NCBI GenBank assembly: GCA_022071945.1
Contig: JAJVIN010000039.1
Span: 1 to 64,000, forward strand
DNA: 64,000 nucleotides
Origin: Thermoanaerobaculia bacterium
Lineage (GTDB): Bacteria; Acidobacteriota; Thermoanaerobaculia; UBA5066
Direction of reading: 5' to 3'
Positions within the stretch are counted from its first letter, which is position 1. Each line of letters starts with the position of its first letter. Below are positions 1-64,000 of the stretch, piece after piece. The notes beneath the pieces are model-generated. The model did not search any database. It was not told the origin of the DNA and worked only from the letters and a program-made list of their open reading frames with translations. The position numbers and the translations under genes were made by a program.

Positions 1-254
1 CCGGCGGCCGCCTCGGAGGCCTCGCCGAGCCGGGCCACGACGGTATTGATCGGGACCGTCTTGCCTTCCTCGACCAGGATCTCCAGGAGAACGCCCGCGG
101 ACGGCGCCGGGATCTCGGCATCGACCTTGTCGGTCGAGATCTCGAACAGGGGTTCGTCCCGCTTGACGGATTCCCCGATCTTCTTCAGCCAGCGAGTGAT
201 GGTGCCCTCGGCTATCGACTCGCCCATCTGGGGCATGATGACGTTTGTCGGCAT
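1..254 (-). CDS. 2-oxoacid dehydrogenase E2 (dihydrolipoamide acyltransferase), N-terminal lipoyl domain; truncated by window edge
   Basis: Reverse translation MPTNVIMPQMGESIAEGTITRWLKKIGESVKRDEPLFEISTDKVDAEIPAPSAGVLLEILVEEGKTVP...; lipoyl motif STDKVDAEIPAP; not in ORF track because it runs off the edge. Confidence 0.93.
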   Translation of the reverse strand, partial: MPTNVIMPQMGESIAEGTITRWLKKIGESVKRDEPLFEISTDKVDAEIPAPSAGVLLEILVEEGKTVPINTVVARLGEASEAAA

Positions 255-285
255 GACCTGTCTCCGATGTCCTTCTTTTTGAAAT

Positions 286-1284
286 TCAGTAGGCCGTGAG
301 TTTACGCACGGCGCGGATCAAAGTGTTCGCGTTCGGCAAAAAAGCTTCCTCGAGGGAGGGAGCGAAGGGCACCGACGTGTCGGGCGCCGTGACCCTGAGG
401 ACCGGACCATCCAGAAACTCGAAGGCCTTTTCCGCCAGAAGGGCGGAGAGCTCGGCCCCCAGACCCCCTGTACGGGTGTCCTCGTGCAGGCAGATGCACT
501 TCGAGGTCCGGCGGACGGACGCCAGGATGGTCTCCTCGTCCAGCGGGCGGAGCGTCCTGAGGTCCACGACCTCGATGTCGATCCCCTCTTTCGCGAGCCT
601 CTCGGCCGCCGAGAGAGCGATCCACACCCCGGAGCCGTAGGTCAGGACGGTGACGTCCGTGCCTTCACGGCGGACCGCCGCCTTTCCGATCGGGACGAGG
701 CCGTCGCCTTCCGGCAAGACCTCCTTGGCTCGGCGGTAGAGGAACTTGTGCTCGAAGAAGATAACCGGGTCGTCGTCGCGGATGGCGGCCTTCAGGAGGC
801 CTCGGGCGTCGGCGGCCGTCGCCGGGGCGACGACCTTCAGTCCCGGCGTGTGCACGAAGTACATCTCCGGGTTCTGCGAGTGGAAGGGGCCGCCATGAAC
901 GCCCCCGCCCGAGGGACCTCTCACGACGATCGGAACGCCGATGCCGGTCCGGTAGCGGTTCCGGGCGGCGAAGTTGGTCAGGATGTCGAACCCGCGGGAG
1001 ATGAAGTCCATGAACTGCATCTCGGCGACGGGGCGAAGGCCGCGGATCGCGGCGCCGACGGCGGCCCCGACGATCGCTTCCTCGGCGAGCGGGGTGTCGA
1101 GGACGCGGCTGGGGCCGAATCGAGTCAAAAGACCCTCGGTCACCCGGAACGCCCCTCCGTAGACCCCGACGTCCTCGCCCAGAACGATCACGTTCGGGTC
1201 CCGCTCCATCTCCTCGAAGAGAGCGAGCCTCAGACCGTCCACGTACGTCCCCTCGTGGCCGGGAACGGGCACCGGGTGAATCAC
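286..1284 (-). CDS. 2-oxoacid (pyruvate/branched-chain) dehydrogenase E1 component, beta subunit
   Basis: ORF 332 aa; VLGEDVGVYGGAFRVTEGL, DTPLAEEAIVGAAVGAA, EMQFMDF motifs; adjacent to E1alpha and E2. Confidence 0.95.
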   Translation of the reverse strand: MIHPVPVPGHEGTYVDGLRLALFEEMERDPNVIVLGEDVGVYGGAFRVTEGLLTRFGPSRVLDTPLAEEAIVGAAVGAAIRGLRPVAEMQFMDFISRGFDILTNFAARNRYRTGIGVPIVVRGPSGGGVHGGPFHSQNPEMYFVHTPGLKVVAPATAADARGLLKAAIRDDDPVIFFEHKFLYRRAKEVLPEGDGLVPIGKAAVRREGTDVTVLTYGSGVWIALSAAERLAKEGIDIEVVDLRTLRPLDEETILASVRRTSKCICLHEDTRTGGLGAELSALLAEKAFEFLDGPVLRVTAPDTSVPFAPSLEEAFLPNANTLIRAVRKLTAY

Positions 1285-2300
1285 GACGGGTCGCCTCCCA
1301 CGAAGATCTCCTGCTGCCTCTCCACGAGGAGGTCCTCGTCAGCATAGACGCCGCGGAACTCGTAATCGGGGAGCGGGGAAGGTTGCGCCTCCGCCCAGTC
1401 GACGTCCTCATCGAGGTGGCGGGAGATCTCGTGGCGGATCTCGTCCCGGCCGGCCGCGAAGAGCACTCCGTCGTCCTCGAGCCGCTTCTCAAACCGAGCG
1501 ATCGGGTCGCGCTTTTTCCACTCCTCGATCTCGGCCCTGTCGATGTAGCTCTGGGCGTCGTGCTCGGCGTGACCCTTCAAGCGGTAGGTCTTGCACTCGA
1601 GAAGGAAGGGGCCGTTGCCCGAGCGGGCGTGGTCGATGGCGGTGCGAGCGGCCTCGTAAACGGCCAGGACGTCGTTTCCGTCGACGATCTTCGCCGAAAG
1701 GCCGTATCCGGGAGCCTTGTCCGCAAGCGTCATGGCCCCGCACTGTTTTTCGTAGGGAGTCGAGTACGCCCAGCGGTTGAACTCGAAGACGACGACGAGG
1801 GGGAGCCGGTTCACGCCGGCGAAGTTGATCCCCTCGTGAAAGGCGCCCACCGAGCTGGCGCCGTCCCCGAGATAGGTGAGGCCGACCGTCTTCTTTCCGA
1901 GGTACCGGTCGGCGAGGAGCATCCCCGACATGACCGGGACGGCGGTTCCCAGCATGGCGATCGGGGCGTAGATCCCCTTCTCCGGAATGGAGAAGTGAAG
2001 GACGCCGTCGCGGCCGCGGGAAGGCGAGCCCTCCCGCGCCATCTGCTGGCACAGGATCTGGCGCGGAGCAACCCCCCGGACGAGGGTGGCGCCGAGATCC
2101 CTTATGACGGGGAAGAAGATGTCGCCCTCGGCGAGCGCCATGGCGGTTCCGACGGCAGTCGCCTCCTGGCCGAGGGAGCGGTAGAACCCGCCGACGATCT
2201 TTCCCTGCCGGTAGAGGTTGACGAGGCGCTCTTCCAGAAGCCGGGTCAAGAGCATGAAGCGGTAGAGGTTCTTTTGGATTTCAGGGGAGACGTCTGTCAT
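1281..2300 (-). CDS. 2-oxoacid dehydrogenase E1 component, alpha subunit
   Basis: ORF 339 aa; ThDP motif GDGASSVGAFHEGINFAGVNRLPLVVVFEFN; 4-bp overlap with E1beta. Confidence 0.95.
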   Translation of the reverse strand: MTDVSPEIQKNLYRFMLLTRLLEERLVNLYRQGKIVGGFYRSLGQEATAVGTAMALAEGDIFFPVIRDLGATLVRGVAPRQILCQQMAREGSPSRGRDGVLHFSIPEKGIYAPIAMLGTAVPVMSGMLLADRYLGKKTVGLTYLGDGASSVGAFHEGINFAGVNRLPLVVVFEFNRWAYSTPYEKQCGAMTLADKAPGYGLSAKIVDGNDVLAVYEAARTAIDHARSGNGPFLLECKTYRLKGHAEHDAQSYIDRAEIEEWKKRDPIARFEKRLEDDGVLFAAGRDEIRHEISRHLDEDVDWAEAQPSPLPDYEFRGVYADEDLLVERQQEIFVGGDPS

Positions 2301-2385
2301 TCCGACGCTCAGCGAGAGACGGCCATTATCAGTTGGGGGCCAGGGGGCGTCAAACCCGCTCGAGACGAGGCAGGCGTCGAAAGCT

Positions 2386-2757
2386 CTATTCCTCGAGGGC
2401 GAACGGGAGGTCGTACTCCTTTACAACCGGAGACTGCCGGCTGCGGGTCTTGACCTCCACCCGAACCTTGAGCGGATTCCCCAGGACGAGAGAGTTCCTG
2501 ATGTACTGGTCTGGGTGGACGTTCCAGGAGTAGTCCTCCAGGAGATAGGTCTCCTTTCCAGCCTTGCGGGCCTGATAAGCCCACCTCTCCACGTGAAGGG
2601 GTTCGAGATTCAGGATGTAGCCGAGATAGAGAACCTGCAGCCCGGGCACGCCCTTGTTTCCCAGTTCCGTTCCGGACTGCACGACGACTGTCAACTTGGA
2701 ATTGTCTTCCAGATCCCGGACCTCGATGGTCTCGAGCACCGTCGTCACATTGGGCAT
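2386..2757 (-). CDS. conserved hypothetical protein (MPNVTTVLETIEVRDLEDNSK...)
   Basis: ORF in track extends upstream to 3054; ATG at 2757 avoids overlap with the neighbouring esterase gene. Confidence 0.6.
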   Translation of the reverse strand: MPNVTTVLETIEVRDLEDNSKLTVVVQSGTELGNKGVPGLQVLYLGYILNLEPLHVERWAYQARKAGKETYLLEDYSWNVHPDQYIRNSLVLGNPLKVRVEVKTRSRQSPVVKEYDLPFALEE

Positions 2758-2795
2758 CCTCGTTTCTCCCTTCTTTCCTGGCGTCCGGGCTTCCG

Positions 2796-3554
2796 CTACC
2801 AGCCGAGCTTGTGCAGATAGTGGGGAAGCATCTTCCTCCACCACGGCCAGTCGTGATTGACGTCGTGGCCCCAGAGGTCGAGCTCGTGCGGGATTCCTTT
2901 CGACGCCAGGATGCGAGAGAGGCTCCGGGAGGCTTCCGGTGCCTCGTAGGCGCCCTGTCCCGTCACGATGTTGATGCTGCAGGCGGTCCTCAGTAGGTCG
3001 AGGGGCCGGCCCTCGAGGCCTGGCAGGTACCAGGCCGGATTGTTGAAGAAGCAATTGTCGTCGCCGTACCCCTTGAAGTAGTCCTCCGCCAGGTCGTAGA
3101 AGCCGCTCATCGCGATCACGCAGTCGAAGAGATCGGGCCGCCGAAAGAGGGTGTTGGCCGCGTGATAGGCGCCGAAGGACGCGCCCGTCGTGGCAATCCG
3201 GACATCGCCGCCGCCACAGTGCGCGCGGATGTAGGGGACCACTTCTTCCTCGACGTAACGGGCGTAGAGGGCTTGCCTCCGGGCCTGCTCCGGGACGGGC
3301 AATGACTTGTCCATCCAGGCCTGTCGGTTGATGCTGTCAATCGAAAAGATCCGCACCCGGCCCGCCAGAAGGAACGGCTCGACGGACTTGACGAGGAAGA
3401 ACCGCTCGTTCTCGAGGAAGTCCGCGGCGGCGGTCGGAAAGAGGAGGAGGGGGTGCCCCGAGTGCCCGTACGAGACGATGGGCATGGGTTGGCCCAAGAT
3501 TGGGCTTGCCCAGCCCTCGATCTTGCGCTGAACGTGGCTGTCGACGTACTCCAT
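2796..3554 (-). CDS. esterase-like alpha/beta hydrolase
   Basis: ORF 252 aa; nucleophile elbow TTGASFGAYHA, HDVNHDWPWWRKMLPHYLHKL C-terminal His region. Confidence 0.75.
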   Translation of the reverse strand: MEYVDSHVQRKIEGWASPILGQPMPIVSYGHSGHPLLLFPTAAADFLENERFFLVKSVEPFLLAGRVRIFSIDSINRQAWMDKSLPVPEQARRQALYARYVEEEVVPYIRAHCGGGDVRIATTGASFGAYHAANTLFRRPDLFDCVIAMSGFYDLAEDYFKGYGDDNCFFNNPAWYLPGLEGRPLDLLRTACSINIVTGQGAYEAPEASRSLSRILASKGIPHELDLWGHDVNHDWPWWRKMLPHYLHKLGW

Positions 3555-3859
3555 GGGATCCTCCCGCCCTCAGGATCGCTGCGAATGCCTAAACATTTCA
3601 ATATACCAGGTCGAGGACGTCCGTGCCGCGGCTGGTCTTGGCCTGGTGGAGGAGTAGAAAGGGGGGAAGGCCGGCGTTCGGGTTTCCGAGCTGTCGCGGC
3701 CCATCCGGGGGCCAGCCGCCCCCGAAAGGCCGTGAGCCCGTCTCGCCGCCGCCACTTGGCGCTGCCGCTCGGCGCCGATGCCCCTCATCTGATATCGTCA
3801 TCTGCTTGACGATCCCGCCTGGCGGGGTCGGCCGAGACCGTCTTGAGGATGTCAACGAC

Positions 3860-4963
3860 ATGAGCCAGAAGCACCCCCTCCCCGACAAGCTCGATCCCCG
3901 TGTCCCCATTGCCGTCATCGGCGCCACCGGCGCGGTCGGACAGCGCATGGTCTCGCTCCTGGCGGGCCACCCGTGGTTTCGCATCGCGGAGGTCGCCGCC
4001 TCCGAGAGGTCCCAGGGCAAGAAGTACTCGGACGCGACCCGCTGGATCCTGCCGGGCGACATTCCCGAGGACGCCCGCGATCTGACCGTCGTCTCCGTCG
4101 AGGAAGAGCTCTCATCCCCCATCGTCCTCTCCGCCGTCGACGCCTCCGTTGCCGATGAGATCGAGCCCCTTCACGCCTCTCGCGGGAAGTTCGTCGTCTC
4201 CAACACGAAGTCGTTTCGGATGAAGGCAGATGTCCCCCTTCTCGTTCCGGAGGTCAACTCGGACCACCTCGCCCTCGTCGAGCGGCAGTCCTGGCGGAAG
4301 GAAAAGGGCGGGGCGATCATCACCAATCCGAACTGCGTCGTCGTGGGCCTCGCCATGGGTCTCGCTCCCCTCCACCGGGCGTTCGGCCTGGAAGCAGTCA
4401 CCGTCGTGACTCTGCAGGCCCTCTCCGGCGCGGGATACCCGGGTGTCCCGTCGCTGGATGCGCAAGGGAACGTCATCCCCTTCATCGACGGCGAGGAAGA
4501 GAAGATCGAGCGCGAGCCCGGGAAAATCCTCGGGCTCCTCACCGAGGACGGGGTCATCCCGGCCGACTTCAAGATCTCCGTTGCCGTCAACCGCGTCCCG
4601 GTCCGGGACGGCCACACCGAGTCGGTCTTCGTCAAGCTCAAGAGGAAGGCGTCCCTGGCCGAGATCAAGGAAGCCCTGGAGGGCTTCACGGGAGAGCCGC
4701 AGGCTCTCGGCCTGCCATTCGCTCCGGCCCAGCCGATCGTCGTCAGGGGTGAAAACAACCGTCCTCAACCCGTTCGGGATGTCGAGACCGGCCACGGGAT
4801 GGTCGTCACGATCGGGCGCCTCAGACCGGACCCGGTCTACGATGTCCGCTTCACCTTGCTCGTTCACAACACCGTTCGCGGCGCGGCGGGTGCCGCTCTG
4901 CTAAACGCCGAACTCTTGCTCGCCCGAGGCCTCGTCCCGGTTGCCCCCGTCTCGGCGGCCTAG
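3860..4963 (+). CDS. asd: aspartate-semialdehyde dehydrogenase
   Basis: VPIAVIGATGAVGQRMVSLL, ITNPNCVV, VTLQALSGAGYPG; ATG at 3860 in the 3623-4963 ORF; followed by lysC/dapB/dapA. Confidence 0.93.
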   Translation: MSQKHPLPDKLDPRVPIAVIGATGAVGQRMVSLLAGHPWFRIAEVAASERSQGKKYSDATRWILPGDIPEDARDLTVVSVEEELSSPIVLSAVDASVADEIEPLHASRGKFVVSNTKSFRMKADVPLLVPEVNSDHLALVERQSWRKEKGGAIITNPNCVVVGLAMGLAPLHRAFGLEAVTVVTLQALSGAGYPGVPSLDAQGNVIPFIDGEEEKIEREPGKILGLLTEDGVIPADFKISVAVNRVPVRDGHTESVFVKLKRKASLAEIKEALEGFTGEPQALGLPFAPAQPIVVRGENNRPQPVRDVETGHGMVVTIGRLRPDPVYDVRFTLLVHNTVRGAAGAALLNAELLLARGLVPVAPVSAA

Positions 4964-4973
4964 AGGGTCCAGC

Positions 4974-6335
4974 ATGATCGTCGTCAAGTTCGGCGGTACG
5001 TCGATGGGATCCGGCGAGCGGATCGCCTCCGTCGCCCGCCTCGTCGAATCCCGTGCCGCCGAGACGCCCCTCGTGGTCGTCTCGGCCATGGCAGGGATCA
5101 CCGATTGCCTCCTCGCCCTCTCCTCCGCGGCGCAGAAGTCCGACCGGGCGGCGGCCGACAAGGCCCTTTCGCAGTTCGCCGAAAAGCACCGCCAGGCCGT
5201 CGAGGCTCTGGGCCTTTCTGGAGAAGACGCCGAGGCGTGCAGCGACGAGATCACCCGCGAGACTGTCCGCCTGGCGGACCTCTCGACGGGAGTTTCGCTC
5301 CTCGGGGAGCTCTCGCTGCGCACGACCGACGCGATCGCGGCATCCGGCGAACTCCTCTCGAGCCTCCTGATGACGGCCGCCCTCAGGAAGATCGGCGTCG
5401 ATGCCGTGCGCATCGATCCGAGGGAGTGGATGGCGACCGACGCGCAGTACGGATGTGCCATCCCCGACGAGTCCCGGGTTTCGTCCCTCGTCGCGATGCG
5501 GGTGATGCCCGAGGTGAAGGCCGGCAAAGTCGTCGTGACCGGGGGATTCGTCGGAGCGGCGCCGGACGGATCCTTCACGACTCTCGGACGGGGCGGCTCG
5601 GACTACTCCGCCGCGCTTCTGGGGGGAGGCCTTCACGACTGCGGCGCACGGGTGGATGCCATCGAGATATGGACGGACGTCGACGGCATCCTCACGGCCG
5701 ACCCGCGCATCGTGACGGGCGCGCGGCTGGTGCCCGAGGTCAGCTACACGGAGGCGGCGGAGCTCGCTTTTTTTGGCGCCAAGGTTCTGCACCCCGCGAC
5801 CATCAAGCCGGCCGTCTCGCGCGAGATCCTCGTGAAGGTCAAGAACACCTTCCGTCCCCAGGCTCCCGGGACATCCATCGCACGGACCGCCGAGGGCGAA
5901 GGAGTCCGGGCGCTGGCCATGCGAAAGGGCGTCGCGGCGGTCTTCATCACGAGCCCCCGCATGCTGCTCGCCTACGGTTTCGCGGCCCGGGTTTTCTCGG
6001 TCTTCGAGAAGCTCAAGGTCTCCGTCGACGTCATCGCGACGAGCGAGGTGTCGATCTCGGTCACGTTCGACGAGAAGAGCCCGATTGACGACATCGTTTC
6101 CGAGCTGGCGCAGTTTTCCGATGTCGAGACGATGACGGGGCTCGCGGTGGTCTCCGTCGTCGGGCAGAATCTCCGATCAACTTCCGGAATTGCCTCCAGG
6201 ATTTTCACCGCGCTCGATGCCATCAACGTCGTCTTGATCTCACAGGGCGCCTCGGAGACGAACCTGACGTTCGTCGTCGAGGCCGAGAACGGAGCCGAGG
6301 CCCTGCGGCGGCTCCACAAGGAGTTCTTCGGATGA
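4974..6335 (+). CDS. lysC: aspartate kinase
   Basis: MIVVKFGGTSMGSGERI, TLGRGGSDYSAALLG, C-terminal ACT domains; start at 4974. Confidence 0.95.
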   Translation: MIVVKFGGTSMGSGERIASVARLVESRAAETPLVVVSAMAGITDCLLALSSAAQKSDRAAADKALSQFAEKHRQAVEALGLSGEDAEACSDEITRETVRLADLSTGVSLLGELSLRTTDAIAASGELLSSLLMTAALRKIGVDAVRIDPREWMATDAQYGCAIPDESRVSSLVAMRVMPEVKAGKVVVTGGFVGAAPDGSFTTLGRGGSDYSAALLGGGLHDCGARVDAIEIWTDVDGILTADPRIVTGARLVPEVSYTEAAELAFFGAKVLHPATIKPAVSREILVKVKNTFRPQAPGTSIARTAEGEGVRALAMRKGVAAVFITSPRMLLAYGFAARVFSVFEKLKVSVDVIATSEVSISVTFDEKSPIDDIVSELAQFSDVETMTGLAVVSVVGQNLRSTSGIASRIFTALDAINVVLISQGASETNLTFVVEAENGAEALRRLHKEFFG

Positions 6336-7021
6336 AGGCCCTCATCGTTGGTTACGGAAGGATGGGACGCGCCATCGAGTCCCACCTGATCCAGCGTGGA
6401 CACACCGTTGCCGGTCGCGTCGACATCGATTCCCCGATCTCCGACCAGCTCGCGGGCTCGGTCGACGTCGCCATCGAGTTCACGATCCCGGAGGCGGCGC
6501 CGAAGAGGATCGAGAACCTCCTCGAGAGGGGAGTGCCGGTCGTTTCCGGAACCACCGGCTTCGACGTCGCGCCGCTGCGGGCCCTCGCGGATCACCGCGG
6601 CGTTGCCTTTCTCCACTCGGCGAACTACTCGATCGGGATCGCCGCGATGAAGAGGGCCGTGATGGTCTTGGCCGGAGTCCTGGAGTCCTTCTCCGAGTTC
6701 GAACCCGGCATCTTCGAAAGGCACCACTCCCTCAAGCTCGACAGCCCGTCGGGGACCGCCAAGCTTCTGGCGGCGGCCGTCGAGGCGGCCCGGACCCTGA
6801 AAGGTCCCGAGGTGCCCATCGCGGCCCTGCGCCAGGGAGGGCAACCGGGAGAGCACACGGTCTACTTCGAGGGACCCGAGGAAGTCGTTGCCATCACGCA
6901 CCAGGCCCGGTCCCGCGCGATCTTCGCGCAGGGGGCGGTCCGGGCGGCAGAGTGGATGATCAAGTCGGGCCGAACGGGGTCCCTCACGTTCGACGACTTC
7001 TTCGAAAGGCGAGGTGCCTGA
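6332..7021 (+). CDS. dapB: 4-hydroxy-tetrahydrodipicolinate reductase
   Basis: VGYGRMGRAIES, HHSLKLDSPSGTAKLLA; 4-bp overlap with lysC. Confidence 0.93.
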   Translation: MKALIVGYGRMGRAIESHLIQRGHTVAGRVDIDSPISDQLAGSVDVAIEFTIPEAAPKRIENLLERGVPVVSGTTGFDVAPLRALADHRGVAFLHSANYSIGIAAMKRAVMVLAGVLESFSEFEPGIFERHHSLKLDSPSGTAKLLAAAVEAARTLKGPEVPIAALRQGGQPGEHTVYFEGPEEVVAITHQARSRAIFAQGAVRAAEWMIKSGRTGSLTFDDFFERRGA

Positions 7022-7953
7022 TGCCCCAGGCCGTGACTTTTTCCGGCGTGTACACAGCTCTCGTGACTCCCTTCACGAGCTCGGGCGATCTGGACGAGGC
7101 GGCCCTTCGAGCAATGGTGAAACGTCAGATCGCGGGCGGGGTCGCGGGTCTCGTCCCGTGCGGAACGACGGGAGAATCCGCCACTCTCGATCCCGAGGAG
7201 CACGTCAGGGTCGTCGAGATCGCGGTCGCGGAGAGCCGCGCGGCGTCGCGTAGAGTCACGGTGATCGCGGGTTGCGGCTCCAACGACACCCGCAAGTCTC
7301 AAAAGCTCGCGGCGCTCGTGAAGAAGGCGGGCGCGGACGCGCTCCTCGCGGTCACGCCGTACTACAACAAGCCGACCCCCGCCGGGCTGAAGGCGCATTT
7401 CACCGCCGTCGCGGATGCGGGCGAGCTCCCCGTCATCCTCTACAACGTCCCGGGCCGGACGGGCGTGAACATGATGCCCGAGACGGTTCTCGACCTGGCA
7501 AAGGATCCCCGGATCGCGGGCGTCAAGGAAGCATCGGGCAACCTGGACCAGGCGTGCGAGATCCTGCGGGGACGCCCGGAAGGGTTCGCCGTTCTCTCGG
7601 GCGAGGATTCGCTCGCGCTCCCGATGGTGGCGTGCGGAGCCGAGGGCGTCATCGCCGTCATCTCCAATGAAGCTCCGCGAACCTATTCGGCCCTCATCGC
7701 TGCCGCCCTCTCGGGCGAGAGGACGAAGGCCGCGGCGCTGCAGAAGAAGCTCTTCCCGCTCATGAAGGCGAACTTCCGCGAATCGAACCCCCTGCCCGTG
7801 AAGTGGGCGATGGCCCGCCTGGGGCTCTGCGGCGGGGCGCATCGCCTCCCGCTCGTCCCCCTGTCGGCGTCACACCACGCGGCGGTCGAGAGCGCCCTTC
7901 TGGCGGCCGGGCTTCTGGACGAGAAGGGACAGGTCACCGAGGAGGCCGCGTGA
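7021..7953 (+). CDS. dapA: 4-hydroxy-tetrahydrodipicolinate synthase
   Basis: GVYTALVTPF, VPCGTTGESATL, YNVPGRTGVNM, GVKEASG; ATG at 7021 in 6952-7953 ORF. Confidence 0.95.
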   Translation: MPQAVTFSGVYTALVTPFTSSGDLDEAALRAMVKRQIAGGVAGLVPCGTTGESATLDPEEHVRVVEIAVAESRAASRRVTVIAGCGSNDTRKSQKLAALVKKAGADALLAVTPYYNKPTPAGLKAHFTAVADAGELPVILYNVPGRTGVNMMPETVLDLAKDPRIAGVKEASGNLDQACEILRGRPEGFAVLSGEDSLALPMVACGAEGVIAVISNEAPRTYSALIAAALSGERTKAAALQKKLFPLMKANFRESNPLPVKWAMARLGLCGGAHRLPLVPLSASHHAAVESALLAAGLLDEKGQVTEEAA

Positions 7954-8723
7954 ACCGCGAGGAGGTCCTCGAACTCCTGGCCTCCCTGGAAAAGGGAGAG
8001 CGGCGAGCCGCGCTGCAGGGCCCGGATGGTGCCTGGCACGCGGACGCGGAAGTCAAGGAAGGAATCCTCTTCGCGTTCCGCCTCGGTGTGGAGGTGGAGT
8101 CTGAGGCCGGTCCCTTCTGGTTCCGGGACCGGGATACCGTGCCGCCGCGCCGGGACTTCGGCCCCGGTGTCCGGATCGTTCCGGGCGGGTCGACCGTCAG
8201 GCGCGGGGCTTACCTCGGCAAGGGCGTCGTGATGATGCCTCCGTCGTACGTGAACGTCGGCGCCCATGTCGACGACGGAACCATGATCGATAGCCACGCC
8301 CTGGTCGGGTCCTGCGCCCAGATCGGAAAGCGCGTTCACCTCTCGGCCGCCGCCCAGATCGGGGGCGTCCTCGAGCCCGCGAACGCCCGCCCCGTCATCA
8401 TCGAGGACGAGGTTTTCGTTGGAGGCGGGGTGGGCGTCTACGAGGGCGTGCTCGTCAGAAAGCGCGCGGTCCTGGCAAGTGGAGTGATCCTCACGGGCTC
8501 CACGGTGATCTTTGACCTCGTCAACGAGACGGAGATCCGGGGCCGGGAGGGAGAACCTCTCGCCGTTCCCGAGGGAGCCGTCGTCGTTCCGGGTTCGCGC
8601 AAGGCGCCGGGAGATTTCGCGGCGAGAAACGGCATCGCGCTCGCGACCCCCGTCATCGTGAAGTACCGCGACGCCCGGACGGACAGCAAGACGGCCCTCG
8701 AGTGGACCCTGAGGCGAAGCTGA
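7950..8723 (+). CDS. dapD: 2,3,4,5-tetrahydropyridine-2,6-dicarboxylate N-succinyltransferase
   Basis: Hexapeptide-repeat acyltransferase, MPPSYVNVGAHVDDGTMIDSHALVGSCAQIGKRVHLSAAAQIGGVLEP; GTG at 7950 overlaps dapA stop. Confidence 0.92.
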   Translation: MNREEVLELLASLEKGERRAALQGPDGAWHADAEVKEGILFAFRLGVEVESEAGPFWFRDRDTVPPRRDFGPGVRIVPGGSTVRRGAYLGKGVVMMPPSYVNVGAHVDDGTMIDSHALVGSCAQIGKRVHLSAAAQIGGVLEPANARPVIIEDEVFVGGGVGVYEGVLVRKRAVLASGVILTGSTVIFDLVNETEIRGREGEPLAVPEGAVVVPGSRKAPGDFAARNGIALATPVIVKYRDARTDSKTALEWTLRRS

Positions 8724-9970
8724 TGGCCCTGACAGAGTCGATCGTGAAAGAGGCCGCCGAACGCTTCGGCACGCCCCTTTACCTCTACGATTTCGATGCC
8801 CTCGAAGAGAGAGTCGAGGCCCTTCAGGCCGCGGCGGGGCCCAGGTTCACGCTCGCCTATGCGGTCAAGGCGAACCCCTCGCTGGCCGTTCTCTCATTCC
8901 TCGAGGGCCGGGGTCTCTCCGCGGACGTGGCCTCGGCGGGTGAGCTCGAGGCGGCGCGCAGGGCCGGCTTTCCTCCCCACAAACTCGTCTCCACCGGTCC
9001 TTCCAAGTGCGACCGGGATCTCGAGGCTCTGGTGCGAGAAGGCATCCTGCAGATCCACGTGGAGGGCTCGGACGAACTCCAGGTCCTCGACTCGATCGCG
9101 GCGAGGGAGAAGAAGATCGTCACGGCCGGTCTGCGGATCAACCCGCCCTGGGGGATCGCCGAGAAGAGAACGATCATCGGCGGTCCCGGCGCGAAGAAGT
9201 TCGGTTTCGACCTCGAGTCCGCGGCTCTCGAACTCGAGAGCCGGGATGAGCTCGGCCACGTCGTCATCGAGGGATTCCAGGTTTTCAACGCCTCCAACGT
9301 CCTCGATGCCGGTCTCCTGTCGGAAAACGCCGAGCACGTCGTCGAGCTGGCGGCGGAACTGTCAGAGCGCTTCGACGTTTTCGTGGCAACGATCGACTTC
9401 GGGGGCGGTCTCGGCGTTCCTTACTCGGACGACGAGTCTCCCCTCGACCTCGCGGCCCTCTCGGCCGGTCTTGCCCGCGTTGCCCGTAGAGTCGCGAGCC
9501 ACGCGCGGCTGGCGGAGGCCCGCCTCATCTTCGAGCCCGGGAGATTTCTCGTCGCGCCCGTGGGCCTCTACGTCACCAAGGTCCTCGGAACCAAGAGGTG
9601 CATGGGGATGAACTACGCCCTCGTGGACGGAGGCATCCACCACATGGTCCGGCCGGTGCTCCTCGGAACACCGCATCGCGCCCGGGTCGTGGGAGATCCC
9701 GGCCGCGAGCGTGTGCCCGTCGGGATCGCCGGCCCGCTCTGCACGAGCCTCGACGTGCTGCATCCGGAGACGCTCTTGCCCGAGCCGAGGCGCGGAGACC
9801 TCATCGCCTTCGAGAACGCCGGCGCTTACGGCTACACGGAGTCGATGCCCCTCTTTCTCTCCCACGAGTGGGCGGCGGAGGTGGGGTACAGACAGGGCAG
9901 GCTCGAATCCCTCAGGCGCCCGCCGAGGGTTTCCGAGATCCTCGACGCTCAGCGGATGCCGTTCGACTAG
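8723..9970 (+). CDS. lysA: LysA-like fold-type III PLP-dependent decarboxylase (diaminopimelate decarboxylase by context; non-canonical specificity motif)
   Basis: AYAVKANP PLP-lysine motif, FDFGGGLGVPY, EPGRFLVAPVG, GPLCTSLDVL; last gene of dap operon; alternative start 8702. Confidence 0.75.
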   Translation: MALTESIVKEAAERFGTPLYLYDFDALEERVEALQAAAGPRFTLAYAVKANPSLAVLSFLEGRGLSADVASAGELEAARRAGFPPHKLVSTGPSKCDRDLEALVREGILQIHVEGSDELQVLDSIAAREKKIVTAGLRINPPWGIAEKRTIIGGPGAKKFGFDLESAALELESRDELGHVVIEGFQVFNASNVLDAGLLSENAEHVVELAAELSERFDVFVATIDFGGGLGVPYSDDESPLDLAALSAGLARVARRVASHARLAEARLIFEPGRFLVAPVGLYVTKVLGTKRCMGMNYALVDGGIHHMVRPVLLGTPHRARVVGDPGRERVPVGIAGPLCTSLDVLHPETLLPEPRRGDLIAFENAGAYGYTESMPLFLSHEWAAEVGYRQGRLESLRRPPRVSEILDAQRMPFD

Positions 9971-10111
9971 GAAAGGGGTTCCGCCGCGGGCCCTCTGCGT
10001 CAGCGCCGAACTGCTGGAGAGCCCCCCGCGCGTCCGGCAGGCCAGGACTTCTCGTGTCCTTCAGAGGCGAACCCCCCTCCGTCCCGGCGAGCGACGTAAT
10101 ATAGGTGGTTT

Positions 10112-11818
<1,707 letters not shown>

Positions 11819-11888
11819 GCCCGGCCCTTCAGAGACCCTCCTCCGGCGCCCCGTCTCTTGCGGTCCACAACTTGCTTTAGGGGAACTG

Positions 11889-13850
11889 ATGCGCGCTTCT
11901 TGCCGCCTGACTGTCGCTCTTGTCATCTCCATCCCGGGCCTCATCCACGCGGCCGAGCCGCCCGTGAAGGCTCCGTCCCAGGCTCTGTCCGCGTCCGAGA
12001 TCGCGCAGCGCGACGCCGTGGAGGCCTTTCTGCGCGGGAGGCTCTACGCCTCGGAAGGCGAGATCTCCGAGGCCCTCGAGAATCTGCGGAAGGCCGTCGA
12101 GAAGACCCCGAACGACGGACACTTGAGGCGTGAGTACGCCGATCTCCTGCTCGGGTTCCAGATCCTGCCCGAGGCGGAACGAGAGGCTCGCAAGGCTCTC
12201 GAGCTGATCCCGGACAGTCCCCTCGCGAACCGGACGCTCGGCCAGGTGCTTCTCGCCTCGGCCAAGGACAACAAGGGCTATACGGAGGCCGTCAAGTATC
12301 TGAAGAAGGCAGCCGAAGGGCGTCCATCGGACCCCTCGATCGCCGTCCCCCTCGCTCAGACGCTTCTGCGTCTGGAAAGGCCCCAGGAAGCCGCCTCGGC
12401 CCTGGAGAACGTCCTGGACAGGGGCCGCGGCCCGGCGATTCTCACCCTGTACGCCGAAGCCCTCGAGAAGTCCGAGCGGTACCAGGAAGCCGAGGAGGTG
12501 TGGGCCCAGCTGATTCGTCAGGAGCCGAACGGCATGAATGCGACGCTCGGCCTCCTTCGCGTGCTCGAGAGATCCCGCCAGTACGATCGCGCAATTCCCT
12601 TCATCGAGGGACTGGCGCAAAAGCAACCCCGAAACCTGGCGTTGCAGAACCAGCTGGGTCTCACTCTCCTGCGGGCGCGGAGGCTCGACGATGCGCGAAA
12701 GGTCTTCGAACAGATCCTCAAGGTCGATCCCGAGAACCGGGACGCCCTGCGCCAGGTCGCGATCGTCTACTCGGAATCGCTCGAGACCGACAAGGCCGAG
12801 GAGACCCTCAGGAGCCTCCAGAAGCTCGATCCCGACGATCCCGACGTTCCCTTCCGCCGGGCCCTGAACTTCATGGAAGTCCGCAGGTTTTCGGAGGCCG
12901 AAGCGATCCTGAAGGACCTCCGGCAGCAACTCGTCACCCGAAAGGCGGACAAGCAGGCCATCGCGCAGGTGGATGGACAGCTCGCGTACGCCGCGCTCTT
13001 GCGCAAGGACTACTCGGCCGCGCGCAGCCGCGCCCTTCCGCACCTGTACGGGCCTGAAGGCGTCAACTCCGGCAGCCTGAACCTTCTCTTGCAGGTGGCG
13101 CGGGAAGAGCACGACGACGCCGAGGGCCTGAGGCTTGCCCGCGAGGCGACGGCGAAGGGGGCCAAGGGGTTCGGCATCCAGGGCAGCCTCGGGGAGTTCC
13201 TCGTCCGGTCGAAAGACGCCGCGGATCAACGCGAAGGGACCAAGATTCTGGGCGAGATGGCGAAGTCGAAGGAGCGGGGCTCGGTTCTCGCCGCCGCCGA
13301 TGCCTGGCAGAGGCTCGAGAGGTACAAGGAAGCGGTCGACGCCGCCAATCAGGGTCTCTCCAATTTCCCGGGCGATCCCGATCTCCTCTTCCGTTTGGGC
13401 GCTTCGCTCGAGCGCGACAAGCGGCACGAGGAGGCGGTCAAGACGTTTCTCGAGCTGATCGCGGCCCGTCCGGATCACGCCGCGGCCCTCAACTATCTCG
13501 GCTACATGTGGGCCGAGAGAGGAGAGAACCTCGAGAAGGCGCAGGAGTTCATCGGCAAGGCGGTCGAGCTCGAGCCGTCGAACGGGGCCTATCTCGACTC
13601 CCTGGGCTGGGTCTACTACCAGGTTGGCAAGCTCGATCTCGCCGAGAAGTACCTTCTCGAGGCCGTCCGCCTGGCGCCTGACGACCCGACCGTCGAGGAG
13701 CACCTCGGCGACCTCTACGCAAAGAAGGGCGACCTTGCGCGGGCTCAAAAACACTGGAAGCGGGCGCTCGAGCTGAAACCCGAGGACGGGGGGAAGAAGC
13801 TGAACGAAAAGCTGGCCGCTTCCACCCCCGCCCAGCCGGAACGGAAGTGA
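11889..13850 (+). CDS. tetratricopeptide-repeat protein with N-terminal signal peptide
   Basis: MRASCRLTVALVISIPGLIHAAEPP; multiple TPR units; ATG at 11889 in ORF 11745-13850. Confidence 0.85.
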   Translation: MRASCRLTVALVISIPGLIHAAEPPVKAPSQALSASEIAQRDAVEAFLRGRLYASEGEISEALENLRKAVEKTPNDGHLRREYADLLLGFQILPEAEREARKALELIPDSPLANRTLGQVLLASAKDNKGYTEAVKYLKKAAEGRPSDPSIAVPLAQTLLRLERPQEAASALENVLDRGRGPAILTLYAEALEKSERYQEAEEVWAQLIRQEPNGMNATLGLLRVLERSRQYDRAIPFIEGLAQKQPRNLALQNQLGLTLLRARRLDDARKVFEQILKVDPENRDALRQVAIVYSESLETDKAEETLRSLQKLDPDDPDVPFRRALNFMEVRRFSEAEAILKDLRQQLVTRKADKQAIAQVDGQLAYAALLRKDYSAARSRALPHLYGPEGVNSGSLNLLLQVAREEHDDAEGLRLAREATAKGAKGFGIQGSLGEFLVRSKDAADQREGTKILGEMAKSKERGSVLAAADAWQRLERYKEAVDAANQGLSNFPGDPDLLFRLGASLERDKRHEEAVKTFLELIAARPDHAAALNYLGYMWAERGENLEKAQEFIGKAVELEPSNGAYLDSLGWVYYQVGKLDLAEKYLLEAVRLAPDDPTVEEHLGDLYAKKGDLARAQKHWKRALELKPEDGGKKLNEKLAASTPAQPERK

Positions 13851-14482
13851 GGAGAGCCTCTCCCGGAGTCCTGGCTCTCTTCCTCGTTCTCTCTGGTTGC
13901 CAGACGGCGAGCCCCCGGGTCGAGCCCGTCAGCGGGGAAGAGCTCGTGAGGCTCCGGTCCCTCGTTGCGTCCTGGCAGGAAAAGGCCTTCTCGCCCCGGC
14001 GTCTGAAGGCCCTCTACTCAGTCGAGACGAATCCCAAGGTGGGCCCGATCATGAGGGGCTACGTCTCGTTCTTCTGGGACGGTGAGACCCTTGTCTGGCG
14101 AGCGTCGGCCCCGATGGCGGGCAACGTGCGCGGCGGAACGATCGAACGGGATGGCTTCGAGAGCACGGGCCTCTTGCCCCTCGACATCCCGGCCGCCGAC
14201 GTCGTCGGCGTCTTTCTTGGCGTGCCCGGCTGGGACATCGTCAACAGCCCCGTTTTCGCGGCGAAGGACGGCTACCGCATGGTTTCCGGAACGCGGGAAA
14301 TGGTGTTCTCACCGGGCCGCGGGGTCCTCTCGCAGTCCCTGCCCAACCGCATCTCCGCGACGTTCGAGCCCGGCGACGGCCTGCCGCGCGCCATCACCGT
14401 GGCGGGGCCGGACGGGAAGGCTGTGTTTCGGATGCAGAGCCTCCTCCCGTGGCCTGCCGGGGAAGGAGTCCCCCCAGAGTGA
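13847..14482 (+). CDS. LolB-like outer-membrane lipoprotein
   Basis: Lipobox LVLSGC; GTG start overlapping previous stop; synteny with ispE/prs. Confidence 0.6.
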   Translation: MRRASPGVLALFLVLSGCQTASPRVEPVSGEELVRLRSLVASWQEKAFSPRRLKALYSVETNPKVGPIMRGYVSFFWDGETLVWRASAPMAGNVRGGTIERDGFESTGLLPLDIPAADVVGVFLGVPGWDIVNSPVFAAKDGYRMVSGTREMVFSPGRGVLSQSLPNRISATFEPGDGLPRAITVAGPDGKAVFRMQSLLPWPAGEGVPPE

Positions 14483-15327
14483 CGGGTACCCTGACGCTCG
14501 ATTCGTTCGCGAAGATCAACCGGAGTCTCCTCGTCAGAGGGAAGAGGCCGGATGGATTCCACGAGCTCGATACGCTCTTCTCGACGATCGACCTCTCCGA
14601 CAGGCTCACGTTCAAGAAGGCCGGAACGACGACCCTGACGTGCTCCGATGCCGCCCTGCCGGTGGGACCCGAGAACCTCGTCGTGAAGGCCGTGAGGAAG
14701 CTCCAGGAGCTCTGGGGCTTTGCGGGCGGACTCGAGATTCACCTCGAGAAAAGGATCCCGTGGGGGGCCGGACTCGGGGGCGGCAGCTCGAACGCGGCCG
14801 TCACGCTCTTGGCCTCGGCCCGGATCTTCTCGCCATCCGTCTCGCGGGAGTCTCTCCACCCGGTTGCGCTCGAGCTCGGGTCGGATGTGCCGTTCTTTCT
14901 CCTCGGCGGATCGGCCCGCGGCCAGGGACGAGGCGAAAGGCTCCGGCCTGTCGCCTCCGGTCCCGACGAACCCGTCGTTCTCCTGATCCCGCCCTTCCGC
15001 CTCTCGACTCCAGAGGTCTTCAGGACTCTCGGGGCCGGGCCCATCCAGGGCACGCCGGGCCCGACGGATCTGCCGGATCAGAACGACCTCGAGGTCCCGG
15101 CGGGAAAGCTGAAGCCCGAGATTCATCGCTATCTGCGGTCGCTCTTGGACTCGAAGGCGCGGCAAGCCCGGATGTCGGGCAGCGGATCGTGTCTGTTTGG
15201 AATCTATGGTTCCCCGAGTGAGGCCGACGAGGCGGCGCGAGGGCTCTCCGAGCTCCACCCCGAGTGCCGGTTCGCCGTGACTCGAACCGTTGGAAGAACC
15301 GAGTACGAGGCCCGCGCTGTACCGTGA
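14479..15327 (+). CDS. ispE: 4-diphosphocytidyl-2-C-methyl-D-erythritol kinase
   Basis: SFAKINRSLLVRGKRPDGFHELDTLFSTIDL, IPWGAGLGGGSSNAAVTL (GHMP), RMSGSGSCLFG; GTG at 14479. Confidence 0.92.
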   Translation: MTGTLTLDSFAKINRSLLVRGKRPDGFHELDTLFSTIDLSDRLTFKKAGTTTLTCSDAALPVGPENLVVKAVRKLQELWGFAGGLEIHLEKRIPWGAGLGGGSSNAAVTLLASARIFSPSVSRESLHPVALELGSDVPFFLLGGSARGQGRGERLRPVASGPDEPVVLLIPPFRLSTPEVFRTLGAGPIQGTPGPTDLPDQNDLEVPAGKLKPEIHRYLRSLLDSKARQARMSGSGSCLFGIYGSPSEADEAARGLSELHPECRFAVTRTVGRTEYEARAVP

Positions 15328-15364
15328 CCGTGGCGACCGCGCTATGATCCGGCGCCGAGCCGGA

Positions 15365-15439
15365 TGGGGAGTCGACAAGTGGTAAGTCAGCGGTCTTTGG
15401 AACCGCCAATCGCAGGTTCGAATCCTGCCTCCCCAGCCA
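15365..15439 (+). tRNA. tRNA-Gln (anticodon TTG), CCA encoded
   Basis: TGGGGAG...CTCCCCA acceptor stem, GCGGT-CTTTGGA-ACCGC anticodon arm, CAGGTTCGAATCCTG T-arm, terminal GCCA. Confidence 0.95.
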
Positions 15440-15466
15440 TCTCGTGCCGGCTCAGAGAAGAGCACG

Positions 15467-16420
15467 ATGCCTGACTCCACGATCGGGGACTTGAAGGTTT
15501 TCGGTGGGCGAGCCCACCCCTCCCTCACCGCCGAGATCTGCCGCAACCTGGGCCTGGAGGCCGGCAAGGTCACCCTCTACAACTTCTCGGACGGTGAGAA
15601 CTACTGCCAGATCGAGGAGAACGTCAGGGGAGGCGACGTCTTCATCGTCCAGCCGACCTGCTCTCCGGTGAACAACAACATCATGGAGTTGCTGATCCTG
15701 CTCGACGCGTTCAAGCGTTCGTCGGCGTCGCGGATCACGGCAGTTCTCTCGTATTACGGCTACGCCCGCCAGGACCGGAAAGACAAGCCCCGGGTCCCGA
15801 TCACGGCGAAGCTGGTGGCGGACCTCCTGGTGGCGGCCGGCGCGGACCGGCTCCTGTGCGTCGATCTCCACGCCCCGCAGATCCAGGGTTTCTACAACAT
15901 TCCGGTCGATCACCTCTTCGCGGCCCCGATCCTCCTCGACGCCATCCGCGATTCGCAGCTCGATCCCCTGACGGTCGTCTCGCCGGATGCCGGCGGCGTG
16001 GAACGGGCGCGGGCCTTCGCACGTCGTCTCGGATGCGGCCTGGCGATCGTGGACAAGCGGCGGAAGGGCAAGAACGAGGTGGAGGTCCTTCACATCATCG
16101 GAGACGTGCGGGACAGGAACTGCATCATCATCGACGACATCATCGACACCGCCGGGACCCTGATCAACACGGTGCAGGCGCTGCAGGCGAATGGGGCGCG
16201 CCGCATTTTCGCGGCCTGTGTCCATCCCGTCCTCTCGGGACCGGCGCTCGAGCGGATCAACTCCAGCGCCATCGAACGCGTCTTCTGCACGAACACCCTG
16301 CCGGTCGACGACAAGGTCCAGAAAAGCCCGATCTTGACGCCCCTCTCGATCGCCCCTCTTTTGGCCGAGGCGATCCGCCGGATTCACGAGGGCGCTTCCG
16401 TTTCTTCCCTTTTCGTCTAG
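15467..16420 (+). CDS. prs: ribose-phosphate pyrophosphokinase
   Basis: DLKVFGGRAHPSL, YNFSDGENYCQIEENVRGGDVFIVQPTC, CIIIDDIIDTAGTL PRPP motif. Confidence 0.96.
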   Translation: MPDSTIGDLKVFGGRAHPSLTAEICRNLGLEAGKVTLYNFSDGENYCQIEENVRGGDVFIVQPTCSPVNNNIMELLILLDAFKRSSASRITAVLSYYGYARQDRKDKPRVPITAKLVADLLVAAGADRLLCVDLHAPQIQGFYNIPVDHLFAAPILLDAIRDSQLDPLTVVSPDAGGVERARAFARRLGCGLAIVDKRRKGKNEVEVLHIIGDVRDRNCIIIDDIIDTAGTLINTVQALQANGARRIFAACVHPVLSGPALERINSSAIERVFCTNTLPVDDKVQKSPILTPLSIAPLLAEAIRRIHEGASVSSLFV

Positions 16421-16522
16421 AATCGGCGTTCCGCCGCGGCATGGCCGTGGTGTGTTCACACAACGACGGACCAGGTGCCCGGAGCCCGAAAGCCCGGACC
16501 ACTTGCCCGGAAAGAGGGAGAA

Positions 16523-17218
16523 ATGCTCAAAGAAGCAGCCGTGCTCGAAGTCGAGCGCCGTCAGCAGTCCGGAAAGAACGCCGCCAATCGCTATCGTGAC
16601 CGTGACTTGATCCCGGCCGTCATCTACGGCGGGGGCGCGGGACTGGAGCCGATGTCGCTCGTCGTTCCCCGCAAGGCGCTGGCGACGATCATCAACCAGA
16701 AGGGCCACGAGAACTCGATCTTCAAGCTGCGCCTGAAGGGGACGGATCAGGAACGGCACGTGATGATCCGCGACATGTCGGTCCACCCCGTCAGCCGCCG
16801 GATCCAGCACGTCGACTTCGTCCGCATCCTGACGGACCGGAAGCTGAAAATCCGCGCGAGGATCGACATCACGGGTATTCCGAAGGGCGTCAAGAACCAG
16901 GGGGGGTTCCTCAACGTCGTCACGCACGACCTGATGATCGAGTGCCTCCCGGCTGACATCCCCGAGAGCATCCATGTGGACGTGTCCGAGCTCGCTCTTC
17001 ACGACTCGCTTCGCGTGAGCGACCTGAAGCTCGGGGAGAACGTCAAGATCCTGGGGTCCGGAGGCCGGGTCATCGCTCACGTCGGAATCTCGAAGGGTGA
17101 GGAATCGGCCGTGGCCGCGACCGCTCCCGTGGCTCCGGCTGGAACCGAGCCCGAGGTGATCAAGAAGGGCAAGAAGGAAGAGGAAGCCAAGGCTCCCGAG
17201 AAGAAGGAGAAGAAGTAA
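16523..17218 (+). CDS. rplY: ribosomal protein L25 (general stress protein Ctc type) with Lys/Glu-rich tail
   Basis: RQQSGKNAANRYRDRDLIPAVIYGGG; TL5/Ctc-type beta domain; followed by pth. Confidence 0.93.
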   Translation: MLKEAAVLEVERRQQSGKNAANRYRDRDLIPAVIYGGGAGLEPMSLVVPRKALATIINQKGHENSIFKLRLKGTDQERHVMIRDMSVHPVSRRIQHVDFVRILTDRKLKIRARIDITGIPKGVKNQGGFLNVVTHDLMIECLPADIPESIHVDVSELALHDSLRVSDLKLGENVKILGSGGRVIAHVGISKGEESAVAATAPVAPAGTEPEVIKKGKKEEEAKAPEKKEKK

Positions 17219-17841
17219 TTTCCTCGGACTGGACCCTCATCGCCGGGCTCGGCAACCCAGGAGACCGGTACACGGGGACGCGGCACAACGTCGGGTTCGA
17301 CACGATCGACGCTCTGGCGGCGTCGGTGAGGACGCCGGCGGGCTACGGGATCCGCGTCGATCGCTTCGATTGCCGGGCCCTGGTCGGACAGGCGAGGGTC
17401 GAGGGGAAGATGGTGCTCTTCGCCAAGCCTCAGACCTTCATGAACCTCTCGGGGGAGTCGGTCAAGGGGCTCATGCAGAAGTACGAAATCGACCGCGAGA
17501 GACTCCTCGTCATCGCGGACGACGCCGCCCTTCCCCTCGGGAGGCTCCGGTTGAGGCGGTCCGGGTCCGATGGCGGCCAGAAGGGGCTCCGGAGCATCAT
17601 CTCGTGCCTCGGCTCCGAGGATTTCCCGAGGCTGAGGTTCGGGATCGCGGGAGAGACCTTCCGTCCCGGGACGGATCTTTCAGACTACGTTCTCGAGAGG
17701 TTCGGAAAGGCCGAGCGAGAGGACGTCAAGCAAGGAATCGAGCGCGCCTGCGAGGCCGTGAGGGTCTTCCTGACCCGCGGCATCGAGGACGCCATGAACG
17801 AGTTCAACCGTCCGCAGGAGGGCGTGCCTGCGGAATCCTGA
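17218..17841 (+). CDS. pth: peptidyl-tRNA hydrolase (apparent ATT start)
   Basis: In-frame ISSDWTLIAGLGNPGDRYTGTRHNVGFDTIDAL upstream of the track ORF (17326); AAGGAG at 17204-17209; catalytic His in GTRHNVGF requires the upstream start. Confidence 0.88.
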   Translation: MSSDWTLIAGLGNPGDRYTGTRHNVGFDTIDALAASVRTPAGYGIRVDRFDCRALVGQARVEGKMVLFAKPQTFMNLSGESVKGLMQKYEIDRERLLVIADDAALPLGRLRLRRSGSDGGQKGLRSIISCLGSEDFPRLRFGIAGETFRPGTDLSDYVLERFGKAEREDVKQGIERACEAVRVFLTRGIEDAMNEFNRPQEGVPAES

Positions 17842-17844
17842 CAA

Positions 17845-17889
17845 CCCTTGGTCCCCCAACACATGGGGGGACCTCGCCCGGACCAAGGG
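17845..17889 (+). promoter_or_regulatory. structured 5' leader of rpsF; candidate S6:S18 autoregulatory element
   Basis: 10-bp pairing CCCTTGGTCC (17845-17854)/GGACCAAGGG (17880-17889); alternative 8-bp pairing GGTCCCCC (17850-17857)/GGGGGACC (17866-17873); CCG immediately 5' of distal strand. Confidence 0.6.
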
Positions 17890-17917
17890 TCCGGACGATC
17901 CACAAGGAGGACATTTC

Positions 17918-18340
17918 GTGAAACAAGCGGTATCCGCAAAGAGGCTGTACGACCTCGTGTTTCTCGTCGTTCCGGACCGGGACGAACAGGAAACAGCAGC
18001 CGTCGTGGACGACTTCCGCAAGCTCCTCGTCGAGCGCGGCGCCACGATCGAGAAGGACGAGTCGATGGGCCGGCGCCGCCTGGCGTACCCCATCAAGAAG
18101 AAGACGGAAGCCACCTACCACAACTTCCTCTTCACGGCCGAGCCCGGGTGCGTGGCTGAAGTGCAGCGCAAGATGAAGATCTCCGAGGCTGTCCTGCGTT
18201 ACCTCACGGTCCGCGTCGACGAAGAGATGCGGCACGGCCAGAAGGTTGCCAAGAGGACCAAGCCCCGGACTCCGCGTCCCGTTCCGCACGAAGAGATGCC
18301 GGCCGACTTCGGCGTGCCGCCGGTCGAACCGAAGGAATAG
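17918..18340 (+). CDS. rpsF: ribosomal protein S6
   Basis: YDLVFLVVPDRDEQ, GRRRLAYPIKKKTEATYHNFLF, LRYLTVRVDE; GTG start with AAGGAGG upstream. Confidence 0.95.
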   Translation: MKQAVSAKRLYDLVFLVVPDRDEQETAAVVDDFRKLLVERGATIEKDESMGRRRLAYPIKKKTEATYHNFLFTAEPGCVAEVQRKMKISEAVLRYLTVRVDEEMRHGQKVAKRTKPRTPRPVPHEEMPADFGVPPVEPKE

Positions 18341-18358
18341 AGAGGGAGGCGAGTCGAA

Positions 18359-18631
18359 ATGAAACCAGGATCCAGTTCTTCCGGCCCGGCCGGAAAGAAG
18401 CCTGCCAAGAAGAAGTTCTTCGTTCGCCGCAAGAGGGTCTGCAAGTTCACGGTCGAGAAGATCGGGTACATCGACTTCAAGGACGTGAAGCTCCTGGCGG
18501 GGTTCATCCCCGAGCGGGCAAAGATCCTCCCGCGCCGCATCAGCGGGACCTCCGCCTTTTATCAGCGCAAGCTGGCCACGGCGATCAAGCGGGCGCGCTA
18601 TCTGGCGCTCCTGCCCTACATCGCCGACTGA
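18359..18631 (+). CDS. rpsR: ribosomal protein S18
   Basis: [68 protein letters not shown]. Confidence 0.96.
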
Positions 18632-18706
18632 GCCCGAAGAGCCCGGACAGCTGAGCAGGAACTCGGGATCAAGAGGAGATGGTTCGGGAAGAACCGGAGG
18701 CACGGT

Positions 18707-19741
18707 ATGACGAGCACGCCCCCGCCGCCGCCTCCTTTCCCAGATCAGGGCTTCGAAACGCTGAGAAAACGCGTTCGGAAGGCCGCGATCGCGGCCGCCA
18801 TCGCTGCCCCTCTTTTCTGCGGGGCCTCCGCGGCGTTCGTCCTCTTTCTCCCGTTTCTGGCTCCGTTTCTCTTGCCGATGTCCGCGGGACGGCTGATCCG
18901 GGCGGGAGAGGGGACGGGCAATCCGGATCTCTGGGCCTTCGCGGCCGCAGTCCTGACTGTTCCCGTCTCGTTCCTGTTCGGAGCGGCGCTCGTTCCCGGA
19001 GGGACCGCGATGGCGCCCTCCGTCGCCCTCATCACGATGTCGCTGCCAGCCCTGTCCGTCAGAACCGCCGCGCGGCAGAACCGCCGGACCACGGACGTCA
19101 CGGTCGTCTGTTCGGCGATCGCCGGCGTCCTGATCTTGGGCTTGGTCTTGGCTCTGGAGTTGGGGTCCGATCAGTACATCGGAACGTTCTGGGGAGAGGC
19201 GATCGCGGACTTCGGGACGAGGGCGCTTCAGTTCTACCGGACGTCCGGGTTTTCCGAATCGGCGATCTCCTCGCTCGAGAATGCGATCGGATATGCGGTC
19301 CGGGCGGTGACCGTGGCGGGTCCCGGAATCGCCCTGGCGGCGGGAGTGCTCTACTCGGCCTTCGTCGTCTACACCGTTCCGTTCCCGCTGATCCCATCTC
19401 TGTCGGTTTCGGAGCCGGCGTTTTCGGAGTTCAGGCTGCCGACCGCCGCGGCCATCCTGTTCGTGGGGCTCGGAGTTTCGGCGACGCTGACCCGGGGACC
19501 CTCCCGGCAAGCGGCGCTCTGGCTCTTGATCCCGCTTCTCGCACTGTTCTTCCTCCAGGGTCTCGCCATCATCCGGGCTCTTCTCGACAAGTGGAGCTCG
19601 GGCGCCATCGTGCGGATCCTCGTCTTCGCCCTGGTCCTTCAGATGCCGCTCCCGGCTCTCGTGGCGCTCTTCGGCCTCGCCGACGAGTTCTTCGACTTCC
19701 GGGACCGGTTCACGCGGCCGGAGCAACCGGACGAGATCTAG
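18707..19741 (+). CDS. polytopic membrane protein between rpsR and rplI (DUF2232-like by position)
   Basis: 344 aa, multiple hydrophobic segments; proline-rich N-terminus; lies within the rpsF-rpsR-rplI block. Confidence 0.7.
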   Translation: MTSTPPPPPPFPDQGFETLRKRVRKAAIAAAIAAPLFCGASAAFVLFLPFLAPFLLPMSAGRLIRAGEGTGNPDLWAFAAAVLTVPVSFLFGAALVPGGTAMAPSVALITMSLPALSVRTAARQNRRTTDVTVVCSAIAGVLILGLVLALELGSDQYIGTFWGEAIADFGTRALQFYRTSGFSESAISSLENAIGYAVRAVTVAGPGIALAAGVLYSAFVVYTVPFPLIPSLSVSEPAFSEFRLPTAAAILFVGLGVSATLTRGPSRQAALWLLIPLLALFFLQGLAIIRALLDKWSSGAIVRILVFALVLQMPLPALVALFGLADEFFDFRDRFTRPEQPDEI

Positions 19742-19800
19742 GGGCGGGATTCCTGGTCATCGGCTTTTCGTTGTTTTGCAAAGAATAGGGGTTTGGAACC

Positions 19801-20250
19801 ATGAAGGTGATCTTGAAAGATGAAGTGAAGGGGCTCGGGCACCGGGGCGACGTCGTCACGGTTTCCGCCGGCTACGCCCGGAACTTCCTGCTTCCGAAGG
19901 ACCTCGCGCTTCTCGCCACGGCGGGGAACACGAAGCTCCTCGATCAGGAGAAGCGCCGCTACGACGCCCGGATGGCGAAGGAGCAACAGCAGGCCGAGAC
20001 CATCGCCAAGAGCATGGAAGGGCTCTCGATCGTCGTGAAGAAGAAGGCCGGCGAGCACGAGGCCCTCTTTGGCCAGGTGACCGCGGCCGAACTGGCCGAG
20101 GCCCTCAAGGCCAAGGGGGTCACGATCGACAAGCGCCGGATCGAGATCCAGGAGCCCATCAAGCGCCTCGGCAAGCACACGATCCACGTGAAGCTCCACC
20201 GCGACGTCACGGTCGAGCTCGGGATCGAAGTCCAGCCCGGCGGCAACTGA
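19801..20250 (+). CDS. rplI: ribosomal protein L9
   Basis: MKVILKDEVKGLGHRGDVVTVSAGYARNFLLPKDLA. Confidence 0.96.
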   Translation: MKVILKDEVKGLGHRGDVVTVSAGYARNFLLPKDLALLATAGNTKLLDQEKRRYDARMAKEQQQAETIAKSMEGLSIVVKKKAGEHEALFGQVTAAELAEALKAKGVTIDKRRIEIQEPIKRLGKHTIHVKLHRDVTVELGIEVQPGGN

Positions 20251-20271
20251 TTCCACGGACCAGAATGGAAC

Positions 20272-20310
20272 CGGCCGCCCCTTCCGCAAGGAAGAGGCGG
20301 CCGTTTTCTT
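20272..20310. terminator. rho-independent terminator between convergent rplI and SLH-nuclease gene
   Basis: CGGCCGCC (20272-20279) / GGCGGCCG (20296-20303) followed by TTTTCTTT. Confidence 0.85.
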
Positions 20311-20322
20311 TGGGACGGGAAA

Positions 20323-23300
20323 TCAGGGCGACGGGACGAGACCCATCTGGCGCGCCAGAAGCGTCGCGATCTGAGCTCGGGTGAGCGGATCGTAGACGCA
20401 CGCCGTCAGGCCGTTGCCGGGGGGGCCGCCACAGCCGACCGTCACGCGGTCCGCGAAGGCGACATTGAACTCGCGGCGGGGCCATCCCGCAACCTGCATC
20501 CCCGGGTCGGTCCAGCCGGCGCAGGCCGGGTACGGCTGACTGCAACCGGGATCCGTCTCGCCCAGGCCCGAGAGGAGGCCCGGCAGGATCGCGCCCTGCT
20601 TGAGTCTCTCCAAGAACGTCATCATCTCGGCCCTGTTCAGGACTCGATCGGGCAGGTAGCAGAGACCGTCACCGTCCAGGCAGGGAGCCCCGACCGTCAC
20701 CCCCCAGGTCTTGATCCAGTGGATCGCGAGCCAGTTCGGGTGACTGCAGGGGACGTCCTTGAAGTCGGGTGCCGTGCACGTTGCAGGCTCGAGCGCCGTG
20801 CTTCTGGTTCGCCACCACTGGTAGGCGCCCGCGAGGTAGACGGCCATCTGCACGCGAGTCACCTCCGCGCTCGGCAGGAACTGCGGTCCACTCGTGCCCG
20901 GATCCGCATCCGCCTCCATGATCCCGGCGTCGACGACTCGCGAGGAAGATTCGAAGTAGTAGTCCGTCTCCACGACATCAGTGAAGGCACGCAAGGCGAC
21001 CGCGCGGACGAGGCGGGCCGTTTCGAGACCGCCGGCTTCCACCCCGGCATCGTAGGTGTCCGCGGGCTCCGTGCCGGCGAACGAGAACGAGCCGCTGATC
21101 AGGGTCGAGGTGATCGCCGAGGAGGCAAACGTGGCCGCGCGGCCCGCCGCCCCCTCGAGGAACAGCGCGCTCGACTGTGTGAATCCGGCGCCTGAGCCGG
21201 AAACGCTCGCGGGAGACTGCCAGCGGTTGAGAAACACGGGCTGGAACGCCATCAGCGCCATGGAAGCTCCACCGGTCGTGAAGCTCCCGGTGTTCGACGC
21301 CGCGCCCCCCGCAGAGCCGCAAATCGGGTAGGCCACGACGCGCCAGTAGTACGTCGTACCCGGGTTGAGCTTCACCGAGAGGCTCGAGTCGTACGGATTG
21401 ACGGTCCTGTACTTCTGCAGCGGCGGGTTCGTCGTCCCGAAGTCCACCTCGTAGTGGGCCGCGCCCGGCACGGGAAGCCACGTCAGGAGCTGGGTCGTCT
21501 GAACTCCCGTCGCGCCGTTCGTCGGAGAGACCAGCGTCGGAGCGGAACCTGTCCACGAGCACGTTCCTGTCTGGAACGTGCCGGTCGGCGAGGTGGGCGT
21601 TCCGCAAGCTCCCTGAACGACGATCTTCCAGGAGTAGCCCGTCGACGGGAACCAGACCGGCAGCCGGGCCTTTTTCTCGGAAGTCCTGACGTGGAGCTTC
21701 TGGGGGGGCGAAACCGTGTCGAAGTAGACGTCGTAGGGGCCCGTTCCCGAATGCGTCCAGCTCACGTGGGAACCCTGATAGCCGGTGGTCCCGTTCGGCG
21801 GCCACTCCAGGCTGGCCGCCGTGGACGGGGCGCCCACGGTGATCGTAGCTGTCCCCGTACCAGGGGCCGAGCAGCTTGCGTCGCTGACCGTCGTCACGCT
21901 GTACGCCGTCGTCGAGGCGGGGCTGACCGTGCGCGTCGCCGGGGAGGATGTGAGACCCGGCTGCGTGAATCCATCCGACCACGCCACGGTCCACGGAGCG
22001 TTTCCGGTCAGGGCGGCCTGGATCTGAGTCGAGCCGCCGGGACAGATTGTCGTCGACCCCGTCACCGTTGCCGTGGGCCGGGCCACGACTGTCACGGTGG
22101 CCGAGCCCGTCATGGAGGTCCCAGAGCAGGCAGCGTCCGAAACGGCCGTCACGGTGTACGTTGTCGTACTGGCCGGCGTCACGTTACGGGTCGCGGGCGA
22201 CGTACTGACGTTCGGCTGGGTCACCCCGTCGGACCAGGTGACGCTCCAGGGGGCGGTCCCCGTCAGGGAGGCGGATATCGTGGCGGGCGTGCCCGAGCAG
22301 ACCGTCTGGCTTCCCGAGACCTGGGCCGTGGGTTTCGAGGCGACCGTCACGGCCGCGGAGCCCGAGCTCGTTCCCGTGCAGGTCGCGTCCGTCACCGAGG
22401 TCACGGTGTAGGTGATCGAGGAGGCCGGGCTCACGGTCCGGGTCGCGGGCGACGAGGTGATGCCGTTTTGAGGCACGCCGTCCGACCACATGATGTTCCA
22501 GGGGGCCGTTCCCGTGAGGGCCGCCTGGATCTGTGTCGAGCCACCAGCACAGATTGTCGCCGAGCCCGTGACCGTCGCGGTCGCCGAGCAGCCGCCGCCG
22601 CACGGGCCGCCCAGGAAGAGGCACGCGACCCACTCGGGGTGGTCGATGAAGGGGTTCCGGTTTCCCTGGTACGAGGCGACGATGTCGTTCCTGCGGCGCT
22701 CGTAGTCATCCGGGGCGTCGGCGGCACTCCAGCTGATCAGGGTGCTCAGCTTTCCCATGTATGCCGGCGAGTTGTCGGAATCATTGAGGAGCGAGAGATT
22801 GTCGGTGAGGATCAGCTCGGGCTCGGAGACCAAGTAGACCGAGTGAGTGCCGCCGGCATAGCGGACATCCATGTAGAACTGCGCTCGCGCGATGTCGCCC
22901 TGGCGGTGGTTCCAGACCTCGAACTTGCCGGTCTTTCCGTCCGGGTCCTGTTTCCAGTTCGAGTCGCTCGGGTAGGGGCCGCTGACTCCTCCGTATCCCT
23001 CGTTCGGATCCGTCGCATAGCGCTGACAGCCCGCGTCACACGTGACGAACGGCTTGTTACCTCGGGCGGAGTTGTACGACACCTCTGTCAGGAACAGGTG
23101 ATGACAGTCGGTGTACGGGATGGTGGTGTTGACCGAGAACCCGTAGCTGTTCGGCCAGGAGTGCTCCCGGTTGTAGGGGCCGGTCCCGCCCCCGAACTTC
23201 AAATAGCTCGCGTTCTTGTAAAGGTCCAGGACGTAGTTCGACAGGGTCGGATGCTGATCGGCGCTTTCGAGAATGTCCCACGTGTCGGTGGTCGACGACG

Positions 23301-24036
23301 TGTAGGGATACCGGATGTGGTCCCTGATCAGGGCGTGAAGCGTCGTCCTGAGTGTCGTCGCGTTCGCCGCGTTGACGCTCGCGTAATAGTCGGTCAGGGT
23401 CACCGTTGTTGGCCAGTTCGGTGTGTTCCGCGCCTCTCCCGGCACGAGGGTGCCCGTGAACCCGGGGAGTCCCTCGCCGTCGAAGTCGTTCCGCTTCCAA
23501 TCCGAGGCCGAATCCGTGTCTTTGAAGTACGGGAACCGGGACGCACCGTACGGGATTGCGGCGTTCCCGTCGAAGCCCGGCCCGAGAACGGTCGTGCTGT
23601 ACGTCCGTCCCGAGCTGCCATCCGTGAAGGCGACCGAGTCGGCGAGCGCGGACCAGGGTGTTGAATCCAGCGTCCCGTCATTGTTGCCATCGAGGTCATT
23701 CCCCACGCTTCCCGAGAATCCGGAAACGAGCAAGAGGGTGAAGACCGGCTGCTCGAGAGTCGTGGTCAGGTACCCGGTCGTCCAGAAGCCGCCTCCGTTC
23801 GTGGTACCGGGCTGGATGGCCCGCAGGATGACCCCGCCTCCGTCCAGCTCAAGGATCCGGTACGTGGAATAGGAAGCCGAGGGGTTCCCGAAGATCTCGA
23901 TGTACTCGTGGTCGTCCGGGCCGGCGTGAGCCGCGACGACCTCCGAGATCTTCTGGGCCATGGCGGATCCTGCAGAAAGGGTGGCAACGAGGATGGCGCA
24001 GCAAGCCAGCCGAAAGCGGAGCGGGATGTGTCTCAT
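20323..24036 (-). CDS. secreted multidomain endonuclease I (EndA/NucM-like) with lamin-tail-like N-terminus, three Ig-like repeats and C-terminal SLH-like region
   Basis: Signal peptide MRHIPLRFRLACCAILVATLSAGSAMAQ; NREHSWPNSYGF, DCHHLFLTEVSYNSARGNKPF, GDIARAQFYMDVRY; SLH-like motifs (FTDVVETDYYF, FKDVPCSHPNWLAIHWIKTWGVTVG..LNRAEMMTFL, LTRAQIATLLARQMG); ATG at 24036 with AAGGAG. Confidence 0.85.
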   Translation of the reverse strand: MRHIPLRFRLACCAILVATLSAGSAMAQKISEVVAAHAGPDDHEYIEIFGNPSASYSTYRILELDGGGVILRAIQPGTTNGGGFWTTGYLTTTLEQPVFTLLLVSGFSGSVGNDLDGNNDGTLDSTPWSALADSVAFTDGSSGRTYSTTVLGPGFDGNAAIPYGASRFPYFKDTDSASDWKRNDFDGEGLPGFTGTLVPGEARNTPNWPTTVTLTDYYASVNAANATTLRTTLHALIRDHIRYPYTSSTTDTWDILESADQHPTLSNYVLDLYKNASYLKFGGGTGPYNREHSWPNSYGFSVNTTIPYTDCHHLFLTEVSYNSARGNKPFVTCDAGCQRYATDPNEGYGGVSGPYPSDSNWKQDPDGKTGKFEVWNHRQGDIARAQFYMDVRYAGGTHSVYLVSEPELILTDNLSLLNDSDNSPAYMGKLSTLISWSAADAPDDYERRRNDIVASYQGNRNPFIDHPEWVACLFLGGPCGGGCSATATVTGSATICAGGSTQIQAALTGTAPWNIMWSDGVPQNGITSSPATRTVSPASSITYTVTSVTDATCTGTSSGSAAVTVASKPTAQVSGSQTVCSGTPATISASLTGTAPWSVTWSDGVTQPNVSTSPATRNVTPASTTTYTVTAVSDAACSGTSMTGSATVTVVARPTATVTGSTTICPGGSTQIQAALTGNAPWTVAWSDGFTQPGLTSSPATRTVSPASTTAYSVTTVSDASCSAPGTGTATITVGAPSTAASLEWPPNGTTGYQGSHVSWTHSGTGPYDVYFDTVSPPQKLHVRTSEKKARLPVWFPSTGYSWKIVVQGACGTPTSPTGTFQTGTCSWTGSAPTLVSPTNGATGVQTTQLLTWLPVPGAAHYEVDFGTTNPPLQKYRTVNPYDSSLSVKLNPGTTYYWRVVAYPICGSAGGAASNTGSFTTGGASMALMAFQPVFLNRWQSPASVSGSGAGFTQSSALFLEGAAGRAATFASSAITSTLISGSFSFAGTEPADTYDAGVEAGGLETARLVRAVALRAFTDVVETDYYFESSSRVVDAGIMEADADPGTSGPQFLPSAEVTRVQMAVYLAGAYQWWRTRSTALEPATCTAPDFKDVPCSHPNWLAIHWIKTWGVTVGAPCLDGDGLCYLPDRVLNRAEMMTFLERLKQGAILPGLLSGLGETDPGCSQPYPACAGWTDPGMQVAGWPRREFNVAFADRVTVGCGGPPGNGLTACVYDPLTRAQIATLLARQMGLVPSP
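21822..22578 (-). repeat. three tandem ~84-aa Ig-like repeats in the nuclease gene
   Basis: ATVTGSATICAGG..., AQVSGSQTVCSGT..., ATVTGSTTICPGG..., each containing TG.APW...WSDG..Q.....SPATR.V.PAS...Y.V. Confidence 0.8.
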
Positions 24037-24124
24037 GGAACTCCTTGGGGTGCGAGCGAGCACCAGGGCGCGGACGCGCGCCGATATTCTAGTCCTCTGG
24101 TCCGGGCGATTCCCGGGTCTCGGG

Positions 24125-26575
24125 CTAGCCGGTTTTCTTGGCGGGGGCGCCCGAGGCGGCGGCGGGCGTCGGAGCCGCCGCCGGGGCTCCCTGGGGAGCC
24201 GGGAGTTCGATCTCGGCACCCGCTGGTTCGCCCCTCTTGGGCGAGTAAACCGCTTTCTGCAGGTAGTGGGGGAGCGTGCTGACGGAGTGAGGGCGGTCGC
24301 CGCAGAAATCAGTCGGCTGCGTTCCGTTGACGAACGCCATCGTCACGACCTTCCCGCACGAGGCGGTGGCGCGGTAGCCGGTCCTGAGGTCGACCGGGAC
24401 GAAGACGACGCCCTGCGGAACATCGAAGTCGTCAGACTCCTTGATGATGTTCGCATCCTTCATCTTCTTCATGATCCGGAGCCAGATCGGCAGGGCGGTC
24501 TCCCCGCCGGTTGACTTGGGCCCGAGGTTCTTCTTGGTGTCGTGTCCGACCCAGACCGCCATCGTGTATCGCGGAGAGGTGCCCACGAACCAGGCGTCGG
24601 TGAAGTCGTTCGTCGTCCCGGTCTTTCCGGCGAGGGCGAGCTTGAGCTTGGCGGCGGAAGCGGCCGTGCCGCGCTGCGTGACCCCGCGAAGCATGCTGAG
24701 CATGACGTAGGCCGTCGAGGCGTTCGTGGCCTCACGGGCTTCCGGCGGGTTCTCTTCCAGGAGGGCTCCCTCCGAGTCGAACACCCTGTCGATGAGACGC
24801 GGCGTGTAGTAAAGACCCTGATTCGCGAAGACCGAGTAGACGGCCGCCATCTCCATCGGCGTCACCTCGAAGGAGCCGAGCGCCAGGGACGGATAGGCCA
24901 GGAGGTTCTGCCGGATCCCGAGTCTTCTCGCGGTCTCGATGACGCGTCGCGTCCCGACCAGAAGGTCGACTCTGACCGCCGGGACATTGACCGAGTGTTC
25001 CAGCGCATCCTGGTAGGTGAGGATGCCGCTGAACTTCCGGCTGTAGTTCTGGGGCTGCCACGGCGGCTTGGTCGGATCGATGCGGATCGAAATGGGAGCG
25101 TCGAGGACGGTGTCCGCGGGGGTGAATCCCTCTTCCAGAGCCGTCAGGTACACGATGGGCTTGAAGGCAGAGCCGACCTGACGAAGGGCCTGGACCGCGC
25201 GGTCGAACTTCGACTTTCCGAAGTCGTAGCCACCGGTGAGGGCGCGCACGGCGCCGGAGCCGTTCTCGATGATGATGACGGCCCCCTCGACCTCGGGTTC
25301 TTGCGAGATGATCAGCTCCTGCTTTCCGTCATCGGATGTGATCGTCTCGACGAGGACGAGGTCTCCGCGAGTGAGCGCCTTTGAAACCGATTCCGTCCTC
25401 AGCCACCGGGTGCCGGACAGAGGGACGGTGACCTTCCTGTTGGCCACCCGGAGCTCGACGCCGCTCTTCGTGACGGCCTGAACCACGGCAGGGATCTCCG
25501 GCGGCAGCGGGTCCTTCTCCGGGATCTCCGTCCAGTCGGGGTCCCGGTAGCGATCCGGGTCGATTCCCTCCGCGACCAGGTTGCGGGGCTTTCTGAAGGC
25601 GCCGATGCGCCGTTCGTGCCGTCTCAGGCCCCACCGGAGGGCCTCCTCGGCCCAGAGCTGGATCTTCGGGTCGAGGGTGGAATCGACGCGAAGGCCATGG
25701 CGGTAGAGGCCCTTTTCTCCGTAGGCCTTCTCCAGATACTGGCGGATCTCCTCGCAGAAGTAGGGGCCCACGTTCGATTCGCGAGCGGCCCTGTGAAGGG
25801 TGATCGGCTGTTCGGCAGCCGCTCGCCTCTCTTCTTCCGAGATCAACTTCTCCTCGGCCATCCGGCGGAGGACGAAATTCCGCCGGGAGCGGGCGAGTTC
25901 GGGATTCCGGATGGGCGAGTACGCCTCCGGCCTCTGGATGAGACCTGCGAGCAGCGCAGCTTCCGGCAAGGTCAACTCCAGGGCCGGGTGCCCGAAGAGA
26001 GACCTCGAGGCCGCCTCGACGCCGTAGTTCCCGTGCCCGAAGTAGACCTCGTTGAGGTACATGGTCAGGATCTGGTCCTTCGAGTACTGCTTTTCGATCT
26101 CGATCGTCAGGAAGACCTCGTTGATCTTTCGCGCGAAGGACTTCTCGGGGGAGAGAAAGACCGAGCGGGCGAGCTGCTGAGTGACGGTGGAGGCGCCCTG
26201 GGCGAGGCTTCTCGAGGCCAGATCGCGCAGTGCGGCGCCCCCGATCCGGATCACGTCGATGCCGCCGTGCTCGTAAAAGCGGGCGTCCTCGGCCGCCAGG
26301 ACCGCCTTGACCATGATGCCGGGGATCTGGTGCCGCTCGAGGAGGAACCGGCGCTCGATGGCGAACCGCGCGATGATCGATCCGTCCGTTCCGCGGATCT
26401 CCGTGACGATGTCGGGACGGTAGGTCGCGAGCTCGGAGACCTTGGGAACGTTGATCGATCGCGAGAGGGCGTATCCCGTGCCGATTCCGAGCCCCGTCAT
26501 CAGGAGAACGGGAAGCAGGAGCACACCGATCGCACCCAGCCTTCGTCCGGTCACGGCGGGATTCTCGCACGGCAC
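24125..26575 (-). CDS. class A penicillin-binding protein (PBP1A)
   Basis: Transglycosylase motifs EDARFYEHGGIDVIRIGGAALRD, QGASTVTQQLARSVFLSPEKS; transpeptidase GSAFKP, SVNV, KTGTTNDFTDAW. Confidence 0.93.
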   Translation of the reverse strand: MPCENPAVTGRRLGAIGVLLLPVLLMTGLGIGTGYALSRSINVPKVSELATYRPDIVTEIRGTDGSIIARFAIERRFLLERHQIPGIMVKAVLAAEDARFYEHGGIDVIRIGGAALRDLASRSLAQGASTVTQQLARSVFLSPEKSFARKINEVFLTIEIEKQYSKDQILTMYLNEVYFGHGNYGVEAASRSLFGHPALELTLPEAALLAGLIQRPEAYSPIRNPELARSRRNFVLRRMAEEKLISEEERRAAAEQPITLHRAARESNVGPYFCEEIRQYLEKAYGEKGLYRHGLRVDSTLDPKIQLWAEEALRWGLRRHERRIGAFRKPRNLVAEGIDPDRYRDPDWTEIPEKDPLPPEIPAVVQAVTKSGVELRVANRKVTVPLSGTRWLRTESVSKALTRGDLVLVETITSDDGKQELIISQEPEVEGAVIIIENGSGAVRALTGGYDFGKSKFDRAVQALRQVGSAFKPIVYLTALEEGFTPADTVLDAPISIRIDPTKPPWQPQNYSRKFSGILTYQDALEHSVNVPAVRVDLLVGTRRVIETARRLGIRQNLLAYPSLALGSFEVTPMEMAAVYSVFANQGLYYTPRLIDRVFDSEGALLEENPPEAREATNASTAYVMLSMLRGVTQRGTAASAAKLKLALAGKTGTTNDFTDAWFVGTSPRYTMAVWVGHDTKKNLGPKSTGGETALPIWLRIMKKMKDANIIKESDDFDVPQGVVFVPVDLRTGYRATASCGKVVTMAFVNGTQPTDFCGDRPHSVSTLPHYLQKAVYSPKRGEPAGAEIELPAPQGAPAAAPTPAAASGAPAKKTG

Positions 26576-26649
26576 TTCGCATTGCCCGCCCGCCCGTCCT
26601 TCGTTATCGTGGCGTCCTTCCTCTCACGAGGTCTCCCGAGGAGGAACCC

Positions 26650-27075
26650 ATGGCCGAAAACGCAGACAAACCGTCCCTTCCCCCAGGTGTGGAGTTCCCG
26701 CTCTCCCACGAAGACGAGAAGAAGGGCGGATGCCTGAAGTGGAGCCTCATCGGCTGCGCTCTCGTCTCGGTCCTCTTGATCATCGGTCTCGTCTGGATGA
26801 CGATGAAGGCCAAGAACATCATCGGGTGGGCACTCGACCAGCTCGAGTCTCAGGTCGTCTCGGCGGCGGAATCCTCCGTCACCGACTACCAGAAGGAGGC
26901 CTTCAAGAAGGCGATGGCGGGCTTCAGCCAGAAGGCCAGAGAAGGAAAAGCCGACGCCGCGGAGATCCAGAGGTTCCAGAAGCTCTGCCTGGACGCCGTC
27001 AGGGACGGCAAGGTGACGCCCCAGGAGATCTCGCACCTGACCACGGCCGCGAATTCCGCGGGCGCGAAGAAGTGA
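26650..27075 (+). CDS. hypothetical protein with one transmembrane helix
   Basis: [22 protein letters not shown]; divergent from PBP1A; 1 bp before uvrB. Confidence 0.65.
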
Positions 27076-27076
27076 C

Positions 27077-29062
27077 ATGCCAGATTTCAAGGTCGTCTCA
27101 CCCTTCTCGCCCCAAGGAGATCAGCCGCAAGCCATCCAAGCCCTGGCGGATGGACTCAAGGCAGGCAAGGACCACCAAGTCCTTCTCGGTGTCACCGGTT
27201 CGGGAAAGACCTTCACCATGGCCAAGGTCGTCGAGGCCGTGAACCGCCCCGTCTTGGTCCTCTCTCACAACAAGACCCTCGCCGCGCAGCTCTACCAGGA
27301 GTTCCGCCGGTTCTTTCCGCACAACCGGGTCGAGTACTTCGTCTCTTACTACGACTACTACCAGCCGGAGGCCTACGTCCCGCAGTCGGACACCTACATC
27401 GAGAAGGAAACCCAGATCAACGAGGAGATCGACAAGCTGCGGATCTCCGCCACGGCCGCGCTCTTCGAGCGCCGCGATGTCCTCATCGTCGCCTCAGTCT
27501 CGTGCATCTACGGCCTGGGCTCTCCCGAGTCGTTCGGCAAGATGGCCATCGAGTTCCTCTCCGGCGCCAAGTTCGGGCTGACCTGGTATCTGAAGAGACT
27601 CGTGGAGGCGCAGTACGAGCGGACGAACCTCGATCTGGAGAGAGGGAAGTTCCGCCTGAGGGGAGATGTTCTGGAGATCGTCCCGTCCTACGAGGACAGC
27701 GGGCTGCGCGTGGAGTTCTTCGGAGACGAGATCGACAGGATCAGCCGGTTCGAGGTCATCACCGGGCGCACCATCGGAGAGCTCGAGCGCTTCGATCTCT
27801 ACCCGAAGTCGCACTACGTGACCCCGGAGGAGACCCGGAAGTTCGCCATCTCGTCGATCGAGGCCGAGCTCGTCGTCAGACTCGAGGAGCTGACCGCCCA
27901 GAAGAAACTCCTGGAGGCGCAGAGGCTCGAACAGCGGACGCGATTCGACCTGGAGATGATGAGGGAGATCGGCTACTGCTCGGGAATCGAGAACTACTCG
28001 AGACACCTGTCGGGCCGAAAGCCCGGCGAGCCTCCCCCGACCCTTCTCGACTACTTTCCGGCGGACTACATCACCATCATTGACGAGAGCCACCAGACCC
28101 TCCCACAAGTCCGGGGAATGTACGCGGGCGACCGCTCGCGAAAGGAGACTCTCGTCGAGTACGGATTCAGGCTCCCCTCGGCGCTGGATAACCGTCCCCT
28201 GAAGTTCGACGAATGGCTCGAGAGAGTCGGACAGCGAGTCTACGTGTCGGCCACGCCCGGTCCCTACGAGCTGCAGATGACCTCGGGGGAGATCGTCGAG
28301 CAGGTCATCCGTCCCACGGGTCTCATCGACCCCCCGATGGTCATCCGGCCCGTGAAGGGACAGGTGGATGATCTCTATGCGCGGATCCGGGAACGCTCCG
28401 GAAGGGGCGAGCGGGTCCTGGTGACGACCCTGACCAAGCGGATGGCGGAGGACCTGAGCAACTACCTGCAGGACCTCGGGGTGCGCGTCCGGTATCTCCA
28501 TTCCGACATCGAGACCCTCGAACGAGTCCAGATCATCGGCGATCTCAGGCGCGGAGTCTTCGATGTCCTCGTCGGAATCAACCTCTTGCGGGAGGGGCTG
28601 GACATTCCCGAGGTCTCGCTCGTGGCGATCCTCGATGCGGACAAGGAAGGCTTTCTCCGCTCCGAGACATCCCTCATCCAGACGGCGGGCCGGGCAGCAC
28701 GGAATCTGGGCGGCGAGGTCATCCTGTACGCCGACGCCCTCACGGATTCCATGAAGCGGGCGATGGAGGAGACCTCCCGCCGCCGGACGATCCAGCAGGA
28801 GTTCAATGCTCTCCACGGGATCGTGCCGGAGTCCATCGTGAAGGACCTCGATTCCCCGCTCGTGAAGATGTCAGAGCTCGACTACATGGAGCCCACTTCT
28901 CCGAGGATGAGGAAAGCGGTCCCGGATGTGCAGAGCCTCGCCGAGGAGATCGCCGCGATGGAAAAACAGATGAAAGAGGCGGCAAAGGAGCTCGAGTTCG
29001 AGCGCGCGGCTCAACTCCGGGATCAGATCCGGGACCTGCGCTCCCTGCAGGTGTTCCGCTGA
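27077..29062 (+). CDS. uvrB: UvrABC system protein B
   Basis: [68 protein letters not shown]-terminal UVR motif. Confidence 0.97.
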
Positions 29063-29093
29063 GGCTTTCCGGCCCCTGCTCCGGTTTCTCCGG

Positions 29094-32000
29094 CTAGGCC
29101 CCCTTGCTTCCCCGCAGTCTCTCGAGAGCAATCAGCCTCTGGATGGCGTCGAGGGTCAGCTCGTCTTTCCCGAGCTCCCTCAAGCGCGACCACTCCCGGC
29201 GCAGCTCGAGGGCCAGCGGGAGGGCGAGTGTCCGGAGCCACCCCTCGATCCGCAGGTCGACGAACTCCCGCTTCTCCTCGAGCGTCAACTCGCGCGCGAG
29301 AAGGAGGCGAGAGGCGTCCTCGGCGTCGACGAGGGTCTGCAGGAAAGGCCAGCGGTCGCCCGGCTTCTCGGCGCACAGAGCCGCGAACGAGACGCTCGAC
29401 GTCTCGCGGATGAGTTCTTCCTCTCGAGTCGTCTGACTCTCGTGTTCCTTCGTTTCGTCCCAGCTCTCCGAGTCTTCCGCCAGGTACCGGAGGTACTCCA
29501 TCGCAAAGAGGCACGTCGGAGATACGAGCTCCTCTCGAATCCGGGCGTCGATCCACAGGGCCGCGGCGGCCCTCTGGCACCTCCGTGAGGCAGTTTCGGC
29601 GAGTTTCCGTCCGAAGACGAGTCCGGCGGCCTCCTTGACGAAGAGGGGAAGCTCGCTCGCGACGATCTCGCGGTAGCCGGGGACGTGCCTGTCGAGGAGG
29701 ACGGCCGCCCGCCGGTCCAGGACTCCGAGGTCGCTCGTGACGGCGGGTAGGCCCAGCGTCGTGCAGGCGAGGTTGAAAACGATGGCTCTCGGGAGTGTCA
29801 CGCCCTCGGGCCAGGCATCGCGCAGGTCGCGGTTGTCGGGAAGCGTCTTGCCGCCGCCCCACTCCTCGGGGTATGCGGGGATCGACCGTCCATAGTTGGC
29901 GGATCCCGTCGCCCGGATCCTCACGCGCGTCTGGGGGACCAGGCTTCCGAAGGGCGCGATCAGCGGGGCGATCTTCAGGAGCATCTCGGTGTGGGCCTTC
30001 ACGCCCGCTTCCAGGAGCCTCGCGAGGGCTTCTGCATCGGGGGGTGGAACGGTCGGGCCGTGTTCTCCCAGGCCCGCGCGCCTGGCGGTTTCGGCCCGGA
30101 AGGCCGCCGCGAGGCGCAGGGTCTCCTCGGGGGAGTCGGCACGGATGCCCTGTACCGTGACGCCGTCCGCTCTGGCGAACTGGGAAACGACGCCCGGGTG
30201 CGCCGGATCGAAGCCGCCGCGGAACCCGGCCCGGCCGGCTCCGATCAGAAAGGTGACCTTCGGCGGCGGCTCGGAGACTCGCGCGGCCCGAATTGCCAGC
30301 CGCCGTTCGGCTTCTTCCCGGCCTGCCAGGGCGAGCGTGCAGGCGACATCGGTCGCGATCTTGCCGCTCTGCTCAGCGGTGTCGGACATCGCGACGAAGA
30401 CGCGGATCACGGCCTCGGTTCCCGAAAACGCTGTCCGAAAGATGCCGGGACCGGGCAGGTCTTCCACTCCCACCCCTCGTTCGAGAGCCACGTAGAAGGC
30501 CTCCAGGAGGTCGGGGAGGTGCGAGAGCGCTCCGACGTTCTCGCACAGAGGGACGAGACGGACTCGAGAGGCCTTTGCAAGGAGCTCCTGGCGCCTCGCC
30601 TTCGGAATTCGCTTGGCCAGGAACGCATCGACGCGATCGGGCGGGCCCTCGAGGAGGTTCTTGACGGCCGCGAGGTAGAGCGTGCCGATCTTCACGACGG
30701 CGCCGATCTCGGCCGAGGAGTTCACCTGGGGCACGCTAATCTCATAGATCGCGTTCTGCTTCGGTGCAATCCCGGCCTTCTCGCAGGCGAGGTGGAAGAG
30801 CAGATTCGCGCGGGCGACCGAGGCCAGGATCTTCGAGACCTTCTCTTCGTCTTGCTCGATGAAGGGATTCGGAACCCGGAAGAGAAGGTGCCTGTCCTCG
30901 CCAGGGACGATCCCGTGACGCATCAGCGCCAGGACGACTCTCTCCGGCACATCCAGCCAGTCCGGGCTGATCTGCCGCCCCTCCAGGTCGAGCAGGACCT
31001 CGCTGCACGGCCCCAGGAGGTCCGCGATCGACTCCAGGAACTCATCTCGCGCCTCCATGAGCGGGTGCCATTCGAGGTGAGTGAGAGCAAGGCGGGAACG
31101 GTCCAAGGCTCCCTCGGGCGCGGCGGCCAGCGCCCGGGCCAGCTGTTCGGCCCGGTGGGCGGTCGAGTCGGGATGCTTGGTGGCCGTGAGTCTCAGAGAT
31201 TCGTGTCTGGGGTTCTCGAGAAACCGCTTTCTCTTGGCTGTGAAGGACTTTCGGTCGAGTCCGTCCAGCGCCTCGTATCCCGTGGCCGTGCAGACGCTCT
31301 CCCAGACGGCATCCTCATCGGACTGGGCCGTCGAAGGGACGGGCGCTTTCGCGCTTGCACCGAGTCGCTGCTGGCGCTCGATGCACGTCCGGACCCTGTC
31401 CATGAAGACAGCCAACTCCTTGACGTCCTTCGACCCGTAGGAGAGGCGCTGCCACGTGCCGTACTGGGCGGCGTTGCCCGGCCCGCCCGCGAAGGCCACG
31501 AACGGGATCCCGCCGACGCCGCCCGACAGCAGGAGCTCGAAGGCATCCACCGAGTCCTTGACGACGGCACGCTCGTGTATTCCGTTGCGAAGGCGGTCGA
31601 ACGGTTCCCCGACGAGACCGGGGAAGGCGAGCGGGGAGTAGAAGGTCCCGCCGAAATCCGTCCGCTCGACGCCGAGATGCCGAATCTCATCGGCGGCCCG
31701 CAGCATGAAATCGCGGCGCTCGCGCATGTACGGGGACGGCCTCCGGAGACCGGCGAGCGGACTCTGCAGCGCGGCCAGAGCCCAGTCCTGAGCGAGCGTC
31801 GAGGGTGTGGCGACAAGCCAGGCCGAGAGGTTCGCCAGGATCTCGCGGGCCCGCACGCCGTTCGTCTTGATCTGATCCGAGATGACGAGCCAGCAGGCGC
31901 GAGCCCCGGTCGAGGCCCCGAACATGTCCATTTTCGAGAGGCCCGAGAGCGACACGACCCAGTCGCGCCATTCCGGGCGCGCGAAGGCCGGATTGACGAA

Positions 32001-32699
32001 CCACCCGGCGTAGTCGAGCCGCTGGTAGACGGAGTCGTAAAGAACGTACGCCCGGTGCCGGACCGCCACGGCGACGAGCTCTTCGACGAGGGCCCGCGGG
32101 TACACGCGTCCCGTGGGGTTGTGCGGGTTGTTGAGGATGACGGACGAAACGCCCCCCCTGGCGAGGAGCTTCTCCAGGGCCGCCGGGTCGGGGAGGAAGT
32201 CCGGTGCCGAGGTCGGCAGCTCGATGATGTGCTTGCCGGCGCGCTCGATGAACCAGTCGTATTCCCAGCTCGGCCTCGGAACGACCACTCCCGAGCCGTC
32301 CTGGCCGAGGACCTCGAGGACAAAAGCCAGTCCCGCACGGGTTCCCGGCGTGAAGAGCACCTCATCCGGAAGGAACCGGACCTCCGAATCCGGATAGTCG
32401 AGGAGACCGTCCCTGTTGAAGAACTCCGCGACCTCGCTCCTGACGTCCATCCGGCCGACAGCCGGGCCGTAGCTGTGAACGGTGTTCCTCGTGATGCGCT
32501 GGGCGGCCCTGACGACCTCGGGGTGCGGGGCGAAGTCGGCGTTCTTGTAGTCGCCCTGCGTCAGGTCGAGGGCTCCCTCCTGCTGGACGCGTCTCGCAAA
32601 GAAGCGGACGAAGGGCTCTGGTGTGGAGAGGGCAGAGGCAGAGAGACCAGCAACAGAAGGCGAGCGGCGCGGCGTTTTCAGAGGTCGAGGACCGGTCAT
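29094..32699 (-). CDS. fusion protein: class I/II PLP aminotransferase (N-term) + archaeal-type phosphoenolpyruvate-carboxylase-like region (C-term)
   Basis: Single ORF (1216 aa from GTG 32744; ATG at 32699). AT: NNPHNPTG, VLYDSVYQRLDY, SLSGLSKM, WQRLSYG. PEPC-like: TKHPDS, LFRVPNPFIEQDEEK, IYEISVPQVNSSAE, FVAMSDTAEQSG, IGAGRAGFRGGFDPAHP, TLPRAIVFNLACTTLGLP. Confidence 0.8.
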   Translation of the reverse strand: MTGPRPLKTPRRSPSVAGLSASALSTPEPFVRFFARRVQQEGALDLTQGDYKNADFAPHPEVVRAAQRITRNTVHSYGPAVGRMDVRSEVAEFFNRDGLLDYPDSEVRFLPDEVLFTPGTRAGLAFVLEVLGQDGSGVVVPRPSWEYDWFIERAGKHIIELPTSAPDFLPDPAALEKLLARGGVSSVILNNPHNPTGRVYPRALVEELVAVAVRHRAYVLYDSVYQRLDYAGWFVNPAFARPEWRDWVVSLSGLSKMDMFGASTGARACWLVISDQIKTNGVRAREILANLSAWLVATPSTLAQDWALAALQSPLAGLRRPSPYMRERRDFMLRAADEIRHLGVERTDFGGTFYSPLAFPGLVGEPFDRLRNGIHERAVVKDSVDAFELLLSGGVGGIPFVAFAGGPGNAAQYGTWQRLSYGSKDVKELAVFMDRVRTCIERQQRLGASAKAPVPSTAQSDEDAVWESVCTATGYEALDGLDRKSFTAKRKRFLENPRHESLRLTATKHPDSTAHRAEQLARALAAAPEGALDRSRLALTHLEWHPLMEARDEFLESIADLLGPCSEVLLDLEGRQISPDWLDVPERVVLALMRHGIVPGEDRHLLFRVPNPFIEQDEEKVSKILASVARANLLFHLACEKAGIAPKQNAIYEISVPQVNSSAEIGAVVKIGTLYLAAVKNLLEGPPDRVDAFLAKRIPKARRQELLAKASRVRLVPLCENVGALSHLPDLLEAFYVALERGVGVEDLPGPGIFRTAFSGTEAVIRVFVAMSDTAEQSGKIATDVACTLALAGREEAERRLAIRAARVSEPPPKVTFLIGAGRAGFRGGFDPAHPGVVSQFARADGVTVQGIRADSPEETLRLAAAFRAETARRAGLGEHGPTVPPPDAEALARLLEAGVKAHTEMLLKIAPLIAPFGSLVPQTRVRIRATGSANYGRSIPAYPEEWGGGKTLPDNRDLRDAWPEGVTLPRAIVFNLACTTLGLPAVTSDLGVLDRRAAVLLDRHVPGYREIVASELPLFVKEAAGLVFGRKLAETASRRCQRAAAALWIDARIREELVSPTCLFAMEYLRYLAEDSESWDETKEHESQTTREEELIRETSSVSFAALCAEKPGDRWPFLQTLVDAEDASRLLLARELTLEEKREFVDLRIEGWLRTLALPLALELRREWSRLRELGKDELTLDAIQRLIALERLRGSKGA

Positions 32700-32782
32700 C
32701 AAGCCGGCGATTCTCGCACGCCGGCAAGAGAACGAAAGGACCACTTTCCGAGAAGGGCGAGCTGCTTCTCCCGCCGCCCCGC

Positions 32783-32807
32783 GGGAGGAGGCGGCGAGCC
32801 TCCTCCC
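32783..32807 (-). terminator. strong hairpin downstream of coiled-coil lipoprotein gene (no T-tract)
   Basis: GGGAGGAGGC / GCCTCCTCCC perfect 10-bp stem, 5-nt loop; overlaps alternative stem CTCCCGC/GCGGGAG (32768-32774/32781-32787). Confidence 0.45.
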
Positions 32808-32822
32808 TTCGCGGAATTCAGA

Positions 32823-33785
32823 TCAGTCCGGAATCATGACGACGAGGTACTTGCTGCCCTGCCAGAACTTCGCCGTGTCGGTCACTTTCAAGACCGTGCC
32901 TCCCTCGGGCGTGGGTACGAGCTCGTAGCTGTCCCTGGGGTGGTCCGAGAGCACCTTGAGCTTCTTGATCGCAGTGCCGATGGAGAACTCGGTCTCGGTC
33001 CGGATGTCGATCTCCCTAAAGAGTTCCGGATCGAACTTCCCGGTGCGGAGCCAGCTCCCTCCCAGACCGAGGACGTCGCCCTTCTTCTCGATCAGGCCCT
33101 TCTCACGCAGCGTGGCCTTCTTGGCGACCGTGACGTAGGCCTTGTTGATTTCCTTGGTCTGCGTGTCGATGACGCCTTCTTTTTCCTTGATGACGCCCGC
33201 TTGCTCCTCGACGGTCTGGGTCAGATTCAAGACCTTCACCTCGAGTTCGGCGATGAGCTTGCTCTTTTCCTCGAGCGAAGCGCGAAGGACCTCGGTCAGA
33301 CGCTCCATCGAGGTCACCTTGCCTTCGAGCTCGAGGTTCTTCTTGCCGGCTTCCTCGGCCTTGGCGATCGCCGCCTTGCGCTCCTTCTCGAGCTTGGCGA
33401 GCTTCTCGAGGTTGGACTTCACCGCCGCGCGAATCGTCGCGATCTCGGCCTTCAGCTGATCACGGCGGCTGCTCTGCGGCTGACCCTCTTGCATGATCTC
33501 GAGCGAGCTCTTGATGATCGCGAGTTCCTTGCCCCTGAGGTCCTCGAGGCTCTTCTGGACGTCGTCCAGGGTCGCCTGCATCTCGGCGGTCTCGATACCA
33601 GCCGTGGCGACCTGGGTCTCGAGCTGCTTCTTTTCCTCGGTCAGCTTGGCCTTTTCGGTCTTCAGCTGCTCGGCCTCTTTCTTGTAGCAAGCGGGCGCGG
33701 CGATGATGACGAAGAGGGCCAGAAAGGCCGCTGAGAAACGGAACCGGCTGCTTCCGATCCGGGTTTGCGTGTCGTGTGCGTTCAT
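32823..33785 (-). CDS. coiled-coil protein with N-terminal signal/lipobox-like segment
   Basis: FSAAFLALFVIIAAPACYKKEAEQLKTEKAKLTEEKKQLE; long Glu/Lys-rich heptad region. Confidence 0.7.
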   Translation of the reverse strand: MNAHDTQTRIGSSRFRFSAAFLALFVIIAAPACYKKEAEQLKTEKAKLTEEKKQLETQVATAGIETAEMQATLDDVQKSLEDLRGKELAIIKSSLEIMQEGQPQSSRRDQLKAEIATIRAAVKSNLEKLAKLEKERKAAIAKAEEAGKKNLELEGKVTSMERLTEVLRASLEEKSKLIAELEVKVLNLTQTVEEQAGVIKEKEGVIDTQTKEINKAYVTVAKKATLREKGLIEKKGDVLGLGGSWLRTGKFDPELFREIDIRTETEFSIGTAIKKLKVLSDHPRDSYELVPTPEGGTVLKVTDTAKFWQGSKYLVVMIPD

Positions 33786-33833
33786 GAAACGGAATCGTAG
33801 AAGGCAAGACGGCCAAAGGACAAGCGAAACCCG

Positions 33834-34754
33834 TCAGGAGGGCTCTTCCGGGGTGTTGCCGAGCCGCCGTTTTGGCCAGATCGTCAGGATGGTCCCCGCC
33901 CCGATGAAGAGCCCGCCGATCAGGGTCGCGGGACCGGGTTTCTCTCCGAGCACGATGCGGGCGAGGGCCGTCGCGAAGAGGGGCTGGATGAAGACGAAGA
34001 ACGCCGTGGTGGAGGCGCTCGTGTGGGTGAGGGCCCACGCGTTGAGCGCGTAAGTCGCCGCCGTGGCCAGGACCACGATCCCCGCGACCGCCCACCAGGC
34101 TTTGGCCGAGACCGACAGGAAATCGAGCTTTGCGAGGGAAGGCAGTGCGACGATGAGGATCGGAAAGGTGCCGTAGCGGAACACCCGGGCGATGAAGTCG
34201 AGCGCGGGACGGCGGGCGAGAACACGGCGCGACGCCACGAGGTAGGCCGAGTAGAAGACGGTGTTCAGTGTCAGAAACAGATCACCCAGAAGGCCCCTCA
34301 ATCCAAACCGAAGACTGCCAAGATCGAGGAGCGTGACGACACCCGCCGCCGCGAGCGGGATTCCGAGGACCTTCCGAAGGCGAAAAGGCTCGGCTCCCGT
34401 CATCAGGGCAATGGCCAAGGTGAAAACGGGAATCGTCATGACGAGGACGGTCGCGTTCGTGGCCGTCGAAAGCGACAGGCCAACGATGAAAAGGATCTGG
34501 TTCGCGACAATGCCCATGAGAGAGAGGACGATCAGGACTCGGCGCTCCTTCGGATCGGGAGCGGGAGTCTCGGGGAGAACGAGCCTTGCCACGATCGAGA
34601 GCAAGAGGCTTCCGAAGACCGCGCGGAAGCTCGCCAGGACGAGCGGGGGCATCTCGGCCAGTGCTACTTTCCCCAGGACCGGAAAGAGGCTGAAGAGGAT
34701 CTGAACGACGAAGAGCGCGGCAATCGCCCCGCGCTCGTGCTTCCTTTCCGGAAT
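33834..34754 (-). CDS. EamA/DMT-family transporter (start uncertain; ORF track start 34652 truncates TM1)
   Basis: ORF is open upstream: RGAIAALFVVQILFSLFPVLGKVALAEMPPLVLASFRAVFGSLLLS; no ATG/GTG/TTG in the plausible start region. Confidence 0.75.
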   Translation of the reverse strand: MPERKHERGAIAALFVVQILFSLFPVLGKVALAEMPPLVLASFRAVFGSLLLSIVARLVLPETPAPDPKERRVLIVLSLMGIVANQILFIVGLSLSTATNATVLVMTIPVFTLAIALMTGAEPFRLRKVLGIPLAAAGVVTLLDLGSLRFGLRGLLGDLFLTLNTVFYSAYLVASRRVLARRPALDFIARVFRYGTFPILIVALPSLAKLDFLSVSAKAWWAVAGIVVLATAATYALNAWALTHTSASTTAFFVFIQPLFATALARIVLGEKPGPATLIGGLFIGAGTILTIWPKRRLGNTPEEPS

Positions 34755-35758
34755 CAGGGGGCCGGCCTCGGCCGGGGGAGCGTCCGGACCTGCGTCGAAA
34801 CGGGAGCTGGCTCCGCCACAACCTCGACTTCAGTTCCTTCGGCAGCCGCTTCCCGCTTGACGTACCCGAGAGCGGCGCGAAGGGAGCCGTCGATGGAAAG
34901 GGCCGCGCTGGTCACCTTTCCCACGGGTTCCCCGGCGCGAGTGATGGCCGCCCCCGGCAACGGGGCGCAGGTGGCGGGAAGCAGGAACTGCACGAGATGA
35001 CGGTTCACGTGGCCGTAGGCCTTGAGCCGGGCAACGGTCTCCTGCCCGATGTAGCAACCCTTGCTGTACGAGACCGCCGTCCTGTTCAGGCCGGCCTCGT
35101 CGGGCAGGACGGTCTCGTCGAGATCGAATCCCCAGCGAGGGATCCCCGCGTGGATGCGAGCCGCCTCCAGGGAAGCCTCTGGCAGCTCGGCACAACCTGC
35201 GGAAAGCAGCTTCTTCCGGACCGCGCCGGCGTCCGCGGCAGGCACCCGGAGATCGAATCCGGGTTCGATTCCCCTGTCCAGGCGCACGAGAGTCGCACGA
35301 GCCTCTCCGAGGTCCACCGCCATGTGCTGGTAGGGCATCGCGGGAAGGTCCGCCAACCCAAGAAGACCGAGGATCCGCTCAGTCTCGGGCCCGGCGAGAT
35401 GGAAGACCTCCTCGGTGCCCGTCTCGTCCCGGATCTCGACCGGGGAGAAGGGGCCGTACTTACCGAGAAGCTCGGCAAGCCGGGGACGGAGCGACGGCTC
35501 GGCATCCAGTTCGAGCCAGCCAGGCAGGGCGAGGACCACGAGGTCCGCGAGCATCTTGCCCTTCGGGGTCAGCCATGCCGCGTGACAGCCGGCGCCGGGC
35601 GAGAGCTTCTTGACGTCGTTCGTGACCAGTCCGTTGAGGAACGCCGCGCGCTCGGCGCCCGCAATCCTGAAGAGAGCCCTGTTTCTCAGAATCCAGAAGC
35701 CAGCGCCGACGGCCAGCGGGGAGACGGTGAGGGGGGGAGACGTCATGGACGTGATCAC
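34754..35758 (-). CDS. ygfZ: folate-binding YgfZ/GcvT-like protein (Fe-S maintenance)
   Basis: FLNGLVTNDVKKLSPGAGCHAAWLTPKGKMLADL and signature YSKGCYIGQETVARLKAYGHVNR. Confidence 0.88.
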   Translation of the reverse strand: MITSMTSPPLTVSPLAVGAGFWILRNRALFRIAGAERAAFLNGLVTNDVKKLSPGAGCHAAWLTPKGKMLADLVVLALPGWLELDAEPSLRPRLAELLGKYGPFSPVEIRDETGTEEVFHLAGPETERILGLLGLADLPAMPYQHMAVDLGEARATLVRLDRGIEPGFDLRVPAADAGAVRKKLLSAGCAELPEASLEAARIHAGIPRWGFDLDETVLPDEAGLNRTAVSYSKGCYIGQETVARLKAYGHVNRHLVQFLLPATCAPLPGAAITRAGEPVGKVTSAALSIDGSLRAALGYVKREAAAEGTEVEVVAEPAPVSTQVRTLPRPRPAP

Positions 35759-35821
35759 TCTCGTACGTTTAGAATTCGCTGTCGCAGCGCATTCCGCTGA
35801 AATGGAAAGTAGAGATTTCGG

Positions 35822-36757
35822 ATGACATCACCAACATTCCGGCGCCGCCGGGGCACGGGACGTTCCCGGGCCACCGCGGCGGCTGAAAGCCCCCAAGAAT
35901 ACGCCGCCGTGCCCGAGCCCGAGCCCCCGGTGACCCTCTTGCCGCCCCAGTTCTCCCTGGAAGGGATGGTGACCTCGCCTCCCGCCTCGAACATGTCCCA
36001 GGAAGAGCAGCGGCTCGCGCTCTTCATCGACATCGAGAATGTCGTCATCGGGTTGCGGGAGTCCGGCCACGCCAAGTTCGACGTCAAGCTACTGATTTCG
36101 CGGCTCCTGGAAAAGGGAAAGATCGTGATCAAGCGCGCCTACGCGGACTGGACGCGCTACGCCGAGTACAAGCGATCCTTTCACGAGGCCGCCTTCGAGC
36201 TCATCGAGATCCCCCGGACGAACCTGGCCGGCAAGAACTCCGCCGACATCCGGATGGTCGTGGACGCGATGGACCTCGCCTCGAACAAGGAGCACGTCAA
36301 CGTCTTCGTGATCGGCTCGGGCGATTCCGACTTTTCTCCGCTCGTGTCGAAGCTGAAGGAGAACAACAAGACAGTCCTCGGTTTCGGCGTCAAGGGATCG
36401 ACGTCGGAGCTCCTGATCGAGAACTGCGACGAGTTCATCTACTACGAAGACCTGGTTCGTGAGCGGACCCGGGTGCCCGTCGTCGCCGGCATCCCGGAGA
36501 AGACGGCCGAGGCGTTCTCGCTGCTCGTCGAGTCGATCATGGCTCTCAAGCGCGAGAACAAGGAGATCCTCTGGGGCTCGATGGTCAAGCAGACCATGCA
36601 GAGAAAGAACCCGAGCTTCAACGAGTCCTACTACGGATTCCGGACCTTTTCCGAGCTTCTCGAGGCGGCCGAACGGTTCAAGCTCATCGCCCTCAGGCGG
36701 GATTCCAAGAGCGGCTCTTACGTCGTGGCCGGGTTCGGAGCCGGAGGGGGCGGTTGA
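35822..36757 (+). CDS. NYN-domain (PIN-like) putative RNase with C-terminal OST-HTH/LOTUS-like domain
   Basis: RLALFIDIENVVIG, NSADIRMVVDAMDLA, FVIGSGDSDFSPLVSKLKENNKTVLGFGVKGSTSELLIENCDEFIYYEDL; C-term WGSMVKQTMQRKNPSFNESYYGFRTFSELLEAAERF. Confidence 0.85.
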   Translation: MTSPTFRRRRGTGRSRATAAAESPQEYAAVPEPEPPVTLLPPQFSLEGMVTSPPASNMSQEEQRLALFIDIENVVIGLRESGHAKFDVKLLISRLLEKGKIVIKRAYADWTRYAEYKRSFHEAAFELIEIPRTNLAGKNSADIRMVVDAMDLASNKEHVNVFVIGSGDSDFSPLVSKLKENNKTVLGFGVKGSTSELLIENCDEFIYYEDLVRERTRVPVVAGIPEKTAEAFSLLVESIMALKRENKEILWGSMVKQTMQRKNPSFNESYYGFRTFSELLEAAERFKLIALRRDSKSGSYVVAGFGAGGGG

Positions 36758-37326
36758 CCCTTCGGAGAGGACCCGCCCCTTGGAATGTGGAAAATAGAGA
36801 GATCCTGGCGGATCACAGGGTCTTCCGGGTGCGCAAGGACGTTTGCCGTTCACCGAAGACCTCGCGGCTGCACGAGTTCTTCGTCCTCGAGGGCTCGGAC
36901 TGGATCAACGTCGTGGCCACGACCGTGGATGACCAGATCGTCCTGATTCGCCAGTTCCGGCACGGCGCCGGCGAGGTCACGCTCGAGATCCCGGGCGGCT
37001 CGGTCGATCCGTCGGATTCCTCTCCTCTCGAAGCTGCGCGGCGCGAGCTTCTCGAGGAAACGGGATTTGCGTCCGATCACTGGGTGGAGATCGGAAGGGT
37101 CAACCCGAATCCGGCGATCCAGGCCAACACGTGCCACACGTTCCTGGCGAGAAACGCCGTGAAGGTCGCCGAGCCCGCCCTCGACGGGACCGAGGACATA
37201 GAAGTCGAGCTGTTCCAGGTCTCGGAGCTCGATTCCCTTGTCCAAGAAGGTCACATCACGCACGCTCTCGTCCTCGCGGCCCTGCATTTCTTCCGCGTCG
37301 GCCCGAGCGGAGCCTCGCGAGCGTGA
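36754..37326 (+). CDS. Nudix hydrolase (ADP-ribose pyrophosphatase-like)
   Basis: Nudix box GGSVDPSDSSPLEAARRELLEETGF (variant spacing); TTG start overlaps upstream stop. Confidence 0.82.
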   Translation: MTLRRGPAPWNVENREILADHRVFRVRKDVCRSPKTSRLHEFFVLEGSDWINVVATTVDDQIVLIRQFRHGAGEVTLEIPGGSVDPSDSSPLEAARRELLEETGFASDHWVEIGRVNPNPAIQANTCHTFLARNAVKVAEPALDGTEDIEVELFQVSELDSLVQEGHITHALVLAALHFFRVGPSGASRA

Positions 37327-37970
37327 TCCCCTCGACGAGCCGGGTTCACCCCCTCCTTCTGGATGGCCCGGCCGGGGCTCTGGAGTCGACGCTGCGAGAG
37401 CCGGACCGGGTCCTCGGCGCCGCCGTCGTCGCGCATCCGCACCCGCTCTTCGGAGGCACGATGCACACGAAGGTCGTGAGCCGCGCGTCTCGCCTCCTGG
37501 CGGACCGTTTGAAACTCCTCACGCTCCGATTCAACTTCAGGGGAGTGGGAGCCTCGGCAGGGGTGCACGACAACGGACGGGGCGAGGTGGATGACCTCGT
37601 GGCGGCGGCTCGCTTCGTGCGGGGGAGGAACCCCGAGGGACCCTTCGTTCTCGGCGGATTCTCCTTCGGCTCGATGTGCGCGGTCGGGGCGGCTCCTATG
37701 GTGATGCCCGATGTGCTTTTCCTACTGGGGCTCCCTCTCCGTCGCTACCAGGTTCTCGGGCTGGCGGAACTCCCGGATGTTCCCGTGGTCCTGATTCAGG
37801 GGGAGAAAGACGAGTTCGGGGGGGCGGAAGACGTCGGCCCGCTCGCGGAGCGGTGGGACTGGATCTTAAGGATCGTGCCCGGGGCGGATCACTTCTTCAC
37901 CGGCGACCTCGACCGTTTCGAAAGCGCCGCCCTTTCCGGACTGAACGAAGCGATCGGGCGGCTCGGGTGA
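37323..37970 (+). CDS. alpha/beta hydrolase
   Basis: AHPHPLFGGTMHTKVV, RFNFRGVGAS, GFSFGSMCA nucleophile elbow; GTG at 37323. Confidence 0.82.
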   Translation: MIPSTSRVHPLLLDGPAGALESTLREPDRVLGAAVVAHPHPLFGGTMHTKVVSRASRLLADRLKLLTLRFNFRGVGASAGVHDNGRGEVDDLVAAARFVRGRNPEGPFVLGGFSFGSMCAVGAAPMVMPDVLFLLGLPLRRYQVLGLAELPDVPVVLIQGEKDEFGGAEDVGPLAERWDWILRIVPGADHFFTGDLDRFESAALSGLNEAIGRLG

Positions 37971-38350
37971 AGCCACCCTCCGCGCGATTCGCCCTGGTCG
38001 CTCTCTTCTTTGCGGGAGCCCTGGCCGTTTCGTACATCATCATCTTCGCCTTCTATGTGGCCGGTCTCTTCGGCGACGGCTCCTCCGTCTCCGTCGAGAC
38101 CTGGGAGCGGACTCTGAAGGCGACCGTCCTCCTCGGGACGCCCCTGGCTGCCTTCCTCGTTCTCGGCGTCCTCGCGTGGGCTGACCGATGGATCGGCGGC
38201 CTCATGCCGTGGGGTGCCGGGGCGATCGCCATCCTGATCCTGGCCAGAAGAGACGCGGGGATCTTCGGCTGGTTCGATCTCTTCTGGATCGTGCCGCTCC
38301 TGTTCGGTGCCTGGTACTTCGGGCACAGAGCCGAGCCACCGCCCGAGTGA
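37967..38350 (+). CDS. small membrane protein
   Basis: GTG at 37967; KPPSARFALVALFFAGALAVSYIIIFAFYVAG; several hydrophobic helices; overlaps upstream stop. Confidence 0.6.
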   Translation: MKPPSARFALVALFFAGALAVSYIIIFAFYVAGLFGDGSSVSVETWERTLKATVLLGTPLAAFLVLGVLAWADRWIGGLMPWGAGAIAILILARRDAGIFGWFDLFWIVPLLFGAWYFGHRAEPPPE

Positions 38351-38363
38351 GGTTTTGCCCCGG

Positions 38364-40268
38364 TCAGTGCTTCGCGGAGATCAGGGCGAAGACCGGGGAC
38401 TTGCCCAAGGGGGAGGCCGGGGCCCAGTCGAGCCTCAGCGTGTCGCCCGTCATCAAGATGTTCTCGCCCTTGAAGTCTGTTGCGGCCACCTTGAGTGAAG
38501 TGGAGAGGACGTTCCCCGTCGCGCCCCGGATCTCCAGGCTGTACGTCCGGACCCGGGGGGACTGGGAGATCAAGTCCTTGCCGCCGCGAGAGAGGACCTT
38601 GATGGATGAGACCTTCAGGTCCTTGGCCTTGGGTTTTGTGATCGGCCGGTCGAACGAGAACATGAAGATGTAAGCGTCGGCGGAGACCGAGACCGTCGCG
38701 GATTCGAGGATGGCCCCTTCGGCCACGAGACGCTCCTGATCGATTTCCGGAACCGAGGTCACCTCGGAAACGACGGGAAGCGCGGGCGAGACCGTGTCCG
38801 GGTTTTCCATCGCGGGGAGCGCGATGGTCGGGAGGGGAGCGGATTCCGAGACCGGAGTAGAAACCGCTGGCCCTTTGTCCGCGGCCTTTTCGGAAGAGCG
38901 GAGGAGAAAGAAGCCCGCGATGACCACGATGACGGCACCCGCCGCGATCCAGATCCACTTGCTCATCAGAGTTGAGCTGGGCGGAATCGGACTCGCGACG
39001 GGCCGGGCGGCCGGCGCGGGTGCCGCCTGGGCTTTCGATGTCTGTACGGACGGGGGGGATCCCGGCCGCCTGATGCTCGGGATCTCGTCCGTCTTGTCGT
39101 CGAGCTTCTGTTCCTCGTCGAAGACGGAGACCTTGTCGGTGTCCGAAACGGCGACCTTGAATCGCTGGACACGGGATTCCGATGGCGTGACGGGAACGGG
39201 CACTTCGCCCGAATCTGGTTCCGCGCTTGCCGGAGCGCCAGCCGGAGCCGGTGGCGAGGCGGACTCCTCGTCGAGGTGCTCTGTGCTGGGCCGCTTTTTC
39301 CTTTTTTTCTTGGACCGGCGTGGCGGGGGGGCGACTCCGGTCTCCAGGCTCGAGAGGTCGACGGGCACGGACCCGCTGGCGGGGGCCTCCATGTCTTGCA
39401 GGTCGAGAGGAGGGACTCCGGGCAGGACCGATTCCGATGTCTCGGGATCGAGAGCTCTTTCGAGGACTTGGACGAACTCGTGGCAGCTGAGGAAGCGGCC
39501 CTCCGCCTTCTTCGCGAGCACCTTGGCGAAGACCCGGTCCACGGCCACCGGCAGGTCGGGACGAAAAGTCCGGGCTGCGGGAAGGGCCTCGTTGAGGATC
39601 TTGTGTATGACGATGGGGCTGGCCGGGTTGTCGAACGGGAGCCGGCCCGAGAGCATGCGAAAGGCCATGATCCCGAGCGAGTACTGGTCGGCGGCCGGGC
39701 CCACGACTCCTCCGGACGCCTGTTCGGGCGACATGAAGGCTGGCGTCCCCACGAGGACGCCCGTCAGGGTGAGTCCCGGACCCTCCTTGATGCTCTTGGC
39801 GAGCCCGAAGTCCGTCAAGTAGAGACGGCCCTTCTTGTCAAAGAGCGCGTTAGCCGGCTTGATGTCGCGGTGGACGATTGCCTGGGAATGGGCGTAATCG
39901 AGCGCCGCGGCGATCTGCGAGAGCCAGGAGATCATGTCCTGGGTGGTGTTCGGCTGAGACAGCCGCTCGGCGAGTGTCCCGCCCGAGAGGAGCGGGTAGA
40001 CGAGATACGGCCTTCCCTCGAAGGTGCCGACGTCGAAGATCTGCGGGATGTTCGGGTGCTCGAGGCCGGCCGCCAGGCGAGCCTCGCGCAGGAACCTGGC
40101 CACGAACTCCGGTTCGGAGAGGAGCTTCGGGTGGACGATCTTGAGGGCGACCGGGCGGTCGAGCATCTCGTCCGTGACGTGCCAGACTTCCGCCATTCCG
40201 CCGGCGCCGAGCAGGCCTTCCAGGAGGTAGCGGCCGATCCTGGTACCTGCCTCCAGCGAGGGATCCAT
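38364..40268 (-). CDS. membrane Ser/Thr protein kinase with unusual extracytoplasmic C-terminal domain
   Basis: GTRIGRYLLEGLLGAGGMAEVW, IVHRDIKPANALF, LTDFGLAKS, GTPAFMSPEQASG; TM WIWIAAGAVIVVIAGFFLL; ATG at 40268. Confidence 0.92.
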   Translation of the reverse strand: MDPSLEAGTRIGRYLLEGLLGAGGMAEVWHVTDEMLDRPVALKIVHPKLLSEPEFVARFLREARLAAGLEHPNIPQIFDVGTFEGRPYLVYPLLSGGTLAERLSQPNTTQDMISWLSQIAAALDYAHSQAIVHRDIKPANALFDKKGRLYLTDFGLAKSIKEGPGLTLTGVLVGTPAFMSPEQASGGVVGPAADQYSLGIMAFRMLSGRLPFDNPASPIVIHKILNEALPAARTFRPDLPVAVDRVFAKVLAKKAEGRFLSCHEFVQVLERALDPETSESVLPGVPPLDLQDMEAPASGSVPVDLSSLETGVAPPPRRSKKKRKKRPSTEHLDEESASPPAPAGAPASAEPDSGEVPVPVTPSESRVQRFKVAVSDTDKVSVFDEEQKLDDKTDEIPSIRRPGSPPSVQTSKAQAAPAPAARPVASPIPPSSTLMSKWIWIAAGAVIVVIAGFFLLRSSEKAADKGPAVSTPVSESAPLPTIALPAMENPDTVSPALPVVSEVTSVPEIDQERLVAEGAILESATVSVSADAYIFMFSFDRPITKPKAKDLKVSSIKVLSRGGKDLISQSPRVRTYSLEIRGATGNVLSTSLKVAATDFKGENILMTGDTLRLDWAPASPLGKSPVFALISAKH

Positions 40269-40362
40269 CGACGGGATTATGAGGCCGAATCGGCCCGGAA
40301 GGGACGATGGCTGAACGGGCGTGATCGGCAAGCCTCGGAGAGAATGGGGGTCGAGGACTTCG

Positions 40363-40923
40363 ATGCTGACCCTCACCGAGAAGAAGTGTTCGATTCTGAT
40401 CGTCCGATTCGCCGCGGCGAAGGCCCTTGGCCAGCGGGTTGCCGCCCCCGCTCCGGAACCGGAGGGCGCTCTTCTTGCGCCCGGGGCGTCGTTCGTGACC
40501 TGGAAGCGTGAGGGGCGGCTTCGAGGCTGCATCGGGAGCCTCGAGGCGTTTCGGCCCCTCGCCGACGACCTTCGCGAAAACGCCGTCGCGGCCCTTCTGA
40601 GAGATCCGAGATTCCCGCCCGCGACCGCCAGGGACTTCCCCCGCTACCGGGCCGAGATCTCGGTTCTCGGGCCGCATCAGCCGGTCGCGCACGCCTCCGA
40701 GATCGAGATCGGGCGGCACGGAATCTACGTCGTCAAGGGCTCCCGGAGCGGCCTCCTGCTTCCCCAGGTGGCGACCGAGTGGAACTTCACCGCGGAAGCC
40801 TTCATCGAGCAGACGTGCCTGAAAGCCGGGCTGCCCCAGGACGCCTGCAGAAAAGAGAAGGACCCGGCCGCGCTTTTCAAGTTCGCGGCCGAAGTCTTCT
40901 CGGAAGAAGTCCTCGAAGCCTAG
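40363..40923 (+). CDS. AMMECR1-domain protein
   Basis: FVTWKREGRLRGCIGSLEAFRPLADDLRENAVAALLRDPRFPP; LLLPQVATEWNFTAEAFIEQTCLKAGL. Confidence 0.9.
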   Translation: MLTLTEKKCSILIVRFAAAKALGQRVAAPAPEPEGALLAPGASFVTWKREGRLRGCIGSLEAFRPLADDLRENAVAALLRDPRFPPATARDFPRYRAEISVLGPHQPVAHASEIEIGRHGIYVVKGSRSGLLLPQVATEWNFTAEAFIEQTCLKAGLPQDACRKEKDPAALFKFAAEVFSEEVLEA

Positions 40924-41706
40924 TCAGTCCAGCGTTTCTCGAGAGAGCTCGTAGAGAACGATCGACGCGGCGACAGCTGCGTTGAGAGATTCCGTGCCTC
41001 CGGGCATCGGGATCCTCACGAACGCGTGGAGGCAATCCTCCGTGTCGGGAGAGAGTCCGTGACCTTCCGATCCGACGAAGAGGATGGCTGAATCGTGGAT
41101 GCGGTGGCCGGAAGGGGGCTCTCCCTGATGCGCCGAAAGTCCCAGCAGGGTCCTGCCGTTCTCCCCGGCGAGCGTTGCCACGTCCGAGCTCGCGTCCAGA
41201 CGGAAGAACAGGAGGTGAAACACCGCCCCCGCCGACGAGCGGATCGCCTTGGCCGAAAACGGGCTCGCCGTGCCGGGCAGGAGAATGACCTCCTTGCCTC
41301 CGAATGCCAGGAAGGAGCGCAGGATGACGCCGACATTCGCGGGATCCTGGACGCCGTCCAGCCCCAGAACGAGGGGGGAGGACTCCGGGAGGACCTCGAG
41401 CGGGAGCATCTCGGGCACGGGAGCGAGGGCAATCAGGCCGCGGGACTCCCTCAGCTCCGTGAGCTTCTCCAGGATGCGGCCGCTGACCCAGACGATCTCG
41501 ACTCCCTCGCGATCGGCCTCTGAGAGAACCTCGGAGTCGAGAGAGTCCTCGGTGGAAAAAACTGAATCGAGGCGGCTCCCAGCTCGCAGAGCTTCGGAGA
41601 TCAGCTTCTCTCCTTCCACGAGCATGATTTCGCCGCGGCGAACCTTGCGTTCGAGGTCCACGACTCGCTGATTGGCAACGGATTCGATACGGGGCCACGT
41701 CTTCAT
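40924..41706 (-). CDS. SpoU/TrmH-family RNA methyltransferase
   Basis: VLGLDGVQDPANVGVILRSFLAFGGKEVILL, ILFVGSEGHGLS, RIPMPGGTESLNAAVAASIVLYE. Confidence 0.92.
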   Translation of the reverse strand: MKTWPRIESVANQRVVDLERKVRRGEIMLVEGEKLISEALRAGSRLDSVFSTEDSLDSEVLSEADREGVEIVWVSGRILEKLTELRESRGLIALAPVPEMLPLEVLPESSPLVLGLDGVQDPANVGVILRSFLAFGGKEVILLPGTASPFSAKAIRSSAGAVFHLLFFRLDASSDVATLAGENGRTLLGLSAHQGEPPSGHRIHDSAILFVGSEGHGLSPDTEDCLHAFVRIPMPGGTESLNAAVAASIVLYELSRETLD

Positions 41707-41888
41707 GGCGAAGAAACCGCCTCTCTTTGGCCGCCACAGCCACGTCCGAAGGACCAGCCCTCGTGGCGGCACCTCGTGACCTTACCAGACTCCCGCTTCG
41801 AGGGAGAAACTGGCTCCGGACAAAGAGATGACAGACCCCGAGGTCCGCGGAGCTCCCAGGGGGCGACGGCGATCGGGGAAAGGGGATT

Positions 41889-41930
41889 CCGCCCAGAGTC
41901 CTAAAGGACCATCCCGGGCGGGGTCTTTTT
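41889..41930 (+). terminator. rho-independent terminator-like hairpin in the leader of the epimerase/SPT operon (possible attenuator)
   Basis: CCGCCC (41889-41894) / GGGCGG (41916-41921) followed by GGTCTTTTT. Confidence 0.5.
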
Positions 41931-41971
41931 GTTGGCGCCGGCCGCCCCTCGCGGGGCTACACTCGGCCCTC

Positions 41972-42979
41972 GTGACGGAACGTCCGCTCGTTGCCTTGAC
42001 CGGAGGTTCCGGGTTCGTCGGGAGCCACATCGTCGATTCCCTGCTCGAAGCGGGATACCGGGTCCGCGCCCTGCTCAGACGCCCCGAGGCCCCGGGATGG
42101 CTGAAAGGGAAGGACGTGGAGATCGTGGCGGGTGACGTGAGGGAGAGCACCGGTCTTTCGGATCTCGTCCGCGGCGCCCTTGCCGTCGTGCACGCGGCAG
42201 GCAAGACGGCCGCGAGGGATCTTGCCGAATACCGCCAGGCCAACGCCCGGGGGACCGAGAACCTCGTGAAAGCCGTCCAGGAAGCTTCGCCCGGGGCCCA
42301 CTTCGTCCTGATCTCGTCCTTGGCCGCGGCCGGACCCAGCATCGGGGGAGCCCTCGTTCGACCCTCGGATCCGCCCAAGCCCGTGTCGTCCTACGGGACC
42401 TCGAAGCTCGAAGGCGAGATCGCCGTCGCGTCGACCCTGGGGCTCGGCTACACGATTCTGAGGCCTTCGGCGGTGTATGGGCCCCGCGAGACGGCCATCC
42501 GGGATCTCTTCGTGATGGCCTCGAAAGGGTGGGTTCCCTCGCTTGCCGGGGGGCGCCCGAAGGTCCAGCTGGCCTACGTTTCGGATGTCGCGGCGGCGGT
42601 GAGAGGTGCTCTGGAGAGGGGCCCTACCAACGAGACCTACTTCGTTTCCCACCCCGAAATCCTCGACTATGCGATGATTGCCGCCACCCTGGCGGCGTTG
42701 CCGGATCCGGCGGCCCGGATCTTTCCGGTTCCCGGCGGCCTGATCAGGGGTGCAGGTCTGGTCGCGGAGCTCCTTGGCCAGCTTTCCTCGGGCCCTCCTG
42801 TCTTCAACCGGGAAAAAGCGGAGGAGATGCTCCAGGAAGGGTGGCTCTGCGACGTCACCACGACACAGAACGACCTCGGGTCACCGATGAAGACACCGTT
42901 TTCACAAGGGGCCCGGATGACGTGGAACTGGTACCGGCAAGAGGGCTGGATCCGCGTTCCGAGGGGGAAATTGGATTGA
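41972..42979 (+). CDS. NAD-dependent epimerase/dehydratase (extended SDR; candidate ceramide reductase)
   Basis: LVALTGGSGFVGSHIVDSLLEAGYRVRALLR, YGTSKLEGE; GTG at 41972. Confidence 0.88.
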   Translation: MTERPLVALTGGSGFVGSHIVDSLLEAGYRVRALLRRPEAPGWLKGKDVEIVAGDVRESTGLSDLVRGALAVVHAAGKTAARDLAEYRQANARGTENLVKAVQEASPGAHFVLISSLAAAGPSIGGALVRPSDPPKPVSSYGTSKLEGEIAVASTLGLGYTILRPSAVYGPRETAIRDLFVMASKGWVPSLAGGRPKVQLAYVSDVAAAVRGALERGPTNETYFVSHPEILDYAMIAATLAALPDPAARIFPVPGGLIRGAGLVAELLGQLSSGPPVFNREKAEEMLQEGWLCDVTTTQNDLGSPMKTPFSQGARMTWNWYRQEGWIRVPRGKLD

Positions 42980-43056
42980 TGTTAAGATCGACGCCGAGCG
43001 CTTTGACCAGCGCTTCAGGATTTGTGCGGTCGAGCGCCGCAAACGAGGGAGTCGAG

Positions 43057-44286
43057 ATGTCCGCTATCAAGGCCGTCGTTGAGGCACCGGCTGCGCGTAC
43101 ACCCATATTCGACAAGTGCCGGAAATTCGACGTTCCGGACCAGATCCAAAAGGCGGGCGTTTGGACCTACTTTCGGGTCATCGAATCTGGGCAGGATCCT
43201 GTCGTCCGGATGGACGGCAAGGAACTCGTCATGCTGGGGTCCAACAATTACCTCGGGCTGACGTCGCACCCCAAGGTCAAGGAGCGTGCGGCCGAAGCCT
43301 TGAGGAAATACGGCTCTGGGTGCGCGGGGAGCCGGTTCCTGAACGGGACCCTGGATCTCCACGTCGAGCTCGAGGAGCGTCTTGCCGCATTCATGAAGAA
43401 GCCGGCATGCGTCGCCTTCTCGACAGGGTTCCTCGTGAATCTCGGGGTCATCAGTTCGGTTGCCGGGAAGGGTGACGTCATCTACCTCGACCGGCAGGAC
43501 CATGCCTGCATCTACGACGGGGCCCGGCTCGCCATCGGGGCCGACGTCCGCAAGTTCCGTCACAACGATCCGGCGGATCTGCGGCGAATGCTCGACAACT
43601 CCCATGACCGCGGGGGTCGCCTCCTCGTCGTGGACGGCGTCTTTTCGATGGAAGGGGACATCGCGCCCTTGCCGGAATACGTCTCTCTCTGCCAGGACTA
43701 CGACATGGCCCTGATGGTCGACGATGCCCACGGAATCGGTGTCCTGGGCGCGAACGGACGGGGAACGGCGGAGCACTTCGGCGTCGAGGAAGGTGCCGAT
43801 CTCATCATGGGCACGTTCTCCAAGTCGCTGGCTGCCGTTGGCGGCTTCATCGTTGGAGACACGGACGTCATCAAGTTCATCAAGCACAGGGCACGGGCTC
43901 TCATCTTCACCGCGGCGCCTCCGCCCGCCTCGGTCGGTGCCGTCCTCGCGGCCCTCGAAATCATCGAGGCCGAGCCGGAGAGGCGCCAGAGGCTCTGGGA
44001 GAACACCAAGTTCATGATGACCGGGCTCCGGGCGCTCGGCTTCGACTGCGGTGAGTCCTCCACCCCCGTCATCCCGATCGTCGTCGGGGAGGATTACGCC
44101 GCCTTCAAGATGGCCCACCGCCTCCAGGAAGAAGGGGTCTTCGTCAACGCGGTGGTCAGCCCCGCCTCCCCGCCAGGACGCGCCCTCATCCGCACCTCGT
44201 ACATGGCGACACACGAGCACAAGCACCTCACCCGCGCGCTCGAGGCGTTCCAGAAGGTCGGAAGAGAGATCGGTCTCATCAGCTAG
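43057..44286 (+). CDS. alpha-oxoamine synthase, serine palmitoyltransferase-like
   Basis: LGSNNYLGLTSHPKV, FLNGTLDLHVELEERLA, VDDAHGIGVLG, IMGTFSKSLAAVGGFIVGD, ARALIFTAAPPPASVGAVLAALEIIE; ATG 43057 with GGGAG; alternative start 42979. Confidence 0.85.
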   Translation: MSAIKAVVEAPAARTPIFDKCRKFDVPDQIQKAGVWTYFRVIESGQDPVVRMDGKELVMLGSNNYLGLTSHPKVKERAAEALRKYGSGCAGSRFLNGTLDLHVELEERLAAFMKKPACVAFSTGFLVNLGVISSVAGKGDVIYLDRQDHACIYDGARLAIGADVRKFRHNDPADLRRMLDNSHDRGGRLLVVDGVFSMEGDIAPLPEYVSLCQDYDMALMVDDAHGIGVLGANGRGTAEHFGVEEGADLIMGTFSKSLAAVGGFIVGDTDVIKFIKHRARALIFTAAPPPASVGAVLAALEIIEAEPERRQRLWENTKFMMTGLRALGFDCGESSTPVIPIVVGEDYAAFKMAHRLQEEGVFVNAVVSPASPPGRALIRTSYMATHEHKHLTRALEAFQKVGREIGLIS

Positions 44287-44295
44287 AGACCGCGC

Positions 44296-45450
44296 GTGAA
44301 CCAGAAAACAGTCGAGATCGTTGCTGTCACGTCGCGGCGGCAACTGAAGGACTTCGTAGAGCTCCCGTTCCGAATCTATGCGGGAGATCCGAACTGGGTC
44401 CCCCCCCTGCGCATGGAAGTCCGCTGGATGCTGGATTCTCGAAAGAACCCTTTCTGGCTGCACGCCCAGAGAGATCTCTTTCTCTGCAAGCGGGGAAGCC
44501 GGACAGTGGGGAGGATTGCCTCGATCGCCGACCCGCTCCACAACGCGACTCACCGCGAGAAGACGGTTTTTTTCGGTTTTTTCGAATGTGAGAACGATCC
44601 CGAAGCCGCTCGCGCGCTCCTGGCAGCCGTGGAAACGTCGGCGCGGAGACTGTTGCCAGACTGCGACCGCCTCCGTGGGCCCCTCAACCCGTCGATGAAC
44701 GACGAGGTCGGCGCCCTCGTGCCAGAGGTCAGCGTGCCCGGACCTCCGATGATCATGATGACCTACAACCCGGCGTACTACATCGAGCTCTTTGCAGCGG
44801 CCGGGTTCCAGAAGGAAAAGGACGTGGTCGCCATCCAGGCGCCCGTCACGGCCGATCCGCTGAAGAGACTCACGAGAATCACCGAGAAGGTCAGGCGCCG
44901 GGAGCCCACGCTCGTGACCCGGATGATCGACATGCAGCGATTTCCGGAAGAGCTGAAGGTCGTCAAGCACATCTACAACACCGCGTGGGAGAAGAACTGG
45001 GGCTTCGTGCCGATGACGTCGGAAGAAATCGACGCCATGGCATCGAAGCTCAAGGACGTCATCAATCCCGACTATGTCTGGTTCGCGGAGCTCGAGGGGA
45101 AGCCGGCGGCCTTCCTTCTAGGCGTGCCGGACTTCAATCAGGTCCTCCTGAAGATGAAGGGCTCGCTTCTCCCCTTCGGCTGGCTCACGTTTCTTCGCGA
45201 AAGAAAGAAGGTCGACCATGTCAGAGTCATGGCCTTCGGCGTCGTGCCGGAGTTCCGCCGACGGGGCCTGGACGCCGTCCTGTACTGTGAGTCTCTCGGC
45301 CGCGGCGTCAAGAACGGCCTCAAGTCGATGGAGTTCTCCTGGATGCTCGAGGACAACCTCGCGATCCTCAGAGACCTCGAGGTCCTGGGCGGATCCGTCT
45401 ACCGGACCTACAGGCTCTTCTCCCGCCAGGTTCCCTTCAACCGCGACTGA
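44296..45450 (+). CDS. GNAT-fold acyltransferase-like protein (candidate bacterial ceramide synthase)
   Basis: 384 aa; FVELPFRIYAGDPNWVPPLRMEVR; VMAFGVVPEFRRRGLDAVLYCE acyl-CoA-binding-like loop; follows SPT-like gene. Confidence 0.7.
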   Translation: MNQKTVEIVAVTSRRQLKDFVELPFRIYAGDPNWVPPLRMEVRWMLDSRKNPFWLHAQRDLFLCKRGSRTVGRIASIADPLHNATHREKTVFFGFFECENDPEAARALLAAVETSARRLLPDCDRLRGPLNPSMNDEVGALVPEVSVPGPPMIMMTYNPAYYIELFAAAGFQKEKDVVAIQAPVTADPLKRLTRITEKVRRREPTLVTRMIDMQRFPEELKVVKHIYNTAWEKNWGFVPMTSEEIDAMASKLKDVINPDYVWFAELEGKPAAFLLGVPDFNQVLLKMKGSLLPFGWLTFLRERKKVDHVRVMAFGVVPEFRRRGLDAVLYCESLGRGVKNGLKSMEFSWMLEDNLAILRDLEVLGGSVYRTYRLFSRQVPFNRD

Positions 45451-46310
45451 AGCCAGTCGTGGAGCCGGGTGCCGAGAGCCGGCACCGCCAGCGCGAGGAG
45501 ACCCCCGGCCAGAACGTCGGTCGCGTAGTGATATCTCCCGTAGACCGTCGCGAGGATCAGGCCGAAACACGGGAAGAGGAAGGTCCAGAACGTCCGCCGT
45601 GAAAGAACCCAGGCTTCGATGAGAACGACGATCGTCACCGCCGTGTGTCCCGATGGAAAGCAGTTGCGCTTGTTGGTCTCCAAACGATCGAGCGTCCGGT
45701 CCACGGTCTCGCCCACCGGTCCTCTCGGCAGAGGCCCCGTGTGCGTGATGTTGAACCTCGGTCCCGTCGCCGGCACGGCGAAGTACCCACAGTAGCTCAG
45801 GAAGAAGCCCATCAGCAGGACGACCGAGAGCCGGGAGAATCCGGGACGAAAGAGTCCGTCCTCCTTGCGATAGACCACGATCGCGAGGATGAGGGGGAAG
45901 AAAAAGAAGAGGGCATAGCAGACGGTCAGGATGTCCGACAGCCAGGCCGTCGAGCGAGGTTCGAGCCACAGGGTCGGGTCCATCCCGAAGACGAATCGAT
46001 CGGCCGCGATCAGCCACGAGTCGCGATCGATCGGGTGAGCGGCCCTGATGAAGGGTCCCAGGCTGTCGAAAATCAGCATCAAGGAAAGCATGGGAGCAAA
46101 GTCCGAGGCCGCACGGGCAGCCGGAACTCCTCCCAGCCGCGCCCGAACGAAGCCGGAAGCCAGGGAGACACCGAGGGCCAGCCCGACTTTCAGGAGCTCC
46201 TGCGGACCCTCGAACGAGCGCCAGCAGATCCCCGCTAGGAAGAGGAGAGCCGTCGAGAACAGAAGCGGAAGGACGTCGGCAGGGTGGATCCGCACGGCCC
46301 GTTTTAGCAC
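45408..46310 (-). CDS. PAP2-superfamily membrane phosphatase/phosphotransferase
   Basis: NCFPSGHTAVTIVVLIEAW, TVYGRYHYATDVLAG; several TM helices; GTG at 46310; stop overlaps the GNAT gene by 43 bp. Confidence 0.85.
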   Translation of the reverse strand: MLKRAVRIHPADVLPLLFSTALLFLAGICWRSFEGPQELLKVGLALGVSLASGFVRARLGGVPAARAASDFAPMLSLMLIFDSLGPFIRAAHPIDRDSWLIAADRFVFGMDPTLWLEPRSTAWLSDILTVCYALFFFFPLILAIVVYRKEDGLFRPGFSRLSVVLLMGFFLSYCGYFAVPATGPRFNITHTGPLPRGPVGETVDRTLDRLETNKRNCFPSGHTAVTIVVLIEAWVLSRRTFWTFLFPCFGLILATVYGRYHYATDVLAGGLLALAVPALGTRLHDWLQSRLKGTWREKSL

Positions 46311-46334
46311 GGGGCCGGGACCTATAATGAAGCC

Positions 46335-47621
46335 GTGATCACACGCGGGTTGCTCCTGGCGGCTCTCCTGGTGCCGCTCACCGGGCTGGCGGCGGACCCA
46401 GGTGTGAAGACGGCGGTCGTCACAACCATCGATCGGGACATCAACCCGGTCACGGCGGACTTCGTGGAAGAGACCATACGGGAGGCGGGGGAGTCGGGCG
46501 CGACTCTCATCGTCATCCGGCTGAACACTCCGGGTGGACGATTGGACTCGACCCGGAAGATCACGACGGCGATTCTGGCGTCCAAGGTTCCCGTGGCGGG
46601 CTTCGTCACTCCCCCCGGCGCGCAGGCTGCCTCCGCGGGGTTCTTGATCCTCATGTCGTGTGACGTTGCCGCCATGGCGCCCGGCACCAATACAGGGTCG
46701 GCCTCTCCCGTGGGTGGTCAGGGTGAGGAGCTGCCCCAGACCATCTCGAAGAAGATCAAGGAAGACACGGCCGCCCTGGTGCGGTCCGTCACGACAGCTC
46801 GAGGCCGGCCGCAGGAGCCCGCGGTCCAGGCCATCAACGACGCGCTCTCGTTTTCCGAGACGGAGTCCTCGGAAAAGAGGCTCATCGAGGTTGTCGCGAA
46901 GGACGTGCCGGACCTGCTGGCGAAGCTGGACGGGAGGACGGTCAAGAGGGTGGGGCAGCCCGAGGCCGTCTTGAAGACCGCCGGCCTCGTGATCGTCGAG
47001 AAGGAAATGTCCGCGCTGGAGAGGGCGCTGGGCGTGATCGCGTCTCCCGCCGTGGCCGGGCTTCTCCTCCTCCTCGGTCTCCTGGGCATCTATGCCGAGC
47101 CGCAGAATCCGGGCGCGATCTTTCCCGGAATCCTGGGCGGGATCTGCCTGCTCCTGGCCCTGTTTGCACTCTCGGTGTTGCCGACGAACTGGGCCGGCAT
47201 CGGGCTCGTCCTGCTCGGACTGTTGTTCTTCTTCCTGGAGGTGAAGCTGGCCTCGCATGGCCTCTTTGCCATCGGGGGAGCAATTGCCGTGATTCTGGGC
47301 GCGGCCCTCCTCTTCCCGAAGGACGAGCTGGCGCCGAGGTGGGAGTTCTGGTTCGTCTCCGCGATTGCGGCAGCGATTTCGGGGATCCTCGCCCTTCTGT
47401 CGTTCAAGGCCCTTTCCGTGCAGCGGTTGCCGAAGCAGGTCGGGGCCGAGGGGATGATCGGGATGACCTCGACCGCGCACGGGGATGTTCATGAGAAAGG
47501 CAAGGTTTTTGTCGACGGTGCCCTGTGGGAGGCTCGTTCCGAGTCGCCCATTCGCGCGGGTGCTCCGGTGGAAGTTGTCGGAGTCGAGGGGCTCCGGCTC
47601 GTCGTGAAAGAGAGAAGCTAG
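46335..47621 (+). CDS. NfeD-family membrane-bound ClpP-class serine protease
   Basis: ITPVTADFVEETIREA-like N-term, NTPGGRLDSTRKI, PPGAQAASAGFLILMSCDVAAMAPGTNTGSA, C-terminal OB-like domain; adjacent SPFH gene. Confidence 0.93.
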   Translation: MITRGLLLAALLVPLTGLAADPGVKTAVVTTIDRDINPVTADFVEETIREAGESGATLIVIRLNTPGGRLDSTRKITTAILASKVPVAGFVTPPGAQAASAGFLILMSCDVAAMAPGTNTGSASPVGGQGEELPQTISKKIKEDTAALVRSVTTARGRPQEPAVQAINDALSFSETESSEKRLIEVVAKDVPDLLAKLDGRTVKRVGQPEAVLKTAGLVIVEKEMSALERALGVIASPAVAGLLLLLGLLGIYAEPQNPGAIFPGILGGICLLLALFALSVLPTNWAGIGLVLLGLLFFFLEVKLASHGLFAIGGAIAVILGAALLFPKDELAPRWEFWFVSAIAAAISGILALLSFKALSVQRLPKQVGAEGMIGMTSTAHGDVHEKGKVFVDGALWEARSESPIRAGAPVEVVGVEGLRLVVKERS

Positions 47622-47630
47622 GAGGCTCAG

Positions 47631-48380
47631 ATGCCGGCTCCCATAGTCCTGGCGATCGCCTTCGTGGTCGTCATCTTCCTGTTCAAGTGGATCAACATCC
47701 TCAACGAGTACGAGCGGGCGGTCACGTTCTGGCTGGGGCGCCTGAATCCCGTCCCGAAAGGTCCGGGGCTCACCCTTATCTTCTGGCCGTTCGAAACGAT
47801 GGTCCGGGTCGACCTTCGAACCATCACGATGGACGTCCCGCCGCAGGATGTGATCTCGAGGGACAACGTCTCGGTCAAGGTCAACGCCGTGGTCTATTTC
47901 CACGTCATGGAGCCCGCCAAGGCGATCACCAAGGTCGCGAACTACATGTACGCGACCTCGCAGCTCGCGCAGACCACCCTGCGCTCGGTTCTGGGGCAGG
48001 CCATGCTCGACGAGCTCCTCTCGGAGAGGGAGAAGCTCAACGAGAGCCTCCAGGAGATCCTCGACCGCCACACAGACCCGTGGGGCATCAAGGTCACGCT
48101 GGTGGAGGTGAAGGCCGTCGATCTGCCGCTGGAAATGCAGCGCGCCATGGCCAAGCAGGCCGAGGCCGAGCGGGAGAAACGGGCCAAGATCATTCATGCC
48201 TCCGGTGAGTTCGAGGCCTCGAGGCAGCTGTCAGAGGCCGCGAAGATCATTGCCTCCGAGCCCGCGTCGATCCAGCTCCGGTATCTCCAGACCCTGACCG
48301 AGATTGCGGCCGAGAAGAACTCCACTATCATCTTCCCGGTCCCCGTGGATTTCCTCCAGACTTTCGTGAAGAAGCTCTGA
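47631..48380 (+). CDS. SPFH/stomatin-like (slipin) protein
   Basis: [71 protein letters not shown]. Confidence 0.94.
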
Positions 48381-48383
48381 TCC

Positions 48384-49112
48384 GTGACCGAGCCGCCGCA
48401 AGAAGAAGAAGTCGTCCACTACAACATCTCCATGACCGCGAAGCAGGCCGCGGCCTTCTTCGTGGTTCTCCTCGTTGCTTTGAGCCTCGCTTTCTTCTTT
48501 GGCATGAAAACCGGAGCAGCCGCCCGCAAGTCCCAGGGGGCGGAGCCGGGCACCTCGATTTCGGAGCTCGCCCGGGACGAGAAGAAGCCTGCCGTCATCG
48601 AGGCCGATAGGACGGGGGATGCCGGCGAGAAGAAGGCTTCCAGGAGCCAGCCCGAGATCCCGGCCGGAAAGGCCCCCGAGCCATCGTTCGGCTTCTCGGA
48701 CGAGACGGACCGAAAGGCGTCCTCCGGCACCGGACCCGGGAAGACCGAGCCGCCCGCCGCAAAGACCACATCGACAACGGCCCCCGTCCCGACGAAACCT
48801 GCCACCCCCTCTCGCACGGCGGTTCCCACACCCGCCACGACCGCCAAGAGCACGCCAACTGAAAAGGCGGCGGCGAAGGAACAGCTGTTCGTGCAGGTGC
48901 TCGCGACCAACGACCCCGCCAAGGCGGATCAGCTTCGCAAGCAGCTGAAGGAAGCTGGCTTCAAGACCGCGGATGTGTCTCCCGTGCCGGGAAAGGCCGA
49001 TCTCTTTCGGGTCCGGACGGGGCCCTACACGGATCGGGCCACGGCGGAGAAGGTGATCGAGAGGCTCAAGAAGCCCTTCCCGAACGTCAAGCCCTCGATT
49101 GTGAAGCCTTGA
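48384..49112 (+). CDS. SPOR-domain membrane protein
   Basis: AAAFFVVLLVALSLAFFFGM TM; C-term LFVQVLATNDPAKADQLRKQLKEAGFKTADVSPVPGKADLFRVRTGPYTDRATAEKVIERLK. Confidence 0.85.
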   Translation: MTEPPQEEEVVHYNISMTAKQAAAFFVVLLVALSLAFFFGMKTGAAARKSQGAEPGTSISELARDEKKPAVIEADRTGDAGEKKASRSQPEIPAGKAPEPSFGFSDETDRKASSGTGPGKTEPPAAKTTSTTAPVPTKPATPSRTAVPTPATTAKSTPTEKAAAKEQLFVQVLATNDPAKADQLRKQLKEAGFKTADVSPVPGKADLFRVRTGPYTDRATAEKVIERLKKPFPNVKPSIVKP

Positions 49113-49116
49113 GGTC

Positions 49117-50007
49117 ATGACGAGACCGCTCCCTGTCCGGGGCGAACCCGCTCTCCCATCCTGGATCCGGGAGAAGAAGATCAGGCTGACCGATCTCCAC
49201 GAGATCAAGGCCCTCATGCGCAAGGCGCGGCTGTCCACGGTGTGCGAGGAAGCTCGGTGCCCGAACCGGACCGAGTGCTTCGAGAAGCGGACCGCGACCT
49301 TTCTCATCATGGGGGATGTCTGCACGCGTGCCTGCGGTTTCTGCCACATCACATCGGGGAGACCCCTGGCTCTGGATGCACAAGAGCCCGAGAACGTCGC
49401 CACTGCCGCCCGGGAGATGGGGCTCAGGCACGTCGTCGTGACGTCTGTCGATCGTGACGACCTCCCGGATGGAGGGGCGAGACACTGGGCCCGTGTCATA
49501 CGGGCGCTGAGAGAAGACGACCCGTCACGCTCCGTCGAGGTCCTGACGCCGGACTTCCAGGGACTCGAGAGCGCCATCGACGAGGTGGCGGCCGCGGGTC
49601 CCGATGTCTTCAACCACAATGTCGAGACCGTTCCTCGCCTGTATCCGTCCGTGCGGCCCAAGTCCCGCTTCGACCGGTCCGTCGGTCTGTTGGCGCGGGT
49701 GAAGGAGCGCCATCCCGCTCTGGCGACCAAGTCAGGCCTGATGCTGGGCCTCGGCGAGACCGATGGTGAGGTCGAGGAGGTGCTGGGCGCCCTGCGGGCC
49801 GCGAAGGTCGACATCGTGACCATCGGACAGTACCTGCGGCCCAGCTCCTGGAATCTTCCGGTCGTCGAGTACGCGACACCCGAGCGGTTCGAGAGGCTTC
49901 GCGCCGCCGGTGAAGCCATGGGCTTCAGCTTCGTCTTCAGCGGACCGTTCGTCCGGTCGAGCTATCGCGCCGAGGAAGCTCTCGCCGCCACGGTGCGCTC
50001 GTCCTGA
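49117..50007 (+). CDS. lipA: lipoyl synthase
   Basis: CEEARCPNRTECFEKRTATFLIMGDVCTRACGFCHITSG; ESIDEV..., MLGLGETDGEVEEVL. Confidence 0.96.
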   Translation: MTRPLPVRGEPALPSWIREKKIRLTDLHEIKALMRKARLSTVCEEARCPNRTECFEKRTATFLIMGDVCTRACGFCHITSGRPLALDAQEPENVATAAREMGLRHVVVTSVDRDDLPDGGARHWARVIRALREDDPSRSVEVLTPDFQGLESAIDEVAAAGPDVFNHNVETVPRLYPSVRPKSRFDRSVGLLARVKERHPALATKSGLMLGLGETDGEVEEVLGALRAAKVDIVTIGQYLRPSSWNLPVVEYATPERFERLRAAGEAMGFSFVFSGPFVRSSYRAEEALAATVRSS

Positions 50008-50015
50008 CCCGGCGC

Positions 50016-51632
50016 GTGGAACAGACCTCGAGCCGTCCGGCTCCGTTGTCGAACCGGCTCCTTCTCGCAGGGTTCTCTGCCGTCCTTTCCGGACTGGTCT
50101 TCCCCAATTTCTCCATCGTCTGGCTCTTGCCGGTCTGTCTGGTTCCCCTCTTTTCGGCGGTGCGAGAAGCCCGGCCGGGGCGGGCCTTCCTCATCGGCTG
50201 GCTCTTCGGGACCGTCTTCTGGCTGGTTCTGATCCCGTGGATTGCGTACACGGTCCGCACTTTCGGAGGCGTGGGATGGTTCCTGGCGGGGGGAGCGCTG
50301 CTCGTGACAGCGATTCTCCTCGCGTTGCCATTCGGGGTGATGACCTGGGTGATCGGGAGCGCGCGTCCGGTCTCTCGCGCGGGCGAGATTGTTGCCTGGG
50401 TCGCGGCCTGGGGCCTTCAGGAAGGTCTCCGGATGCATCTCTTCGGCGGCTTCCCCTGGGGTCTCCTGGCCGCTCCGCTGGCTGACTATCCCGTGCTGGC
50501 CCAGACCGCGTCGATTGGATCGGTCTATCTCCCGTCCCTCCTGCTCGTTCTCGTGAACCTCTTCCTCTGGATGGCCCTGACGGCTCGAGACTGGAAAGAG
50601 CGGGGAAGTTGGATCCTCACCGCCGTGGTTGTCGTGATCGGGGCTCTCGCATTCGGGAACTGGCGGCTGGCGAATGGGGGCAAGGAAACCTCTTCGCTTT
50701 CGCCGCTCTCGGTCTCCCTCCTGCAGCCCGGCGTCTCGCAGGAGCGCCGATGGGCGGAAGGGCAGGACCAGCCGATCTATCTCGAGTTGATGCAGGAGAC
50801 GTGGCGAATCGCTCGAGAGGCAAAGCCGGACTTGATCATCTGGCCCGAGAGCGCGACGCCGTACAACTGGCCCTGGTCGCAGATGATGCAGGTGGACCTG
50901 GACACCCTCTGCCGCGCGAGTGGGACTTCGGTGCTCCTGAACACGGTCTGGACCGGCGAACCTCAGAGACCCGACGCGCCGTTCTTCAACAGCGCCCTCC
51001 TCGTCACACCCGCCGGGCCGGTGTTGCCGGTCTACTCGAAGCAGCGGCTCGTTCCATTCGGGGAGTACGTTCCTCTCGGGAACGTTCTCCGGGTGATTCG
51101 GCCGATCAGCCGGGCCGTGCCGGAGTCGTTTTCGGCAGGGTCGGAGGGAACGGTGCTGCCCTTGCGGGACTGGAAGCTCGGCGGAGCCGTCTGCTACGAG
51201 ATCGTCTACCCGTGGATCGCGAGGCGGCACGTTCAGAACGGGGCGACCCTCCTGTTCACCCTCACCAACGATGCCTGGTACGGGAAGGCCGGGGCCCGCC
51301 GGCAGCACTGGCAACTGGCCGTCTTTCGCGCCATCGAGACGGGCCGGCCCCTTCTCCGGGTGGCGGCGACCGGGATTTCGGGCTGGGTGGATGCGTGGGG
51401 CCGGACTCGCGCTCTTCTTCCTCTCGACAAGGCGGGGGCGCTGACGGTCACGCTGGGAGACGCGTCGCTCGGGTCGGCGCCGATTTCCCCTCCCGTTGCC
51501 GTCCGGGCCGGGGAAACGATTCCCGCCGTTTGCGCTTTCGTATCGCTCGCGAGTATCCTTTCAGGTTACCGTCGACGGCGCCGGGAATCTGGCGAGTCCG
51601 TCCGGGACCAAGCAGAAACGAGACAGGGATGA
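50016..51632 (+). CDS. lnt: apolipoprotein N-acyltransferase
   Basis: LIIWPESATPYNW, KQRLVPFGEYVPLG, GAVCYEIVYP, LLFTLTNDAWYGKAGARRQHWQLAVFRAIETGRPLLRVAATGISG. Confidence 0.94.
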   Translation: MEQTSSRPAPLSNRLLLAGFSAVLSGLVFPNFSIVWLLPVCLVPLFSAVREARPGRAFLIGWLFGTVFWLVLIPWIAYTVRTFGGVGWFLAGGALLVTAILLALPFGVMTWVIGSARPVSRAGEIVAWVAAWGLQEGLRMHLFGGFPWGLLAAPLADYPVLAQTASIGSVYLPSLLLVLVNLFLWMALTARDWKERGSWILTAVVVVIGALAFGNWRLANGGKETSSLSPLSVSLLQPGVSQERRWAEGQDQPIYLELMQETWRIAREAKPDLIIWPESATPYNWPWSQMMQVDLDTLCRASGTSVLLNTVWTGEPQRPDAPFFNSALLVTPAGPVLPVYSKQRLVPFGEYVPLGNVLRVIRPISRAVPESFSAGSEGTVLPLRDWKLGGAVCYEIVYPWIARRHVQNGATLLFTLTNDAWYGKAGARRQHWQLAVFRAIETGRPLLRVAATGISGWVDAWGRTRALLPLDKAGALTVTLGDASLGSAPISPPVAVRAGETIPAVCAFVSLASILSGYRRRRRESGESVRDQAETRQG

Positions 51633-52781
51633 ACGAAGAACGGATCGAGAAGCTGGAAGAACTGTTGGAATCGGTGGATGGCCTACGGGGGTATCTTTGA
51701 CGTTCCCGCCGCGGAACGAGAGAAGGAAGACCTCGAGCACAGAACGGCCGAGCCCGGCTTCTGGAATGACTCGATCGCGGCGCAGGAACTCCTGCGTCGG
51801 CTGAAGAAGGCGGAAAACACCCTCGCCGACGCGAAGGCGTTTTCGGAGAAGCGGGATGAGCTCGAGCTCCTGATCGACTTCCTCAAGCAGGGAGAAGACG
51901 TCGCCGCCGATGCCGACGCGGCGATTGCCGAGATCGGCGCCCTGGTCAGAGAGCGGGAACTCCGCTTCAAGCTGACCGACGAGGAAGACACGCTCCCGGG
52001 ACTCCTCGAGATCCACGCCGGAGCCGGAGGCACCGAAGCCCAAGACTGGGCCGAGATGCTGATGAGGATGTACCTCCGCTACGGGGAGCGAAAGGGATGG
52101 AAGACGAGCGTCTTGGAGGTCTCCTACGCGGACGACGCGGGAATCAAGACCGCGACGCTCCGCTTCGAGGGCGAGTACGCCTATGGGCACCTCAAGGCAG
52201 AGCACGGAGTGCACCGGCTGGTCCGGATCTCCCCGTTCGACGCCAACGCGAGGCGGCACACGTCTTTCGCATCGGTCTTCGTGGCGCCGGAGGTCGACGA
52301 TACGGTCGAGGTCGAGATCAACGAGAAGGACCTGAAGATCGACACGTTCCGGGCCGGGGGGAAGGGGGGCCAACACGTCAACAAGACGGAGTCGGCCGTC
52401 CGGATCACACACTTGCCGTCGGGCCTCGTCGTCTCCTGCCAGAACGAGCGGTCCCAGATGAAGAACCGTGATTTCGCGATGAAGGTGCTCCGTTCGCGTC
52501 TCTACCAGAGAGCGCTGGAAGAGCGAAAAGCCAAGGACGACGCGCGGGGTGGGATCAAGATGGAGATCGGCTTCGGTTCCCAGATTCGATCCTACGTCCT
52601 CGCCCCCTATCGTCTGATCAAGGATCACCGGACATCCTTCGAAATGGGGGATGTGGACCGGGTTCTGGATGGAGATCTGGACGGCTACATCGAGGCCTAC
52701 CTCCAGCTCTTCGTGAAGAAGGGGGAGAAGACGGCCAAGGAGCGAAAGACCTCCGCGACCCTCATCGAGGACGAGGTCTGA
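51629..52781 (+). CDS. prfB: peptide chain release factor 2, with programmed +1 ribosomal frameshift
   Basis: ATG 51629 MNEERIEKLEELLESVDGLRGYL then TGA (51698-51700) in CTACGGGGGTATCTTTGAC; continues +1 as DVPAAEREKEDLEHRT...; GGQHVNKTESAVR. Confidence 0.96.
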
Positions 52782-52784
52782 TCG

Positions 52785-53387
52785 TTGAGCGGCTGGATCG
52801 AGGATGTCAGACGCCGCCTGGCGCGGACCTGGCCCGAACGTCCGATTCTCGAGGACAAGACCGGCGTTGAAGGAGATGTCAGGCAAGCCGCGGTTCTGAT
52901 TCCCCTCTACGTTCGGGACCGCCAGCTCTTTGTCCTTTTCACGAAGCGGACCGAGACCGTCGAGCACCACAAGGGTCAGATTTCCTTTCCGGGAGGGGTC
53001 AAGGAGGATGCCGACCAGACGCTGTGGCACACGGCGATCCGCGAGGCCGAGGAGGAAGTAGGGATTGCCGCGAGCGGCGTGAAGATCCTGGGAGCTCTTC
53101 CCAAGGTCGTCACGGTGACAGGGTTCGAGATCTCACCTTTTGTGGGGGCCATCCCTTATCCCTGCGAGTGGAAACCCGCCGGGGGAGAAGTCGAGGCGGT
53201 TCTCGAGATCCCGGTCTCGTTTCTGATGGACCCGAGGGCGGTGGAATACAGGAACGTGACGTGGAAGGGGCGGCCCGTGAAGACGCTCGTCTATCACTAC
53301 AGCGGGCACGCGATCTGGGGAGCCACGGCGCACATCCTCGCGGACCTCATGGAGGTCCTGCAGACGGAGCCCTCGGGCTCGAACTGA
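52785..53387 (+). CDS. Nudix hydrolase, CoA pyrophosphatase-like
   Basis: KGQISFPGGVKEDADQTLWHTAIREAEEEVGI; TTG start. Confidence 0.88.
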   Translation: MSGWIEDVRRRLARTWPERPILEDKTGVEGDVRQAAVLIPLYVRDRQLFVLFTKRTETVEHHKGQISFPGGVKEDADQTLWHTAIREAEEEVGIAASGVKILGALPKVVTVTGFEISPFVGAIPYPCEWKPAGGEVEAVLEIPVSFLMDPRAVEYRNVTWKGRPVKTLVYHYSGHAIWGATAHILADLMEVLQTEPSGSN

Positions 53388-53401
53388 CCCGGCCCCGCCC
53401 C

Positions 53402-55066
53402 TCAGGAGGCGGGCTTCGATGCCGGCTGGGGGGGCTTTTGGGGTTCGAGCCCCTTGAGAAAGTCGGCAGCCCGCCAGGCTTTTTCCCGGTTGCTCTTGGC
53501 CAGCTGGTGATCGGGTTTCTTCCAGAGCGCCCGTTCGAAGAGGCTGACGGCGTCGGAGAAGAGTCCGCGGTCGTAGGCGATCGCGCCAGCCTCGTTGAGG
53601 ACGTCGGCATCCTCCAGAGAGGGTCCCTTCTCGAGCAGGGCGGCGGCCTCTCTCAGCTTGCCCGAAAGCCTCAGCGCTCGAGCCATGCCGAGGGTGGCGT
53701 CCGCGTTTCCAGAAGACTTCTGAAAGGCCCTGGCAAAGAGCTGCTCCGCCTCTTGGTACTTGCCGGCCTGGATCAGCAGGTTTCCGAGTCCGTTGAGTGC
53801 CGGGACGTAGTCTTGGTCGACCGCAAGGGCTTTCCGGAACTCGGCGTCGGCCTCGGCGGTTTTTCCTTTTCGTCCGAGAACGGTGGCGTAGTTGCAGAGA
53901 AGGACGGCCGATGAGGGCTGCCTGTTGAGGGCTGCCTGCAAGACGACGAGAGCTCCATCCAGGTCGTTCACGAGGACCAAGACGATCGCGAACTCGTTGA
54001 GGTGGCCGGCCTCGGGCGGGATCATCTTGGCCGCAACGCCATAGATCTGTCTGGCGCGGGGGAGGTCGCCGGCCTTGCGGGCATCGCGTCCAAGTTCTAT
54101 GAGCTTGTGCCCGTAGGCAGCGGGATCGATCTCCGTGAGCTTGGTGAGAAGCTCGAGTGCCTTTTCGGGGTTCTTCTCGCCGGCGAAGTAGTCGGCGAGG
54201 GTGGCGAGTGTTCCGGGGTTCTTGGGATCGAGCTGGAGTGACTTCTGCCAGTTGGCTTCCGCGAGCTTCCTCTCTCCGCGCAGGGCGAAGGAGTCGCCGA
54301 GAAGGCGGAAGGCCTCACTCGAGTTGGGATCGAGCTCTATGGCGCGATTGGCTCCGGCCTGAGCCTGGAATGCATCGCCTCTTTCCAGGGCCGCGCGTCC
54401 CGAAAGGAGGAAATCCGAGACGCTGCCGCGGGCAGGCGGGATCGACGGCAGGGCAGGGGTGTATATGGGGACCGTTCCCGTCCTTCCGGTGTCCGTGCGA
54501 CCCCCAGCTCGCCGGGCCTCGGCGGCTGCGTCGGGCTTGCCCGCCATCTCATAGGCCCGGGCGAGGAGCTCCCAGGATTCCCCGTCGAGTTTCTCTCGTG
54601 GAACGCTGGTCAGGTCGTAGATGACGTCGTTGTACATCTTGTCGAGGAGCTTCTCGGCCGCGATCCGCTTGAGTTCCTTGAGATCTGCCTCGGTGGCCGG
54701 CGGAGGCGCCGCAGCGCTCCGTTTCATCTCCTCGGCCAGGGAGACGAACTCGGGGCTGAAGAAGTCTGGGACGATGTCGATTGTGGGGTCGGCAGCGAAG
54801 ACTCGCTTGAGGGCTTCGCGAGAGAGTTTCAAGTTGCGGTCGTTGTAGTGGCTCCACGCCGACTGGAGTTCCATCCGGCCCTTCCGGTCGGAGTCGGTGG
54901 CGGCCGCGGCCGACTCCTGGAACTTCAGGGCAGCTTCACGGAATCGTCCGGCCTTGAAGGAGGACCGGGCCTCTCGTTCGAGAGCCTCCGAAGCTGTCTG
55001 GGCGACACACGGCGTCGCCAGGACGACGAGGCCGAGGAGAATGAAGCGGAGACAGACGGCACGCAT
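53402..55066 (-). CDS. TPR-repeat protein with signal peptide
   Basis: MRAVCLRFILLGLVVLATPCVAQTASEALERE; TPR units, e.g. AFQAQAGANRAIELDPNSSEAFRLLGDSF. Confidence 0.85.
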   Translation of the reverse strand: MRAVCLRFILLGLVVLATPCVAQTASEALEREARSSFKAGRFREAALKFQESAAAATDSDRKGRMELQSAWSHYNDRNLKLSREALKRVFAADPTIDIVPDFFSPEFVSLAEEMKRSAAAPPPATEADLKELKRIAAEKLLDKMYNDVIYDLTSVPREKLDGESWELLARAYEMAGKPDAAAEARRAGGRTDTGRTGTVPIYTPALPSIPPARGSVSDFLLSGRAALERGDAFQAQAGANRAIELDPNSSEAFRLLGDSFALRGERKLAEANWQKSLQLDPKNPGTLATLADYFAGEKNPEKALELLTKLTEIDPAAYGHKLIELGRDARKAGDLPRARQIYGVAAKMIPPEAGHLNEFAIVLVLVNDLDGALVVLQAALNRQPSSAVLLCNYATVLGRKGKTAEADAEFRKALAVDQDYVPALNGLGNLLIQAGKYQEAEQLFARAFQKSSGNADATLGMARALRLSGKLREAAALLEKGPSLEDADVLNEAGAIAYDRGLFSDAVSLFERALWKKPDHQLAKSNREKAWRAADFLKGLEPQKPPQPASKPAS

Positions 55067-55106
55067 GGTTCGATTGTAAGGACCGGGAGACCGGTCCAGC
55101 CTGGGC

Positions 55107-56897
55107 TCACTGATTTTTCTTCAGTGTCACTTCGACCTTGACTCTGTCGTCCTCGGGGAGCTCGATCGCGCGCCCTTCCGTCAGGTAGCCGTCAGCCTTG
55201 ACTTCGACCCTGTGCGCCCCGGCGGGAATGACCTTGCTGAAGGGCGCCTTCCCCTCGCGCTTTCCATCGATCCAGACCTCGGCTCCCGAAACGTCCGGGT
55301 TGGAGACGGAAACGACGAGCTGCCCCCGTCCCGGGAACTCGGCCGTTACCTCGGTCACCTTTCCGGCCTTGACCTCGAATTCCCGTTCGAGGCTCATGAA
55401 TCCCTTGATCGAGAAGGTCGCGGTGTGCTTGCCGGGGTTGAGCTTGGTGACCTTGAGTCCCTTGGGAGAGACCCCCCCTCTGGAGACTCCATCCACCACG
55501 ACATCCGAGAAGTGGCTCGGCCGCAGGAACACGTCTCCGGTCGTCGCCACGGGTGCCGCCGTGGGAGTGTGTCCTGCAGCGACAGGCGTTGGCATCGCGG
55601 TCGCGGCGGGTTCGGGTGTCTGGGCGGCCGGGAGGGATGTTGGCGCGGGGACAGCCGTGGGGACAGATGTGATGGGTCCCTCGGGAACCACCGTGGGAGG
55701 AGGCGTTCGCAGAAAGACGAAGTAGGCGATGCCGATGCCGATCGCGAGGATCACAACGGCGGCGATCAGGATCTTGACGGCGCCCCCGCGCTCCTCGGGC
55801 TCGACCGGCACGGGTCCGGGGCCGGGAGAGATCGCGGGCGTTCTCTCGCCCGCTCGAGAAAGCGGGACGTTCGCGGGGGATCGAGCGGGCTGGCCCTCGG
55901 CCATATGTTCTCGAAGGAGCTGGCTCGTCTCCAGGCCTGTCTTGGCGGGCTTTCCGGCCTTTCCGGCCGAGGGTTCCGGGGAAACGGAGGAGCTCCGGGC
56001 CGACTGAGAGGTATAGGCGCGGCCGGTTCCTTCGAAGCGCGGCGACGGCTGGGGTATCGATCCGGTACTCAGGAGCTGGCTTCCGGAGGTTTCCCGGATG
56101 ATCTCGTGGAGGCGTTCTCGGATTTCCAGGCACGAGTGCGGCCGGTGCTCCGGGTCCTTCGCGAGAGTGGCGAGGACCAGCTCGTCCACCGCCGCCGGGA
56201 TATTGGGGCCGAGGCTGCTCGGGGCGGGCGGCATCTCGTTGAGGATCTTGTGCAGGACGGCGGCGATCTGATCTCCCGTGAAGGGCCTCTGAAAGGTGAG
56301 GAACTCGTACGCCATGACCCCGAAGGAGAAGATGTCGGTGCGGGGACTCACGCGCTCCCCGCGGATCTGCTCGGGCGCGAGGTAAGAGGCGGTGCCGAGA
56401 GTGATGCCGGTCTGCGTCAGGCTGGATTCGGACATCATCGACTTGGCGATGCCGAAGTCCATGATCTTTACGGTGCCATCGTCGAGGATCCGGATGTTCC
56501 CCGGTTTTATGTCGCGGTGAACGATTCCGGCGGCATGCGCGTGTTCGAGACCATCGCACACGTCTGCCAGGATTCGCAGTTGTTCGACCAGGGGAGTGCT
56601 CTCGCGGCGCTTGATGCGGCGGTCGAGGTCTTCCCCTGTCAGGAACTCCTGGACGATATAGGGCAGGCCGTCTTCGGCGACGCCGAAGTCGAAGATCGTG
56701 GTGATGTTCTTGTGCTGGAGGTTGCCCGCGTACTCGGCCTCGCGGAAGAACCGTTTCCGGATCTCCTCTTCATCGCTCTGGCACGTCTTTATGGCCACGG
56801 TCCGTTTGATGAACGGATCGCGGCCCTTGTACACGGCGCCGAAGCCTCCTGCACCGACCTTTTCGAGGATCTGGTACTTGCCGACCTGCTTCAGCAT
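55107..56897 (-). CDS. membrane Ser/Thr protein kinase with C-terminal PEGA-like domains
   Basis: VGKYQILEKVGAGGFGAVYKGRD, IVHRDIKPGNIRI, IMDFGIAKSM; TM ILIAAVVILAIGIGIAYFVFL; PEGA-like VVDGVSRGGVSPKGLKVTKLNPGKHTATF and VWIDGKREGKAPFSKVIPAGAHRVEVKADGY. Confidence 0.92.
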   Translation of the reverse strand: MLKQVGKYQILEKVGAGGFGAVYKGRDPFIKRTVAIKTCQSDEEEIRKRFFREAEYAGNLQHKNITTIFDFGVAEDGLPYIVQEFLTGEDLDRRIKRRESTPLVEQLRILADVCDGLEHAHAAGIVHRDIKPGNIRILDDGTVKIMDFGIAKSMMSESSLTQTGITLGTASYLAPEQIRGERVSPRTDIFSFGVMAYEFLTFQRPFTGDQIAAVLHKILNEMPPAPSSLGPNIPAAVDELVLATLAKDPEHRPHSCLEIRERLHEIIRETSGSQLLSTGSIPQPSPRFEGTGRAYTSQSARSSSVSPEPSAGKAGKPAKTGLETSQLLREHMAEGQPARSPANVPLSRAGERTPAISPGPGPVPVEPEERGGAVKILIAAVVILAIGIGIAYFVFLRTPPPTVVPEGPITSVPTAVPAPTSLPAAQTPEPAATAMPTPVAAGHTPTAAPVATTGDVFLRPSHFSDVVVDGVSRGGVSPKGLKVTKLNPGKHTATFSIKGFMSLEREFEVKAGKVTEVTAEFPGRGQLVVSVSNPDVSGAEVWIDGKREGKAPFSKVIPAGAHRVEVKADGYLTEGRAIELPEDDRVKVEVTLKKNQ

Positions 56898-56984
56898 GGC
56901 CGGCGCCAAGGGTACCACGGGGTCCCGGGTCAGCTCATCGGCCTCGACAGATAGACGAGCGGTGCCAACGAGCTTTGCGGGCGG

Positions 56985-57956
56985 TCACTCAGATGCGGCA
57001 CGCAGCGGCTCCGGACCGAACAGGGCAGGGGGGCTTTCGCCTGTCACTCTGTTGAGGGCTCGGTAGCCGAATCGCCACCGATTGTGGTCGATCCACCGGT
57101 CGATGAAGGCACGGCTCCCCAGGATCACGCCTTCAGAGAGGTATCGAATCCGGTGCCGGAGGGCGGCTCCCGCGGGCAGATGTCCCTCTTTCGCCTCGAC
57201 TTCGGCCGCTTCCTGCCGGGTGAACCCCTTCCGGATCGAGCTCTCCTCTCCCGTCGAGTAGAGAAGCCGCCGGTACTCCGCCTGGATGGCCTTCCAGGGT
57301 CCCGTCTTCCACGAGATGAGGGTTGAGAGCCCCGCCCGGGCGGCCTCTCCGCCTCCGACGGCCTCCCCGTATCCGCAGAAGCGGTACTCCGCCGGGTCCG
57401 AGACGAGTCCGGCCCGTATGGGGTTCAGGTCGATGTAGAGGGCCATGGTGAGGAGGGCGCGGTCCTCTCCCTCGACGATGATGCTTCTGAACCGCTCTTC
57501 CCACAGGGTTCCCGTGCGCTCGTGGTTCCTGTTGTAGAAGCTCGAGAAGCGCTGTTTGAGCGACTTCATGAAGTTGGAAAGGCTCCACATCCTCCGGGTG
57601 AAGGAGTCGAGGAGATCCTGGGCGAAAGAGTCGAGGCCGGCCTTCCGGAAGGTGTCGAGGTCGTTCCGGAGTCCGGTGACGAACTTCTGGGGGTAGAGGG
57701 CGGAAACCCGCCGCAGCACTTCCTCCTCGGTCAGGACCTGAGGTTCGGGGACCTCGACGAGGAGGTGGAAGTGGTTGGACATGAGGCAGTAAGTCAAGAC
57801 CCTGACGCCGTAGAAGGTCTCGCACTGGCGGAGGATCTTGCGGAAGGTCTCCTTTTCGGGATCGCCGAGGATGAACCTCCGGTCGACCACCCGCGACAGG
57901 CAGTGAAAGAACCCCGCCTGCGACCCCTCCTCCAGAAACGCCCTCGCCCGTCTCAC
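56985..57956 (-). mobile_element. REP-associated tyrosine transposase-like (RAYT/Y1 family) protein
   Basis: FFHCLSRVVDRRFILGDPEKETFRKILRQCETFYGVRVLTYCLMSNHFHLLVEVPEP; LWEERFRSIIVEGEDRALLTMALYIDLNPIRAGLV. Confidence 0.93.
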
Positions 57957-57991
57957 AAAACAATCCTATCACATCAAACTTCATTCACTAT

Positions 57992-58096
57992 ATTGTCTGT
58001 CCCTATATCTAATTGATTTCAATTTGTGAGCAGGTTTGATTATCCATTGGCTATCTGAAAATTGCCTGTCCCTATCTCAATGCCTATCTCAATGGC
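57992..58096. repeat. imperfect short repeats in an AT-rich flank of the RAYT gene
   Basis: ATTGTCTGTCCCTATATCTAATT (57992-58014), ATTGCCTGTCCCTATCTCAATG (58061-58082), TGCCTATCTCAATGGC (58081-58096). Confidence 0.6.
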
Positions 58097-58126
58097 TGGT
58101 GGCATGGGTCGTCTATCATCGTCGCC

Positions 58127-58822
58127 GTGAAGAGAACGTTGGCCGGGATGGCACTGCTCTTATGGGGACTTCTCGGGGGCTGTGGGGGACCGGAAACGCC
58201 TTCTCAGGGTCCCATCCGCGCTCTGACACAGCCCACGAAGCCGCAGCCCGCCGACGAGGCCTTCTCTCCTCCCTCGGGCGCCCTCCTCACGTCATCGGAC
58301 GTCACCCTCTATCTCGGTGTGCTGCGAGAGACGGTCCGCCTGTCCGTTCCCAGAACGCCCACCACCGCAGATCCCGGTGCCGTCCCACTCTCATCCCTCG
58401 CGGGAGAGGGGCAGGGAGGTACTCCGGACGTCGCCGCAGCCCGCAGACTCGGCATTCGTATCGAGCAGTACCTCTGGATCCGTGAGCGGGTTCTGGAAGC
58501 GAGCGCCGCCGAGGCCAGCGCGCGGCTGGATCGGGAATCGCAAGCCGACCTCGAGCGCGCGATCGCCGAGCTAGAGGCTCGCCGCGCCGTTGCTCCAGAC
58601 GATGACTCCAAGAAGCTCATCGAAAGCCAGATCGAGATCTTCTCCGCAGAGGCAAGCCGCCTCAAGAAGGAGGCTGGCGTCGCAGCTCCCGAGTCCATCC
58701 GCCGCAACATCGAGCTCCTCAGACCCAGCATGCCCGAAATCCAGACGCTCCAGAACCAGCTCCTGACGGACCTTCAGCTCATCGAGACACCGGCATCTTC
58801 CGCAAGAAAGGAATCACAATGA
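58127..58822 (+). CDS. hypothetical lipoprotein with helical/coiled-coil C-terminus
   Basis: GTG start; MKRTLAGMALLLWGLLGGCGG lipobox; ASARLDRESQADLERAIAELEARRAV. Confidence 0.65.
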   Translation: MKRTLAGMALLLWGLLGGCGGPETPSQGPIRALTQPTKPQPADEAFSPPSGALLTSSDVTLYLGVLRETVRLSVPRTPTTADPGAVPLSSLAGEGQGGTPDVAAARRLGIRIEQYLWIRERVLEASAAEASARLDRESQADLERAIAELEARRAVAPDDDSKKLIESQIEIFSAEASRLKKEAGVAAPESIRRNIELLRPSMPEIQTLQNQLLTDLQLIETPASSARKESQ

Positions 58823-59325
58823 GATTGATCGACCCCTTGATGATGGAATTCGATCGCGAGGCCTCGACGACTCGAAAGTGCCTGGAACGAGTCCCCACGG
58901 AGAAGCTCGGCTGGAAGCCTCACGAGAAGTCCATGAGCCTCGGGCAGCTCGCCTGGCACCTGGCCACCTTGCCGCACTGGGTCGCCAACTCGATCCTCGC
59001 CGACGGCTATGACTTCAAGTCCGCGCCCAAACAACCTTCCGAACCGGCGGAGGCCGAGGTCATCGTGAAGACCTTCCTCGAGGGAGTCAACGGTGCCAAG
59101 GCCGCCATGGTCGAGCTCGATGACGATAGGGCCCTTGGAACCTGGACCCTTTCCGCGGGGGAGAAAGTCCTCATGTCCGTGCCTCGCCTCGCTTTCGTCC
59201 GGATGATCCTCTTGAACCACTCTTACCATCACCGCGGCCAGCTTTCCGTCTATTTGCGGCTGCTCGATATCCCGCTTCCGTCGATCTATGGCCCGACCGC
59301 GGACGAGAATCCGTTCGGGATGTGA
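58819..59325 (+). CDS. DinB-family protein
   Basis: PHEKSMSLGQLAWHLATLPHW, LLNHSYHHRGQLSVYLRLLDIPLPSIYGPTADE. Confidence 0.9.
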   Translation: MRLIDPLMMEFDREASTTRKCLERVPTEKLGWKPHEKSMSLGQLAWHLATLPHWVANSILADGYDFKSAPKQPSEPAEAEVIVKTFLEGVNGAKAAMVELDDDRALGTWTLSAGEKVLMSVPRLAFVRMILLNHSYHHRGQLSVYLRLLDIPLPSIYGPTADENPFGM

Positions 59326-59328
59326 GCC

Positions 59329-60111
59329 ATGAGCACGGATGTCGTCCTGGCCTCGCGCGACGAGGGGATCCTCACGCTAACCATCAACCGTCCCGAGAAG
59401 CTCAACGCCCTCAACGCCGAGGTCCTGGAGACCCTGCGGCATCACCTCCATGAGGCCAAGCGAGACCCTGAAACCGGCGCCGTTCTCCTCACCGGGGCGG
59501 GTGAAAAGGCCTTCGTCGCGGGCGCCGACATCGCCGGATTCGCCGGCATGACCCCCTCCGCCGCACGCGAACTGGCCCGTCGAGGCCAGTCCGTTCTCGA
59601 CCTCTTGGAGAACCTTGGAAAACCCTCGATCGCCGCCGTCAACGGATTCGCGCTCGGAGGAGGGTGCGAGCTCGCGATGGCCTGCAGCATCCGCATTGCC
59701 TCCACGAAAGCCCGCTTCGGCCAGCCCGAGGTCAACCTGGGGCTGATCCCGGGCTACGCGGGGACCCAGCGCCTCGCCCGCCTCGTTGGTAAGGGCCGCG
59801 CTCTCGAGATCATTCTCACCGGGGATCCGGTTCCGGCCGAGGAGGCCCACCGGATCGGGCTCGTCAACCGGGTCACTGAACCCGACAAACTGATGGACGA
59901 GTGCCGCGCTCTTGCCAGGAAGATCCTCTCGAAGGCTCCCCTTGCCGTGAAGTACGCCCTCGAAGCCGTCAATATCGGAATCGAGATGCCGTTCGATCAA
60001 GCCGAGAACCTCGAGGCGACCCTCTTCGGTCTGTCGGCCGCCACTGCCGACATGCAGGAAGGGGTCAGGGCATTCCTGGAAAAGAGGCCCCCCCAATTCA
60101 AGGGGAACTGA
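59329..60111 (+). CDS. enoyl-CoA hydratase/isomerase family protein
   Basis: NRPEKLNALNAEVL, AFVAGADIAGFAGM, AAVNGFALGGGCELAMACSIRIAS, NLGLIPGYAGTQRLARLVGKGRA. Confidence 0.94.
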   Translation: MSTDVVLASRDEGILTLTINRPEKLNALNAEVLETLRHHLHEAKRDPETGAVLLTGAGEKAFVAGADIAGFAGMTPSAARELARRGQSVLDLLENLGKPSIAAVNGFALGGGCELAMACSIRIASTKARFGQPEVNLGLIPGYAGTQRLARLVGKGRALEIILTGDPVPAEEAHRIGLVNRVTEPDKLMDECRALARKILSKAPLAVKYALEAVNIGIEMPFDQAENLEATLFGLSAATADMQEGVRAFLEKRPPQFKGN

Positions 60112-60131
60112 CAGCCGCGCTCGCGAACAGG

Positions 60132-60155
60132 GCGGCCGGATGCCTTTCCGGCCGC
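60132..60155. terminator. hairpin between convergent enoyl-CoA hydratase and hmgA genes
   Basis: GCGGCCGGA (60132-60140) / TCCGGCCGC (60147-60155), 9 bp, 6-nt loop; no clear T-tract. Confidence 0.5.
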
Positions 60156-60185
60156 ATCCCTCGCTTTGCCCCGGCTCCCTCTCCG

Positions 60186-61340
60186 TCAGCCCTTCGGAAC
60201 CCAGCTGTCGTGATACGAAGGATGCTCCAGTTGGAGCGCCTGTCGCGCGACCTCGAGCGGAAGAAACGTGTCGAGCATGACCGCCAGCTCGTCCGTCGAT
60301 CGCGTCCCGATCGATCCCTCGTAGGCCCCGGGATGCGGGCCATGAGGGATCCCCGCCGGGTGGAGGGATACGGCCCTCGGACCGACTCCCTTCCGGCTCG
60401 TGAAGTTCCCCCTCACGTAATAGATGATCTCGTCGCAGTCCACGGATGAGTGGGGGTAGGGGCACGGAATCGCCTGCGGGTGGGTGTCCGTGACGCGTGG
60501 CACGAACGAGCAAACGAGCGCCCCGCGGCACGCAAACGTCGAGTGGATCGTCGGAGGCAGGTGCACCAAGCCCGTCTTCGGTTGGTACTTCAGGATCGGG
60601 AAGGCGAACGGCCACACCGTGCCGTCCCACCCAACGATGTCGAACGGCGAGGACTGGGGCTTCCTGAGGACGAAGGCGTCCCCCTTCTTGACGAGGACTT
60701 CTTCCGGTCCGGGCCTGGGCCCTTTGAACTCCGGCCTGACGAAGTCCCGGTGTGAGAACGGAGCATCCATCCGGAGCTGCCCGACCGGGTTCCGAAACTG
60801 CACCGGGAGGTGGAACCCGCCCTTCATCTCGAAGACGATCCCCTCGAGCTCTTCCACGACGACGATCCGGTGAACGACGCTGCGCGGCATCACGAAGTAG
60901 TCGCCGGCACCGACCGGGAGGTCTCCGAAAGGCGACTCGACGACTCCCTTGCCCCCAAAGACATAGAAAAGGTCGTCTCCATCCCCATTTGCGAAGCCCC
61001 GTATGCCGTTCGACTCCACAGGAAGCCGGAAAAAGCTGACCGTCACGTCCGCATTGAAGAACGCGGGAGTGAATCCGGCCGCGGCGCCGTCACCCAGGAA
61101 AAGGCGCCGCTTCAGCGGCTGCGGCCCAGAGGGGACCGGAGCCTGCCGGTCGAAGACACCTGGCTCGGCCGGGGAGATCTGCCGGTCTGCCGCCGGCGGA
61201 ACTTCGTGATACAGGATCGAGAACTCTCCGTCGAAGCCCTTCCGCGTGAAGCACTCCTCGTGCCGGAGCGAACCATCCGGAGCCCGGAACACCGTGTGGG
61301 GCTTCTCGGGGAGATCCCCGGCTCTCATGTAGTCGATCAT
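60186..61340 (-). CDS. hmgA: homogentisate 1,2-dioxygenase
   Basis: FNADVTVSFFRLP, DYFVMPRSVVHRIV, YPHSSVDCDEIIYYVRGNFTSRKGVGPRAVSLHPAGIPHGPHPGAYEGSIG. Confidence 0.92.
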   Translation of the reverse strand: MIDYMRAGDLPEKPHTVFRAPDGSLRHEECFTRKGFDGEFSILYHEVPPAADRQISPAEPGVFDRQAPVPSGPQPLKRRLFLGDGAAAGFTPAFFNADVTVSFFRLPVESNGIRGFANGDGDDLFYVFGGKGVVESPFGDLPVGAGDYFVMPRSVVHRIVVVEELEGIVFEMKGGFHLPVQFRNPVGQLRMDAPFSHRDFVRPEFKGPRPGPEEVLVKKGDAFVLRKPQSSPFDIVGWDGTVWPFAFPILKYQPKTGLVHLPPTIHSTFACRGALVCSFVPRVTDTHPQAIPCPYPHSSVDCDEIIYYVRGNFTSRKGVGPRAVSLHPAGIPHGPHPGAYEGSIGTRSTDELAVMLDTFLPLEVARQALQLEHPSYHDSWVPKG

Positions 61341-62503
61341 CAGCCGACTACTTCCAGAGACCGGGAGGCCGCTCGCTGCGACTCCTCGATCGATTCGAAC
61401 AACGTTCTGAAGTTCCCGTAGCCGAAGCCCTTGTCCCCCTCGCGCTGGATCACCTCGTAGAAGAACGGACCGGCCTTCTGGTCGCCGTACAGGTCGCCGC
61501 CCGGCACCATGAAGATCTGGAGCATGTACTTGTCATCCCTTCCATCGACGAGGATGTGGTTCTTCCTCAGATCGGCGACCGGTTCGTTCACCTTCGAGAT
61601 CCTGTTCTCCTCGAGACGCTTGGGCAGGCGGTCGTAGTAGGACGGGGGCGCGGGGAGAAAGGCGATCCCTTTCTCCCGCAGCTTCTCGACGGCCGGGATG
61701 ATCTCCTTGAGGAGAAAAGCGACATGCTGAACGCCCGCGCCGTGATGATCCTCGCAGAACCTGTTGATCTGGCTCTCCCGAAAGAACGGACGCATCGGCT
61801 CGTTCGTCGCGAACTTGATCCCGCTCTCCGGATCCGCCATCACGATGGAACGGAGCCCTGAGCCCGTCATCCGCCGGCCGCCGTCCACGTCCACAGTGTG
61901 GAACTCGACGTCCCAGAAGTGGTTGAAGCCCAGGACGTCGCGGTACCAGTTGACAACCGGCAGCATCGTGTAGGCGTTTGACGTCACGTGGTCGATCGTC
62001 GCGAACCCGTGCGGGTTCTCGGCCGGGACCCCTCCGTCGACCATCTCGAAGTCCGGGGCGAAAGCGGGGTAGTCGCCCTCCCGCTGGATGAACCGGAACG
62101 TGACGTCGTCGAGCGGAGTCGCGATGTTGAAAGTCCGGAACCTCCCGTGTTCGGACTCCCGGGTCTGGATATCGGAAAGAAACGTCGCTCCCCGGGCCTC
62201 CAGGAACCGCCAGGAGGCTTCCACGTCTTTCACGCGAAAGGCCAGCGACGAGATCCCGTCGGGGTGAATCCTGAGGTAGCGCGCGGCCCGGGAATCGCCC
62301 CGGACCGGGCTCGACACGAGAATCCTGATCTGCCCGGCCCCGAAGACCGAGGCGTTCTCTCCGCCCCTGAGGACCTTCGCTTCAGAGGCCCTCGCGACCT
62401 CGGTGAACCCGAGCGCCTGCGTGTAGAAGCGACGGCTTCGCTCCAGATCGTTGACGATGAAGTGAAACGAGTCGTATCCGATGATCCCAAGCGACTGGCT
62501 CAT
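61340..62503 (-). CDS. hppD: 4-hydroxyphenylpyruvate dioxygenase
   Basis: IDHVTSNAYTMLPVVNWYRDVLGFNHFWDVEFHT, GAGVQHVAFLLKEI, LQIFMVPGGDLYGDQKAGPFFYEVIQREGDKGFGYGNFRTLFESIE; stop overlaps hmgA start. Confidence 0.94.
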   Translation of the reverse strand: MSQSLGIIGYDSFHFIVNDLERSRRFYTQALGFTEVARASEAKVLRGGENASVFGAGQIRILVSSPVRGDSRAARYLRIHPDGISSLAFRVKDVEASWRFLEARGATFLSDIQTRESEHGRFRTFNIATPLDDVTFRFIQREGDYPAFAPDFEMVDGGVPAENPHGFATIDHVTSNAYTMLPVVNWYRDVLGFNHFWDVEFHTVDVDGGRRMTGSGLRSIVMADPESGIKFATNEPMRPFFRESQINRFCEDHHGAGVQHVAFLLKEIIPAVEKLREKGIAFLPAPPSYYDRLPKRLEENRISKVNEPVADLRKNHILVDGRDDKYMLQIFMVPGGDLYGDQKAGPFFYEVIQREGDKGFGYGNFRTLFESIEESQRAASRSLEVVG

Positions 62504-62609
62504 GACTGGAGTCTACCGTCAGGTCTCGAGTCGTGTGAATCGCCGCGTTAACACGTCGTTTCTGGCATCCGAAGACGGCGCATCTGAGCCGGCCTCCGTA
62601 AAATGGGTG

Positions 62610-63548
62610 ATGATGTCCGATCCCGCCGGGATCCCCACGGGTCCCGCCAAGCTCGAGTACTTCCTGAAACACCTGCCCCTCTACCTCGATTACCTGACAG
62701 TCGAGAAGGGGCTGGCGAAGAATTCGCTCGCGGCCTACGAGCGGGACCTGCAGGCCTTCGGCGAGTTTCTGACGACCCTCAGGATCGACACGAGAGACGT
62801 CACCCGTGAGGAGATCATCGAGTACCTCTCCGAGAAGAGGATCGGGGGGGCGAGCCCTCGCTCCGTGGCCCGCGCCACCTCGGCCATTCGTGGCCTCTTC
62901 AAGTTCCTGACCTCGGAGAAAGTCCTGCCGTCGGATCCATCAGAGGACCTCGAAAACCCGAGGCGCTGGTCGGTTCTGCCGAAGCTCCTGACCGTGGAGG
63001 AGATCCGTAAGCTTCTTCAGGCCTGCGATCTGGCGACTGCAAAGGGCCTGAGGGACCGAGCCATCATCGAGCTCCTCTATTCGTCGGGGATCCGGGTCTC
63101 CGAGCTGACCAGCCTTCTCCTCGACCAGTTGCGTCTCAAGGAGGGATTCCTGCTCGTTCGTGGCAAGGGAAGCAAGGACCGGGTCGTTCCCGTGGCCCCG
63201 GCCTCGGCCCAGTGGCTCGAGCGCTACTTCGAGCTTTCCCGCAGCGAGAACCAGGGGGCGGCGTCGGACCGGCACGTCTTCCTCGGGCCGGGAGGAAAAG
63301 CGCTGACCCGTCAGACCGTTTTCAACATCCTGAAGGCCACGGCGCTCCGGGCGGGCGTCGACCCCGAGACCGTGTCGCCTCATGTCCTCAGGCATAGCTT
63401 CGCCACCCACCTCGTCGACAACGAGGCCGATCTCAGAGCCGTCCAGATGATGCTCGGGCATGCGAGCATCGCCACGACGGAGATCTACACTCATGTCTCC
63501 ATGGCGAGGGTCCGAAAGGTCTATGACCGTACTCATCCGCGTGCGTAG
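62610..63548 (+). CDS. site-specific tyrosine recombinase XerD/XerC-like
   Basis: [86 protein letters not shown]. Confidence 0.94.
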
Positions 63549-64000
63549 GAGGCTGGTCCCGCTCATCGGTCTCCTCTTCTCACTTTCCTCTCTTTGCGAG
63601 AGGGCGGATGCCGTCCTGGTCGTCTTCGACGACGGCCGCCACCTGCACGCCGAGTCATTCGACCTCAAGGAAGAGCGGGTGACCCTTTACCTTTCGGCGG
63701 GTGCCCTCTTGACCGTGCCCCTCGAGCGGGTCGACAGGATCGTCGACGATGAGTACGTCCGGCTCGCTCTCGAGGAGCCCAGAAAAGACAGGGACCGCGA
63801 GCCCTCGGAAGTCAGCGTCCGGCGCCAAGCCTTGCCGGCCGCTGTCTTGTCGATGCCGTTCTCTCCCTTCATCCGTGAGGCGTCGGAAAAGCACAGGATC
63901 GACGCGGCCCTCATCGCCGCCGTGATCCGGGCGGAGTCGGGCTTTCAGCCCTACGCGGTCTCGCGGAAGGGGGCGCGGGGACTCATGCAGCTGATGCCGG
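63523..64000 (+). CDS. lytic transglycosylase (SLT-like), truncated by window edge
   Basis: ATG 63523; signal-like N-term; [36 protein letters not shown]. Confidence 0.85.

Follow-up and report, generated by a model that had tools for sequence, protein, structure and literature searches.

A conserved single-chain fusion of a class I/II aminotransferase and an archaeal-type phosphoenolpyruvate carboxylase-like domain found sporadically in several bacterial phyla

Introduction

Phosphoenolpyruvate (PEP) carboxylase (PEPC) supplies carbon anaplerotically to the aspartate family of amino acids, and inhibition of the enzyme by aspartate is common. Besides the classical enzymes of bacteria and plants there is an archaeal type, described in the portions considered here of a review of the PEP-pyruvate-oxaloacetate node as a small stand-alone subunit of 55-60 kDa (PMC8100219). 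The same portions describe a fusion of malic enzyme with a phosphotransacetylase domain that is inactive and has a regulatory role (PMC8100219). They contain no mention of a fusion between an aminotransferase and a PEPC, and neither do the portions considered of a paper on the evolution of the PEPC family (PMC3521007). No description of such a protein was found in the open-access literature searched, most subscription journals lying outside this scope.

Here we analyze a gene of this architecture from a Thermoanaerobaculia bacterium, located in a stretch of 64,000 nucleotides (contig JAJVIN010000039.1, positions 1 to 64,000), hereafter the window.

Results

One open reading frame encodes both domains

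The gene consists of a single open frame in which both an aminotransferase and a PEPC-like domain are recognized:

29094..32744, minus strand: fusion ORF, 1216 codons, uninterrupted, GTG at 32744
31680..32570, minus strand: aminotransferase class I/II half, Pfam match, residues 59-355 (PF00155, E 7e-32)
31305..31397, minus strand: variable inter-domain linker, about residues 450-480 (gapped, variable alignment columns)
29613..31058, minus strand: archaeal-type PEPC-like half, Pfam match, residues 563-1044 (PF14010, E 1.3e-31)

The first in-frame ATG lies at 32699 (residue 16), and the block conserved among fusion relatives begins in the alignment only near residue 33, so that ATG 32699 is the likelier of the two and the probable start of the gene. 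The first-pass annotation had read the locus as a one-chain fusion of these two domains and had staked this reading on similarity to PF14010. Both expected families exceed their curated cut-offs by a wide margin, PF00155 with 111 bits (cut-off 19.7) and PF14010 with 110 bits (gathering cut-off 25), and all the motifs that it had quoted are present in the ORF.

Conservation and distribution of the fusion

The first-pass annotation had also proposed a search for the same domain order in related genomes. A genome scan recovered the same fusion product at 27 loci, and 21 other genomes encode it at full length in a single frame, with 67-82% identity to the copy in the window. These 21 copies and that of the window form the comparison set used throughout (n=22). 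PF00155 and PF14010 match every member, the latter at E 1e-5 or better, and the linker occupies the same position in all of them. Two further copies (L034 and L040) are apparently frameshifted, and one genome (G001, contig C229) carries a second, fragmented copy beside an intact one.

The possibility that an assembly chimera, a frameshift or a MAG artefact joined two neighbouring genes, which would have undone the first-pass reading, is hardly credible. The sequences do come from assembled, mostly metagenomic genomes, and broken copies such as those just mentioned exist, but the frame is uninterrupted in the 21 other genomes at the identity and with the linker position given above. Since the single-frame fusion recurs in this way, and is kept in many independent assemblies, assembly error, frameshift and chance are excluded as its origin.

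Selection was gauged by codon-position differences among the fusion copies. In both halves third positions differ most, first positions less and second positions least; in copy L018, for example, the third-position difference is 0.39 against 0.11 and 0.06 at first and second positions in the aminotransferase half, and 0.49 against 0.19 and 0.12 in the PEPC half. Given this large excess at third positions, both halves are under purifying selection, and by this measure each is selected as protein.

In the family to which the window's genome belongs the fusion is common (11 of 14 genomes with a full or partial match); elsewhere it is rare, and sporadic over several bacterial phyla. It occurs in 5 of 396 Acidobacteriota sampled in an even draw and in 3 of the 195 genomes of a Myxococcota set, while the sole fusion in a draw of 400 Chloroflexota was a copy already known. 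Submitter labels of fusion-bearing genomes include Acidobacteriota, Myxococcales, Bradymonadales, Deltaproteobacteria, Gammaproteobacteria, Chloroflexi and Riflebacteria; these records are metagenome bins, and single phylum labels may be wrong. In a tree of the fusions, the rows labelled Myxococcota cluster together, as do those labelled Pseudomonadota, each with high support. Searches with PF14010 in Acidobacteriota, Myxococcota and Chloroflexota yielded canonical archaeal-type PEPCs, weak matches resembling classical PEPC (L081 being read as a classical PEPC) or the fusion itself; in these searches neither half of the fusion type was found standing alone.

The carboxylase half has diverged from canonical archaeal-type PEPC

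The predicted model of the C-terminal half (mean pLDDT 79) retrieved the archaeal-type PEPC 3ODM as top Foldseek match (E 1.4e-13, TMt 0.66), in agreement with the fold anticipated for this half. The first 50 PDB hits were all PEPCs, and a viral structure library, serving as negative control, gave no match below E 0.01. Identity to canonical acidobacterial archaeal-type PEPC is 27-28%, with a profile alignment (hhalign) of probability 99.6 and E 1e-24. Two such canonical stand-alone genes were found in a different acidobacterial family (L045:1501-2958 and L046:389-1846), scoring 612-615 bits to PF14010. The fusion scores 107.4 bits against the TIGR02751 equivalog cut-off of 146.05 and thus falls short of it, which marks the C-terminal half, as judged by profile scores, as a diverged sister rather than a plain archaeal-type PEPC. 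The principal features of this half are the following, with residue roles taken from alignment and general knowledge:

31164..31181, minus strand: TKHPDS with catalytic His524, counterpart of STQHPDN; invariant in the 22 fusions and aligned with MSTQHPDN of L045/L046
30540..30542, minus strand: Glu735 in PLxEN, counterpart of the metal-binding Glu (PLFE) in fusion/archaeal/classical profile alignments; invariant
30375..30392, minus strand: AMSDTA, with metal-binding Asp788 kept and Met in every fusion at the position of the ARSD arginine
30213..30242, minus strand: GAGRAGFRGG loop, in which Arg842 (FRG) aligns with the bicarbonate/phosphate Arg of PEPC
29796..29882, minus strand: fusion-specific insertion, residues 955-983 (P-x-YPEEW...RDLRDAWPEGV), directly preceding LPRAI
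29781..29795, minus strand: LPRAI motif with Arg986, kept in all PEPC types
29097..29609, minus strand: C-terminal extension (SWDETKEHES...), approximately residues 1046-1216, helical in the model

The catalytic His, the metal-binding Glu and Asp and the arginines of FRG and LPRAI are invariant in 22/22 fusions. Of seven canonical sequences scanned, six have the arginine of ARSD, as does 3ODM, and the seventh (L101) gave no match to the pattern; in all 22 fusions the residue is methionine. The first-pass annotation had considered AMSDTA altered, which holds for the Arg-to-Met change before the serine; the threonine is ordinary, as the Clostridium perfringens enzyme (3ODM) itself has ARSDTA. 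A second arginine, Arg838, is new and invariant in the GxGx(3)FRG loop of the fusions, where canonical enzymes have the Ser/Gly of GxGS. Since both changes are fixed throughout the comparison set and fall within the two loops bearing the metal-binding Asp and the arginine of FRG, it is a reasonable hypothesis that a phosphate-binding arginine was swapped between the ARSD and FRG loops. The insertion before LPRAI is largely invariant in the 22 fusions and missing from the aligned canonical enzymes, and the C-terminal extension exceeds theirs in length.

The missed equivalog cut-off and the loss of one canonical arginine bear out an earlier caution that this half may have diverged. The main rival to a bifunctional enzyme is that the PEPC-like half lost PEP carboxylase activity or gained another, acting for example on another substrate as a C-C bond lyase or carboxylase, or sensing aspartate or oxaloacetate, with the aminotransferase as the only classical activity. 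The methionine in ARSD, the TIGR02751 score, the conserved insertion adjoining an active-site motif, the long C-terminal extension and the coexistence of a classical PEPC in the window's genome would all fit it. Nonetheless we regard it as somewhat unlikely, since a non-catalytic sensor would have no need of the five invariant active-site residues, and the new arginine in the FRG loop is consistent with compensation.

The aminotransferase half resembles aspartate aminotransferases

The best sequence matches of the N-terminal half in the PDB are Thermus aspartate aminotransferase (AspAT), and fold comparison leads to aspartate and prephenate aminotransferases. Its closest full-domain paralogues in the genomes searched share about 30-33% identity with it. 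Three residues are of particular relevance:

31932..31934, minus strand: Lys271 in SGLSK, PLP-binding; aligns with K234 of Thermus AspAT, present in 22/22
32337..32339, minus strand: invariant Arg136, aligned with the GGKQAL lysine of Thermus AspAT (K101 of 1bjw)
31446..31448, minus strand: Arg433 in WQRLSYG, invariant; candidate alpha-carboxylate-binding arginine

Also, the Asp and Tyr of the PLP site, both invariant, and the Arg following the PLP Lys align with those of Thermus AspAT, so that the half combines the PF00155 match with the complete set of PLP Lys, Asp and Tyr and a carboxylate Arg, the alpha-carboxylate role of Arg433 being presumed from knowledge of the family. The deposited mutant 1b5o has Ser in place of the GGKQAL lysine, which we take to be Lys109 of the literature numbering, the residue that recognizes the distal carboxylate of aspartate. 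The fusion thus keeps a basic residue at this position, Arg replacing Lys, and the invariance of this Arg favours, on alignment grounds, a dicarboxylic substrate for the N-terminal half.

Profile models are less specific. None of the NCBIfam AspAT equivalog cut-offs is reached by this half (78 against 550 bits for NF041091), and the models for alanine aminotransferase PRK08363 and GntC outscore those for AspAT. These scores would suit an enzyme in which both halves are active on other terms, the aminotransferase using a pair different from aspartate/oxaloacetate (for example alanine/pyruvate, a substrate of the aromatic or prephenate type, or a different product derived from oxaloacetate), so that the product is not simply aspartate. 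We consider this quite unlikely, given that GntC is the best match also for unrelated aminotransferases of the window's genome, that the top matches among solved structures are AspAT, and that the invariant Arg at the distal-carboxylate position fits a dicarboxylic substrate.

Genomic setting and alternative enzymes

The fusion gene is convergent with uvrB. Upstream of it lies a gene for a 320-residue protein without Pfam match (window 32826-33785), which by eye is coiled-coil-like and hydrophobic in a stretch at its N-terminus. Between the upstream stop and the fusion start, at 32783-32807, lies a perfect 10-bp inverted repeat (GGGAGGAGGC/GCCTCCTCCC) without a T run. At 4941-9967 of the window, some 20 kb from the fusion, ORFs resembling by eye aspartokinase, DapB, DapA and LysA, the lysine genes to which the first-pass annotation had referred, have no visible link to it.

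No conserved partner gene was found among the compared fusion loci. Flanking ORFs recur in at most three of them, and the clusters common to at least four neighbourhoods all lie within the fusion gene, in its true or shadow frames. An operon or partner-gene clue to function was accordingly dropped and, with no flanking gene common to more than three loci, the fusion appears to be a self-contained unit.

Classical PEPC is missing from nine of ten fusion-bearing genomes tested, the exception being that of the window (G000:C10:75981-78596, PF00311, 743 bits), and the PYC/OADA domain of pyruvate carboxylase was found in none of the ten. Among the 26 fusion-bearing genomes reached via the loci, 17 are without classical PEPC. 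Many fusion-less relatives also lack both PEPC and pyruvate carboxylase, so that the missing alternatives lend weak support, and the argument that the fusion serves as sole PEPC is further weakened by the classical enzyme in the window's genome.

With respect to transamination, no other aminotransferase among the 13 PF00155 loci of the window's genome passes an AspAT equivalog cut-off, and in a search directed at the Ib type no AspAT-like hit with the lysine was found there. The argument that the fusion is the sole AspAT is valid for this genome only; most of the other fusion genomes tested have a Lys-type AspAT gene.

Discussion

Proposed function

A route from PEP to aspartate, as proposed in the first-pass annotation, fits the catalytic residues that have been kept and the basic residue found where dicarboxylates are recognized, and the fusion is probably a bifunctional enzyme that would form aspartate from PEP, bicarbonate and glutamate. 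The PEPC activity, the specificity for aspartate and the direction of the reaction are inferred. The C-terminal half is predicted to convert phosphoenolpyruvate and bicarbonate to oxaloacetate, and the N-terminal PLP half would then convert oxaloacetate to aspartate, with glutamate as the most likely amino donor. By linking both steps, unstable oxaloacetate would be drawn into aspartate and carbon committed to amino-acid synthesis. The complete proposal, namely a natural aspartate synthase in one chain (PEP + bicarbonate + glutamate -> aspartate + phosphate + 2-oxoglutarate), handing oxaloacetate from one site to the other and having the ARSD arginine replaced by that of the GAGRAGFRG loop, is put forward tentatively. 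Channelling of oxaloacetate between the halves, taken by itself, is rather doubtful; in the full-length model (mean pLDDT 65.8) the placement of the halves relative to each other is unreliable.

A conserved fusion of PEPC and aminotransferase would tie carbon fixation directly to aspartate formation, providing a natural and testable example. In addition, it points to a branch of archaeal-type PEPC, as yet uncharacterised, whose active site is altered and which is sporadic in several bacterial phyla.

Comparison with known systems

With archaeal-type PEPC (PF14010, TIGR02751; 3ODM) the fusion shares the fold, the order of motifs and the catalytic His, Glu, Asp and Arg. It differs in having Met for the Arg of ARSD and GAGR for GxGS, the insertion before LPRAI, a longer C-terminus and the fused aminotransferase; in place of a small stand-alone subunit, its PEPC is half of a 1216-residue chain. 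Classical bacterial and plant PEPC (PF00311) belongs to the same superfamily, and its metal-binding Glu and Asp and its FRG/GRGG arginine align with those of the fusion. Profile similarity is weak, however, and the fusion is without the His/Arg of HGRGG and the Lys of SDSxKD, in this respect resembling the archaeal type.

The N-terminal half shares its fold and PLP-site residues with the class I (1-beta) enzymes, Thermus thermophilus AspAT (1BJW) and Arabidopsis prephenate aminotransferase (5WMH), to which it is about 21-24% identical by structural alignment. They and the fusion have in common a basic residue at the distal-carboxylate position, which in the fusion is Arg in place of Lys. The fusion departs from both in an insertion of three residues following the PLP Lys (SKMDMFGASTGAR) and in the fused PEPC. 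Finally, the fusion of malic enzyme with phosphotransacetylase offers a precedent at the PEP-pyruvate-oxaloacetate node, but its domains are unrelated to those described here and, in contrast to that protein with its inactive second domain, the present fusion has invariant catalytic residues in both halves.
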